In this document: piece after piece, positions 1 through 64,000 of the stretch | Layout: each line of letters begins with the position of its first letter | How positions within the stretch are numbered: position 1 is the first letter of the stretch | Assembly: GCA_946894095.1 (NCBI GenBank) | Contig: OX335641.1 | Coordinates: 762,501 to 826,500 of the forward strand | From: Incurvaria masculella | Lineage: Eukaryota > Arthropoda > Insecta > Lepidoptera > Incurvariidae | Reading direction: 5' to 3' | DNA: 64,000 nucleotides | Program-made: the position numbers and the translations under genes | The notes under the pieces: model-generated | Database searches by the model: none | What the model was told of the DNA's origin: nothing | Seen by the model: the letters and a program-made list of their open reading frames with translations, nothing else

Positions 1-70
1 TGCTCCTACCATCTGATCTTCATATGTTCGAGAGATGACTGCGCGGGATACAAGAAACGATAGACATTAT

Positions 71-395
71 CTGGCGACCCGAGGTTACCCCGTTATACTT
101 TAGTGACCCGAGGTGGGGCCCATACGTTTCCGGTAACACGAAGTAGGGCCCGTATCTGGCGACCCGAGTTGGGGCCTATGAGTATCTGGCGATCTTCGGT
201 GGGGTCTGTAAGTATATGCTTACCCGAGGTTGGGTCGTCAGTATCTGGTGACCTCTGGTTGAACCTGTACGTGTCTGGTGACCCGAGGTGCGGTCTTCAA
301 GTATCTGGTGATCTGAGGTGGGATCCGTAAGTGTTTGGCGACGTGAGGTGCGGCCTTCGAGTATTTGGTGATGCTAGGTGGGGCCCGTAAGCATT
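71..395. repeat. 30-bp minisatellite, about 11 degenerate units
   Basis: The stretch repeats a roughly 30-bp unit of the form GTATCTGGYGACCCGAGGTG followed by a short GGSCCNTAA-like spacer. Units start about every 30 bases and differ at several positions, so the array is old. Because the period is a multiple of three it is open for 75 codons on the + strand, but the predicted peptide is only the repeat translated. No start context or neighbouring exon supports coding. Confidence 0.8.
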
Positions 396-780
396 CAGAA
401 AAGCAATAATTTTACGAGCAGTGCGTCTACCAATTGCCAAACACTTGCTATTGTCACCCATAATTTGTAATTCTCCTACAGTCCCTCCTGCTGTAATCAA
501 TGCCTCCTACTACCACAGTGTTTAAGCATTGATTGACATACATTGATTTAACGCTTTACACCTGCGTTGCGGATATTGACTGCAAATATTGAAGATTCAA
601 ACATGTCGCCAGTTACACCAAAATTTTATTTTATCGATAATTGCGTATACAGGGAATCAAGCAAATCATATGGGAATAAACCAGTCTAGCAAATATTACA
701 ACTGATATACCTAATTAGGACTTAAACAAATATTCTGGTTTTCCGTGTCACTCATTAACGCCATCAGACTACACGTAGTC
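396..780. other. Unassigned AT-rich DNA
   Basis: No gene, repeat unit or terminal inverted repeat could be recognised here. It separates the minisatellite from a GC-rich block. Confidence 0.5.
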
Positions 781-1010
781 CTAGGAACGTCAATCAATAA
801 TCCTCGGCGCCCCGTTGTCTAGACATGGGGGCCAAATTCGGCTCCGGATCTTCTTTTAGCCCGGCCCAGTGCCCCACCCCCGCTCGCCTTGTTGAGGTGG
901 GTTATTCTCCACCAGGATCTAGCGTCACGCGCGCAATTTCTCTCGCGTGCGTTGGCGTCCGCGATTCAAAGCCCGGTGGTGCCGTGCTGAGATGATTTCT
1001 GTCATCAAAT
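781..1010. other. GC-rich block, possible decayed retroelement
   Basis: This stretch is clearly more GC-rich than its surroundings and contains runs such as CCCCACCCCCGCTCGCC. No long open frame or known protein motif is visible. Its position upstream of a LINE 3' remnant suggests retroelement origin, but that is inference only. Confidence 0.25.
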
Positions 1011-1476
1011 TTAACGAATTACCTTAGTAGGTAGGTAGTATATTATATTATGTATTCTACACTAGACGAGGTTCCCCGCTCCGCTCGGGTCGATTACGTT
1101 TTGGACATAGCACGGTAAAAGTGGTTTCACCCTCGCCAGAATGTTAAAAAAATGTAACTCGGCAACAGCGCCACCTTTTGGGTCCAAATATTGCTAAGAA
1201 CCATCCTCGAACTTCGATAAGTGTTTGAAAGAAAATATCCGGACTGGAAGAGCTGTTTTCGAGTTTTGCTCCTACCAACCTAGTTCCCAATGTTGGGGTA
1301 GTATCATATCATCAGTAGGTGTAGTGTTAAATACCATGTCCCATAAATAAAATCTAGATAACGAAAACGTAATCTATTGCTAATACTACACCTACTTACT
1401 ACTGTCAATATATCAACCCTTAACACCACATTAGAATTAGGTATTGTCGCCAGATACTCCTGGCGATTAATAAATA

Positions 1477-1779
1477 TTGTTAAAAAAACGTTTTCACCAA
1501 AGAAGACTTTCGTTAGATATGAATCTCCTTTACCTATTAATGCGGGGCAGTTTAAATTGCTCAGAACTTACTGTTGAAATAGGTCTTAATGCTCCAAATC
1601 GTCGTACTCGGCACACCAACCTTTTTCACGAGCCCTTTCAGCGCACTAATTATGCTCAAAACGCATTAACAACACGGTTACCTCGAATATATAATAGAAT
1701 GTTTCACGAAATCGATATATTTTTAGATTCCAAGCACAAATTTAAGAAAAACATTATTCAATCACTAACAGGTAGTTAA
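1477..1779 (+). pseudogene. Non-LTR retrotransposon ORF2, C-terminal remnant
   Basis: The last 60 or so residues fit the extreme C-terminus of insect non-LTR (LINE) ORF2 proteins. There is a basic RRTRHTNLF segment, then a FQRTNYAQNA segment, then an arginine/asparagine-rich RIYNRM segment, an IDIF segment and a lysine-rich FKKNII end before the stop. In LINE proteins this tail follows the reverse transcriptase and thumb. No reverse transcriptase core (no YADD-type motif) is visible upstream, and the frame is broken near 1,480-1,580. It is therefore a 5'-truncated, dead copy. The family (Jockey, CR1 or other) cannot be fixed from this tail. Confidence 0.55.
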
Positions 1780-2074
1780 GTAAAAATTGTAGGATGTTAT
1801 ATTTAGTATTGTCTTTATTTCCGCGGCAAGTAAAATATAGGTTGCCCATAGACAACTGTCTATGTCTGAAGAAAGGAAAAAATCTGAAAAAGCCAATCAA
1901 GAGAGGACACTCTGGGAGTCTCATATTTCGAAACGTTGCCATGGGAATGTGACAAGTTTGGAAGATTCCGAAAAATTAAAATAAAAACAGGAGAATATCA
2001 CTGAACTGAAAATGAAAATATTGGGTTCAGTTCGACTCCCGCGCCCGTACAGACCAGAGCTCCGTTGAGAGCTT

Positions 2075-2691
2075 TCATCGCGTTTTTGCAGCGCCATCCT
2101 GAAGGAATCCCCACCAATCGGAATGGTGTGAGGATCTCGCCTCTGGCCTTCGACGCAGCTGCACCCTGAGGGAAGTCCTCCCGCGAGTGTCCGCCGTGTC
2201 CTCGACACCAGGTGGTGTGCGAGTCAGATCACGCGGCCCGTGAAAGACATTATGACTCTTTGACCAGGTTCTGATAAGAGACCAAGTGTAGAGGCTGTGC
2301 AGTTTATTCCGGTGATGTTTGGAGTCAGCCAGTTGATGAGAGCGGAGGTGGAGCAGGGAGCCTGTAGCCGTCCGACCAGTTCCAGTTTCATCTGAGGAGC
2401 GGGACGAAGACCCTACAAACGAGACCGGCGGTAGGACTAGAGCTTCATCGGTATGTCGCATAAGCCTAACAGTCTTACACTTCTGTTTGTGCAATGATAA
2501 ACTTCAATAAACATCACTTCACCTTCATGCTGTGTGTTTGAATATTTCCTCAAAAGTCCTCTCAAAGCAGATGCATAAATTAGGTAGGGTTTGTACGTGT
2601 TTTCTTCCGTAGCTTCGACCCTGCACCCTGAGCTGCCGACTGAGCGACCCGAGGCATCGAGATTGAGGAATGCTCTACACGTCACCTGCAT
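2075..2691 (-). other. GC-rich unassigned block with overlapping open frames
   Basis: This is a GC-rich island in AT-rich DNA. On the minus strand it holds two overlapping open frames of 139 and 84 codons; the longer is rich in Arg, Ser and Thr. No domain is recognised, and there are no clear splice sites or promoter. It could be a fragment of a retroelement, an untranslated exon or a short unique gene remnant. I assign no function. Confidence 0.2.
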
Positions 2692-2740
2692 TTCCTAGAT
2701 ATCTAGCAAGTCGCCGTGGAGGAGACAAAACCTTTACATC

Positions 2741-2990
2741 CTCACTCATCACTCACTCACCACCTTCTACACACCACACCACATCACGAACCCTACAAAA
2801 TATTATTAGATTTCCTTCCTAATACATATTTGGTGTAGTTATTTCTTTTCTTTTTTTTAATTTTCTATTTGCCCTTCTCAATATATTAGGTATTTTACAC
2901 ATCACACACACTACACAACCTCAACTCTTTCATTACCTTACACTGCACTACAGTATACACTTGCAAACATCACCTACATCATACATATAC
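2741..2990. repeat. Low-complexity CAC/TCAC-rich DNA
   Basis: The + strand is dominated by CAC, TCAC and CACATCAC words. A similar stretch recurs at 6,955-7,060, so this may be part of a dispersed simple repeat. No coding signal. Confidence 0.5.
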
Positions 2991-3104
2991 ATGCACCCTT
3001 TTGTATGTGATTTTTACTTATTTAGATACTATCTCAAACACGCTCATGGATACTTCGTGTAAACCTGTTCTGATTCCAAACTGACCGTAAAATATTAGCT
3101 GTTA

Positions 3105-3160
3105 GGTGCCATGCCAGGACCTTCCTTATATTGCTCGGCTACAATGAACTGTATGTAAAA
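3105..3160 (-). mobile_element. SINE tail fragment
   Basis: It matches the reverse complement of the shared SINE tail seen complete at 5,694-6,100 (TGCCATGCCAGGACCTTCC core). Only about 50 bases are recognisable. Confidence 0.55.
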
Positions 3161-3699
3161 CACCGATAATTATCATTTCCGCTTATTATTAATCAAAAAT
3201 TTTATTTATTAAAGGATATTTTCAAACCATATTAAAACTGAAATTTTCTGCCGTTACAAAAAAAAATGGAAGTAAATGTTTTCCATGAAATAAAAACATT
3301 TTGTTTGTGTATGTTTGCCTTTTTGTGACCGAAAGTGACCGAAATAACGATTAACGAGTACAGTCAACAAAAAGAGAAGAACGCTCGTAGACATATTGCT
3401 GCCACCTCGTTGGAAATAAAATCACTTGCATTACTGTGCTTAATGTACAGCCTTCGTGTATTTGTGGTAATAAAACAACAATGCGCTTGAAAAGTATGGA
3501 GGGAATCTCGGATTTAATCGGAACAAATGAAAACGAGCTGTAAGATTCGACGTAGTCAGAAACTGAACAGATGTGGTCAGAACAACTCGTATATTGTTGT
3601 GTTTATATATTTATTTATTTATGATGTCAGTGAAAAGGGTCAAGTGTAAGACAAATTCAATCGGCAGCTCAAAAGAGAATGCCCAAAAAGATTGCATCT

Positions 3700-4052
3700 G
3701 AGCCGGTAGTCTCAGTTGTCACCTAAATTGGTGTTACGGCAAACCGATCGACTGGCGTTTTCAAATGCATGGAGAAATTGAAGAGCGCGCGCAGCGGGCG
3801 TTAAGCGAACTAACATTTGCGAGTCTGAGCTTGATTTGACAGCTTACTCAACGTTGCCGTAAATACGTCGACGTTGCCGTTTACGTCCACTCCGCGTTTT
3901 CATACAAATCGAAAGTCCGCGTTTGACTTTGACAGCTTGAAGAAGTAAAACTACAGAATATCTAGTAAAAACTTGTATGGAGTTTGGAGAAAACGCCAGT
4001 CGATCGGTTTGCCGTAAACGCCAATTTAAGTAAGAACTCAGACTGACCACTC
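3700..4052. mobile_element. Palindromic MITE, family P2, copy 1
   Basis: A roughly 350-bp nonautonomous foldback element. Both ends read inward with the same motif (CACCTAAATTGG, then CCGATCGACTGGCG), forming terminal inverted repeats of about 60 bp. The interior has GAGCGCGCGCAG and CAACGTTGCCGTAAATACG. No transposase is encoded; the open frame on the minus strand is incidental. Other copies are at 4,668-4,989, 5,657-6,417 and 28,224-28,576. The superfamily is not clear because no target duplication stands out. Confidence 0.8.
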
Positions 4053-4342
4053 AGAAAGCTGTATTTAAAGATGGAATCATCAGGAAAAACAAGATTTACT
4101 AAAATATATACTAAAATATATATAGATATACAAGAGATAGATATACTAAAATATATACTAAAATAGATATACCTAAAAATAGATATACTAAAATATATCT
4201 CTTTCTGTCTTTACACTGTGCTCAGCTTTGTTCCAATAGTTAGAGCCGAAAGAGATTGATGCTGCACACGAAACTAAAACTATTTTGTTCAGCGACTTTT
4301 GATCGAAAAAAAAATTTTTTTTTCACTGTAAATTTTTTGTAC

Positions 4343-4420
4343 GGGGTATAATACAAGGAGTTGAAGAATTATTTCTTATTTTAGAAGAGTTATTTCTTCA
4401 CCTCCTTGCTATAATACCCC
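4343..4420. other. 78-nt near-perfect hairpin
   Basis: Arms of about 26 nt starting with GGGGTATAATACAAGGAG pair with the right arm ending in CTATAATACCCC, with few mismatches and a loop of about 25 nt. The size and shape resemble a microRNA precursor, but a small foldback transposon is equally possible. Confidence 0.6.
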
Positions 4421-4559
4421 AAAACAAACATCGTAGAACATAATATGTTCACAGTTGTGTATATAATCACCCCTTTTCAGCGCTGACTACTAACACCAGT
4501 ACGCCGTAGCTTTAAACTGTCATTATAATAACAAAACGCACACGGGAACTAATTTTTAT

Positions 4560-4665
4560 ACATTGCAGGGCTACATTAACCTGGATGAAAAACACGGACA
4601 ATTTTGATTGCCGCCTCGACCGTAGTTAAGGGCTATCTACCAACTAGTAAGTTTCACGCGGAATC
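4560..4665 (-). mobile_element. SINE body fragment abutting a MITE
   Basis: Reverse-complement match to the SINE body (GGATGAAAAACACGGACAAT, then CGACC), truncated. It is followed directly by P2 copy 2. Confidence 0.6.
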
Positions 4666-4667
4666 TG

Positions 4668-4989
4668 TACCCGAAGTCTCAGTTTCACCTAAATTGGCGT
4701 TTACGCCAAACCGATCGACTGGCGTTTTCAAATGTATGGAGAAATTGAAGAGCGCGCGCAGTGGGCGTTAAGCGAACTAACACTTGCGAGTCCGAGTTTG
4801 ATTTGACAGCTTACTCAACGTTGCCGTAAATACGTCGACGAAAGTCCAAGTTCGACTTTGACAGCTCGAAGAAGTAAAACCACGGAATATAAAGTAAAAA
4901 CTTGTATGGATTTGACGTTTTTACGGAAAACGCCAGTCGATCGGTTTGCCGTAAACGCCAATTTAGGTGATAACTCAGGCTGATCACTC
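4668..4989. mobile_element. Palindromic MITE, family P2, copy 2
   Basis: Same terminal and internal motifs as the copy at 3,700-4,052, with a deletion of about 30 bp in the right half next to the TACGTCGACG motif. Confidence 0.8.
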
Positions 4990-5295
4990 AGAAGAACGCC
5001 AGCTTCAACTCACACAGCACCAACGATCCCGAGGAGAGGTGCCAGCTCCGCGCTAGCCTTCTCCATGGCGCGGGCGAGTTATGATAAATACATTAAAAAT
5101 AAATTTTATAAGCCCATTAAAATTAGGCCGGCTCGGCTGGCGGGCAAATTGTCTTCGGAGGCGGCGGCGCACAACAAACGCTCCACCACCGCGGCCCAAT
5201 CAATTACCGGCCGTTGCCGACTATTCATTTATTTTATTAGCAGCGAGCGGAGAGCAGCGCGGTAACTCGGATCGTCCGTTTTCACTCGAGCCTGT

Positions 5296-5400
5296 AATAA
5301 TAATAATAATATTCTTTATTGCTATCATACACATGGTACATACAAGGGCGGACTTATTGCCTAATGTCAATCTCTTCCAATCAACCCGATAATGGGACAA
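5296..5400 (-). mobile_element. LINE 3' end with ATT tail, reverse orientation
   Basis: Read on the minus strand, the sequence ends in AATAAAGAATATTATTATT, the tail form typical of many insect LINE 3' ends. The upstream part is not recognisable as coding. Confidence 0.4.
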
Positions 5401-5656
5401 AAATATACAGGTAGCAACAAGAAAGGTAACCTAAGAATGGATGTTGTGCACTATTTATTTCTATGAAAAAAAAAGTTACAGACCAATTTTATAACTATAG
5501 TCATAAAGTATGTCAGCCTAAGAATGTATATACAGAATTTATGCAAAAAAAAGAAAAAAAAAACCCAAAAGTAAAAATTAAAAATTTTGTTTAAAAGTAA
5601 GAAATTCTGTTTTTGTTGAACATAACTCATTTACATAACATTTTCATAACTAATTG

Positions 5657-6417
5657 GAGCCTGTAGTCCCAGGTGTCACCTAAATTGGCGTTTGAGCGGC
5701 TCGTAGCCTAGTGGCGCGGGGACTGGCCTAGCGTACCAGAGGCCTGGGTTCAATACCGACTCGCTCCACTGTCTTTATCTTTCCGAGTTCGATAAGTGCA
5801 TTTGCGTCACGAATGCGAGCTGCTCCATGGTTAGGAATCCATGTAAAACTGTAGGTCCCCTTCCCCTACTAGGTGGTAGGGTTTAAGCCCGCCCGGGTTG
5901 GTACCATCGCATTGGATGAAAAGATGGTCGAAGCAGGCAATGACAAATTGTCCGTGTTTTCCATCCAGTTCAATGTAGCCGTGCCCATAAAGGGAAGGTC
6001 CTGGCATGGCACCAAATTCCTTCGGGAATGTGGTGTATTGGGCTAATATCATAACGGTAGTTGTGTGGTATTAGCCTATCCATGTCAGGACGCATAAAAA
6101 AAACCGATCGACTGGCGTTTTTAAGTTTATGGATAAATTGAAGAGCGCGCCCAGTGGGCGTTAATCGAACAACATTTGCGAGTCCGAGTTTGATTTGATT
6201 GCTTACTCAACGTTGCCGTAAATACGATGTTGCCGTTTACATCGGCTCCGCGTTTTCATACAAATCGGAAGTCCGAGTTTGACTTTGACAGCTTGAAGAA
6301 GTAAACCCACAGAATATCTAGTAAAAAGTTGTATGGAGTTTGACGTTTTTACGGAAATCGCCAGTCGATCGGTTTGCCGTAAACGCCAATTTAGGTGAGA
6401 ACTCAGACTGATCACTC
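5657..6417. mobile_element. Palindromic MITE, family P2, copy 3, split by a SINE
   Basis: The left end (5,657-5,693) stops inside the TIR, right after TTGGCGTTT. The rest resumes at about 6,101 with CCGATCGACTGGCG and runs to the right terminus at 6,417. The gap holds a complete SINE. The A-run of the SINE tail merges with the A-run of the TIR, so the exact target duplication cannot be read. Confidence 0.85.
5694..6100 (+). mobile_element. tRNA-headed SINE, full length
   Basis: The head has a box A-like TAGCCTAGTGG and a box B-like GGTTCAATACC about 40 bases apart, as in a tRNA-derived RNA polymerase III promoter. The body and tail (GGTAGGGTTTAAGCCCGCCC, GGGAAGGTCCTGGCATGG, GTGGTGTATTGGGCTAATAT) recur many times in the window, and the element ends in an A-run. 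It is nearly identical to the copy at 29,598-30,000, so the family moved recently. It is inserted in a P2 MITE. Confidence 0.85.
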
Positions 6418-6954
6418 GCACCTGCCGTGTGCGTTCCGGGTACCTGGAGATCAAGGAGTTGACATCTTCCACGCGGCACACGCCATAACGAGTACTGTTA
6501 TGCTGAGGCACCAAGACCTACCTGGGACACTTGTTTCGGCGTCATCGGTGGGAATAAATATAATAAACATACAATTTAAAACACAACCACAGGTCAGGGC
6601 AGAGAGGCGTTGTTAGCGAATCAGATAAAAGCTTCACATAGCAACAAAATGTGCAGATGGTAGTATACTTGTGGCCACTTCTCCCCCCGGGTAGCAATGC
6701 TCAGCCTTAGAATAAAATGATTTCAGGGAATTCTATCTCCGGGTGAATATATTAATGTGTTGTTTGTTATACTATATTATATCTCGTTGAGCTTAAGCTC
6801 ATCGGGTGATCAGGTAGATGAACAACACTGCTTATGTACTGACAACTACGGACTACTTCAACCCCAACCACATTTAATAGATAACGTTCATGGAACGTAA
6901 ATGGATTATGAAGATACTTTTTTGTATTGGCCTGAGTGAAATTACATAGAACTC

Positions 6955-7060
6955 ATACACACACCACGCCATGACACGTCACATCACATCACATTACTCA
7001 ACTCTACACTAAACCACATCACACCCTACCACATTATATAAAACACAATATACTCTTAAT
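6955..7060. repeat. Low-complexity CAC/CATCAC-rich DNA
   Basis: Same composition as 2,741-2,990, with repeated CACATCAC words. Confidence 0.45.
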
Positions 7061-7064
7061 TAAT

Positions 7065-9335
7065 TAATTATACTTAAAGTTGAAATACTCGTATACCTTA
7101 GCTAATAAATACATGCATTGTGTAGCTCTCTTTTATGTGACAGCTAGTTAAGTTAAGACATAGTATATATATAGTGTATAACTTGTGTATATAGCTAATA
7201 TTTAATAAGTATTTCAAACATTTCATGTTCCTTTCATTTCAAAAAAGTTTATGGTCTTTGATTTACGTCATAATCAGCTAGCTTGCCTTAGAGTTTTTTA
7301 AATGATTTAATTTACACTAAAAATATTTTTGAAGTAGCAACGCTATTGCCCTACAATCATTGCCAGCAATAATCATGAGTCTAGCTGCGCCGGCGCAACC
7401 TGTGTCCACTGCCGCCTCCACTCTACCGCCCACCCCACCCCACTACTCCCCTCCATTCGTTTTCACTCTCCCTACATCCTTTTCGTCATCGAAGAAACGT
7501 CCAGTGAGTGTGATGACTAATATTTTGTTTATTAAATATGGTTAATTTAAGCATAATACTGTTGAATCAGTGAATGATAGGCTTGCGTGCAAGCATTGTA
7601 TGAGTATTCGATACAACTCAATCGAACGATTTTCTTGTTTATTTTGTAATCGGCCAAATGCCTCCTATATCTCTTAGATGTTTATTGACTTTCTTGTAAT
7701 TAGATGTTAGCGTTAGATGATGCGGTGCTAGCTAACCTTAAAACAGGGACATCTATATTTAATCAATAGATTTGGCTTATATCATGAATACAACATATGT
7801 ATTGGTCCGTATATTTGTTTGAACAACCTAACCTAACCTAACCTAACAATATTTACGGTTCGAGTTTTTGAGTAAGGTAGAAAAGGTTCCGACTGAATGT
7901 AAAGGTTCGGAGAATACATATTTCCGTACGCACCATGTAACATGTGGCATCACTTAACCACTTAACAAAATTAAGGGGGAACTCGTGCCACAAAACAGTT
8001 GATCCAGTTTAACATATGTTCGTGTAGACTTTGCTATTAGCAACTTTAAAAATAACTAGTCAGGCCCTGATGAGTGGATGGAGCTAAACTTAAAGCAGAA
8101 ATAAATGCTGATGGACACAGTGATATATATCTATGGATAGACAAGACTGTTTCCTGTTGATAGACTATGACTAAAAGTAGGAATAAATGCTGATGGAAAA
8201 TAACAAGAATATTCCTGTTGAATAGGATAGAACAAGATTTAAATTGAGTCACTCTATATATCGCATAACGCAAGGAAGCCGTGTTCAAATGATTTGGTCA
8301 TGTAGATGCTAATAGTCTCGCATGTGAGGTCACGTGACCAAAAATCACTCCCGTTCCTATGTAGAGGAATTAAATCACCATTAAAGTCAACGTTTTGGCG
8401 AATAAATGCTCTATTAAATTCTATTGTGTCGAAAACTAAGCAAATCTGCTAATGTGGTGTATCCTGGCTAGTCCTGGCTTGCGAAACCAGGACTATTTGA
8501 TTTCATCAAGGCTCTAAACATTTAGGTTCTTTTATAAATGGAAACATGGCTCAAAATCTCGACTTGCTACTTACTCCTCGGGCATAAACACGCCAGAGCA
8601 AACATTTTTACAGGTGTCCAGGCTGCGCATTCTGTTCACAATTAGTTCACTTAACCTAGCGGACGGCGCACCAGGCTCAGGTTACACAAGATCGAGCGGT
8701 GCGGCAGCGAGATATCCAAATTAAGAAAATTTTAAGATTTCGTTCAAACTGGATTCTTCTTTTGTGTCACTTCATTACATCCATTCATTTTTTTTCCTGA
8801 ATGAAGTCGCTTCATATTTTTATGGACATCGCGGGGAGATGGTTTTACAATCATCTCCTAAGAAATAGGCTTATCACAAAATCAATGCTTGCTATCGAAG
8901 TGATCATTGAAATCATCTTATTATGTTAGGAATAAGTAAATACAAATATTTTCAGTGGTCTAGTTATAAATAAAGTTACTGTTGTTAATGAACGTATTCA
9001 TATCGGTAAAGGTATATGTAGATGAATATTTTGTATTGATGATATTAAAATTAGAATGAACTAAAGCTATGAATATGAATATGAAAGATGAATAATTTAT
9101 CAAACACTAAACGTTACAATGACATCTTCCAATGTCCTCTTGTATTGCACATCTCCGTAATACTATCTCGTATTCTTTTTTTTTCATACGTATTGTTATC
9201 TAATTAGAAATTTAAAAAAATGGAAACACTTTTCACAAACTAATAGTCCTTGTTCTTAATGAATCATTATTTATAATTGACTATCAAACAGCGCCATACC
9301 TAACACAACGATATCGATTTATTGTAATGCGACAT
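7065..9335. other. Unassigned AT-rich DNA
   Basis: No supported gene. It holds a pyrimidine-rich open frame (7,375-7,500) followed by a donor-like GTGAGT, a short CCTAA array, and AT-rich sequence without recognisable repeats. Confidence 0.4.
7826..7849. repeat. Short interstitial telomere-type repeat (CCTAA)n
   Basis: Four to five uninterrupted CCTAA units. This is the complement of TTAGG, the ancestral insect telomere repeat that Lepidoptera use. It is far too short to be a telomere. Confidence 0.7.
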
Positions 9336-9339
9336 ATCC

Positions 9340-9480
9340 ATGGAGATAGACGAGGTTATATCGCTTTGGCCGTATCGCCCCGCTGTCTCCCCGCCGCGCT
9401 GCATCGTCGCGCCGCGCGCCGCTGCGCGCTGGCTCCCGCTCGCCCGGCAGGCGCACCGAAGCTTTGTCCACGTAATTAAC
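9340..9480. other. GC-rich, CpG-dense patch
   Basis: A compact stretch with repeated GCGC and CGCCGCGC words in AT-rich DNA. A 60-codon frame is open on + but shows no domain. It could be a regulatory island or an element fragment. Confidence 0.3.
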
Positions 9481-9719
9481 GAGTATATGCCAAGTGTTAC
9501 CCGATGCTTGTTAACTTTTTAGTTTAACGAGAAGTCGCGGGCGCTATCAGTATTCCGGTGTTGGTATTGGGATCCTTGGAGATCAGTTTGCTCTGTCTAC
9601 ACTGACCATTACACGATAATTGGGGTAGGTAGAGCCATAGGTGCTTTGCAGTAGCATAAAATGGTATTATAAATATATCTCATAGTTTTCCATTTAACAT
9701 GTTATTTATTTATATGGTT

Positions 9720-10440
9720 ACATATTTAAATTAAATAAATTTGAAGGTATGTATCTGCTATTGCACATATATTTAACTGCTACCCCCACTACTGAGCTTA
9801 AACGGAATAAAGGCGTGATTGTATGAATAACGAACAACGAGTCCTCATATGTTTGTTTTGCTGTATCATAACAAATGCCGTTTCCCCGGAGGAATAGGCA
9901 AAGATAACTATTATAATTAAAAATGATGGCATCTTTTGTATTGAAGATAAATATAGATTTCATATATTTGTGCTGCAATGTACTGTACTAAAGTCTATTT
10001 GTATTTATTAATCCTCCTTTGGGACGCAGGGAACAGTTGGAATCGTCAAACATTTACAATTACAATTAAATACAATTAGAATTAAAGCATAAAAAGTTAA
10101 TTATTTGTCGTTATCATGGCAAGAGGCTCACTTAAGTCTAGATTTAGACTTAAATTTTACAAAATCAGCCGTTGGTATCGAATCAGTGTGAGTAGAGCGT
10201 GTCTACCAATTTGACAAAATTAAATACAATTCAATATAATTGATGAATGTTCTAAAACGAACTGGATATGTGGTTTATTTTCAATATGCCGACCACGAAA
10301 CTAAAAAAAATATTCTGTATATTAATCATGGATGTTCAAGGGTTGTATTAATCGAAAATAGCCAGGACATTGCCTGCGGCACTTTCATTCGGCAATAAAA
10401 TTATATCAAAACCCGATGCGGCATATTTAACTTCACGACC
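9720..10440. other. Unassigned AT-rich DNA with a weak repeat match
   Basis: Around 9,800-9,905 there are words (GGAATAAAGGCGTGATTG and CCCCGGAGGAATAGGC) shared with a second interspersed family also seen at 17,270, 23,830, 39,905 and 43,310. Nothing else is recognisable. Confidence 0.35.
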
Positions 10441-10560
10441 CCCCACGCCGCCGCCGCTGCCCCTCCGCGTCGTCCCTCCCCCCCACTGTCCCTCCGACGC
10501 CGCCGCTGTCCCTCCCTCACCGCTTACCCTCCGCCGCTGCTGTCCCTCCGCCGCCGCAGT
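10440..10560. repeat. CCG/CTCCGCCG low-complexity tract
   Basis: Imperfect GC-rich triplets and CTGTCCCTCCG words. A similar short tract recurs at 11,140-11,175. The Pro/Ala-rich frame over it reflects composition and not a gene. Confidence 0.55.
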
Positions 10561-10594
10561 CTATCGTTTATTGTTTATTCATCACCCATAGAGA

Positions 10595-11135
10595 CGTTGT
10601 CTTAGTTTACAAAAGTATTTGCCACTGCTTACAATCACAGGTAAAAACACTAAAATAATATGAGTTGACGAGAATCAACAATGCATGTCGCATGCAACAA
10701 CAATTCATGACAAATATCAGTTTATTTGTAATGACCATGCCCGCCATCTAACATGTTGCCAATTGGAGCAAGCCAGTCCCCACAAACGGCACCCGTTCAC
10801 GAGCATCACGCCGGGCACAGCCATCGCCTCTCTCAACCATATTTTAAGGAAAGAGGAGACCCGAAACCAGCTTCGCCACAAGTGAGGACCTTAAAGCGAT
10901 GCACTACTCCAGTGGTAACAAGAAAAAAAGGAAAACCTTTGTACGATTTAGTTTTAATATTATAATTTCTGTCATGAACCCTATAGTGACCTATTAACAA
11001 AGAGTCAATGTACAAGAACATTATTATTTTCACAGCTAAAAAAAATGATACAATATTAACCTTTTAAATGCTACCATCTACAGAAAATGAAGAATACAAT
11101 GAGACCAGAGCAACCTCTCTAATAATGTATGTATC
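10595..11135 (+). repeat. Dispersed repeat R540, copy 1
   Basis: This stretch aligns along most of its length with 31,245-31,735. The most conserved block holds GTTGCCAATTGGAGCA, CCAGTCCCCACAAAC and CGTTCACGAGCATCACGCC. Both copies have broken open frames over the block. No terminal inverted repeat or poly-A tail was found, so the element class is unknown. Confidence 0.7.
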
Positions 11136-11251
11136 CCTCCTTCGTTGCTGTCCCTCCGCCACCGCCGCAACTAACGAGATGCTTAGTGCCCAGCTCCATT
11201 ACCCGCCGATCGGTTTATATCGTCGCCCAGAGCTTGCAGACAAGGACTCAA

Positions 11252-11330
11252 TGGCGTAGTGGCTGGGCGCCTGTCCTACTGTCTGAATGACATGCGTTTG
11301 ATTCTGGTTATCTGGCAACGGCCCGAAGGC
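11252..11330 (+). mobile_element. Possible tRNA-like SINE head
   Basis: A box A-like GGCGTAGTGGCTGGGCGCC is followed about 40 bases later by a weak box B-like segment. The rest does not match the main SINE body, so this is either a separate family or a decayed head. Confidence 0.3.
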
Positions 11331-11830
11331 GGAGTGGTTTCCGTTTTCGATTGACGATGTTTCCTGTTTCCGGTTTCTAAGCGCCGTTTTTAATCCCTTA
11401 GTCAATGGTAAGAATGAATCTACATTAACGAAGATACAAAAAAAATGTCTTCTCAAAATAAAAGCAGTACAAAAAGAGTACACTTGGTAAAACCGACAAA
11501 AAAATAAAATAACTTACTATGAAAAATAGAAGTCAAACATTTGGTTTAACCGCATAAGTTAGCTGTGGAGCACACGTAATTAAATCATGAACTCGACAAG
11601 TGCTAATTCCCCGATGAGTCGTAAAGTTTAACTAACAAGGATAGAGTCATATATTTGTTTTCGCTATTAGACATACAGGCTCTTCGTTTACGGGAGACTT
11701 TGTCTCTGTAAATTTAAATTGGCATTGTATGTTTAATCCCTCTAAAAATACGATCGACGAATAAGTCACTTCGCTTCTCACAGCGAGACGACCATGGGTG
11801 TTAGAACTTTCTGTGCCTAATGCGATTTCA

Positions 11831-11872
11831 CAGCATTTTATTAAAAACACCTAGGTTTTTAATAAAATGCTG
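11831..11872. other. Perfect 18-bp-stem hairpin
   Basis: CAGCATTTTATTAAAAAC and its exact complement flank a six-base loop ACCTAG. It is too short for a typical microRNA precursor and has no T-run after it. It may be the joined ends of a deleted foldback element. Confidence 0.7.
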
Positions 11873-12243
11873 GTTAGGGGATATACTTTAAAAATTCCAC
11901 AGTTTAGGATCCTATGAAAATACAGATTCACAGGATCGGTGTTTTTAACATCCACATTTTTTCTGTTTATTTAACTGTGATATTATTCTGCGGTGATATT
12001 TTCTCAAATAAGTTAAGTGTCTTGAAGGGATTGAATCCGTTAACCGTGGTATTACACGTTTCCTCGCCGGCCGGGTAAAACAATACCCGGACTTACTTAC
12101 GAGTAATAGCCCGCGGTGCGTGTTTTATAGTGTATTAATTTGCGGGATTCAGTTCTCGCTCATTGGTCTTATTGCAAGCATTGTTTACATTGTGAGTTGA
12201 GGTCAAGTTTTGGTTGATTGGCGAGCGATGTTCATTCGTGACC

Positions 12244-12613
12244 TTAAGGCTGTTCCCACCCATATAAAGTTGTTTGCACACATAACGCAAAAAGTATTGC
12301 ACTTTAAGCCACGAATTAATAATAAAAGTTTAATATAGTCATGTTACTTGCAGCGAAAACAATTTCACAATTTCAGGATTATTGGTTTTGTTACAATTTA
12401 TTTAAATCCGATTTTTATTTAACAGCGCCATCTAACGGTGTAAAACTTCTAATCGGCAATTACAACGAAACCATTAAACCTGAAATTGTGAATATGTTTT
12501 CGCTGCAACTACTAGGGCTATATTTAATATTTTTAACGAATTCGTGCCTTAAAGTGCAATACTTTTTTGCGTTCTGTGTAAAAAAAACATTGTATGGGTC
12601 GGAACATCCTTAA
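12244..12613. mobile_element. TTAA-flanked foldback MITE, family T1, copy 1
   Basis: About 370 bp, with TTAA at both ends. Termini are GGCTGTTCC...CCCATA on the left and TATGGGTCGGAACATCC on the right. Subterminal segments also pair (GCAAAAAGTATTGCACTTTA with its complement, and GCAGCGAAAACA with its complement). The TTAA target suggests mobilisation by a piggyBac- or Kolobok-type transposase. Other copies are at 28,908-29,265 and 52,799-53,162. Confidence 0.85.
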
Positions 12614-12774
12614 GCCCGTTTAACGATATACGCGGTAAAGAGAAACAGTTAATCAGACCCCATTCGGACTTTAATTTTTTTTTTAATTGTGACTAGATAT
12701 AGATGGTTAATACCACACCTAATGTAACTCACCTAAGAAATTAGGTACAATGACAGGACCTTCCCGCTACATTT

Positions 12775-12960
12775 CACTTCATTATGTAAATACTTCAACT
12801 TCTGGAAGTCAAACTACATTAACGCATATCACCATTTGATTGATCGGCGGATTCGATCAACTCATTGCAGAAGAACCTGCAAAGATACTTCAGTGGTCTA
12901 TAAGTAATGTTTTTTTTTTTAAACAACCATAAAATACACTTATGAATGAATACCTAAATG
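12775..12960 (+). repeat. Interspersed repeat with GCGGATTCGATCAACTC core
   Basis: This shares the ordered words AAACTACA, GCGGATTCGATCAACTCA and AGAAGAACCTGCAAAG with 48,118-48,300 and 63,730-63,905, and in reverse with 30,590-30,660. It is probably the 3' region of a retroelement. Confidence 0.55.
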
Positions 12961-13084
12961 CTGCTGCTAAACTTGCATTTTTGATAGAACGGTCTGGTTG
13001 GAAAAAACGGGTAAATTTCATTTTCCGCTTGGACCATTTATTAATCGAATTCGATTGTACTTACAATAACGGGCTTAACCCAAG

Positions 13085-13225
13085 TATTCTGAACCACGGA
13101 AAAGCTCGCATTCGTGACTAATGCAAACATAAATAAAGGAGTGCATGTACGGGGCGCGGATATAAAGTATGACCTCTCGTATGAGAAGCGAGGCTTGGCA
13201 CCCTCAGTTAAGAGTCGCTAAGCAT
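13085..13225 (-). mobile_element. Decayed SINE fragment
   Basis: Reverse-complement words of the SINE body and head junction (GAACCACGGAAAAGCTCGCATTCGTGAC, and CTCTCGTATGAGAAGCGAGGC) are present, but the copy is old and interrupted. Confidence 0.45.
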
Positions 13226-13370
13226 TATGTTGGACATATCTTTTTTAATCTATATCTAACTTTTTTTCTTTTACTCTTTCTGCTTTCTGTTACAAACATG
13301 TTTCTGTTTCAGTTAATTTTGTGTTTACGATTACTCTTGTGTAGAGCATCAATATAATTTTATGTTCCCG

Positions 13371-13495
13371 AGGGAAACGTAGTGGAGGGAGATTCTTTGT
13401 TATGTACTTAATAATGTTGTTATTTTTGTTTTATGTATTTCTTTCTGTGTTTTCTCCTAAATAAATAAATAAATAAAATAAATAAATAAAATATT
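13371..13495 (+). mobile_element. LINE-like 3' end with AAAT microsatellite tail
   Basis: A T-rich 3'-UTR-like segment ends in TTTTCTCCTAAATAAATAAA and more AAAT units. This arrangement is usual at the 3' ends of insect LINE copies. No coding part remains. Confidence 0.4.
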
Positions 13496-14039
13496 TTCGT
13501 CCTCACATTGAAACTTGTTATTGTTTTCTGTTGACCTAGCTTAACATATAGGTAGCATCCGCTTCTTCTACAAATATCTATTTTTACATTATCTTTCGTG
13601 AAAGCACACCATCTACATAAAACTGTAGTGTACTCGAGATGGAGAACGTATACGCTGTTAATTGTTAAATTATTGTTTTAGCACAAACCGGAACTCTGAT
13701 TGCAGATTCTAATATACGACAATGTTCAGGCAATTGTAGATTGGAAGTTGTCACCGTGTTAAAATCAGCAAATACAATCAGAAACAATATTTTCTACGCC
13801 CGATACCGGGTTGTAATCAGATCGAGCTAATACTAAATCCACTGGACTATCTGAATGCATCGGTGTTTGTGTAAATCACGAGATAGTCCGTGATTGTTGT
13901 TTCTCTTCATGAGGTTTTGTGTTTTACAAGTATCGGTTTACACTCAACAATTTACAAAGTGTAAAATATCCGTTAGAAACAAGCAGAGGCAGCGAGGACT
14001 ACGGATTTTTTTTAAATCACGAGCCGTGGATTAAAAAGG

Positions 14040-14435
14040 TTTTTTTTATGCAACCTGACATGGATAGCTGATACCACACAACTACCGTTACTATATTAGC
14101 ACAATACACCACATTCCCGAATGGCTGAAGCTGCGCGAATCGTCTGGGGACAGCCGAGCCGGGTCGTTCCTCCTCCAACGCATCAGTCTGGCTGTCCAGA
14201 GGGGGAACGCAGCGAGCGTTATGGGGGCCTTCCCGCACTCGGTGCCCATGGATGAGATTTTTTATGTCGTCTGATGGGCACCAGGGTTGTCGGGGGCCCC
14301 CGGCACTGCTGCAATCCCGTCTCGACTGCTCCTGGACGGTTTTCATTTTAGCTAGTACGTATTTAATTCTTGCTTTTGATATAGTTTTTATTAAGATTCC
14401 CGAAGGAATTAGGTTATTACCTTTTATGATATTTG
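14040..14435 (-). mobile_element. SINE tail interrupted by a LINE insertion
   Basis: Reverse-orientation SINE tail (ATGCAACCTGACATGG, then CACCACATTCCCGAA) runs to 14,121. After a 274-bp insertion it resumes with CCCGAAGGAATTAGG. The nine-base ATTCCCGAA occurs at both sides of the insert. Confidence 0.8.
14122..14274 (+). pseudogene. LINE ORF2 C-terminal fragment (5'-truncated insertion)
   Basis: The frame reads [20 protein letters not shown] and ends at an acidic/aromatic DEIFYVV before a TGA at 14,272-14,274. A conserved QRISLAVQRGNAAS block at the C-terminus is, from my knowledge, frequent in LINE ORF2 proteins of Lepidoptera. The 3' UTR runs to 14,395. The insert is flanked by ATTCCCGAA at 14,113-14,121 and 14,396-14,404. 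This is a target duplication, as expected for target-primed reverse transcription with 5' truncation. Confidence 0.7.
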
Positions 14436-14785
14436 TATAATATTTCACAGCAAAAGTACATATTTGTCAGCCATCATAGGTTTCGCCATGACATGGAATA
14501 TTAAAGATACAAACAATCAGACATTTTCATGTTTAATATGAGTGGGTTTGTCATGTGGTTGTTACCAAATTGAATAAAACCCCGGACACATGCAAGACAG
14601 GTCAGGAACGCGACACACGAAATGCCGACAATTATCACGGGCACCCAATTTTTATTCAAAGTAAATATATGTATTTACTTACAGATCGTTCAATATTTGC
14701 CCAGATGTCGCCCGAACAGAGTTGTGTTCATGTTGCGTCTGCTACTGGTACCATTGGCTTCGGACCATAGATGTAATAATACTAT

Positions 14786-15334
14786 TTAAGGTGGCCCAAC
14801 CCGGCGGGCCTAACTCATTCGCGGGCACGGTACAAAACCGTGCTGTTGCGCTCTGGGACCTTCTCTGTTTCAAAGAATAAGACAGGCTCCGTGATGAGGA
14901 AGATGCAACATGTACACAAAAAGACAATGTGCATAGTGTATGAATTGGTAAGATTTACGAAAATTTGAATTTCAAAACGACTTATAGCTAAAAGTAAACC
15001 ACGACCGCTGTAGTAAAAAATCTAACAAAAACCAAATAGATCATAAATCTTGATTAAATAAGCTATGTCTAATGACTAATCTTTTTACGATGTTTTTACT
15101 TTATGATTGCGTAATCCACCTCCAAAGTTATTGTATAAAACGCGCGAAAAATTCGAACTTTCGGACCTTATAACTTAGAAACCAAACACAATTTTACAAA
15201 GCCAATGGTCATCAGACATCTAGTTCGATCAAATAAAGCTATTTTGAGCAAAAGTTTGGATCTCTGACAAGAAATATGGGCGTGATCTTCTTTCCCCGTT
15301 TGTATGGGGAGTTGAGCGGGATGGGCCGCCTTAA
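14786..15334 (-). mobile_element. TTAA-flanked nonautonomous element, family T2, copy 1
   Basis: About 550 bp starting TTAAGGTGGCCCAACCCGGC and ending GAGCGGGATGGGCCGCCTTAA, with the terminal GGCCCAWCCCGC inverted. It aligns end to end, inverted, with 26,703-27,253 and 46,851-47,400. No transposase is encoded. The TTAA target points to a piggyBac- or Kolobok-like mobiliser. Confidence 0.85.
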
Positions 15335-15756
15335 CTCAATTAATAATAAAATAGGAAGGTGACCAAAAATTACGTAAGCACAAAAATAATCTGGTAATAA
15401 AAAAATAAGGTAATTTTGTTCAGCAACTACATAATCTATGGAAATAATTTAATTTGTTCCACATATTTCTTTCCGCTTCTTCAAACGTCAAATTGTATGC
15501 CTAAACACTTGGTGCAAAGTGAACAGTCGCTAAATCAATAAAATTAATAGCAAAAAAACATTTTCAAAACAAGTTTTTATTCAAATGCTGTTAAATAAGA
15601 AAATAATCTTTAAATGAAATGAATATTTTATGATATAAAAGGTTGTCGCGATGATAACCTGTATATATTAATTTTATGGAAAACATACTTTTTTTTATTA
15701 CTTCTTGTTGTTTTGTTTGCTATTACACAAAAAGTGGCGTCTCTTTTTTGCGCACG

Positions 15757-15915
15757 TAGGCTGAGAGAAATAAATAGTAGCGTAACGAAAAGTTGTACTT
15801 TGTGACGTCACTTTGCATTACTTTGAGATTACATCCATACAAAATGTATCAAAGTCACGTCACAAAGTACTACTTTGCGTTAGCATTAGTTTCGGTGACG
15901 ACTATCTCAGCCTTA
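15757..15915. mobile_element. Palindromic CRE-bearing MITE, family P1, copy a
   Basis: Left end TAGGCTGAGA, right end TATCTCAGCCTTA. The two halves are near-complements about 150 bp long. It carries GTGACGTCAC in the left half and a mutated form in the right. There is no coding capacity. Confidence 0.85.
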
Positions 15916-16076
15916 GCCCCGGTTGCACGAAGAAACGGCTGAGTTAATCAATGTTCAAACACGTGATTTTTTTGTGATCCGCATAGAGTTCCTTCCATAC
16001 TGTCCACACACAGTGACGTGTTTGATCATACTTTGACGTTGAATTTGATTTTTTGTCCTATCGTGCACTCGGCCCT

Positions 16077-16240
16077 TAGGCTGAGATAAATAGTTGTGAA
16101 AGAAACTAAGACTAACGAAAAGTATTACTTTGTGACGTCATTTCGGCAAATTTTGTATGGACGAAATCTCAAGTTAATGCAAAGTGACGTCATAAAGTAC
16201 TACTTTGCGTTAGCCTTAGTTTCTGTTACGACTATTTAGA
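16077..16240. mobile_element. Palindromic MITE P1, copy b
   Basis: Same end motif and internal GTACTTTGTGACGTCA in both halves. The right end stops at ACTATTTAGA, so the last few terminal bases are lost. Confidence 0.8.
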
Positions 16241-16245
16241 AAATA

Positions 16246-16355
16246 AGGCTGAGATAAATAGTCGTCACCGAAACTAATGCTAACGCAAAGTAGTATTTTG
16301 TGACGTCACTTGGACAAATCTTGTATGGACGAAATCTCAAAGTAGTTCAATTTGA
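16246..16355. mobile_element. Palindromic MITE P1, copy c (right half missing)
   Basis: It begins AAGGCTGAGATAAATAGTCG and has one TGACGTCA. It is cut at the element centre, where an inverted-arm sequence begins. Confidence 0.75.
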
Positions 16356-16576
16356 AATAAAATATCTGGTGGTATTTTTATATTTACTGCATAGATTTAG
16401 AAAGTCCATAACCAATCGGAATCCATGTAAAACTTGAGATAGCAAGTTCGAGCGAATGTTCGCGCGAAACTTGCGAGATAAGAGATAGACTTATGAGCAT
16501 TCTGTGCTAACAGCAAGGCTAAAAAAGCTAGTTACGATACAACGAAAACTTAGGCTGATATAAATAGTCGTAACAA
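16354..16576 (+). repeat. Left arm of a 200-bp inverted repeat pair
   Basis: The sequence from ATCTGGTGGTATTTTTATAT through TAGTTACGATACAACG and into the P1 end is the reverse complement of 20,070-20,347, with a deletion of about 60 bp in this arm. The arms enclose about 3.5 kb. Confidence 0.75.
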
Positions 16577-16691
16577 AATCTACACGGACACATCTTGTAT
16601 GGACGAAATCTCAAAGTAGTTCAATTTGACGTCACAAAGTACTACTTTTCGTTAGTCTTAGTTTCTGTTACGACTATTTATCTCAGCCTAA
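16551..16691. mobile_element. Palindromic MITE P1, copy d
   Basis: Left end TAGGCTGATATAAATAGTCG, right end ATTTATCTCAGCCTAAG, with an internal deletion in the left half. One TGACGTCA remains. It runs straight into copy e. Confidence 0.8.
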
Positions 16692-16916
16692 GACTAACGA
16701 AAAGTAGTACTTTGTGACGTCACTTTGACACATTTTGTATGGACGAAATCGCAAAGTAATGCAAAATGACGTCACAAAGTACTACTTTTCGTTAGTCTTA
16801 GTTTTTGTTACAACTTTCAACCTTTTTCGTCCATACAAAATGTGTCAAAGTGACGTCACAAAGTACTACTTTTCGTTAGTCTTAGTTTCTGTTACGACTA
16901 TTTATCTCAGCCTTGG
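16688..16916. mobile_element. Palindromic MITE P1, compound copy e
   Basis: Three half-elements in alternating orientation share one terminus with copy d. Three TGACGTCA sites occur in about 230 bp. The structure suggests unequal recombination between neighbouring palindromes or slippage at the hairpin. Confidence 0.75.
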
Positions 16917-18170
16917 TGTCTCCATGAATGCGTAAAAGTTTGTCTGTGCCCAAATGTGCGCAAATTGATGTGTGTGCAAATTGATGACAGCCTCCTTGCA
17001 TAAGAGCTCCTGCCCACTGTCCTCAGGGCTGCCGTGACGCCAGGTTCTTGTGTCTGTGTCCGCCGACGCGACGCGACGCCAGCGTCGGGGTATTTTCGGC
17101 ATTTCCATGCGCGTTAACGCCCCCGTGTTAATTCGTTCAGAGTCGCCGTCACATGCGCCGCCGCTTAGACCAACGTACATTGCCTACGGATACTATACCG
17201 ACACATTTCATTACTTACATATTCAGCTATGGTGCTGAAGTGCTGAAAAACATTAATTCATACAATCGCGTGGATTCCCCGGAGGGGTAGTCAGAGATGA
17301 TGGCACCATTACTTGCTATCACAACACTCATGCATATTTGGTTAACCATTCAAGAAATTCAAGTCTGACCTTATCACAGTGTAAGCTTAATATTAATCCA
17401 TTGAATATGGGTTACGCCTGTGGTCTTTTGTGGCAAAGACCACGGGTTCTTTCTTAAGATAGAAAGAGAAGGTAACATAATTGTTCGGAAAGACCGCCAG
17501 GCTTTTTCACTTGTGGGTATTAAAGAAGGTCGCAAATTTTCCGAGTTTTCCATCCAATTAAATATAGCCACGCTTAAATAGGAATGGCATGGCATCCTGT
17601 TCCATCTGCAGTTGGAAATATCTTATATTACTCCGAGTGACGTGAATGATATTTACTTGCAACAAAAATGTTGCTGACGCAATACCTACTTACACTGAGG
17701 CACATCCGTTGCAAATCACCATTGCAAGTCGTAAATCATGTGTACAAAGCACACTGCAATATTGACCTGCTCGTTCTGCAATCGTCCTTCGGTCAACTAG
17801 TCAACACACCCGCAGACAAACAAGCACACAAGGTGACGAACGCGGCTACTAAGGACTAATATTGAAATTGTGGTTAGTGGGAGCTCCTGACGGCGTATTT
17901 TGCTAGGGCCATTGTGCGAATGTCAAATATGAGGAAAAAATGTTCGTTCAGTTACTGTTCTATAAGAGACAGAACCAAATGTACACTTCCGGTTGGAAAT
18001 AATAAAATACGGTGATGAAATATAACTAAATTTAAAAAGAATGTTTATATCCTACCAATATTATATTTCCGAACTTACGTTTTTTTTTTAATTCTCCTTT
18101 TAAGTAGTTACGGAGCAATGGATTACATTATTTGTGTATGCATTCATATAGTTTATGGGCTGAAGAGTGA
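16917..18170. other. Unassigned DNA between MITE copies, with a GC-rich patch
   Basis: The stretch 17,030-17,180 is GC-rich (GACGCGACGCGACGCCAGCG). At 17,265-17,310 there is a short match to the second interspersed family (ATTCCCCGGAGGGGTAG), and 17,480-17,600 holds decayed SINE tail words. No gene. Confidence 0.4.
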
Positions 18171-18171
18171 C

Positions 18172-18349
18172 TGAGGCTGAGATAAAAAGTCGTAACAGAA
18201 ACTAAGACTAACGAAAAGTAGTACTTTGTGACGTCAATGTTGCATTACTTTGAGTTTTCGTCCATAAAAAATGCGTCAAAGTGACGTCACAAAGTTACAT
18301 CTCTTCGTAAGCCTTAGTTTTTGTTAAGACTATTTATCTCAGCCTTAGA
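18172..18349. mobile_element. Palindromic MITE P1, copy f
   Basis: A complete copy, from GAGGCTGAGATAAAAAGTCG to TTATCTCAGCCTTAG, with two TGACGTCA sites. Confidence 0.85.
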
Positions 18350-19530
18350 CTACGTTTTGTCCATGCAAAACAACCTAGCAGATACTGTCCCGAGCGAAGC
18401 CGGCTACCGCTGCTAATGTCACATATATTTATTATTTCACCTAGTTAATTCTACAATGTGGTGTGGCTCCTGATAGGGCACTGCGGTAACCAAAAAAATA
18501 TTTTCTTTCATTTAGAAACAATGGGCATTGAAAAAAGTACTCCTAACCAAAACAAAATGACCAAACTGGCATTTCTTTACGCATCTACGCGCCAAAAACA
18601 AGACAAAAAAAACGGGCGCAGATTCTCTTTTTTGTACTTAAGTATCATTACCGTAATGCTGGTCGGATGAACCTGCGCCGGACAGAGACGGAGCTACGCG
18701 CGGCCGGGGACGTGAGAGGGGGTCGGCTGCAGTTTGAAGGTTGACCAGGGGTAACAGGTTGTGGCATCAGACGGGGTAAGTATAGGTACGGTAAGGTACA
18801 CGGTTCGAGGCTCGATTGTGCAAACCTCGAATTTAACTTGACTAGAGATTAAGCGGACGTTTTTCTAAAAATAAGCAATGTGAAACATACTTTTTCGTGC
18901 TAAGTAAAAATCGGCCTTTAATTTTAAATAGGAATACTAGAGTACTGAAGATTTTGCCATTCAAATTAAAAAATGGTGGAGAGAAGATCCTTGAGAATAT
19001 TTCAAGGTTTTTTAAATGTAAATTTAAAACTGACATCCAAATTGCTTGTATTCTTTCAGTTTTCAATTCATTCAACCAAGCGTCCGTCCTCCATTGAGTT
19101 CCTAGTTAAATTGCTGTTACGTCAGCAAAAACAACTTTTTTAAAAATTAAGAACTAAGTGAGGAATTTGTTTTCTTGTGAATTATATTTCCCTTGCAAAA
19201 AATGAATCACACATTCTGGCTGTAAATAATTTGATGGTCGGTTTAAGCGATCTATTTTTACCAAATATTATATAACATTTTATTATTTGCCGGGGCAAGC
19301 TTAGCATAACTTTGGCAGCATTTCCCATTGACTTTGATTCGATATCGTAGACAGTGTTTGGTCAAGTTGGCCGGGCGCGGTGCGAGCGGGCGCGTCTCGT
19401 GAGAAAGCTACAATTTGAACAAGCCGTAATTAGCCAGCGGACCATTAAATCACGGGCAGGCTGCCCGCAACGCACCAACACAACGTACACCCGGCCCGAG
19501 TGGAAGCGCACAACTGCGGGAACTCAATCG
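18350..19530. other. Unassigned DNA between MITE copies
   Basis: No gene recognised. Two GC-rich patches (18,668-18,745 and 19,360-19,525) stand out from AT-rich surroundings. The open frames over the second do not show a domain. Confidence 0.35.
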
Positions 19531-19644
19531 CTAAGGCTGAGATAAATAGTCGTAACAGAAACTAAGACTAATGAAAAGTAGTACTTTGTGATGTCACATT
19601 TCATTACTTTGAGATTTCGTCTATACAAAATATCTTAGCCTAAC
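19531..19644. mobile_element. Palindromic MITE P1, copy g (deleted)
   Basis: The left half is intact. The right half is reduced to the terminus ATATCTTAGCCTAA. The CRE-like site is mutated to GTGATGTCAC. Confidence 0.75.
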
Positions 19645-19660
19645 TAATGCTGGAATTTTA

Positions 19661-19837
19661 CTAAGGCTGAGATAAATAGTCGTCACAGAAACTAAGACTA
19701 ACGAAAAGTAGTACTTTGTGACGTCAATTTACATTACTTTGAAATTTCGTCCATACAAAATGTGTCAAAGTGACGTCACAAAGTACTACTTTGCGTTAGC
19801 ATTAGTTTCGGTTACGACTATTTATATCAGCCTTAGA
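19661..19837. mobile_element. Palindromic MITE P1, copy h
   Basis: A complete copy, from CTAAGGCTGAGATAAATAG to ATTTATATCAGCCTTAG, with two TGACGTCA sites. Confidence 0.85.
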
Positions 19838-19948
19838 GCCTTACTCGTGCTTGGCTTAGCCGAAGTATTGCTTCCGACTGCCAAATTTGACATTTAGTTG
19901 GAGGTGGTGGAAACGGGTATTAGCGAAATACAAGTAATGTTTAAGAAT

Positions 19949-20098
19949 CTCAGCTTAAGACTAACGAAAATTAGTACTTTGTGACGTTAGTTTGCATTAC
20001 TTCGAGATATAGTCCATACAAAATGTGTCAAAGTGACGTCACAAAGTACTACTTTTCGTAGCCATAGTTTTTGTTACGACTATTTATATCAGCCTAAG
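19949..20098. mobile_element. Palindromic MITE P1, copy i
   Basis: The left terminus is shortened (CAGCTTAAGACTAACG) and the right is complete. One TGACGTCA is intact and one changed to TGACGTTA. It abuts the right arm of the large inverted repeat. Confidence 0.8.
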
Positions 20099-20347
20099 TT
20101 ATCGTTGTAGCGTAACTAGCTTTTTAAGCCTTGCCCAAATAGAAAAAGTTTCGCTGTGAGCACAGAATGCTCATAAGTCCATCTCTTATCTCGCAAGAAA
20201 TAAGAGCGACAATCGGCCAGTGTTACGCAAAAGTTTCACGCGAACATTCGCCCGAACTTGCTCTCTCAAGTTTTACATGGATTCCGATTGGTTATGGACT
20301 TTCTAAATCTATGCAGTAAATATAAAAATATCACCAGATTTTATTTT
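20070..20347 (-). repeat. Right arm of a 200-bp inverted repeat pair
   Basis: Reverse complement of 16,354-16,576, including the joined P1 terminus. It is the fuller copy, with an extra segment (AAATAAGAGCGACAATCGGC region) missing on the left. Confidence 0.75.
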
Positions 20348-20349
20348 TA

Positions 20350-22028
20350 ACTGTTTTAAATGTTCGCAAAAATATAGAAAAATATAGAAAAATTGCTATT
20401 TTAAATGTTATAACGTAACGAACTTTAATATAATTTTAAGTATTTCTTGCTTAAAATAAGTCAAAAGCTTACGCCTGCATCCGTGCGATCCCATTTGTAG
20501 CAGGTCCGAAGAAGAGCAGTCCGCTGACCGGCGTTTATCATAGGCGCCCTTGCATCCAACAGGGTTGCATTCTTGGACCTACACTTTAAATACACGTTTT
20601 TCGACCTTTTATATTATATAAATAAACAAATATGATTATGTTTGATCCAGTTTGAAGCTGTTTATTATTAAAATAGAATATTGCAGAAGTCATTTGTCAG
20701 TAATTATAATTTACTGTAATTAATAATATTAATGCTTTCCAAATAACTAGATAACACAGATCTCATCTTTTTATTACATTATGTGTGCCTAAAATAGCAT
20801 TGGCCCAAACGAGATTGTCAATAGTCAACCGCTGTGCTTGGTAGCTAGAAATTGTACCCTTTAAATTAAATAAACAATTGTGGAATTGTTTATTTAATTT
20901 GAGCTCAGTTTCGCAAAAAATACGTACATTTATTTTAATAAAAAAATCTTTTCCGTCAAAAAATTGGCACTTTGAAGTCAAATCAAGGAGTTTAATTTTA
21001 ATTTATTTATGAATATAACTTTAAATTATTACTCTGCTTTCTCAGTGCATTTATTATTACATGTGCAAAGTTCACGCTTTTACCTACCTACAGATATTTT
21101 AATGCCTCTCATCAACACCCGGTTGACTGTAAGAAGTCACTCTTAGTGATAGGTCCTTCTTTGTACTGGTTGTTCGTATTGTTGTCTGTAACTAATTTCT
21201 AAGTAAAAAAAATATATATTCATAATTAATTCTAGATATTTTTGCGTTTGCTTACATTCCGAATACGTCCCTGCATGCTTAATGTTTCGAGCGCACCCTG
21301 TATGGGTGAACCCTGGCTGAGGTTAAAAAAACATGTCTGCGTGCATTGTCTTGCTGTTAAATCGTCTCAAGAGTACTCTTTTCTCGTGAAAAGATTTTGA
21401 ACCTTAGTGCACTAGCATACGAACGATTTTCAGATGGTAAATGAATAAATTAGAATCTTAACCTCAGAAGTCTTTGCTCTACTATCCGTTGAGGTAGTAT
21501 TAACTCTATAATTTCTAAAAAGACTTAAGTATCATTCCATCCTTTTGTAAATGTATTCTTCTGTTCATTGATATTAATAACATTTTGTGCTGAGAGCTAT
21601 AGACAGAAATTTTGCAGTCGTTTGAAGAAAAATCTTTCTTTATTTGTTAGTGTTTTTTGTAACGCTTAATCTCTGGAAGATCCCATAAGTTATATGGTAA
21701 GTAAGGCAGGTCATACTTAAAGCCCATTCCATAAGTATAGGGTTGATATTCCAAATTATTTTGCAGAGGCTAACATCCAATTTAGCAATGCCGCAGATGT
21801 CTGAGGACAACGGAACTTCATAAGTATCTGCGGGACTTTTGCTAGAATACTGAAACCTTCGCTAATTTCTCGAACTGTTGAATTAAAACTTTCGAAGGAT
21901 AATATTTAATTATTATTAATTTTATTGATATTTAAATCAATTTATTTGACTTGGTGGATGTTAATAAATGTATTTTCCTAGTTAAAGTTAATTAAATTAA
22001 ATAAACTAATTTAAATTGATACATATCA
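20350..22028. other. Unassigned AT-rich DNA with a short hairpin
   Basis: The only clear structure is a hairpin at 20,863-20,900, with arms of AAATTAAATAAACAATT and its complement. A small GC-richer segment (20,470-20,585) may be retroelement debris. No gene. Confidence 0.4.
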
Positions 22029-22325
22029 AGCATCTGGATTTCGTCACGACTACGAATTGCTCCATGTTTCGGAATCCATGTAAACTGTAGGTCCTATTCT
22101 CCTACTGCGTGGTAGGGTTTAAGCCCGCCCGCATCGCATTGGATAAAAATGTGGTCGAAGCGGCAATTACAATCTGTCCGGATTTTCCATCCGGTTCACT
22201 GTAGCCAGATTTATAAAGGGAAGGTCCAGGCATGGCACCTAATTTCTTCGGGAATGTGGTGTATTGGGTTAATATAATAACGGTAGTTGTGTGGTACCCA
22301 CCCATGTCAGGTTGCATGAAAATGT
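22029..22325 (+). mobile_element. SINE body and tail, head missing
   Basis: It starts at the TTCGTCACGACTACGAATTG segment that normally follows the tRNA head, and continues through GGTAGGGTTTAAGCCCGCCC and GGGAAGGTCCAGGCATGG to CAGGTTGCATGAAAA. Confidence 0.75.
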
Positions 22326-23690
22326 ATGATGAGTTATAGCATTCTCTTTCTATCAAATATGATCTGTGGCAAGGGGTGTGAAGTTAAGGTTTCTTATATT
22401 AAACTTAAAGCTAACTTGCTACAATGTTCTTACATAATATTAAATAAATAACAAATAATTATTCTAAGAAAAAATACTATGCATGTATTTCATATTATAC
22501 AGGTTGAAATAGCGACTAGCTTTTATATCATACACATGAAGTTTATTGTTATGTTACAAGTTGATGGTTTCGATTTAATTTAAAATTTATTCTTTTCAGA
22601 GCAATTCAATTCTTTTCAAGGCTTTTTTAAAGATATTCATTCTGTAGGCATTTATTATTATGTAAACATTAAAATATTGGCTACCATCAATATATTAGTG
22701 ATGCTGGGCCTTTTTCACCTACTGATGATTAGCTTAATCGCGACATGTTATATAAGGGCCCTTAGCAGCTCGCAATCAATACCAGTACAAGATAATCGAC
22801 ACTTTAGTAATAAAAGCCCTTTAAGTGTCGATTAAAATAAATCGGGAGTTGGTGAAAACCAGGCTAAGTGGTCTTAAAAGAGTATGTGAAGAAATGTAGT
22901 AGAAACAAAGAATATTATAAACATGTATAATAAAGATATGATATAAAACATAATCTAAAATTAAACCAATATTGCTTGAAAAACATTAAACTTTTGGGTA
23001 GCAAGATTAAGGTACAAATTCATACCAATTGCCATCTAAGAATGAGGAAATGCATATTCAATATTAGTTTATGGCTGCGACTCTACCCGCATTAAAATTC
23101 GACCAAAAACCGTCGTTTTCTCCGCTCAGATGTAACACTGCTCACTCCTCAGATGATCGAGCATGATTACGAGCCTATGAATGGTAGAAAAGACAAAGCT
23201 ATACGTCGATTCAAACCAAATCTAAATCGAGTAAGGGTCTCTCAAGTCATAAGCGAACAGAAAGACAGCTACAAGACCTACGTAAAATTAGATAGAAAGA
23301 CGGCCATAAGGACAAACAGAAAGATCGCCAGAAATACAGCCAAAAAGACTGACAGACTGACCGACGCCCGACGAACGTAGAATTTTTAAAAAATCCCCTC
23401 ATGATGCAGCGACAAAATAATCGAAATGCGCTCATCAAAAATGCGGGGCTGGCGAATAAATAACCCAGGTAATGTATTCCCAAAAAGGCTATTGTCACCC
23501 AAGTCATGTCCCGGTCGATTAGGCTGGCCGGAGCCGCGTCGCCGCCGCAAGCGTGTGCGCCGCCGCCGCCGCATTGACCATCCACTCACGCGCGCCGCCT
23601 AAACTGCGACGCGTGCGCATTGGGTGTCATGCGCAGGGTGTTCCTATCAGGATCACTCATGTATTTGACGCGTATGGGAATGATGTGGTA
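22326..23690. other. Unassigned AT-rich DNA with a GC-rich patch
   Basis: No gene supported. The patch 23,515-23,640 is CpG-dense (GCCGCCGCCGCCGC). Open frames here are compositional. Confidence 0.4.
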
Positions 23691-23699
23691 GAATTTGAA

Positions 23700-24290
23700 G
23701 GGACTAATAGAACGAATGAGGGATGAAAGAAGTACAAAGTTTAAAGAGCAGAACTAGCGCTCGTTATCAAAGAGCATGTAGGAAGGGAAGGCTGAAGCGA
23801 GGGAAGTATGCTGTGATCGTAACGTGTAGCGCTCTATTCTCTTCGCCTACCCCTCCGGGAACATACCGTGATGTTACATGTTGTGGTGCATACGTATGTT
23901 TTTGACGTGTAAGCTTGAACGTAAGTATGTAGCGGAAACGGTGCAGTATGGGTAGAATAACGGTGACGAATAGAAATGTGATGGGTAGAGTGATGTCTGG
24001 GATCCTAGTGGACGTATAGCTAGAGAAAACAGCATTGTCATCTGAAAGAGCATGTTTATTGGTATTGACGAGAAATGATAAAGGCATTTTGAGTTGACTT
24101 TGACATGTAGAAAGAATGAGGGACGAAGGAATGACAAAACAATCAACAAAGCGGAAGCGCGTAGAGCTAATAAAGGTCAACTACGAAGCACACGTAATCG
24201 TACAGCATATATGTACTCAGGTAAATATTTTGTGATAGTATACTGTACGGCACTTTATCATATCTGCCTCCCTAGAAGCGGCGGCGTTTC
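23700..24290 (+). repeat. Two diverged copies of an interspersed repeat
   Basis: The block beginning GAACGAATGAGGGATGAAAG (23,710) recurs as GAATGAGGGACGAAGGAATG near 24,113. Each is followed after about 100 bases by a TGTGATMGTA...TGCCTMCCC segment. The same second segment appears in reverse at 39,899-39,955. This is a second, old interspersed family without a visible tail. Confidence 0.5.
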
Positions 24291-24299
24291 AATCATATC

Positions 24300-25960
24300 A
24301 AAATAATGAAGAAATCTTTAAAGAGAACACAATTGCTGCATTAATACATACTTCTGGAGATTTCAATGCTTATTTAGCTTATTAGGCATTATCCTAACCG
24401 TTCCAAAGGCGGCTTATCATCTCATTATAATTCTAGCTAGATGGTTTGCATATGCGCCATACACTCCTTCATTTTCATTGATGTTATTCTTCGTAAAAAA
24501 ATGCAGGAATATTAAGAAGACCGTAAGCGCAAAGATCAACAACAACTAAGAAACCGTTAAAAATATCATGAAATCGCAAATATGGAATGGTTTGCTGTTA
24601 CCAAAATCACAACTCAAAGCAATCTCAAGCACCGTCTATCATCATCAAGTTATTAAGTTCCCGTTACGGCCGCTAGGGGAGGTCTGCTCCCAGCCGACAA
24701 GGGCTGCATGAGTCGTCACAACCACGTGTCCACCGAATCCAAACAATGGTCAAAGCCGCCGACTGCGCTATTACATAGACTAAACCTTTTTATCGTCCGC
24801 TACATCAGCACGTGAGGGTGATGCAGACGACGTTTACTAAGAAGCCGACTGGGTGAGACGCTTTAGGGTCCGTTTGAGCTTTGGGTGGTATCTTTTGATG
24901 ATGCGCCTTTTTCATATTTGGAGCCTGAACAAGGATGTTTATTGTTTTAATTTTTTTCTAATTGTATCTTGCAGATTAGACCGACAGGATCGAGTCAAAC
25001 TGATCTTTTAAGAGAGCTCTGACTAAGGTAACCTAAATTTTCCTAGAGTTCCATAAAGATGGTATTATTTCTCTGTAGATAAAATATACATAATCAGGCA
25101 AGTTAATAATCATTTCCAATACGTACATTTGTACGCACCTATTACTTCATCTCGGGTGTCAGGAGCAGCGCGGCAAATGCGATTGATTGCACGACGGTTC
25201 GATAACTCGAAATACAATCACTTATCTAATAACCAGAAGCAGTAATACACGCAAGTGGGTTGGCCGCTTAAAAGACAATTTCAAATTCTCATTTTTCATC
25301 TCATCTAGTTGAGCATGTAAATGTCGAAATTGTTTTTGTTTATGTAGCAATTGTTCTTTTTGTATTAGTACCTAGTACAACCTATTTATTACTTGACACA
25401 ATGGGACCATTTACGATAAGTTAATTACTAAAAATCTTCCACCCAAATCAGTCCCAGGTATCTATACTCTGCTATTGATACAACTGGATCTTCTCAGATA
25501 TGAACCCGCACGGCCAGTTCAAAGTCGAAGGCTCTTCCGCAAGCCTACCCAATAACTCCATCATGGTCGCGATCGACAGAAATAAGACAATCAGGTCCCT
25601 TGTAATGGGTGGCACGCTCCTCGCTCCACGCTCCGTCGCTGCCGACTCATTGTCTCAGGTTTTTTACCTTTCTTTGTGCTATCTATTGGTTTATGGCGCA
25701 TTGTGCAGGTGGTCCCTGATTGTCTGCTCGTGATTTGGTAATAAGCATATTTTTAAATACAATCCATGCACCATTACGTCATTTTAAAAACGGAGGGGTG
25801 ATCAGAGACTGAAAGAGTTATCGATGCGTTATCGTCGGTGTCAATTTGCTCGTGCTTGGAAATCGCACCTATTGGTGCTGGATATTGATCCACATAGCTC
25901 CTCAAACTCGGGCAACTAATTGCTCCATGATTGCCGATATTCTATGTAGCCGGAAATAGC
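24300..25960. other. Unassigned DNA
   Basis: No repeats or genes recognised with support. A 77-codon open frame at 25,500-25,733 has no domain and no clear splice sites. Confidence 0.35.
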
Positions 25961-25969
25961 TGGATTTTG

Positions 25970-26200
25970 TCACGGCCGGCGTCTAAAGAAGCGTTTAAGG
26001 GATATGTCGTTCGTGGTTCAAATTCCACGTGGAACTGTAGGTCCGCTTCCTTACTTACTAGGTGATTTTGTCGTGCCGGGTTATCATCATCCTATGAAAT
26101 AGTCGATGGTCTAAGCGGCAAAGAAATATGTGCGTTTTTTCCCTCCACTTCAATGTGCATATTTGCACGGTCACATTACACGCAACATTTGTAATATGCT
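25970..26200 (+). mobile_element. Diverged SINE copy
   Basis: Words such as TTCCACGTGGAACTGTAGGT and CCTTACTTACTAGGTG match the subfamily at 44,460-44,835. The head is decayed. Confidence 0.5.
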
Positions 26201-26702
26201 GGCCTGGTGTGTTGAACGTACAACGACATAGAATGATTAATTGAAGGAATCAATTTATTTCTTTAAACATATTATTCTCTAGATATTACATTGCTCTCTA
26301 GATTACATTATATTTACATACTAAAATCTAGAAATCACACACCTTCGAAAAGTTAATTCTTAATTGTATTACAGTATGTAAGACGGCCTATATAAGAATA
26401 GATTATGATGAACAGTAGGTAGCTGATTCCGACATTCGTCTACTTAAAAGTGTGTTTGACTTCGTCTAGGTATTTAAAGGCAGCAATAGTTTATCAGAGG
26501 CCGCTGGTTATTTCCAGTACGTTTAAAAGTATCTACATATTTGTTTGATTACTTCTAAAGATACAAATATGAACGGGAAATGTACCTATAGTAAGTGAGT
26601 GTGGTCAGATATGTGAATGCTGTGGTGTATGTAGGTGTGTTATTAGCCATGTCACATAAAAACATGTTTTTTTTAACCTATATCATCTGGTCATCATCTA
26701 TC

Positions 26703-27253
26703 ATAAGGTGGCCCATCCCGCTCATCTCCCCATACAAAAGGGGAAAGAAGATCACGCCCATATTTCTTGTCAGAGATCTAAAATTTTGCTCAAAATAGCT
26801 TTATTTGATCGAACTAGATGTCTGATGACCATTGGCATTGTAAAATTGTGTTTGGTTTCTAAGTTATAAGGTCCGAAAGTTTGCATTTTTCGTGCGTTTT
26901 TATACAATAACTTTGGAGGTGGATTACGCAATGATAAAGTAAGAACATCTTAAAAAGATTAGTCATCAGACATAGCTTATTTAATCAAGATTTATAATCT
27001 ATTTGGTTTTTGCTCGATTTTTTACTACAGCAGTCGTGGTTTACTTTTAGCTATAAGTCGTTTTTAAATTAAAATTTTCGTAAATCTTACCAAATCATAC
27101 ACTATGCACATTGTCTTTTTTGTGGACATGTTGCATCTTCCTCATCACGGAGCCTGTCTTGTTCTTTGAAACAAAGAAGGTCCCAGAGCGCAACAGCACG
27201 GTTTTGTTCCGTGCCCGCGAATGAGTTAGGCCCGCCGGGTTGGGCCACCTTAA
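26703..27253 (+). mobile_element. TTAA-type nonautonomous element, family T2, copy 2
   Basis: It aligns with 46,851-47,400 over the full length. The left flank reads ATAA instead of TTAA, a likely point change. The right end is GGGTTGGGCCACCTTAA. Confidence 0.85.
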
Positions 27254-27259
27254 GATGTA

Positions 27260-28220
27260 TTATAAATGGGTGATGGTTGGACTCGGGGTGATACTCGTAA
27301 AGGGCCGGCCTGTTTGAAGTTACTGGCCTGCTCCAGTAGCAACATTTTACGTATACCTATCTACTATGATATTTGACACAATTTCCTGCATTTGTTATGA
27401 ACTGTGCAATGGAATTTGCTATGGATTATTATCACGGCAAGTAAAACAGTAAGCACAATTATATGTAGACAGCAAATACAAACATTTTGTAAACAAAGAC
27501 CAGGTCAGCGTTGAAAAAATGTCCGGCGACCTTTCTTGCCATTGCTAAATTATAGAATATAACAAGTCCGCGAGAAGTGTACGGATGATAGATAGGTAAA
27601 AAATATAATAAATGATTAAGGCCGTATTCTTACTAATAGGGAATTCTGAAACAACTATTTAACAATTATTTTTAAGGCTTCGTTAAAACAAAATATAGTT
27701 TCAATTTAGGGCCGATTTTTCAATACTTATCGGACTGAAATTCAAGTTTGTCAAAAACGGATAGTTATTGCCGGAGAATTAACTATATCTTCAATCACAA
27801 TTATCTGACAATAATTTTACTAATAAACACATGAACTTACTATAATGGATAAGCATTAGCGTAAATAAATCTGGCTGTTTATCAGTATTTCGTGAACTTA
27901 TACTTATTCTCGTTTGAAAATCACTAAATCCACACTTTCCCATTATTCAAATGAATCGAGCGGTGTGTACGTCCGCGGCGTAACTCGGTAGTTCAGCCCC
28001 GGGTCGTCTCTCGCCGACACATTCCTCGTTTTTTCGCTCCTTTCGGGTTCCTTTGGAGAGGTGCTCCTTTTTTAGAGTGGATCAAGGACGAGACGAGTTG
28101 TTTTGACATTCCGACAGCGGTCGCGTGACTTAATCGATATTTCACACAGGGCTGGAAGGTTACGTGGCGCGTTTTCCCTTTCTGGTGAATGACTTTACGT
28201 AGCATTCACCCGGATGGAGT
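27260..28220. other. Unassigned AT-rich DNA
   Basis: No gene. A segment near 27,640-27,790 has a repeat-like look but no second copy in the window to prove it. Confidence 0.35.
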
Positions 28221-28223
28221 ACA

Positions 28224-28576
28224 GAGCCGGTAGTCTAAGTTGTCACCTAAATTGGCGTTACGGCAAACCGATCGACTGGCGTTTTTAAATGTATGGAGAA
28301 ATCATAGAGCGCGCGCAGCGGGCGTTGAGCGAACTAACATTTGCGAGTCCGAGCTTGATTTGACAGCTTACTCAACGTTGCCGTAAATACGTCGACGTTG
28401 CCGTCTACGTCCACTCCGCGTTTTCATACAAATCGGAAGTCCGCGTTTCACTTTGACAGCTTGAAGAAGTAAAACCACAGAATATCTAGCTAAAACTTGT
28501 ATGGATTTTGGAGAAAACGCCAGTCGATCGGTTTGCCGTAAACGCCAATTTAGGTGAGAACTCAGACTGACCACTC
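28224..28576. mobile_element. Palindromic MITE, family P2, copy 4
   Basis: Both termini are complete, and the interior closely matches the copy at 3,700-4,052. Confidence 0.85.
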
Positions 28577-28907
28577 TGAACCTAAATGTGATTGCACTGG
28601 AATCTGTCGGAATCTGTGGGTTCCATTCCTAGCCACTGGCTTCGATCTTTCTATTCCCATCATAGCTATCGGTATCGCTCAGCACTTTTTCTTAGAATAG
28701 AATAAGATAATGCCGACTTAATTTTTGGAAATTTTATCCTAACGTTTGTTTGATTTATTTTTCGCTTCGGATAATAATAATCAATGTTTGGGTTTTTGGA
28801 ATAATAATAACCCATGGTTACTCTGTGAAGGTAAGAGTTTGAAGATAAAAATGAGCCACAGAGAATCAAGTGGTAGCAACTCTGATGACATCCACATTTG
28901 GATTCTC

Positions 28908-29265
28908 GGTGTTCTGACGCCCATATAAAGTTGTTTGCACACATAACGCAAAAAGTATTGCACTTTAAGCCACGAATTAATAATAAAAGTTTAATATAGT
29001 CATATTACTTGCAGCGAAAACAATTTCACAATTTCAGGATTATTGGTTTTGTTACAATTTATTTAAATACGACTTTTATTTAAAAGCGCCATCTAACGGT
29101 GTAAAACTTCTAATCGGCAATTACAACGAAACCATTAAACCTGAAATTGTGAATATGTTTTCGCTGCAACTACTATGGCTATATTTAATATTTTTGAAGA
29201 ATTCGTGCCTGTGAATTTTTGCGTTCGGTGTAAAAAAAACATTGTATGGGTCGGAACATCCTTAA
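28908..29265. mobile_element. TTAA-flanked foldback MITE, family T1, copy 2
   Basis: The right end has CGGAACATCCTTAA. The left end is altered (GGTGTTCTGACGCCC) and has lost the TTAA. The interior aligns with the copies at 12,244 and 52,799. Confidence 0.8.
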
Positions 29266-29374
29266 GATAACTAAGTTAAGGTATATGATATGTTACGTCA
29301 ATTCTTTACCCGGGCAAATAACTGCTGCACTGCAGGACGCAGGTAAGGTCGCATTTGTCGGAGGGATCAGTGAA

Positions 29375-29470
29375 GGAATATAAGGAAGGTCCTGGCATGG
29401 CAGTTAATTCCCATTTGGTGTGTTAGGCTAATATTTAAGATATCTGTCTGGTTACATAAAATAAAAAGTA
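29375..29470 (+). mobile_element. SINE tail fragment
   Basis: The words GGAAGGTCCTGGCATGGCA, TGTGTTAGGCTAATAT and GGTTACATAAAATAAA match the SINE tail, with deletions. Confidence 0.5.
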
Positions 29471-29597
29471 GCCCCTTGGTTCGTTGGACTCGATTCAGCG
29501 CCATGCCGTGTGTCTCCTTTCTCAGACCTTCGTCATTCGACTTACATATTTTTTCGTCTGCAGAGAATGCATTCATTTAGCCATCCATTTTTTTAAC

Positions 29598-30000
29598 AGC
29601 TCGTAGCCTAGTGGCGCGGGGACTGGCCTAGCGTACCAGAGGCCTGGGTTCAATACCGACTTGCACCACTGTCTTTCTCTTTCCGAGTTCGATAAGTGCA
29701 TTTCGTCACGAATGCGAGCTGCTCCATGGTTCGGAATCCATGTAAAACTGTAGGTCCCCTTCCCCTACTAGGTGGTAGGGTTTAAGCCCGCCCGGGTTGG
29801 TACCATCGCATTGGATGAAAAGATGGTCGAAGCGGCAATGAAACATTGTCCGTGTTTTCCATCCAGTTCAATGTAGCCGTGCTCATAAAGGGAAGGTCCT
29901 GTCATGGCACCTAATTCCTTCGGGATTGTGGTGTATTGGGCTAATATCATAACGGTAGTTGTGTGGTATTAGCCATCCATGTGGAGTCGCATAAAAAAAA
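29598..30000 (+). mobile_element. tRNA-headed SINE, full length, second copy
   Basis: It is nearly identical to 5,694-6,100, from the box A-like TAGCCTAGTGG through box B-like GGTTCAATACC to the A-run. The small number of differences points to recent activity. Confidence 0.85.
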
Positions 30001-30009
30001 TAGTATAAG

Positions 30010-31240
30010 AACTGACCGATTCTCTTTGAACCTATATCCATAGGGTTATTAAATCATGAAACAACAAACGTTTCACAATGGTAGTAAATATTTACGATTG
30101 CGAGTCGCGGTTTGAACTATATTTTAAACTGTAATCACCCTTGCTTAGTTATTATGCGGTATGCCATGCCAAGTCCATCGTAAGTCGTCCCTCTCATTGA
30201 ATGATCCATGGTCAACTCTTTGTGTTCTCCATTTCGCTCAATTTCGACTCAATGAAATGGAAAGCTCTCTCTTTTCCATGGCCTTAAACACGACACTAGA
30301 TGACGTGGACCATTTAATTTTGGGTTAATTTCATACCTTGAATGTACTCAGGATGTAGCAGTCATTGCCGTTGCCTTGAGATAAAATTATTTGAGGAGTC
30401 CTGATGAAAAAAATCCTTTTTGCCTTTTTATGAAATATTTATCGTCCTAAGAGAATTTCGAGAAGGCGACACATTACTTTAGCTAATAGCCTTCTTCGTT
30501 ATTTTTCTTAAAAAAAAAACTTACCAAAAAATTGCCAATAGCATATACATCTATGTGTGGACGAAACAAGTCTGTAAACCTGTAAAGTTTCTTAGCGACT
30601 TCTTCTCTGCTGAGTTGATTGAATCCGCGGATTCATCAGTTTTTGACGTAACTTAGTGTGGTTTGACCATGTTCTTTTCTGTCATTCTGGACGCTATTGT
30701 GTGGATGCCAATCCGGACAACCCTGTATTTTTTTTTCATAGATCCTTTTGATTCATAGTGAGAACTTAACCTTTTTAGCAACCCCACCGAGGCATCGGCG
30801 TGAGGGTATAAATGACCAACAGAAATAAGTAAATCAATCCTAAACTCTCGAAATAAATTAGTCTGAGGATAAATATCATAATAATAACCTTTTAATAATA
30901 GGGGTTCGTTGGGCGGAGTCAGTGCTCTCAATCATACCTTATCTACCGAATCATCTCACTCACACCTCTTTTATATGAATCCACGCTGTGGCTAAATTTG
31001 GACCACTTTCGGGGTACAAAACGAGTTCTGGTTTTTTTTCTTAATTTTGTATATAATAACCTTGTATTTATTATTGTATTCATGATTACTTGTATTGTAT
31101 TGTATTTTATTATTAATTCATCATACATAGACAGTACACTGCACTCGGATTTGTTATATTTTTAGCATTGGCCAGGTTAAGCAAAACAAAACACAGCGAA
31201 GAAGAACTGGAAAGAAACTCCGCTGTTTTTTTTGTCAACG
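30010..31240. other. Unassigned DNA
   Basis: No gene recognised. 30,590-30,660 is a reverse fragment of the GCGGATTC repeat. 31,035-31,130 resembles a reversed T-rich LINE 3' end. Confidence 0.35.
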
Positions 31241-31244
31241 TCCA

Positions 31245-31735
31245 CTTAGTCTAAGTTTACAAAAGTGTTTGTCAATTATTTTAACAAAAACATAGGTAAA
31301 ACACTAAATTCACATGAATACACAAAAATTACAATCCATGCCGTATGCAACAGTTCATGACAAATATCATTTTATTTGCAAAGACAATCCCCTCCAACTA
31401 ATATGTTGCCAATTGGAGCAGGCCAGTCCCCACAAACAGCACCCGTTCACGAGCATCACGCCGGGCACAGCCATTACCTCTTTCAACCATATTTTAGGGA
31501 AAGAGATAACCCGAGCCAAGCGTCACCGTAAGCAAGGACCTTTAAGCGATGCACTGCTCCAGTGGCAACACAACACGGTGAAACACTTGCACATTAGGTT
31601 TTAATACTATAAGTTTTGTCATAAACTACTACTGTCAGCTGATCACATAATTACATATCCCTTTAAATGCTACCACCTACAGAAAATTAAGAGCATAATG
31701 GTTTGAGAGCAGCCCTATCAATAAAGTAATAATAG
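31245..31735 (+). repeat. Dispersed repeat R540, copy 2
   Basis: It matches 10,595-11,135 in the same orientation, with a conserved GTTGCCAATTGGAGCA block. A 96-codon frame is open here but broken in the other copy. Confidence 0.7.
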
Positions 31736-31849
31736 ATTCCTATATCAGATTTTGACCAATACCGAGAAACTAATAATGCTTAACTAAAATAAAAAATAAA
31801 ATAAAATAAAATTCGGGTGTATAGAGCCCTCGTCATTTTTGATACGAAA

Positions 31850-32045
31850 TTGAGTAAATCCCCATTGATCCCTTAAGTCGTGTATGTGTTGCGAACCATG
31901 GAACAGCTTGCATTCGTAACGAAATTCACTCATCCAACTCAGACCGACAAAGACAGTGGTGCATGACCCGTGCGAGAAATTGAACCTATAACCTCTAGCA
32001 TGAAAGGCAAGTCATCTAGCCCCTACACCATGAGCTGTGTGAGAT
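31850..32045 (-). mobile_element. Old SINE copy, reverse orientation
   Basis: Read on the minus strand it has a degenerate box A and box B and then the GAACCATGGAACAGCTTGC junction typical of the family. It is heavily mutated. Confidence 0.5.
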
Positions 32046-32049
32046 ATTT

Positions 32050-32965
32050 TATATTGGATCAATCTAATAGGTCGTTTATTTTAGACTAGCTGCGGTACCC
32101 TGCTTCGCTCAGGGCAATGCGACTCTCCCATGATTGTTTTCGTAAAAGGATCTCTAAGTAGAAAATCACGTCGATCAGTTAATTCGTTGCTGCGTGAAAG
32201 AATCATAAACCAACGAACATACTTTCACGTGTATTATGTTAGTAGAAGAGTAGGTTATTAAAACGAAATGAGTAGGTTAGAGCATTATTATCTTAACTAA
32301 CTATTAAAAAATCCACCGCCTGTCTCTCTATCTCTCCACTTATAACTTGAGAGCCACTCACCCTATTTTGGTGCGGTTTTTAATTACTTATAGCATGGTT
32401 TTTTTATCAGTTATTACTTGGCTTCTTTCCACCACTCTACATTGCCTGACTGGTAAGCGGTGGCGTTAAATATGAGAAAAGTCAGAGAAAGTACGACTAT
32501 TTTTCGTCGGACTTTACGTGGGCGCAGCCGTAGGCACCTCGTCATCATCATCATAATACAATGATTAACATTGTTAAGTATATTTTTCAGTTATTGGGAA
32601 AACAGTACGAACTGAAAACCACCACAAGAATGAATTGGGTTTAAATAATGGTAGAAATGGTTCAGTCTGAATGAAATGTATTATTATGAGTATTTTTTCT
32701 GCATTTTTTTTTCGAATCTGATATCTATGGTAACATTAAGATTGTTTCATCTCAAATCAATGGAAAAACAGTGAACCTACACACCATACTTTACAACACC
32801 TACTATTAAAATATAAAAAAAAAGTAAAATGTTCACCCCTGTGGCCAAATGGATAGAATACTGCCTATTTATCGCTAGAGGTAGCATGTAGGGGAACTGT
32901 CAAGCATCTATCAAAGCTTGCAGATAAAAATAAAACAAAATCAAATTGACAAAAAAAAAATCGTT
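32050..32965. other. Unassigned AT-rich DNA
   Basis: Nothing supported. A short segment at 32,838-32,885 (TGTGGCCAAATGGATAGAAT) is faintly tRNA-like but lacks a box B. Confidence 0.3.
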
Positions 32966-32967
32966 GA

Positions 32968-33425
32968 GTGCAATTAAAATTACTCAATTTCTGGGAAATG
33001 GTTACGGAATGATGTGTACCAAAGTTATTCCAATCAAGTAAAGTTGTGGAAAAAAATAAATTCATTGCTATAGTATTGCTATATTTCATTTAAATTCTAT
33101 CGAATAATTTTAGTAAATTTGGGAAAAAATAGTTTAGTATAATTCAAATAACTCAATTTCTGGGATGTTGTTGAGGAATAAAGTGATCCATGTGGTCAAA
33201 AATTATGGTAATCAAGTAAAGTGGTGGAAAAAAATTAAATGTATTGCTCTGTTACATTGAAATTATTTTCAAAACGAATAAAATCTTTCCTATGTCAAGG
33301 AAATTTGAAAAAAAAACGTTCAGTGTAATAACATTTACTCAATTTCTGGGATGTTGTAAAGGAATAAAGTGATCCATGTAATAAAAAAATACGCTAATCA
33401 AGTAAAGTGATAAGTGATAAATTGA
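32968..33425. repeat. Tandem repeat, 2.5 units of about 170-190 bp
   Basis: The motif ACTCAATTTCTGGG recurs at about 32,982, 33,151 and 33,337. Each time it is followed by GGAATRAAGTG and AATCAAGTAAAGT at similar spacing, with an A-run just before. Spacings of 169 and 186 bp fit a satellite monomer or a decayed tandem array. Confidence 0.75.
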
Positions 33426-33649
33426 CATTCGATTCATTTTTCCAAACTTTCTACTATTCCTCCAAACTTATTTTAAAGCATCGTTTGGAGTACATTTTCT
33501 TATTATAAGCTGGACAGGAATGACAATATCACAGAGTTTGGTCATTGCGGCATGGTCCATCACATATAATCTACAATAATCTTTGTGTTGTAACCCAAGA
33601 TAATCAATTGGTGTGCACTCCATGCGACGCAATTCCAACAAATGTGTGA

Positions 33650-34601
33650 CATATTAGCAATTATAAAACACTGCATCACGTTCGTCGACAAATCATCACA
33701 GCGCTAGCGAATGATCTCCGCTGACACGACAATTTGTCACCAATCGTCGCATCCTCTCCGTCCCACACTATAATTATAACGCCGTCTCTCTCGGACTCAT
33801 TAATTCCACACAATCGCTCCGCAACCATGTAATTCCGTTTCATTCCCACACTCGGGAAAATTACGAACTCGACGGCGCAAGAACGAAACGACAGTCGTCT
33901 CTCTCTCGCGTCGTTTTTCTCACGCTTTGTGCGCTACAAATAGGCATTTTCATAAACAATATTTATGTTACAATTCATTTGTCTAATTGTTGTTACCGAA
34001 ATATTAATAATTTGTATGCCTGGGAACCGGAGGGGTATTTCCCATTAAGGAGGTGGTGCCACCCGGAGCTTTCGGTCGGACAAAAAATAAAAGCAGAGAG
34101 AGAGGTTTAAAGTAGGCTTTTTATAGTCGGCATCAGGCTGCGCTTGCGCACGGCGGTTTCCGAGCCTCCGGGGAGCTTATAATCTAATTCCAATGGGAAT
34201 CTCCGCTGTCACCGACGTATTCGTCGTTTCAATATTTTAGGACTTTATTAAGACATTTTAAAATTGTCTTTCAATGTGCGTTTCGATTTAATAGAGTGTT
34301 AATTTAATATTTGGAACTGAACTCAATGGCAGCCGGTCACGTGTGGTTTTATGGTTCATTTTATGGTCCCAAATGACGGCTGAGGAAAGGCTTGTTTGCT
34401 TTGTGAGTTCAAAAAGTGATTACTGTTTTAACATTTGACGTTCGGTGTTGTGTAATCGCGCCAATATCGTGAATTGAAAATTTATTCAATTGGATTTTAA
34501 TTTGATTTGGAATATGGTGGTTTGTTTTCACGTTCAAAAATTTTGTGCAATTCCGATGATGTGACTGAGTGATTATAAAAGGATATTGAATTACGTGACC
34601 A
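33650..34601 (+). promoter_or_regulatory. dys: Probable promoter and 5' UTR of dys
   Basis: A stretch almost free of the window's repeats. At 34,091-34,103 there is a GAGAGAGAG tract (GAGA-factor type), at 34,118-34,126 a TATA-like TTTTTATAG, and at 34,139-34,150 the palindrome TGCGCTTGCGCA, which fits the NRF1-type core. A CTCTCTC tract lies near 33,900. If the TATA-like motif works, transcription would begin near 34,150 with a leader of about 450 nt. The match of each motif is only moderate, so this rests mainly on position before the proposed first exon. Confidence 0.3.
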
Positions 34602-34627
34602 ATGACGGAAGAAAATATGTTTTTGAG
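34602..34627 (+). CDS. dys: dys exon 1, proposed start exon
   Basis: A 26-nt coding segment encodes MTEENMFL plus two bases, followed by the donor GTGAGA. Its phase (two bases left) matches exon 2, which begins with a single base completing an Arg codon before [16 protein letters not shown] lies in frame two codons before the ATG, fixing the start. The flank looks like a promoter region. A very short first exon separated by 7.2 kb cannot be proved from sequence alone. A start elsewhere remains possible. Confidence 0.5.
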
Positions 34628-37600
34628 GTGAGATGATTTTGATAATCGATATTATTAGCTTTGGAATCAATTATTTTAAGTAACAAACGAAAATTGTAAA
34701 GGTATTTGGTCTATATGTTTTCATTCCTCCATATAATTTTAGTGAGGTTCCTGAGTTCATTCGATATCACTGTTTACAATTTTAATCGCTTGATACTTTT
34801 TCAGAAGTACATTTTTTTCTGATAATCGTAATGAGCTACGTAATAAAAATATTAAATCATCGTATTTTTTCTGCCTTTAGTTATACGATTCATTAACTTT
34901 AACAGGCTCATGATATCGCTTTGTCGTAGATAGTTTTTTAAACATGGATGTCCTGATGGATGTCCCATGAAAACTAGGTGCCATGCTATGACATTTATTT
35001 ATGTTGCACAGCCACAATGGAAGACAGGGCCAATTTTTCATTGCCGCTGTGAACAATTTTTCACCCATGGCAATGGTACCTACCAGGGCAAACTTAACCC
35101 TACCTCCTTGAGTTTATATGGAACAGCTCGTCTATGTGACCTTTCACCTATGCAACTCAGAAACAATTAGAAGCATTGCACCCATGGACCTCAAGAATGA
35201 GAAGCAAGGCCCCGCGCCTGGGAGCTGCTCTTCTAACATTCTTCTTTTTGGAAAGTCAGTAAAAAAATGTTCTTCTGTCTACCAATAGCACGGTCCCCTG
35301 TTTTGTATCTTCGCGTTGATTGGTCCGGCATTTTCATTGTTCGATATGCGCTGGAGCATAACAGCTTCTCAGGCGCTTAAATTCACTACCTTTTTTAAAT
35401 CTGAAAGACGGATCTATATAAATATAACATGCGCTACATTTTCCCGCCACACTGTTAGAGTGAAAATTTTGTACAGATTGTTGTTTGTTTACATATTTTG
35501 AATTAACGATCTTTCAATATGCCTAATGTGATGTTTTGTACGCAAGAAAGACGACGTTTGAAAATGCAATTAATAAATAATAAATATCCTGTTCAGCTTT
35601 TTTTTTGTTTTGTCAAAAATACAAATGCCTTAAGGTAGGACGGATTTTTTTACTACTAAGACGAACATTGTTTTTCTTGTTGTATAATTTGAGGCATTCA
35701 ATCATTTTGTGAATTCAAGCAGAAATATTGAGGTATTTTATTTCTCGTAAAGAGATGGCACCTAATTCCTTCGTGAATGTGGTGTATTGGGCTAATATCA
35801 TAACGGTATTTGTGTGGCATTAGCCATCCATGTCAGGTTGTATAAAAAATCATTCCTCGGGAAAGACGAATTACCAGTTTAGTACGAAAAAATATATTCA
35901 CTTTAAATGCAAATTTTCTCAATAACTGCACCTTTATGATTTGGGCCCGATATAACACCTTACATTGATTGACAGTTGGTCAAGAAGACATTTTTTCATC
36001 TAGTTCGATGGGGCCAATGAGGGATAACGGTCTTTGCATGGCACCTCGTTCCTTCAGGAATGCGGAAATGCTCGTTCTTCTTAGCTGTGTTTTGTTTTGC
36101 TGAATTGGCCAATGTTAGTATGAGATAACAAACATTAAAAAAAAAACTAAAAAAAAACATACAGACGAATTGATAACCTCCTCCTTTTTTTGAAGTCGAT
36201 TAAAAATATGACAAATCCGATTGCAGTGTACTGTATATGGATGACGAATAAACAATACAATACAATGCAAACAATAAATGTACAAGCTATTATCTGTATC
36301 TGAAACATTACACAAATTTCAGCTTTCCTTAAAAAAAATGGAAATAATTTCGAAAAGTACATATACGACGATAACGGATGAAAGATAACAAGATTCCAGG
36401 ATGGTGGAAAATAGAAGGGTGGGCTCGGTATCCCAGCAAGAGCAGCAGAGTCGTGTATTTTCTTAATTGCCGAAAAATTTGAATTTAAATATTTTAACAA
36501 TGATAAACATCCATAGTATTACGAAGTATTTATTTAGGTTAATATTTTTTGTGCACATCCTTGCATCAGGACTGCTATTACAGCTTTCTTATTTCGTAAT
36601 ATCATCAAACCTCTAAACCAAATTTTAGTTGTAGGCAAATAATTCGATGCTATTTATTAATGTATAAATATAAAACACCGTAGAATAATACTTATTCAAT
36701 TTATGTTTGCAATTGAAAGGAAATTCCTGGCTTACAATTCAGCGTCAACAATTAAATAATAGGCTAGGGGCTAAAACCACATTTTCAATGGTAACATATG
36801 TCTGTCAATGAGCAATTAACAGGTTTTACTCACATAAAAATACACAACCACCGACAGTCAATTCAAGAGGTTGAAATCTGAGATAAGTTTAAAAATTGCG
36901 TAGTTTTTTGTGTTTTTGTATTCTGGTGATTGATTATAGACTAAGGTATGGCATAACAGAATCGAGAGGAGGATACATGCAGTAAAACTGCATTGTTTGA
37001 GAATAGTGAGTAGTGAGTCTACCAGATAAGACTGTCTTGAAGTTGAGTTAGGTTATTTTTAACTAATACCGATATTGTTACGAAAATGCATGCCTGTGTA
37101 AGTTCGATAGCCCATCCATATGTCTCAATATGTTAAATACAAAAAATACAGATGGAAATTGGGGTGAATTTCCGTAATTCCAGTCAAACAGTTTTTACCA
37201 TGACCAGAATGACTTCGTAAAGGTCAGGTACATGGTGTCCGCAATGGTAGAGCAAATATGAAGAACAGTATATAGTTAGAGCAGGGTCTCTTAACCTGGG
37301 GTCCATGGACCCCTTGGGGGTCCATGACATGAATGAAGAGGATCAATGTTTGATATTATGAGAATAAATACTGCACGTGAATGATTAAATCAATATATGT
37401 ATCTTCACATTTTCTTTCGTAATAAATATAAAGTATTTTTTTCAAAATTCCTTGGTTTTTTTCCCTGGAAGTGAGTTCCGAATGTGTCCGTAATATTTTT
37501 TAAATCCCGCAAGGGGTCCATGACTACAAAAACGTTAAGAATTGCGTTAGAGGTAGCTAAAAGGAAGAAGTGTGCTGCGATTGTACTTTCTGGCGCTCCA

Positions 37601-40600
37601 TCATATTCGGTAAACGGTTTCGTATCTTTCTTCGAATAACTTCCGTAATTTGGAAGCACGCCTGACCAAAGGAAATCCTTGCACGTACCAATCACGCTCG
37701 ATCAATCATAGAGCCCTGACCGCTCGCACGTCGAAAACAAAACGGATATCCCAAGCCCCGACCCTGGCTAACGTGACCAACGGGACTCCTCGCGCGTTCC
37801 GACAACATAACGGACTGTTCCGGGAACGACTGTCCGGGATATTGTCTGGAGTTCACTCACATTCGTGGCGCGTGATTATGATAGATGTGAAGTTCGACCC
37901 GGCCGTTCAGAGAAGATATTATAGATTATTCAAGATAAACTTTTGTGCTTACGGCGGTTAGGATGTATTGGAATGTACTTTCATAGGGTGGTGAAGTATG
38001 AGGTAATAAATATGAGGTTTATTAACACATGAATGGAAGAGGTTTGCGCCGTACTTAAGGGGGTGTGCGTAAAAGTAGATGGCGCCACAGTCGTTCGTAG
38101 TTATTTCTGTTACAACGCCTTAACCATAGGAAGTTACAAACTATAACTGTATTGTTTGTATTGTTTAATGTGTAAGAAAACTTTATTATTAACACAAAAA
38201 GCAGTTTGAATTTCACCTCATATATTTTACTAGCTCCATACTATACTTTATTTAGACATGTAACTATTTTTCCTTTTCGTATATATATTATTATTTTTAT
38301 CTTTCAGTACCTACTTCTACAAATTTTTTTGTTTAGTTGCGCATAGTTCACGCTTCACTCAAACACCCAACATCACTAACAAATGTTTGGATTTGAAATA
38401 AAATCTTTAAAATTGGCGATTTAAAAATGTGTACACACTTCTACTGACGCTTTTGTAGGTGGCGGTGGCGGAAGACCAGCGGCCAGCGGGTTCGCCCCTG
38501 CTGACATCCAGCTGAGCCACAGCCATTTTTCACACATCGCACATCTTTCTTATTTCGATATTTCTTTAATTGGTTCCTACTACTGTTTTTAATTGTGGCT
38601 GACACTGTATACCAATTATTGTACTGTTGTGTGTGAAAATAAATCATTTAATTATTATTATTATTATTATTGGCGAGCACATAATTCGGTTATATATTTA
38701 ATCTCATTAAACAAATACAAAAACTAGCTGGAATCGCGTAGATTATTCTAAGAATGTGTGCAAAAAGTTGCCACTTACAATTAGCTACTTTTTCCACTTT
38801 ATCTCAACACAATCTCACATTTACAAAGTGTTGTTTGCGACTAAATAAAAACCTGCGTGGTATGCTCGCCACTACAGTTATGGCTAGAAATTTCCTATTT
38901 TTGGCAGTTATAGTGGAAATGGAAGTTATAGCAGAAATTGCTACGAACTACTGTGGCGCCATCTACATGGACGCACACCCCCATGCCAGGACCTGCCTTA
39001 TATTGCATGGCTTCATTGAACTAGATGGAAAACATGGACCACTTTCATTGCCGCTTCGACCATCGTTCATTCAACGCCACGGTACCAACCGAAGCGAGAA
39101 TAATGTGGTATGAAGGTACTGAATCCCTATTCAATTCAGTATTTATTAGTGTATATATCATGAACAGTAATAGTTAGGCAACTGAAATGTTCACAGTGTG
39201 TATTTATTTTGCCGCTATAACAACAAATAGGTAAACATTAAAAACAAATTAATTTAATTTAGAAATAAAAAAATTAAAAATTTATACTTGCAAGAAGGTA
39301 TGGAACCCTTCATGTGCGACACACACTTGGCCGGTTTTTTTCTATTAATTTCATTGTACAGTTGCTTTACAAAAAAAGTTCCAAAAAACAACAAGCACAA
39401 ACAAGTACAAAAAAATACCTGATATCCTTTTTCGGATTAATTTCCTATCCTATTTTTTTTTTCAAACTTAAAACACCAATGTTCAGATTTAGCGGCCATC
39501 ATATGAGGACCTCAGAATGAATATTGGACCCCCTACCGGTCGTATTGCAATGACGTAAGACATCCTGCAACGGCTCCTCGAGTACAGAAGGGAAGTGCAT
39601 TACGTGTGACGACGCCGCCACCGGAACTGAACGATATATATTGCTTGTTGCTTGTCGCTTGTCGCTTGTCGCTTATTGCAGTTGCAGTCGGCCGCCGATT
39701 CCTTTTATCTTGTAAATGTGTTGCATGCGAGAAATATTAATGCATCTTCTTGGTATTTGTCGGAATGTTGGGACTTAACTCGGATGGTTTTAATTTCGAT
39801 CCATTGTTTTATGATGCTCGTCAATATTGTTGCGACTGTTTATATTATGTAAAATTAAATTGATTTTATTTTTCTGCATGCATATAAATGAGCACCCTGC
39901 TTGGCAGGAAGGGTAGGCAGATATGATAGAGCGCCATACGGCACGATCACATGGTGTTCAATATAATTTTACTTTAACTCAAGTATTAAATTGTAAATTG
40001 ATTTATTGTCTTCTGGCTCAAGTAATGTTCTGTAACTTAATGTAATCTTATATATATAGTTTTAATTTGAAAATAGTAATCAAACATTTAAATTCTATAT
40101 TGAAATCTTTGACGAAGGCTATTTTTGCTCGAACATTTATAACTAACTGAACTAAGTCTACACATATCATGTATGTTCTTTTGACGTATCCAAGTGTGCA
40201 TAGTCACCATAAGGAAAAACGAAATATGCGGTCAAATGTTTTTTTTTAACTTTTGTTAAATTCAGTAAAGATCCAGTCTTTGCCTTTCTTCGTTTTTAAT
40301 GTTTAGTAAATATTATAACTTACTTCTATACCCATCAGTTCATTCCAGACAATGAAGCCTATATATGTCAGTCTTCAGCCTATCAACTCAAATTGGCATA
40401 TAATATTTGTAAGTGTTTCATCATTTAGATTTGTTTTATTAACTTTCTTTTATTTTCATCTGTTTTTCTGGTTTCAAGACCAAATACAGGTAAATAGGTA
40501 TTATATTCTTGGAATTCCGAATCATGAAGATGTTTGCTATAGTTTTGCTCAGAAGACACACGATGGAGCTTCCTTTTTCGCGTCCAAGCACGGAACCCTA

Positions 40601-43600
40601 AAAATAAAAAAAACCTTCACAACGACAACTCCAAAAAGATCACCGTTACATAATCTGCGGCGTCGGCAGCGATCGTGATGGGTCGTGACGTATCGACGCG
40701 TGCATCTCGGCTAGCGAGAACACCTGTTCCCGCTAGCGGCGGCGGCGGCGGAGGACGCCACATCCGGACATTGTCTGGATGTCCGGTTCAAGGGGTCGCG
40801 CTGGCGGAATTATAATTCATCTCACTTCATATGCATAGGCACGAATGTGGAATAAATGCAGTGGAAAAATAGCGTATTGACAATCGCATAGGGAATCAAG
40901 GTGTCGACCTAACGCATGAACTGAAATTCGGACGCCATATCGAGGGTTAAGCCAAGATCGCCTCAAAAAGTTCCGAGTCCTCTACATTATGCGTCACTAT
41001 CTTGTGCCGCACTAAAACTAAAACTAAAACTAAAACTGCCCCTTCACTATAGGAGCGTATTCTGCGTGGAGTATTTGTTCGCGTCTGTGGGACAGTTCAA
41101 CAATCAGTAGGCCTCTCCCTGGAATTCCCTAATCAGGAATCAGGAGTCGTGAGTCTAGAAAACCGCTTTCCAGCGGGTTTCGAGACTAAGGATTCCTGAT
41201 TACGAAATTTTAAGAATAGAACTGCTGCTTGGCTACTTGGACTTGAGACAGCGCTTTTCCGTGCATCTCGTACTGACCCCATATTATCCCAGAATTACCC
41301 AGAGATACCCTCCAAATTCGAAGGTATTTTGGGATCTCTCTCGACGTTTTATTCCCGCTACCATAGATAATTATAGAATTAATAATTAAAATTTAACAAG
41401 ATGGTATTCTGAGCTGCATAACGCCTTTTACCATCGTTCCACACAAAACAGGCAGATATTACACCCAATCAATCTAGTCTAGATCCTTTATCCGTAACTG
41501 AGTATCAGGATTCAATCCGAAATGTGATGTTTTGGACACACTGAATCAGTCGGGAGCGCACTGGGGCGTCATTTAGCTGTTGCTTAGCAACCACTGATGT
41601 TATTTTTCTCATTTTTACATTTTAAGGAGACAAGAACATTTTCATTACTGTCTTAACAATGGTATAAACCCATTATTAAGGCTGCAGATATTTGATACGA
41701 GGGCATAGTTGGACACATTTTCATGCATGTATCTGCGGCTTCCCAGAAGGAGTAGACAAAAACGATATAGTGCTTTAAAACTATCCAAGAACATATATTT
41801 CACTTTTACATAGTTGTTTGCATATGCCAAACTAAACTCCATCATAACTTCGCAGATTTGAGCCAACCAAATCGACGAAGGGCGCGAGCAAAATGCGGCG
41901 GGACCTCATCAACGCGGAGATCTCCAACCTGCGGGACCTGCTGCCCCTGCCACCCTCCACCCGCCAGCGCCTCTCCCAGCTGCAGCTCATGGCCCTCGTC
42001 TGCGTCTACGTGAGGAAGATGAACTACTTCCAGCAGCGTAAGTTCAACTAGAGACATACATGCGAAACCCTATACATGTGCCGGGCATCTCGTCGACGAC
42101 CCTGAGGTACGGGAGGGTTTATAGACGACGTGGCGGACTTAGGGGAAGAAGGGAGCCTCTTGGTCACGGCCGGTTACGAGAGGGAGGGATCCAAAAGTGG
42201 TCTAAAATCCGTGACGCGTTTAATAAATTCTCCCTTTCCCAGAATTCAGAGACTTTCCAATGTTTTATCGTCTGTTTCCCGGAGATAACTATTTAGAGCT
42301 GTATAACCCAATCGATCTGCCCTCTTTCTTCCAATTCTCAAAGACGAAAATGCAGTCAATGTCCACGTTACTATAATTAGAAGCAACGGATCATTTCCAT
42401 TATATATTGGGTTGATAAGCTGTGGAATGCACGATTTCCGGCCGATATATTTTTCCTGAAGTACAATCCTTAAAAAATCCTTAAAAAATGGTGTAAAGCA
42501 TAGTTTTTGCAGACCTCGAGAAATTTCTAAAGCCCATGGGCGTTTTGTCGGGTGTCTCTTAGCTAAGAGACCTGTCGTATAAGATTTAGAATGAAATAAA
42601 TAGATGGAAAACTAGATATTGTAAAAATTGTTTGCTAATCGGAAAATATCTCATCTCGTATGTATATTCAGCATTCAGCCATCTAACAATTGTATTGTAT
42701 TGTTTTATTGCATTCATAGGTAGGTAACCTACACTTAAACATGTCAAGAATCGTTATGCTAGGTCTATGTCAAAGATATAAATGTCGCATACTTCCATGC
42801 ACATAAGAACTGGCAAACATATTTTGCCAGTCACAAATATTGCATGTACTTATGAAAACCCTGTTGTTACTGTTTATAGATGTTTGCTAATTCTCCTTTC
42901 TTGTTCATTTTGGTTTCCTGAATAACTCCCCAAATTAACTAAACCCTTCGACGAATCACTGTATTATTAGGACTTTAGGCCGCTAACTTACGAGTAGTTA
43001 TCGGTTGCGAATCAACGATGCATTACACAATGATAAAAATCAATAACTTGCCCACCACTCGACACCACTTGGATTGAATTGACTGCCAGGAAGACGTTGC
43101 AACATGGTAGTATATTGGCCCGTCCACTAATCGACCGATATCCATCAACGTCAATAAACTCTTTTTGCCAGCCGATTGAGACAACAAAAAATCCGGCGAC
43201 AGAGCACGCACGTCGGCCATTTTAGTTACTCAAGAATTGATGTTGAAAACTGCAGTCAAGTAAGACTTTAACAAGCTGGTCACTAGTTATTTTCTATTAT
43301 TAGACTTCCCTGAGGGATAGGCAGAGATGATAGACGGTCAGAAAGTAAGATCGAAGCATACATATTTCGCGAACTTTTCGAAGTACTTCCCGGGCACAAA
43401 AGATCCACTGACTTCCGCTAACATCTATTTTATGTTCCCAACTAATTCTCGTCCTTAGATCTCATTTAGTTGACAGTGCACTGTAACTCAAGTATTTTGG
43501 GACCTTATTCCTTATTTCCTTCATTAGATATATTTTACACACTCGGATTAGTCTTTTTTTCTGCCGATTCGATTACATCTGGCGAAGAACCGACTTTTTT

Positions 43601-46600
43601 TTTCTTTGATACTTACAAAATAGCTAACAACAATTGAATAATAACAACTGCTCACAAAAAAACATTACCTTTATATAGGTGCAGAGCAAACTCTTGACTA
43701 CCTTAATGCAATCTTATTCTAAATTAATATGTATTCTAGTCCAAAGTATTCTGGTGTAAAAGCTATCATATTTTTTTATATTGGTGATATCTTATTTTCG
43801 TTAGCTCGAACTTGTTAAGTTGTTTAGTTTAACTTATCCGGTGTTCTACTCAGCGAATTTGAAGACGGACATTATGGTAAAAATACAAGCTAACAGAACG
43901 ATTTAGAGCACCGGAACCTACGCAGCCCAAGTTCCAAATGTTCACTAGAACCGTCTTCTGCGACCGTGGAGATATGCCAAGACAGTTTCCCGGGCGATGC
44001 CCGCCGTCGTGACCAAGAGAGGACGCCATACCTAATCTCGATCTCTCTCCCATCCCTGCCTATGACACTGAAGGCACGCGGAACTAAAACATCTTCTCCC
44101 AAACGCGCCTTCGGTCACGACGCCCTCGGAAATTGAGACATTAGGCGCGCATTTTCATCGTCATGTCCTTATCTTATCGGCTCGTGTGCATAGTTTCTGT
44201 GTATCAGCGTATTTCTTTATGTTTTAGTGCTCAAAAGTCACGACTTCAGCTATCAGTATCAGGAGCACCCGACGCCGACGCCTACCATTGGGTTTTCGAA
44301 GGTGCGTAAACTTTTTATGTGACTTTTACGTCGTCGAGTTTTTAATGTGTGTAACGATGCTTTGCAATATTATAGTTTTACTAAAGAAGACAAATTAGGT
44401 TTGTTAAGCACAGATAATTCCGACGAAATACGGGGTTTTAAATACTTCTGTTATATATATATATTTTTATGTAACTGGACATGGATGGCTAATAACAGAC
44501 CTTCTGTCATGGTATTAGCCCAACACACCACATGGGAACTAGGTGCCATGCCAGGACCTTCCTTATATTGCACGGCTACATTGAACTGGATGGAAAACAC
44601 GGACAATTTCCATTGCCGCTTCGACCATCGTTCATCCAATGCGATGGTACCAACCCGAGCGGGATTAACCCTACCACCTAGTAAGTAAGGAAGGGGACCT
44701 ACAGTTTAACGTGGAATCCAAACCACGGCCAGCCTCTCTCAACGGTCGAATGGTCTACCATCCAAGACCAGACCGGACCCAGCGTTGCTTAACTTCGGAG
44801 AGCGATCGCCGAAGTGTCGCGCCACTGGGCCATTGAGGCTGACAATCAACAACACCACTGCTCACACATCAAATAATTAAGCATGATAGTAAGTCATAAT
44901 TTCGTTGTGGGGAAGACTGAAATTATTTAGATGCAAACCGCATCAAAATCAGGGCTCTTAAGTTCTAAGTGGACAGAGAGACGGAAGGTAGAAATAAATA
45001 CAGAGCAAAGACCGATAGAAAGACAGACGGAAAGAGATTCAGACGTCACACGTTTGAGTTCATTAGTACGATTCAACGATAAAATAACGTAAATGTTACT
45101 TACATTTTTGTGAAAATATTGAATGAATTAGTCCTGCTTCCCTCTGAAAATTATTTTTTATTGAGAAAAATATATAACATATTTATATAACATTATTGTC
45201 ATAAATGTAACCGATACAGGATATAAAAAAACCCCTAAAATAGCCGGCTTTTGATTAAAACAAAAAAATATATATTTGTCGGCAGTTCTCTCGCAATACT
45301 CTCCCTGACTTTATGGACGTGATGATTTGAATAATCACATTTAAATGTTTTGTTTTAGGCACTAAATGGATTTATGATGATGCTGACGCAAGGCGGAAAA
45401 CTTCTTTACATATCGGAAAATGCGGCTGAATACTTAGGGCATTCAATGGTAAGAACAATTCGTAACAATCTCGATAATCATAGGTTTCAACAATTCTTGA
45501 TTGACACATTGCCGACATTGTCTTGACCCCGCCGCATTCTCTTTGCGATCAAGGCTGGCATCATGTTTGGGCAACGCCAAAGAAACGCAGGTTCTTACTT
45601 CCGCTAAGATTAAAGTTTTTCTGTAAATAAAGTTCATTGTATTTAGGTGAAATATGTTTTGTGATAATCATGGGTGCATATCCATTTTGGACTCTTGCTT
45701 CTCTTTTGGAAATTAAGAAGAAGATAGCCGTTGTGGTTGTTAAATGTTTTGGTAAAATCATAATTTGATAATACTTTTGTTTCGTACAGAATTCCCACTA
45801 ACTTAACTCTCCAGAAACACCACCTCAGCATAATTCCTAACAAACTGAGAAAATAAAACACTATAATTCACTATAAAAAACATTAAGGAATAACATATCA
45901 TAATATAATCGACGTAACATTATTTATTGTTAAATTAAACAGTATTTTTTATTTAATTGTTCTGCTATAAAAATCACAGTCGAACATATTGTATTGGGAT
46001 ATTTGCACTCCTATTTAATCGATACCATTTATGGATTGTATGATCCAAACCGATTCTAGAAATAGTCTTTTTACTTTGGAGGGCGATTCTTAAGGCGCAT
46101 AAACAACTTGTGTTCTAAGATATTTATATTCTATGCTCCTGATATTTTAAACATTAAAATTAAAAATAAATTATTTCTCATAAATGTAAGAGATTTAGAA
46201 TGGGTGCGGCATATAAAACCGAATGAAAAAAATATCCTAAAATTCTAATATTTAAAATACAATCCCCTTTTCAGTTTGAAATTCGCAAAAGTATATGCAA
46301 TAGAAAATCCAATACAACCCTCCGACATGTATTTTGAGAATCGCTCTTTTCACTAAACAATTTTGCATTCACCACGTTTAGTGTTTTCTACAGTTGTAAA
46401 TAATGTATGAATGTTTCCGTCGCGAACGGCAGGAAGACCTCCTGATCCACGGCGACAGCGTGTACGACATCATCGACCGGCAGGACCAGCAGGCGGTGCG
46501 GACGGAGCTGACGCGCGGCGCGCACGCCGACGAGGAGGAAGCGCCGCGCACGAGGCACTTCTTCTGCAGGATGAACGTGTCGAGGAACGCGAGGAGACAG

Positions 46601-49600
46601 ATGAGATTCGGCGATCAGAAGGTGACGATTGTTCGACGCCCCTGATTCATTCGAGGTTGCTTTATCTTGTCAGAAACTTAAATGTTTATTTTTTTTTTAA
46701 GGTAGAATGAAAATTTATTTGATAAAATGTTAAGAAACTAAAAATTAAAATCATAATCACGAATTAAAATATTCTTCCATGGGGACCGATGACATTGTCC
46801 CCATAACGGAGGCAGCGTTTCCCCGCTGTATCGCCTGGCTTATGCGCTGCTTAAGGCGGCCCATCCCGCTCAACTCCGCATACAAACGGGGAAAGAAGAT
46901 CACGCCCATATTTCTAGTCAAATATCCCAAATTTTGCTCAAAATAACTTTATTTGATCGAACTAGATGTCTGATGACCGTTGTCATTGTAAAATTGTGTT
47001 TGGTTTCTAAGTTTTAAGGTCCGAAAGTTCGATTTTTTCGCGCGTTTAATACAATATCTTTGGAGGTGGATTACGCAATGATAAAGTAAGAACGTCTTAA
47101 AAAGATTAGTCATCAGACATAGCTTATTTAATCAAGATTTATAGGCAATTTGGTTTTTGTTAGATGTTTGAATACAGCGGTCGTCGTTTTGTTTTAGCTA
47201 TAAGTCGTTTTGTAATTAAACTTTTCGTAAATCTTACCAAATCATACACTATGCACATTGTCTTTTTTGTGGACATGTTGCATCTTCCTCATCATGGAGC
47301 CTGTCTTATTCTTCGAAACAGAGAAGATCCCAGAGCGCAACAGCACGGTTTTGTACCGTGCCCGCGAATGAGTTAGTCCCGCCGGGTTGGGCCACCTTAA
47401 AGGAGTCGTATTCACTACGTATAATATTCACAACGTATAATAGTATTTTTTTCCAAAAAATTAAAACCATGCATATCGTATAATATTCACAACGTATAAT
47501 GTTATACGTTGTGCATGAGTTTAAAAATAAAATAAACTCTTTGCATCATGCAGAACGTATAATAGTCACAACGTATAATATTCCTAACATGAATTCACAA
47601 AAAAAGAAAACCATGCAGAACGTATAATATGCCAAGAAGCACTGCATAAAGCGCCCTAACATCGATACATTTAAGGCTGAAATTGCTACGAATCGATATC
47701 TGTTGAAGAGTAACAATTTGCTACAACGCTAATTGAGACGGTCGAAAAGTCGCGTGCGAGTATAATCTTTAATCTTATATCGATAAGGGCGCTTATCGTA
47801 TGAAATATTTTAGGATTATATGATATGCATGGTTTTCTTTTTTTGTTAAATAAAGATCATAACATTATACGTTGTGACTATTATACGTTATGCATGGAGA
47901 AATAAGTAATTTAATTTTTTGGACTTCTTCATGCACTACGTATAAGATTATACGATCTGCATATTATACGTTATGCCGTTCCCCCCCTTAAAGAACGCTC
48001 CTGCTCGAAGGTCGCCCGAAGCTTCTATCAAAAGTTTGTTGAATGTAACATATATTATATACACAAACTTTGCGGTATCGAACCTAAACTGAACTAAAAT
48101 GAGTGAACTTCATTTATTATTTCATTTAATTTCATTTCATTTATTTAAACTTTTTGGTAGACAGACTACACTAAGTTACGTCAAAAAGTTCCGCGGATTC
48201 GATCAACCCACTAAAGAAGAACCCGCAAAGAAAACATATTTTTCCATCCACAATTATGAAATACACACTTAGATCTAAATCCTACTGCCAAACAATTCCT
48301 TGGTAGAACAGATTAAGGCAAAGAACAAAGAACAATAGAAACAGCAACCCTCAGTTTAAATTACTTACAACTAACAAAGTTACTAATGCAATAATATAAA
48401 TGAATGTAATTTATAGTATTACAAGTATTTACTGGTGTAAAAAATTTGCTAAGGTATACTTGTATTTCAACTTTATCTTAATCATTTATATTTTTAGGAT
48501 GACTACGGTGTGGTGGTTAAGTGGTGTAGTCTGGAGTGGAGTCGTGCGGTGTGGTGTAATGTAATTCCGGGTAAACCGGGCAAGTGTGTGATTAAATCTG
48601 ACATATCGTTACATTTCTCGCGATGCCATCTGTCAAACGACGTGTTATTCGGCCAAGTGAACAGAAATTTACCAGTTATTACAGTAAGACAAGGTTTAAA
48701 ATCTTAAATTTAATCACTCACATGCCTGGTAATCCGGTGAGTTAATTAACCATGGTGGACATGGATGGCAAATATCACATCCACCCGCCCGCATGGGCGG
48801 GCTAAATCCTATACTATAACTTAGCAAGGCAACGAATCATGGAACAGCTCGCATTCATGAAAAAGTGCACTTATACAACTCAAAAGAGAAATAAAGTAGT
48901 GGATGAGTGGACCCGGGATTGAATCCAAGACCTCTCTCATGAGAAGCAAGGGCCCGCATCGTGAACGACGAGCCACTCGTAATTCGTGAAAGTAATAATC
49001 TATATATTTCGGTTTGAAGTGAGAGAATTAACTAAAGTATTAACGAATTAATGCAAAAAATTGTGACATTTTATTACAACATTAGTAGTGCGATTAAAAG
49101 TTAGCCAACTATTGGTATTCCTGCAATCCGCACACAGACAATAATGCGTTGAATACGGTGCTACTATGATTTCCTTACTTCACTGAAAGGTACTGCTTCG
49201 TCTCGTACCGGTAGCTCTGCAGCCGCTACGAGCTAGTCGGCAGATCGTACGCTCGGGAAACGCGGGAAAGCGTTATACACGGAGCCACTAACCTATTTTC
49301 TCACCAACAGGGTGCTAGTGCGGGGCCGCCATGCGCCGGAGGCGCGGGAGTGCGTTGCACACGGCGCCACTGATAACTCCTCTCACCAACAGGTGGTGCT
49401 GGTGCGGGGCCACTTTGTCTCGTACTTGCCGCTCTGCAGCCGCAACGAGCCGGTGATCCTGGCGGCCTGCACGCCGCTTGCCATTCCGGAGACGCGGGAG
49501 TGCGTTGTACATGGCGCCACTAATAACTCCTCTCACCGACAGGTGGTGCTGATGCGGGGCCACTTCGTCTCGTACCTGCCGCTCTGCTGCCGCAACAAGC

Positions 49601-52600
49601 CGGTGTTCCTCGCGGTCTGCACGTCGCTCGCCATGCCGGAGACGCGGGAGTGCGTTGTACACGGCGCCACTAATAACTCCTCTCACCGACAGGTGGTGCT
49701 GGTGCGGGGAAATTTCGTCTCGAACCTGCCGCTCTGCAGCCGCAACGAGCCGGTGTTCCTGGCGGCCTGCACGCCGCTCTACGTGCCGGAGACACGAGAG
49801 AGCGTTTTACACGGCGCCACTAATAACTCCTCTCACCGACAGGTGGTGCTGATGCGGGGCCACTTCGTCTCGTACCTGCCGCTCTGCTGCCGCAACAAGC
49901 CGGTGTTCCTCGCGGTCTGCACGTCGCTCGCCATGCCGGAGACGCGGGAGTGCGTTGTACACGGCGCCACTAATAACTCCTCTCACCGACAGGTGGTGCT
50001 GGTGCGGGGCCATTTCGTCTCGAACCTGCCGCTCTGCAGCCGCAACGAGCCGGTGTTCCTGGCGGCCTGCACGCCGCTCTACGTGCCGGAGACACGAGAG
50101 AGCGTTTTACACGGCGCCACTTATAACTCCTCTCACCAACAGGTGGTGCTGGTGCGGGGCCACTTTGTCTCGTACCTGCCACTCTGCAGCCGCAATGAGC
50201 CGGTGTTCCTAGCGACCTGCACGCCGCTCGTCATTCCGGAGACGCGGGAGTGCGTTATACACGGCGCCTCTAATAACTCCTCTCACCGACAGGTGGTGCT
50301 GGTGTGGGGCCACTTCGTCTCGTACCTGCCGCTCCGCAGCCGCAACGAGCCGGTGTTCCTGGCGGCCTGCACGCCGCTCGCCATTCCGGAGGCGCGGGAG
50401 TGCGTTGTACACGGCGCCACTAATAACTCCTCTCACCGACAGGTGGTGCTGGTGTGGGGCCACTTCGTCTCGTACCTGCCGCTCCGCAGCCGCAACGAGC
50501 CGGTGTTCCTGGCGGCCTGCACGCCGCTCGCCATTCCGGAGGCGCGGGAGTGCGTTGTACACGGCGCCACTAATAACTCCTCTCACCGACAGGTGGTGCT
50601 AGTGCGGGGCCACTTCGTCTCGTACCTGCCGCTCTGCAGCCGCAACGAGCCGGTGTTCCTGGCGGCCTGCACGCCGCTCGCCATTCCGGAGGCGCGGGAG
50701 TGCGTTGTACACGGCGCCACTAATAACTCCTCTCACCGACAGGTGGTGCTGGTGCGGGGCCACTTCGTCTCGTACCTGCCGCTCTGCAGCCGCAACGAGC
50801 CGGTGTTCCTGGCGGCCTGCACGCCGCTCGCCATTCCGGAGGCGCGGGAGTGCGTTGTACACGGCGCCACTAATAACTCCTCTCACCGACAGGTGGTGCT
50901 GGTGCGGGGCCACTTCGTCTCGTACCTGCCGCTCTGCAGCCGCAACGAGCCGGTGTTCCTGGCGGCCTGCACGCCGCTCGCCATTCCGGAGGCGCGGGAG
51001 TGCGTTGTACACGGCGCCACTAATAACTCCTCTCACCGACAGGTGGTGCTGGTGCGGGGCCACTTCGTCTCGTACCTGCCGCTCTGCAGCCGCAACGAGC
51101 CGGTGTTCCTGGCGGCCTGCACGCCGCTCGCCATGCCGGAGACGAGGGAGTGCGTTGTACACGGAGCAACTAACGTCTTTACAACAATACATTCAATGGA
51201 TATGAAGATCTTGCATATCGATGCAAAGTAAGTGCTTCATTCTGTTTTTTTTTCCTATTTGAGCATATCGTCCCCGTATTGGGAAAAGTCACTAATTGCA
51301 AAATATTAGTTCCGAGATAATCGAGATTAAAGATTTTTTCAACTTTGAAAAATCGCAACTCTTATCCCTACAAAGATATCTGTATAGTTATATTTTTTAA
51401 AAATTGGTTGTAATCATGAAATGGTAAAACAGAATTCAAATCCAATCTTAAATATTGGTTTCCTTAAAGAAAAAAAAACTTTACCAATTTGGTGATTTTT
51501 CATAAACTGAAATTTGTAGACTTTTGTAATTAGTGACTTTACCTAAGGAGTAAGTGAGTTTTCCTGCATTTGTTAATACTATTTAATTATTTTTTTCAGC
51601 GTTTTGGTTAATTTGGCCAATCACATAAAATATATTTACACTTAGTTATTTATTAAATTATCAAATTTTATCATTTCAATTTAGGTAAATTAATGAAATG
51701 AGATCTTATTTTTTATTTTTCTAATTTTTATTATGAAAAAGTAATCACACAATGCGAAACAAACAAACAGTTAAGTACCTACAAAGTAAAAACATGCGGA
51801 GAAATTAAGAAAACGGGGATATTAAGATTTATTTTTTGAATTATTTAACTTCAATGTGCCATTTTTTGGGTACAAAATACAAGAATCCGGCTATTCGGTA
51901 TTCAGCCCTTTGACTATCAGCAGCTATGACTATGAATAGTCAGAAGACTCCTTATTTTCTTCGTTTTCATAAATACTATCTGGTTCTGGCAGCCTATCGA
52001 CTACTTCTGTATTATCGGGTAGAGCATTGTACCAAGGATGTAATTCGCTAGGAATTACGCTCTTCTTGCACAAATCAATCAAGTCTCTTTCTTTTGCCTT
52101 TGATATTGGCAAAATATGTTTGTACGCTTTTGGAATAGGTATATCGAAACATGAGTCTTCCAATCTATCTTCTACATGGCGTGGGATGTCACGTTTTTCC
52201 CCCGTCTTGCGCGTGTCTCCACTGATGTTCCTTTAATTATGAACTTTATTGGTTGCAATTGCCGTGTATTTAAATCAATATAGGGGCCGCTGTGGTCGTA
52301 CCGGAATTTGATAATTCCTGGATAATTCTTTTCGAAATGAAGGCATTTAATTTTTACCCATTTTACGCTGTTCCCATTTTCATCAGTACATCGGTTCTGT
52401 ATTATTCTTTCGTTTAGAGTTTTCACGTCCAGCATGTCTTCATATTTCAATTTTACTACTTCATATTGTTCGGCATTTGTTCGGTGTCTTTTTGTGTCTT
52501 TCTTCATAATATTTTTTCAGTCTATCATTGAAAATACCTGAATATACCGTTTTTCTGTTTCTATCGCGCTATGCATACTGTCCACTTCCATATACGAGTG

Positions 52601-55600
52601 CCCACTTTCTAAATATTTTGTTCGATCACTTCCAAGTCAGTATTTTGAACAATATGTAGAAAAAAAGCAGCTATGTACTGATTTCTGTTTTGCCCTGAGC
52701 AAGTATCTGAAAATAACTACACTTCTTTTACCTCTTTCGATAATTGACAGATTTACCAGTAAATCCCTGTAGCAATTTCCACACCTCCACGTTTTCCGTT
52801 AAGGCTGTTCCGACCCATTTAATGTTTTTTGCACACATAACGCAAAAAGTATTGCACTTTAAGCCACGAATTCATAATAAAAGTTTAATATAGTCATATT
52901 ACTTCCAGCGAAAACAATTTCAAAATTTCAGGATTATTGGTTTTGTTACAATTTATTTAAATACGATTTTTATTTAACAGCGCCATCTAACGGTGTAAAA
53001 CTTCTAATCGGCAATTACAACGTAACCATTAAACCTGAAATTGTGAATATGTTTTCGCTGCAACTACTATGGCTATATTTAATATTTTTGACGAATTCGT
53101 GCCTTAAAGTGCAATACTTTTTGCGTTCTGTGTAAAAAAACATTGTATGGGAACATCCTTAAGCTCGTTCCATGTAAGGCAAAAGGCATTGTTGGGCTCT
53201 TTCGCTTCATACATCGTCAAATTATGAACGTTAATTTTACTGGAATAGTAAAGTGGACCGATGTCACCACTGGGAATTTGTAGGACACTTTGCAAATCCA
53301 GTGTCACAGACACAAACGCAGAGTCTTCTTACATTTAATTTTGTCTGCTTCTTTAGCAGACTTTTCAGTGACCTTTCTAGCCATATGTTCTTCGTACTCT
53401 TCTTTTAAGGATTCAGGTTTACCGAAATTGTCATATCGATTGCAAGTTGGACATTGGTCTTTCTTTGAATGGAAAAAAGATAGATAGACTGCCATGGAAA
53501 CAGGTTCATGGCCTTCTATAGTCGAACCTTTTCTAAGACTTTCTCTGATAGCAAAAATTTTATAATCTTCATACATTTTCGAAATGGTTAGATGGATGAG
53601 AGTCTTGGTTTTCTTCCTACAATAGTGAGATTCCATTGTAGGAAAATTGGTGATTTGATCTTTGACAAATTTAATGTCTACTGGAGATGTCTTGTTCACA
53701 GGATCATTAGAGCCACGAACATATTTTCCTCCGAAGCTTCCATATTCATTTTTGCCTGCCAAGGCCTTGTCAATGGGCCCATTTGATATGCATAGAGTTT
53801 TCTTAAATAATCTTTACACACCCGAATGTTATTTGAATTTTTTACAAAATAATATTTTAGCAAACTTGTAGCAATGTAAGGTTTCTTTATCACATCACAC
53901 GATGCTAACTGGCCGACTCACACTCACTGACTGCGCTGCTGACTGATGCGATTTGATGAGTTGTGGAGCGAAAGACTCTGGAGAAATACCTAACTTCATT
54001 TAGGAACTTTGCGCGCTAAGTTTAATTTTGAGAAAACGAACTAAAAGCCTTTGAATGTGAATGAAATCATTTTAGTATTCTAGGAGAAATAACTAAACGC
54101 ATCTATTGCCTTCGGATGCAAGGTTTCACTATGGGAAAAGTAACTATTAGCCATTGAATGTTTATGAAAACATTTTAGACTTCTAGGATAAATAGCTAAA
54201 CGCATTTAGTGAATTCGGATACAAGATTTCCTTATGGGAAAATTAACTAAATGCACTTAATGATTTTTGTTGGTAAAATATTTTTTCAATATTTAATTTG
54301 AAAAAGATATTAATTGTCATTATCGATTTTTCCACAAAATTTTCGTAACTTTTTTTTTATGGAAGATTAGCTAAATGATATTAGTGACTTTCGTTTGGTT
54401 AGTTAGAATAACATAAATATAAGGACAAGTCCTTAATGGAATTATTTATTTTTCCATGCATACATCGGTTAAATTTGTTTACTTAACGATTTTTTCACTT
54501 CGAATAACTGGAAAACCGTTGGGAAATCTCATTTTCTGGGTATGCAGAAAAATAAAGTAAAAAATAAAAAATAGGTTGGTGTTAATAACTCAATTTCGCT
54601 AAAAATGTTAGTTGGTGACTTTTCCCAATACGGGGACGATATGTTTTATGAAATTAAAAAAAAAATCCTAACAGGCATAAAAATGTTTAATTGATTTCAG
54701 TGCGGAATGGTACCTAGGATGGAATAAAACTGAGCTCACAGATGTGTCGTGGTACCAGCTCCTACACTGGGAAAGTTTAAGGGAAGCACAAAATAAACAC
54801 AGACTAAGTAAGTACAATTTTGCTTGTGTTTTCTAAAATGATGAACATTTATTATGATTTACGCATCACGAACGATCCCCGTATTCGTAGGATAAAAAGA
54901 ACAAGTTGGTTAAAAGAAAACTTAGCAATACTTAAAATTTTACGCTTTTAAATTACATCTTCAAAATTTACATCGATAAGGTTAGTTCAGGTTGATTAGG
55001 TTGCTTAGATTGGATGAAGTTAGTTTAAGTTAGGAAAGATTAGGGAAACCTATTTATAAAATGCATTTTATACAATTACAAATCCCCTCCGATCCTTGAA
55101 TAAAAACGTGATTTCTGTTGCATATAGTATATTTTATTATTAAGCAGTTCGATGGAATTTTGTAACTGTTCACCAAAGGTCATGGACATAGGTATAATAA
55201 CAACGGTCATGGATAGTATTTATGGATATGATGCATACATAATTTACCGATGACGTAAAGTGGTTACCGGTCGGAAAACCGACTAAAGAACGATGCAGAT
55301 TTCAATTTAAAATTATATCAATTTTAAAATGCTGTCTTTATTATATTTGAAGATATATTTAACATTTCTTAAATCCATCAATATTGTATACCCTGAATAC
55401 ATTGTTAGAAAGTCTATTAACTGTGCCTATAAACCTTTTCTTTTCCAAATCTTGAATGGCGATGGATTCTATTTTTCCCACAAATATTCCAATGAAACAA
55501 TATGCTTTGCAGTAACTCAATCAGAGCAGGACAAGTGCTGTATCCTCCTGGCGAGACTTCAGCGGCGTTCGGGCCAGTTCCTGTGGGTGCACGTCGTCCT

Positions 55601-58359
55601 TCAAGTCAAGGATTCTGCTGACACCCCCCATCAACTAATCGTGGCCACAAACCAGGTTCTCAGGTGAGAATAGACTTAAAAACCGTTAGTACAAGTGTTT
55701 TAGCCGTCATGTTAGGTATTTATATATATGTCATCTAAAAAGGATTTAAATAATTTAGAACGTGAATAACGTTTATGTGACAAGAGATCTTTGATTCTTA
55801 TTCCTTGTTCGGTTTAATATACAGTTATCTGTTCGTTCTTTATGTATTTATAACCCAGCCATATTATTCATTAGGTTTCATTTTAAAGATGTTTTGGTTC
55901 AGTCTTAGTTCCTTAGTAAAAACTAAATAAACATCGTGATAAATGCCAGTTTCACTTCTAAAAACCTAATATTAAGCCTATTCGCCAATAATTTACAGGC
56001 ACACAATTTACCTTCATCTTATTCATTCATAACAATCTAAGACTTGCCTTTCTATTTCTTCAGTCAATCAGTCAGTCAGTTTGCGTCCACTGCTGGACAT
56101 ACGCCTCTCCAATTTTTTTCCAGTCCTCCCGGCCCTCAGCGGTATGGAACTACTGCTTTCCGCCGACGCACTCGATGTCGTCGTCCCATCTGGCGGGTGT
56201 CTTTCTTCACGATCGTCAATTCGTACAAAAAAAAAATACTATATTTTTTTTTATTTTACAGCGATAGTGAAGCCTCCATCATGATGGCCAACTCCTGGCT
56301 CTACCACTTCTACGGGTACCAAAATCAGCCTTGCGGAATTCCACTGGACCCTCGCTGTCAGAAGTTCATCCGGAGAGACCAAAGCTACACCGACGCCTAC
56401 AGCCAGGAGCCTTACTCCTACAACCCTGATGTCGGCGATGAGTATCCATACGGACAGGGTCCAGTGAGGTACATGCAGCAAAGGGATATGAGCTGCGGAG
56501 AAGAGTACAGGGTCCTCGATCGACCATATTCGGAGAGAGGGCCAGTCGATTACTCTACGCATTCTCCGCATTCTACTATAAGCGAAGAGAGGTGAGTAAT
56601 GTGTTTTTTTTTCCAATAACATTGTGAGGGACAAAGAACACCCAGAAATTAATAGTAATACAAAAAAGGAATTTAAAATATAGCTGGCTATTGAGCAAGG
56701 TATTTACTACTAGGAATAAGAATGTATTGGTCCGTGTGTGAGCTTTGAGGACGCGTCGCTTCGTAAGTTATATCCGTTGAAGGGAAAAACCTAGACTTGA
56801 GACATGGAAGTGTTCAAGTATTGACCAGTATTGACCACTGTCAAAAACCTAACTAGTTATAAGCATGGAGGTGATCACCTCCATGGTTATAAGATTAACT
56901 TTCTTTCTGAATGTATTTATTTTGAGGAAATAGCTGCCATTAAAATTTGTCTTACCTAAAATAATCAGAGTTGGTCAAACATAACCAGTTCCTTGACGAC
57001 TTAATAACAAGAGAGGAAATACAATTAAATTAACCGTTGTTGTGATTAAAATTGACCTTCGTCTACCCGATATCGTAATCGATTTGAACTTTAATTTCGC
57101 CTCGCATCTAATTATCATCGCAACACATCAAATCGAATAACCAGTACTAAACTAACACAGCTTTCGTCACATCTTCCGAGAGCAGAAATCTTAACACTAC
57201 GGCGTCAGTTTCAAGTTGCACCTTAGCGCTTGTGGGGTTAGCTAGCATAATTTATAACCGTCAGAGCGACAGGCCGACAGCGCAGACGAATGTGAAAATC
57301 ATCACATTGCGGCGGCGGATGGCAGTAATTTGACGTTTCATTTGCATGGTTAATGCTTGTACGATTTTTTAACTGTGTTTTTTTTAAATTGGATCTCGTC
57401 TCTCTTCTCATTCATCTCAGTATTAATTTATTTCGTTTGATTTGGTTAACATTTTGGAATTGTTAGAAGTGTCAAGAGATTGATAATCGTACCATGCCAC
57501 TTTTTAACCTAAAATTATCGAATATGTCATTTGAATAACAACTTTTTACTTAAAGCACTTGAAACCGAATAACCGATTCTTATAAAATCTGTCGTGTCTG
57601 TCGGCCTTATAACATGTGAACCCAAATTCGATCCCATTTACGTCGTCGTAAGTTGATTCTTTCCATAAATAATAAGCTGCTTACCATCAGGCTAACTTAC
57701 AGGAACTTGGGGTTACGTCTTCAAGTTACTAAACAATTTAACGTCTTAAACATGAAAAATTAACTTTAATGCTAACGGCATGGGTTAAAACTCGGCTACT
57801 CTCGTTTTGATTCGAAGCACGATAATTTGCAATCGAACCCTAGTTATCGAATCCATAATCAGTTATTAATTCACTTTTATAAAAAAACAATCCAAAATCT
57901 TTTATTGAAACCAGATGGCTACCGGATATGCCTACGGCATCTCCCTAAATATACCACATACAAATGTACCCCATGTAAATGTTTTAAGATGCTTTTATTT
58001 CGTTGTTCCCCAGATCCCCTCATAGCTACGACTACCCGGCAGAGATCGCCGTCAACGGTGACGTCTACCTATATCCAGCGGTTCCGACGAAACGGGAGAA
58101 TCCCGAGCAGTACAGGATAGACAACTACCACCCAGTCCTCACCGATGAGCACATGGTTCGAGCGAGCCACACCGAAGTTCCCATCAAGAGACCCAGACTG
58201 GCCCCCGCCGCCCTCTGTCTGGATGCGACGGATGGCATGGAGAGATGGAACCCCAGTCCGCCTTGGTCGGACTCGGCCATGAAGATTGCGGAGATCCAAA
58301 GATTCAGCTATGGTCATATCGTTCCTCTCACGCAGACCGACCGGCCGCTTTGTACGTGA
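34602..58359 (+). CDS. dys: dysfusion (bHLH-PAS transcription factor), whole gene span
   Basis: Ten exons join in frame: 34,602-34,627 (tentative), 41,856-42,037, 44,228-44,301, 45,359-45,448, 46,433-46,621, 51,043-51,227, 54,701-54,807, 55,513-55,663, 56,262-56,591 and 58,014-58,359. The sum is 1,680 nt including the stop, or 559 residues, and every intron is GT-AG with matching phase. Domain order is bHLH, PAS-A, PAS-B, then a Tyr/Asp-rich tail. The bHLH shape ([14 protein letters not shown]...LLPLP) and the PAS-A HLGHSM/YDII-type motifs mark the NPAS4/Dysfusion branch. In flies Dysfusion is a nuclear factor that pairs with Tango (ARNT) and controls tracheal fusion and leg-joint genes. The introns are rich in mobile elements. 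One exon is multiplied upstream of its functional copy (see 49,393-51,042). Confidence 0.88.
34965..35235 (-). mobile_element. Old SINE copy, reverse orientation
   Basis: Words of tail (GGTGCCATGCTATGACAT), body (ACAATGGAAGACAGGGCCAA) and head junction (TATGGAACAGCTCG, then GAATGAGAAGCAAGGCC) occur in the right order but are strongly diverged. Confidence 0.5.
35755..35850 (+). mobile_element. SINE tail fragment
   Basis: TGGCACCTAATTCCTTCGTG through GTGGTGTATTGGGCTAATAT to CAGGTTGTATAAAAAA. 5'-truncated and fairly young. Confidence 0.75.
37282..37544. mobile_element. Short hAT-type element with 8-bp target duplication
   Basis: It begins CAGGGTCTCTTAACCTGGGG and ends ACGTTAAGAATTG. The ends are inverted with mismatches, followed inward by GGGGTCCATGGACCCC on the left and AAGGGGTCCATGAC on the right. 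Flanks are AGTTAGAG and CGTTAGAG, an 8-bp duplication with one difference. The end style is that of hAT elements. It is too short (263 bp) to encode a transposase. Confidence 0.7.
38450..38675 (+). mobile_element. LINE 3' end with ATT tail
   Basis: The last stretch reads GTGTGTGAAAATAAATCA, then TTTAATT and at least seven ATT units, as in LINE 3' ends. Upstream sequence includes GTTCGCCCCTGCTGACATCC, possibly the end of the coding part. Confidence 0.5.
38970..39085 (-). mobile_element. SINE body fragment
   Basis: Reverse-orientation words CATGCCAGGACCTGCCTTAT, GAACTAGATGGAAAACATGG and CATTGCCGCTTCGACCATCG belong to the SINE body. Confidence 0.7.
39245..39345 (-). mobile_element. Fragment of the GGCCAAGTGCGAGTCGG element
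   Basis: The reverse complement begins AAAACCGGCCAAGTGTGTGT and continues to an AAGGGTTCCA segment, as at 58,877. Confidence 0.55.
39899..39960 (-). repeat. Second interspersed family, fragment
   Basis: GGAAGGGTAGGCAGATATGA and TAGAGCGCCATACGGCACGA match, in reverse, the segments at 23,807-23,866 and 24,220-24,290. Confidence 0.5.
41130..41202. other. 73-nt hairpin upstream of dys bHLH exon
   Basis: The arms TAATCAGGAATC...AGTCTAGAAAACCGCT and AGCGGGTTTCGAGACT...GATTCCTGATTA pair with a few mismatches and one internal bulge. The loop is TTCC. The size is in the range of microRNA precursors. Confidence 0.65.
41856..42037 (+). CDS. dys: dys exon 2, bHLH domain
   Basis: It encodes [20 protein letters not shown] followed by the helix-loop-helix with [20 protein letters not shown], ending in [10 protein letters not shown]. 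The basic region has the RR-D--NAEI pattern, and the loop is short as in NPAS4/Dys proteins. The acceptor is TTCGCAG; the donor is CGTAAGT after one base of a codon. The exon is GC-rich compared with its introns. A cytosine at the splice junction completes Leu with exon 3. Confidence 0.9.
42060..42320. other. Intron 2 start, unassigned
   Basis: The 78-codon open frame just after the bHLH exon is intronic. It shows no conserved domain and the donor at 42,038 lies before it. Confidence 0.5.
44228..44301 (+). CDS. dys: dys exon 3, linker before PAS-A
   Basis: It encodes [20 protein letters not shown] plus GFSK, between the bHLH and PAS-A. The acceptor is TTATGTTTTAG and the donor GTGCGT. The 74 nt take the phase from 1 to 0. 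The short Pro/Thr stretch is a flexible linker. Confidence 0.85.
44460..44840 (-). mobile_element. 5S-headed SINE, full length, reverse orientation, in dys intron 3
   Basis: Read on the minus strand, the head is GGCCCAGTGGCGCGACACTT, then a segment like the 3' half of 5S rRNA (CCGAAGTTAAGCAACGC, GTCTTGGATGG) with the usual internal promoter elements. After it comes the same body and tail as in the tRNA-headed copies (GTAGGTCCCCTTCC, GGTACCATCGCATTGGATGA). One family tail is thus joined to a different promoter head. Confidence 0.8.
45359..45448 (+). CDS. dys: dys exon 4, start of PAS-A
   Basis: It encodes [20 protein letters not shown] then [10 protein letters not shown], the first strands and helix of a PAS domain. 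The GKLLYISE...LGHS pattern is characteristic of NPAS4/Dys PAS-A. The acceptor is TTTTGTTTTAG and the donor GTAAGA. The exon is exactly 30 codons, phase 0 to 0. Confidence 0.9.
46433..46621 (+). CDS. dys: dys exon 5, middle of PAS-A
   Basis: It encodes [20 protein letters not shown], an acidic insertion ([10 protein letters not shown]), then [20 protein letters not shown] and QK. The GDSVYDIID motif and the FFCRMN strand are PAS-A hallmarks. It is 63 codons, phase 0 to 0. The donor after AAG is GTGACG, a weak match that may make inclusion or choice of the distant downstream acceptor sensitive. Confidence 0.9.
46851..47400 (+). mobile_element. TTAA-flanked nonautonomous element, family T2, copy 3
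   Basis: TTAA at both ends, with termini GGCGGCCCATCCCGCTC and GTTGGGCCACC. It lies in dys intron 5. Its right TTAA is also the left TTAA of the next element. Confidence 0.85.
47397..47991. mobile_element. TTAA-bounded element with iterated ACGTATAAT motif
   Basis: About 595 bp between two TTAA sites. Both subterminal regions carry many copies of ACGTATAA or its complement TTATACGT, about a dozen in all, in both orientations, whereas the middle (47,640-47,780) lacks them. Such subterminal arrays are typical transposase-binding sites. No transposase is encoded. The outer ends are not a good inverted repeat, so the exact limits are uncertain. Confidence 0.6.
48118..48300 (+). repeat. Interspersed repeat with GCGGATTCGATCAACCC core
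   Basis: Shares TTTAAACTTTTTGGTAGACA, ACGTCAAAAAG and AAGAAGAACCCGCAAAG with 63,730-63,905, suggesting a common retroelement-derived family. Confidence 0.6.
48745..48985 (-). mobile_element. SINE copy in dys intron 5, reverse orientation
   Basis: It runs from the tail (GACATGGATGGC) to the head (GACCTCTCTCATGAGAAGCA...GAGCCACTCGTA). The CGCATGGGCGGGCTAAATCC segment corresponds to the usual GTTTAAGCCCGCCC. Diverged. Confidence 0.6.
49191..49310 (+). pseudogene. Decayed first unit of the dys exon array
   Basis: It aligns with the repeated exon from TACTGCTTCGTCTCGTACC to TTCTCACCAACAG, but has substitutions and deletions that remove the frame. It keeps a perfect branch-point-type CTAAC followed by a pyrimidine tract and CAG. 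This end may be closest to the original intron-5 acceptor. Confidence 0.8.
49311..49392 (+). pseudogene. Truncated unit of the dys exon array
   Basis: It has the first 17 or so bases of the unit, then a 68-bp deletion, then CGCGGGAGTGCGTTGC and the acceptor CTCTCACCAACAG. Because 68 is not a multiple of three, using its own acceptor after exon 5 would lead to a stop within about 20 codons. Confidence 0.8.
49393..51042 (+). repeat. dys: Eleven in-frame 150-bp copies of the dys PAS-A end exon
   Basis: Units start at 49,393 and every 150 bp to 50,893; the twelfth (51,043) is the functional exon. Each unit has 132 nt of exon (44 codons, [14 protein letters not shown]... to HGATN) and 18 nt of intron-like end with a pyrimidine run and CAG. 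CTAAT just before it is a branch-point-like motif. The 50-codon unit keeps one frame throughout, so an open frame runs from 49,312 to 51,231. Units 2 and 4, 3 and 5, 7 and 8, and 9-11 are the same or nearly the same in protein, showing recent higher-order duplication and homogenisation. Units 2/4 have V4M, S16C, E19K; units 3/5 have Y11N, C37S; units 7/8 have R5W, C15R. Whether any of these units are translated is unknown. Confidence 0.9.
51043..51227 (+). CDS. dys: dys exon 6, end of PAS-A and start of PAS-B
   Basis: The last unit of the array, and the only one that continues past the repeat into [17 protein letters not shown]. The first part holds the final PAS-A strands ([31 protein letters not shown]) and the second the first PAS-B strand. 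The acceptor is CTCTCACCGACAG and the donor GTAAGT, phase 0 to 2. The residues AT-N at the repeat junction are encoded by GCAACTAAC, which resembles the intron branch site (CCACTAAC). This microhomology could have seeded the duplication. Confidence 0.9.
51930..53893 (-). pseudogene. Degenerate DDE-type transposase
   Basis: In order on the minus strand: [17 protein letters not shown] start; [23 protein letters not shown]; a Cys-pair [63 protein letters not shown]; and a C-terminus with [14 protein letters not shown]. The [10 protein letters not shown] and [12 protein letters not shown] motifs look like the catalytic part of a transposase family common in insect genomes, usually annotated as uncharacterised. 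I do not assign the superfamily with certainty (Sola-like is one option). The frame is broken near 53,790 and 53,315, by stops in 52,510-52,800 and by a MITE at 52,799-53,162. It is therefore inactive. Confidence 0.75.
52799..53162. mobile_element. TTAA-flanked foldback MITE, family T1, copy 3, inside the transposase
   Basis: TTAA at both ends, termini GGCTGTTCCGACCCA and GGGAACATCC, interior as in the copies at 12,244 and 28,908. It splits the transposase between the [13 protein letters not shown]...[10 protein letters not shown] part and the [10 protein letters not shown] part. Confidence 0.85.
54701..54807 (+). CDS. dys: dys exon 7, PAS-B core
   Basis: It encodes [20 protein letters not shown] then [15 protein letters not shown]. 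The [13 protein letters not shown] pattern is the typical PAS-B helix region. The acceptor is TTGATTTCAG and the donor GTAAGT. The first base completes an Asn with exon 6; the last base starts an Ile with exon 8. Confidence 0.9.
55513..55663 (+). CDS. dys: dys exon 8, PAS-B end
   Basis: It encodes [20 protein letters not shown] then [14 protein letters not shown] and [10 protein letters not shown], the last strands of PAS-B ([23 protein letters not shown]). The acceptor is GCTTTGCAG and the donor CAG/GTGAGA. A second AG nine bases downstream (AATCAG) would also stay in frame and drop three residues. The upstream one is preferred because the sequence reads continuously through TQSEQD. Confidence 0.88.
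56075..56215 (+). mobile_element. LINE-derived fragment in dys intron 8
   Basis: It contains GTCCACTGCTGGACATACGC and CCTCCCGGCCCTCAGC, words of a retroelement fragment I know to be very common in lepidopteran introns. It ends fewer than 50 bp from the exon 9 acceptor, so it may contribute to the upstream splicing signal. Confidence 0.55.
56262..56591 (+). CDS. dys: dys exon 9, Tyr/Asp-rich C-terminal region
   Basis: It begins by completing a Ser and continues [20 protein letters not shown], the conserved segment right after PAS-B, then a stretch rich in Tyr, Asp, Pro and Gln ([20 protein letters not shown]). Such composition suits a disordered activation region. The acceptor is a long T-run plus ACAG; the donor is GTGAGT. 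Confidence 0.88.
57330..58013. other. End of dys intron 9, unassigned
   Basis: No repeat recognised. A stretch at 57,220-57,350 (CATTTGCATGGTTAATGC) contains the octamer ATTTGCAT, a POU-type site, and is less AT-rich than its surroundings. Confidence 0.3.
58014..58359 (+). CDS. dys: dys exon 10, C-terminus
   Basis: It encodes [20 protein letters not shown], then [13 protein letters not shown], a basic IKRPRLAP patch that could be a nuclear localisation signal, then [20 protein letters not shown] and a TGA after DRPLCT. The acceptor is GTTGTTCCCCAG. A donor-like GTACGT overlaps the last codons (58,352), so an extra 3' exon in some transcripts cannot be excluded. Possible AATAAA poly(A) signals occur near 59,240 and 59,384. 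Confidence 0.82.
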
Positions 58360-58876
58360 AAACTCTGGTTTTGGTCGTAATTGTGACTGTTATGCGGTAG
58401 GCTATGCGTAAATCAAAAGAATCCTTGGAAGGTCAATTTGTCATAAAAAACTGGAGGACCATTGGGTTTGTAAGGTTGAGAGCTGTCAAAATATCGGACC
58501 TTGATTTTTTTAAGTAAATGAATACATTATTTTCGTGCAATTTAAATTTAAATTAATATTTCCTCGCTGCAGGCTGAGGTGAGGCAATCAGATTAAAAAA
58601 AATATTTAATATTCACAAGAAATCGGTAAAATCTTTACGATTTAAAAAACATCTGTACGGCTTAATTTACTGGTCGGCTATAATTTCGTAAATATTATAT
58701 ACCATGAATGATGCAATACATTTTTTTTTGTATAAAATTTAGAAGAAAAACAAAAACAGATCTCATTTTTCTTTGTTTCCTTGTCTTTATTTTTTTTATT
58801 TAAAATATTTAATTTTCGTTTTTTGTGAAAAGGATTGTGTTTTCTGAACAGATTAAACTCATTCAAGGGCTAGTTA

Positions 58877-59160
58877 AAAAAAACCGGCCAAGTGCGAGTC
58901 GGACTCGCACACGAAGGGTTCCGTACCATCAACACCAAAAAATCACGTTTTTGCGCCCCTTTAATTTTTATATTTTTTTAATTTTACCTATTTTTTGTTA
59001 TAGTGGCAAAATAAATACACACTCAGTGAAAATTTCAGCTGCTTACCTATTACGGTTCATGAGATACAGCCTTGTGACAGACGGACGGACGGACGGACGG
59101 ACAGCGGAGGCTTAGTAATAGGGTTCCGTTTGCACTCTTTGGGTACGGAACCCTAAAAAC
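58877..59160 (+). mobile_element. Lepidopteran interspersed element with internal (ACGG)n
   Basis: It starts AAAACCGGCCAAGTGCGAGT and continues with CACGAAGGGTTCCGTACC. It includes five ACGG units near 59,080-59,100, and ends GGGTTCCGTTTGC...GGGTACGGAACCCTAAAAA. The GGGTTCCGTACC and its complement near the end form an internal inverted pair. I know this sequence as a very abundant nonautonomous element in moths and butterflies. A right-end fragment recurs at 60,870-60,925. Confidence 0.75.
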
Positions 59161-59565
59161 AATGAAATATATAAATAACGCATGGAGGGCGTTGATATCT
59201 TTTCCAAGACTTCTCGGACTGAGTTGTTGAAGAATTAGGCGCAATAAATCTAACTAAAGTACCTAATGTACATTAGACTAAATTGCAAATAATATTTCTT
59301 AATTAAAGTGACATTGTGTCGGAAATGAAAGCAGGTCCTAAGTATTATGTAAAGTTAGCATAACTATTTCCACTCCAAAGGCAATAAATTTATGTAAATG
59401 TAAATGTATTAAACTATTAAGTTAGATATTAATTTATTATTAAGTGTAAAAGGAAATGTGCAACAAATTTTGATATATGAAGTCTGAAATATATTAATTG
59501 TAATTAATTTAGAAGAACATAATAAAATTTAATCATTAAATTGTGCAATCTTTTTTTATGTACTG

Positions 59566-59850
59566 GTTAAGGATGGCTTCTACAAAAACCACTACATTCC
59601 TGGGGAAATTAAGTGCCATTCCAGGACCTTCCTTTTTTGAGCGCGGCTAGATTAAACTGGACGGAAAACCCCCACATTTTTTCATTGCCGCTTCGACCAT
59701 ATTATAATTCAATCCGATGGTACTAAGCTGGGCGGACTTCATGGTTTTAAATTAATTTCGATCTATGGAACAGGTCGCATTCGTGACGAAATCCAACTGA
59801 GGAAGAGAAAGAAAGTGGTGCGGTGCATAAACGGGGTGATGGTCGACTCT
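59566..59850 (-). mobile_element. Diverged SINE copy
   Basis: Tail to body in reverse: GTGCCATTCCAGGACCTTCC, AAACTGGACGGAAAACCCCC, CATTGCCGCTTCGACCAT, then TGGAACAGGTCGCATTCGTG. Confidence 0.65.
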
Positions 59851-60274
59851 ACGACATCTGGCATAGAACATAAATCACTCATCCAAGAGACAATTGCATT
59901 ACTTACTGTAAAGAGGGGAAAAATCAAGACTTTAGATTTTCAGCAGTTTATCTAATTGTTTTCTATCATAATTCAAGCGATGACAACACAATTAGTTGCT
60001 TATGTCGTGTCCCAACAGGTTTTTATTTATTTATTCACGAACAGAATAATATACGTGATATTACATAAAATAATCCTGTTTAGGAAAATTTGTACATCCT
60101 ACACGTAGTGAACAATGAATGCACATATAAACAATCAAATATCCGATTTAATTTAAAAAAAAATAATGACAAACAAAATTGAAAATTTACAACTTCGAGT
60201 TCAATGTAAACAACAAATTATTAAATTTAAAAATAATAAATTACCAACCATTTTTGGAATTACGATTTAATTGC

Positions 60275-60365
60275 GATTTACCGCAACAAGCTCGTTGGCG
60301 TCAGCGGCTTGAGGAAGCTCATTCCGGGGGTTGCGGGTTCGACACCCGCTCGCGGGTACATACGA
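60275..60365 (+). mobile_element. Possible tRNA-like head of another SINE
   Basis: A box A-like TGGCGTCAGCGG and, about 35 bases on, a box B-like GGTTCGACACC. The flanks do not match the main SINE body. Confidence 0.3.
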
Positions 60366-60869
60366 AACCACGACCGACACAGGTTCAAACATCTTAAAGC
60401 ATGTTAGTTAATTTCAAATAAAAAATTAGGCAGCGACTTTTTTTTGGATTAACAATAAATTTATCATTGGTGCCACCACATTTTAGTTTTTTTCGATATA
60501 TATTTTTAATGTATAATCTATTAAAATTTAGATCCTACAAACCTCACGACCTACCTAAGTACAAGGTATCACTGCATCAGATTCCATGATTAGCATACTA
60601 TCCGCGTTTTAAACGGTATACTTACTAATAAACATGTATCCTATCGCTATTACTTCGGTTTTTCTAGCTGTCAAACAATACTACTTAAAGGCAGTTAAGG
60701 TTATGTACTCGAGTACACGATGAATAGAAAAAAAGGCGAATAAAGCACATCAGCTGAATTGTAGTTTTGACAATCAGTAAATCAAGTGACCCAGAAGTGT
60801 TCTGTGCAGTATGTTTGCGGTAGGGACTACGTGACGGGTGGTATAGGCGGCAGTTGCTGGGTTGCAGTA

Positions 60870-60925
60870 AGCTAGTAATAGGGTTCCGTTGGCACCCTTC
60901 GGGTACGGAACCCTAAAAAACAGTG
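60870..60925 (+). mobile_element. Right-end fragment of the lepidopteran interspersed element
   Basis: TAGTAATAGGGTTCCGTTGG to GGGTACGGAACCCTAAAAAA, matching 59,113-59,160. Confidence 0.7.
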
Positions 60926-61045
60926 TCACATAAAGCCTTTGCAACTTTCGAACGCCGCTTTGCAATATTTGCATGGACTAAACTAAATGTTACTTTTCAC
61001 ACTACTTACCTAGTTAGTATTAGTAAGTCAATGTTTCAGTTGCCA

Positions 61046-61262
61046 CACATTTTTTTTTATGTAATTCGACATGGATAGATAATCCCGAAGGTATTAGATG
61101 CCATCCAGGACCGTATCCCTGTATAAGTATTGAACTGGATGGAAAACAAAACAACAAAGACGATTTCTTATTTTTATTGCATTTTCGACCATCTTTTCAT
61201 CCTAAGCGATGGTACGAACCCAGGCGAACTTAAGCCCCATACTGATCATAGTCCGGACTTTA
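61046..61262 (-). mobile_element. Old SINE copy
   Basis: ATTCGACATGGATAGATAAT, GATGCCATCCAGGACC and GAACTGGATGGAAAACA are diverged SINE words in reverse order. Confidence 0.55.
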
Positions 61263-61329
61263 ACGTGGAAAAATAACTCAAAACGTGGCATCTCCATGAC
61301 ATAGGCATTACCCGATAATTACAGTGTTA

Positions 61330-61600
61330 CACCATCGTTTTCCAACAGAAGTCATCAGCAATGCCGGCGCCGCTGCGGTAACACACGTCCCAGACATACA
61401 AACGAGCGGTCGCCGCTTCCAATCCATGAGACAATCAGATTGCACGTTCGAGGATGCACATGCATTAATAATGCATCGTTAATGCGACGCGAACATATTA
61501 AACGGCGAGAGTTCTGCAAATGCGGCTATGATTGACAGTGCGACAGCTATGGCGCCGTGGTTCACTCGCTGCGAAGAATACGTTAGAGCAATGTACATGA
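61330..61600. other. GC-richer unassigned patch downstream of dys
   Basis: This patch has balanced base composition and few simple repeats in otherwise AT-rich DNA. No open frame stands out. It may be a conserved noncoding or regulatory segment, or remnants of an exon. Confidence 0.25.
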
Positions 61601-62454
61601 TGTGACGTGTGTGAGAAATCTTGGCAACCCTTCCCGTTATGCCTGAATATCCGCTTTACATATTTACTAAGTGTACCTCGTACGTGAGCAACGAGCACGG
61701 TAGGACGGGAGGAGCAATAGAAACTCATTTACATTTATCTCATTGAGCTGAATAAGTGCATTTTCAGGGTTCCGTATGTATATATAAATTATGTATATAT
61801 ATTAATTAAAAGACTTAAGATATTTATATAAAGATTATTATTACGTTTGATTGCAATATATATGGGAATGGTGAACAATACAAAATGATGAATCCACATT
61901 TGCGTATTTTTTTTTACAATCAGCAATTGTGTTGAAAAGATCCTTCCAAAAACATTTTTTTCCTATTTCCTCCAATCAGAAGGACGCACTGGAAATCGAC
62001 CAATAAAGTCGAAGCACTCATCATAGATGCGCGGGAGAGCCTCAAAAACGCTAATCAAACTGACGCGGAATACAAAACAGTACTCGGTGCAAATGTACGC
62101 GACCAATCCTTTATTCGTATTTAATCGAATCGAAGCGATAAATGAAACAATCGACAAGCTAGTGCACGATCACTGCAACGCACCCCGGGGCTTAGTCTGA
62201 TATTTTTCCCGAATTTTTAAAATTTACAATAGGTTTGCCTTCATTTTGCTTTAGGTGAACTTTATTGCAAGCCAAGAGCTTGGGGATAATTTATTCAATT
62301 TGAGTGGCTCCTCAAAATATTTTTTTACGCAATGATTCTCCTCAAAATCTATTGATGTTTATTATTTGGTTTTCATCCATACACATCCCTCATCAGAGTG
62401 CACTAAGATTTGTTATATTATATCATTACCTATGTTCCTGATCTTTTTGAAAGG

Positions 62455-62595
62455 TATGCTAGCATTCGTGTCTAAATGCACTCATACGACTTAAAAAGAA
62501 AGAAAGAGGCACATGCCCTATTAGGCGGGATTGAACCCATTAGCCCTCGAACGAGAGGCGAGGTTGCCCTGAGCTTATGAACGCTCAAACATGGT
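62455..62595 (-). mobile_element. Old SINE head and junction
   Basis: GCATTCGTGTCTAAATGCAC and CGGGATTGAACCCATTAG (box B complement) with GAGAGGCGAGG form a decayed tRNA-headed copy. Confidence 0.5.
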
Positions 62596-63279
62596 TCACG
62601 GAACTGTGGCTGAATTTCAGTAATTTAATCATCGAATCTCGACCTTAACGGCTTGGGTGGTCATTTAGTTTGTTGACATAAACTCTCAACTTCGTAAAAT
62701 TGCGGAGAGAGATACAGATACAGATGTTTATTTCGCCATAAAGAACACACAACATTAACAATAATAAATTGAGTCATTCGCATATTCAGTATCCAAAGAA
62801 GTCCAAAAAACGCTTGGCGTAAGTAAGTGGGCTATAGGCTACATTCTGGCGAACATTTGTGGTGTTTTCTGCTGATCAACATGGTCGAATACCGTGTCTA
62901 TGTTCTGGCATCGGGAACATAATCACGGACTGTCTATTATTTCGCTGCCATGATTACTTACTGTCGCGCAGCAGAGAAATGGGCTTGATTCTGGAAAATA
63001 CTGTTTATGGGACAATTCAATTAAATATTATTTGGTTGAAAAGTTTTGCGTCCATTTTGAGATGCTCCCAATTCTGAAATGAGACATTTTAGGGCCTTTT
63101 AGAATGCCTAATCCACTCTTACTGAGGGTGATTAAAAGGCATTCACCGCTGTAAATATTTTTTAACGAATTAATAATTATTGTAATTTATTTTAAATATT
63201 TTACCCCAAAAGAAACTAACCAGTTTCATTGCAAGAGTGCTGTGTGGGTTGCGGGATTTAAATAATAATACAACTTCGT

Positions 63280-63455
63280 TGGATGAAAGATTATTGTAGT
63301 GGCAAAGAAGAATTGTCCGCGTTTTCCAGTTAATTACCGCAGTTGAGCAAGAAAAGGAATGCCCTGGCATGATACCTACATGCCACATGGTGTGTCTAGC
63401 TATTATCATGAAAGTCGGTGTGATATAAGCCATCCATATTCAGTTACAAAAATGT
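63280..63455 (+). mobile_element. SINE tail, 5'-truncated
   Basis: GGATGAAAGATTATTGTAGT, TTGTCCGCGTTTTCCAGTTA, ATGCCCTGGCATGATACC and GCCATCCATATTCAGTTACA follow the order of the SINE tail. Confidence 0.6.
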
Positions 63456-63525
63456 ACCGAGATGGACTAGTTTAATTTTATTCGACAGACGTTAATTATC
63501 AAAATTTCACTGAAACACTCATAAC

Positions 63526-63745
63526 GGTATTCAGAGTAGGCGGACTAACTTTAATCCGCCGGACTAAACCGGTTCTTGCATGGTTAGTCCAGTGTTAATC
63601 TCATACTAAGTTTTGACAGGTGCTCTCTTAATACAACTGTAAACTTTCACAGCAGTATTCAGAGTTGGCGGACTAACTTTAGTACCCCTATTGAGGTCGG
63701 ACTAAACCGGTTTTTGTATAGTTAGTACGGTGCTAATCTCATTTA
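63526..63745. repeat. Two-unit tandem duplication, period about 126 bp
   Basis: GTATTCAGAGTAGGCGGACT at 63,528 and GTATTCAGAGTTGGCGGACT at about 63,654 begin two copies. Each continues with GGACTAAACCGGTT and TGCTAATCTCAT-like ends. Confidence 0.65.
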
Positions 63746-63905
63746 ATTTTCATTTCATATCATTTGTTTAAACTTTTTTGGTAGTTAAACTACACGAAGC
63801 TACGTCAAAAACAGAATGAGCCGCGGATTCTATCAACTCTGTATAAAGAAGAATCCACAAATAAACTTTACGAGTTTTACGCCTACAGTAATAAAATAGA
63901 TACTT
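63730..63905 (+). repeat. Interspersed repeat with GCGGATTCTATCAACTC core
   Basis: It matches 48,118-48,300 through TTTAAACTTTTTTGGTAG, AAGCTACGTCAAAAA and AAGAAGAATCCACAAATAAA. Confidence 0.6.
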
Positions 63906-63909
63906 AGAT

Positions 63910-64000
63910 CGGTGGCCCAGTGGCGCGACACTTCGGCGATCGCTCTCCGAAGTTAAGCAACGCTGGGTCCGGTCTGGTCTTGGATGGGTGACCATTCGAC
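63910..64000 (+). mobile_element. 5S-headed SINE head, cut by the window end
   Basis: GGTGGCCCAGTGGCGCGACA leads into CCGAAGTTAAGCAACGCTGG and CTTGGATGGGTGACC, which resembles the 3' half of 5S rRNA, including the box C-type GGATGGGTGACC. Because the 5' half is replaced by a short tRNA-like lead, and a second copy occurs inside a SINE at 44.8 kb, this is a SINE head and not a 5S gene. Confidence 0.75.

Follow-up and report, generated by a model that had tools for sequence, protein, structure and literature searches.

In the moth Incurvaria masculella, a gene of the dysfusion (dys)/NPAS4-type bHLH-PAS class carries at its intron 5/exon 6 junction a tandem array of 150-bp units, each of which repeats the start of the exon together with the end of the intron, and a second dysfusion paralogue carries the same unit at its own exon 6. 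On balance, we consider it somewhat probable that the outermost splice sites are normally used and that the upstream copies are tolerated intronic passengers with possible leakage, this assessment applying to the explanation as a whole, including the origin of the array and the exchange of sequence between paralogues.

The repeated unit and its host gene

Within the window, that is, the whole 64,000-nucleotide stretch of DNA analysed here, TRF reported a 150-bp tandem array at 49336-51173 (12.3 copies, 93% matches, score 3193), with a GC content of 65%; all window features given below lie on the forward strand. Each unit is made of a 132-nt exon copy and 18 nt of intron end, comprising a branch-point-like stretch, a pyrimidine run, and CAG, and it thus joins the 3' end of an intron to the 5' part of an exon, as in tandem duplication across an intron-exon boundary. 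The earlier note had counted 12 full units with acceptors at 49,392+150n. The series is indeed regular and there are twelve unit heads, but only eleven complete 150-bp units (49393..51042, with the boundary CAG|GTGGTG at each), the twelfth being the first 132 nt of the genuine exon 6; the figure given marks the last base of each AG, and the exon starts lie at 49393+150n (n=0..11). The branch-point-like CTAAT ascribed to every unit is present at 10 of the 12 acceptors, the other two having CTGAT and CTTAT. At the 5' edge, both the truncated and the decayed unit described previously were found. The truncated unit (49311..49392; 82 nt, with a 68-nt deletion) provides with its tail the acceptor of the first full unit and is itself out of frame, in silico joining giving a first stop at residue 198. 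The decayed unit, the oldest, was placed by alignment to the unit at 49190..49310 (94 matches, 26 mismatches, and 4 gaps against the consensus), with an AG at 49189 and a possible older acceptor, CTGAAAG|GT, just ahead of it.

The array is real in the assembly, of which there is one. An assembly artefact or a badly wrong copy number is highly unlikely: identical neighbours (units 1 and 3, 6 and 7, and 9 and 10 over 132 nt) could hide errors, but the units have diverged individually, differing at up to 18 of 132 nt, with decay toward the 5' edge, and the unit is arrayed again in the paralogue, where it shows variants of its own. As for origin, a tandem duplication over the intron 5/exon 6 junction would have copied 132 nt of exon and the last 18 nt of intron, and the array would then have grown by unequal exchange, in the order of events that we infer. 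The branch-point-like CTAAY of each following acceptor appears to derive from exon codons, GCA-ACT-AAC, with which the preceding unit ends.

The identity of the gene as dys was borne out by tblastn matches of lepidopteran Dys proteins and by alignment to NPAS4 chains. The exon model was built by tblastn with lepidopteran Dys proteins, and its joined translation has no internal stop; the resulting 550-residue model shows full-length colinear homology with Dys/NPAS4 proteins, the best of the 25 matches listed having 74% identity over 545 residues and the solved NPAS4 chain 7xi3_B aligning with an E value of 7.5e-56. The first exon read here (41857..42037) encodes the bHLH, the exon with the start codon not being among those located, and is followed by exons at 44228..44301 and 45359..45448, the latter of which we take to be the start of PAS-A, and by exon 5 (46433..46621), which belongs to PAS-A and ends in phase 0 with AAG|gtgacg at 46621. 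The genuine exon 6, located by tblastn at 51043..51227 (185 nt), consists of a unit head and a unique tail, with the donor gtaagt at 51228. Like the exons ahead of exon 6, those after it were placed by tblastn and the joined model: exon 7 (54701..54807), exon 8 (55513..55663), presumably PAS-B, exon 9 (56262..56591), and the last exon with the stop (58014..58359). The array site lies at the end of PAS-A and ahead of PAS-B, as previously claimed, on the basis of the alignment to NPAS4 chains and a weak PAS_11 match beginning in the exon-6 tail, the exact domain borders around exon 6 being those that we assume. Apart from this weak PAS_11 match, nothing of use came from Rfam and tRNA searches across the window or from Pfam searches of selected frames.

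The second paralogue and probable sequence exchange

The second dysfusion paralogue lies ~350 kb from the window gene in inverted orientation. Its exon 6 carries 20 of the same units (array A), so that 12 unit heads in the window array (array B) face 20 in the paralogue. On the donor side of its exon 5, the paralogue also contains ~6.6 copies of a 145-bp unit, with six identical donors AAG|GTAAGA at 145-bp steps, of which the first alone leads into exon 6 in frame. Because the other five lead to a stop, a working paralogue must use the exon-proximal donor. Across the two dys loci (284 kb), arrays of at least 6 copies with a period of at least 60 lie on exon edges in 3 of 3 cases, two of the three not being independent. 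In a random 50 kb drawn from 5 places, a single array reached 6 or more copies (115 bp, GC 0.47), a sample too small to give a frequency of exon-edge arrays.

The two exon-6 arrays have the same majority base at 150 of 150 positions, and this common consensus argues that they exchange sequence. Four of the 10 array A variants also occur in array B, with 0.8 expected, one of the four being the base of both genuine exons. Between the paralogues, silent codon differences affect 3/44 codons of the exon-6 head and 42/115 in four control stretches (p=7e-5). Among these controls, the bHLH exon alone (9/55 codons silently different) is not significantly different from the exon-6 head (p 0.13); against the other three together (33/60), p is 1e-7. 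Within exon 6 itself, the paralogues differ by 2.3% in the head and by 21.6% in the tail. The favored explanation would include parallel amplification at the paralogous exon 6 and beside the donor of the paralogue's exon 5, with exchange between the paralogues keeping the two exon-6 arrays alike. The high similarity in the unit part of exon 6 would fit an array kept by selection for a non-protein role, e.g. as a gene-conversion reservoir keeping the paralogous exon-6 heads alike, but we find this hardly credible, since repeat exchange by itself gives homogenization without selection.

Splice-site choice, reading frame, and selection

When exon 5 was joined in silico to each acceptor, all twelve joins gave an open protein, in agreement with the proposed phase 0, and the products ran from 550 to 1,100 residues in 50-residue steps, matching the proposed maximum of 550 extra residues. 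An open frame (49237-51231) spans the array; its 664 codons alone prove nothing, because the other frames are also rather open, owing to the high GC content. The acceptor expected to be used is the last one, CACTAATAACTCCTCTCACCGACAG|GTGGTG (51018..51048). When 3 mismatches or fewer were allowed, 32 matches to its junction were reported in the 552-Mb genome, all within the two exon-6 arrays and with no further place reported outside them. As a 17-nt junction is common to 10 of the 12 acceptors, the last one included, the acceptor sequence cannot decide which is used.

The contention that the units have acceptors but no donors was not borne out. Every unit starts with GTGGTG after CAG, and CAG|GTGGTG is the strongest donor-like site of the array, with a crude U1 pairing energy of -7.4, stronger than that of 5 of the 8 donors of the dys gene; its match to the consensus (4/7) is poorer than that of the dys donors (5-6). 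Donor-like strength of this order also arises by chance, since, of 143 GTs in the intron ahead of the array (46700-49190), 2 show stronger U1 pairing. Clusters of mutually exclusive exons were considered and rejected: between 49190 and 51227 no site is stronger than CAG|GTGGTG, only the last unit is followed by the exon donor gtaagt, and the neutral-like substitutions among copies speak against alternative protein modules. AGGT is present with fixed spacing at every unit boundary, 12/12 in the window and 20/20 in the paralogue, and all 66 of 66 whole-unit excisions made in silico keep the frame, both as in arrays of the UBC type. As in human UBC, splicing could therefore remove units in GT-AG blocks, and, judging from the in silico excisions, the mRNA might lack the full array or any integral number of its units with the frame kept.

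Long introns favor the splice sites that are closest across the exon (Carranza et al. 2022, PMC9225289), and the introns here being long, exon definition would be expected to pair the donor at 51228 mostly with the nearest acceptor, at 51042, giving the normal protein, while the copies farther upstream would be borne as part of the intron. Acceptors upstream would also be expected to capture some of the splicing, adding 50n residues. For 3' sites, the portion of that report drawn on here, which contains no moth data, describes exon definition as lowering the preference for upstream sites, a reduction and not a stated reversal, and the first acceptor could therefore be used. If the acceptor at 49392 were the one used, all units would be translated in one long exon as a fixed 550-residue insert, a reading in line with the open frame, with the overall preference for upstream 3' sites (PMC9225289), and with the annotation of eight successive copies in a Plutella protein. 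We regard it as very unlikely, for such an exon would measure 1,835 nt between long introns, and PAS-A would be closed by unit 0, which departs from two residues, F22 and M31, that at least 97% of homologues retain.

Substitutions among the window copies look neutral. In the 11 full units, 35 substitutions comprise 22 replacement, 13 silent, and 0 stop changes (ratio 0.83, bootstrap 0.39-1.55); array A alone has 10, 7 replacement and 3 silent (6.9 and 2.9 expected), and both arrays together have 41, 25 replacement and 16 silent (27.9 and 12.5 expected). For 28 conserved residues defined on 175 homologues, each of the 11 upstream units of the window changed at least 2, whereas the last unit, in the genuine exon 6, changed none; in the paralogue, conserved residues were changed in 16 of the 19 upstream units and none in 3. 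The unit, which encodes the end of PAS-A and a linker, is accordingly not conserved as a whole protein module. Other signs fit translated copies, although recent homogenization could explain them. No indel was found in the 11 full units with 36 substitutions, the two edge units having 7 alignment gaps and 32 mismatches; in frame 0, no change creates a stop (0.7 expected), as against 4 and 1 such changes for the other frames (expected 1.35 and 1.29); of the 35 changes, 3 fall at codon position 2, where 11 would be expected (post hoc P 0.001); and the junction zone -18..+8 has 1 variable column in 26 (5.7 expected), with P 0.008 for the zone as named and 0.23 after scanning for the best zone.

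These observations bear on a splicing ladder, in which several acceptors and internal AG|GT sites would be substantially used, so that, as with the variable number of ubiquitin units from UBC, the stretch from PAS-A to PAS-B would gain anywhere from 0 to 11 modules of 50 residues, or from 0 to 19 in the paralogue. All acceptors of both arrays (12/12 and 20/20) are in frame and open, with AG|GT at all boundaries, and the 30 full units of the two exon-6 arrays are free of stops and indels. The linker site also differs in length in the alignment to chain 7xi3_B, and UBC offers a precedent, its RT-PCR ladder being described in the part of the report cited (PMC10809524). On the other hand, a unit of 150 is divisible by 3 with a chance of one in three, and the donor-side array of paralogous exon 5 is not in frame, so that frame-keeping is no general rule of these arrays; together with the neutral-like replacement rate and the conserved residues lost in upstream units, this appears to argue against a selected length-variable protein. 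We therefore consider a ladder possible but doubtful. A version in which both paralogues run one, stochastic or regulated, over 12 and 20 near-identical AG|GT sites, giving a transcription factor with a PAS-A to PAS-B distance that changes in 50-residue steps, while array exchange keeps the functional exon heads alike, seems unlikely.

Known systems and significance

Tandem arrays of dual-specific AGGT splice sites have been reported in human UBC and VCX3A (Duan et al. 2024, PMC10809524). As far as the cited part of that report goes, UBC and the moth array have in common head-to-tail units, AG|GT boundaries, a unit length that is a multiple of three, and frame-neutral unit removal. Each UBC unit is a whole protein monomer lying within an exon, and RT-PCR has shown that inclusion varies; the moth unit, which we know from its sequence, instead straddles the border of intron and exon, codes for the end of a PAS domain, and is not protein-conserved in the window. 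A further parallel is found in potato RdRp, which gained an intron when a stretch spanning an intron-exon boundary was duplicated in tandem (Ma et al. 2016, PMC4974935): in the portion considered, there too an intron 3' end and the 5' part of an exon were duplicated, bringing a branch site, a pyrimidine run, and AG. The potato case involves one extra copy, a cryptic GTAAG donor, and RNA support, whereas the moth arrays, read here from genomic DNA, have 11 and 19 extra copies, with the exon's own first GT as the donor-like site. In human genes of segmental duplications, internal tandem repeats that sit on exon-intron borders can alter splicing and create introns (PMC2812944); the repeats covered in the cited part lie in primate segmental duplications, as opposed to paired arrays in a developmental regulator. 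For reported duplicated AG/GY sites, the authors state in the section drawn on here that a multiple-of-three size permits both splicing and retention; the cases described there lie inside coding exons and established introns, whereas the moth has a many-copy array at an intron end.

Among moths, the Dys model P0001 of Plutella xylostella repeats the same exon start, with 8 copies of the motif LPLC..EP as compared with 1 in P0044 of the same species, its unit having 28 residues as opposed to 50 in I. masculella. P0001, known as a protein model, may be a model or assembly error, its bHLH stretch being also doubled. In a search for longer annotated proteins with the 1,100-residue query (candidates up to 1.75 times that length), only P0001 had a multi-copy score among the 120 of 129 matches listed. 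Gene predictors could easily hide exon-edge arrays as intron, and such arrays may thus be commoner in moths than protein databases suggest.

Together, the two loci amount to a natural experiment on spliceosomal choice, one that presents at least a dozen near-identical acceptors and, at exon 5 of the paralogue, six identical donors. Exon edges including their splice sites have been amplified, apparently tolerated, and kept alike between paralogues ~350 kb apart, and exon-edge amplification is a possible route to new introns and to proteins of variable length.

The exon 6 array of dysfusion in the window

The + strand of the window carries a dysfusion (dys)/NPAS4-type gene whose nearest relatives are moth and butterfly proteins, the best of the 25 matches listed for the joined protein sharing 74% identity. 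Nine exons were placed by homologous proteins and, when joined, give an open 550-residue protein, the start-codon exon not being among the nine. Among the proteins listed, lepidopteran dys proteins fall into two kinds, of ~540 and ~650 residues (our own grouping from the sequences), and the gene in the window (G000:C1:762501-826500, in a genome of 552,006,686 bases and 31 contigs) is of the shorter, ~540-residue kind. At its intron 5/exon 6 junction, TRF reported an array at 49336-51173 with a period of 150, 12.3 copies, and 93% matches; together with unit-by-unit comparison, this bears out the earlier note, which had described an exon amplified in tandem with its 3' splice site. Each unit joins 132 nt of exon (VVL...GATN) to 18 nt reading as an intron end, and CTAAT lies ~20 nt upstream of CAG in 10 of the 12 acceptors, the remaining two showing CTGAT and CTTAT. 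Eleven complete units precede the genuine exon 6 (51043-51227, + strand), the sole copy running on into the conserved tail and donor gtaagt, and at the 5' edge of the array lie a decayed unit and an out-of-frame unit truncated to 82 nt. Units 1 and 3, 6 and 7, and 9 and 10 are identical over 132 nt; because units 1 and 3 are the same while units 2 and 4 differ at three sites, a two-unit block was copied as well. From the old copies at the 5' side and the near-identical ones at the 3' side, we infer a trace of repeated unequal exchange.

Exon 5 spliced in silico to each acceptor gave an open protein in 12 of 12 cases, so all acceptors are in frame as proposed. The companion claim, that the units have acceptors but no donors, is not supported: GTGGTG directly after CAG opens every unit, every boundary reads AG|GT, and each unit is therefore itself a 150-nt GT-AG block. 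CAG|GTGGTG is the strongest donor-like site within 49190-51227 (crude U1 pairing energy -7.4); the eight donors of the gene range from -5.1 to -11.1, five being weaker than the unit-start site, and in the upstream intron U1 pairing stronger than -7.4 is seen at 2 of 143 GTs. By consensus, the unit-start site matches at 4/7 positions versus 5-6 for the donors of the gene. The 17-nt junction at the acceptor of the genuine exon is common to 9 of the other 11 (10/12 overall), and the acceptor sequence is therefore uninformative on which site is used.

Other repeats were also seen. Intron 6 of dys contains a 103-bp tandem doublet (54032-54251) and, on the minus strand at 51930-53813, open frames resembling mobile-element remains by eye, three of which were tested against Pfam and gave 0 matches. 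Window positions 44776-44832 and 63912-64000, and a 236-bp doublet at C1:445900-446373, resemble by eye pieces of a 5S rRNA-type gene, which may sit in a short interspersed element; Rfam scans found no match in the window at gathering scores and none for 44700-44900 at E 0.01. At a randomly sampled place (L031:8504-9294), a 115-bp unit stands in a tandem array with 6.8 copies and a GC of 0.47.

Arrays in the second dys gene and probable exchange between the loci

Searching the same genome with the array revealed a second exon 6 array on the same contig, at C1:457-460 kb on the minus strand (G000:C1:457216-460338; loci L005 and L006), with 19 complete units and the genuine exon, i.e. 20 unit heads (the exon parts), and decayed copies upstream. 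CGACAG precedes and GTGGTG starts all 20 heads. The host is the other dys paralogue, with exons mapping to C1:552-416 kb (minus strand); most of those found are well conserved, and the exon expected after exon 6 was not seen there, 2,500 bases of that intron being N. The 31-nt junction, allowing up to 3 mismatches, occurs at least 12 times in the array of the window and at least 20 times in that of the paralogue (lower bounds, common words being skipped by the search); no place outside the two arrays was reported in this genome, and the reversed control gave 0.

The majority base is the same at 150/150 positions between the two arrays, and of the 10 variants in the second array, 4 also occur in the first against 0.8 expected, one of these being the base that both genuine exons carry. 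Between the two genuine exons 6, the 132-nt head has 3 differing sites and the next 51 nt have 11. Codons for the same amino acid differ at 3/44 in the head versus 42/115 in four control stretches (p = 7e-5). These controls are uneven: the head is not significantly lower than the bHLH exon alone (9/55, p 0.13), whereas the other three together differ at 33/60 codons (p 1e-7). The stronger evidence for exchange is the identical consensus, which includes the 18 intron-derived nt, and the break in similarity inside exon 6. Sequence has thus most likely passed between dys genes ~350 kb apart and in opposite orientation, with functional exon heads taking part.

The paralogue carries a further array at the donor side of exon 5 (G000:C1:486014-486965, minus strand; locus L009), with a 145-bp period and ~6.6 copies, the exon itself counted. 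Its later units start with GTAAGA and end with GACCAGAAG, and there are six identical donors AAG|GTAAGA. Only the first joins in frame to exon 6; with the five others the reading frame stops at residue 122 or 149, numbered from the start of exon 5. Because the sole in-frame donor is the first, the exon-proximal one of identical donors must be chosen if the paralogue works. Of the internal evidence on copy choice this is the best, but it assumes a functional paralogue. The donor-side array also shows that exon-edge arrays need no kept frame.

Copy choice and the extra protein

In the portion of Carranza et al. 2022 (PMC9225289) consulted, long flanking introns favour the sites nearest across the exon, and the upstream preference is reduced at 3' sites. 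Intron 5 measures 2.8 kb to the first acceptor in the gene of the window and 26.6 kb in the paralogue. Because long introns favour the nearest sites across the exon, the main splice would be expected to be 46621 to 51043, plus some share of longer forms. A tandem duplication over a splice junction would then be nearly invisible to the mRNA and free to expand, and the AG|GT boundary may offer a second route for leaving units out; in silico excisions between unit starts kept the frame in 66/66 cases.

The earlier note had instead proposed a choice among 12 acceptors yielding a length-variable Dys protein. The exon parts of the 11 full units show 35 changes (22 replacement, 13 silent, and 0 stop); under a neutral model allowing for CpG and transitions, the replacement/silent ratio comes to 0.83 (bootstrap 0.39-1.55). 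Across 175 homologues, 28 of the 44 unit residues are ≥97% conserved; those 28 account for 12 of the 21 distinct amino-acid changes, 17/21 new residues are absent from all homologues, and each of the 11 upstream units has at least two conserved residues changed, the last unit having 0. Pointing the other way, the full units (36 substitutions) contain no indels, the two edge units together having 7 alignment gaps and 32 mismatches, and stop-making changes number 0 in frame 0 (0.7 expected), against 4 in one and 1 in the other of the two remaining frames. Codon position 2 has few changes (3/35, P 0.001, a choice made after looking), and the junction shows a quiet zone (P 0.008; 0.23 after scanning). 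Recent homogenisation accounts for the absence of indels and stops, the few position-2 changes, and the quiet junction as well as translation does. A length-variable Dys factor is possible but is not the best-supported reading.

Related systems and meaning

The nearest known system, from the parts of the literature consulted, is human UBC, in which tandem dual-specific AGGT sites give variable ubiquitin unit numbers (Duan et al. 2024, PMC10809524); the same source gives an 8.4-fold excess of introns with a length that is a multiple of the surrounding repeat. According to excerpts of other papers, a new intron was made in potato by duplication over an intron-exon boundary (PMC4974935), and human duplicated genes carry repeats at their exon-intron borders (PMC2812944). 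Among the matches listed from the open-licence literature, with dysfusion papers covered by the starts of their abstracts, there was no report of dysfusion exon-edge arrays. In Plutella xylostella, one of two Dys protein models (P0001) has 8 motif copies with a 28-residue unit and the other (P0044) has 1 copy; P0001 is the only protein with more than one motif match among 177 returned, 7 of which had no pattern match. P0001 also has a doubled bHLH stretch, P0044 having single copies. Single-copy proteins elsewhere are no proof that an array is absent, because an intronic array could leave one annotated copy. The larger finding is the presence of exon-edge arrays in both dys paralogues; one paralogue bears them at either end of a single intron, and the loci most likely exchange sequence.
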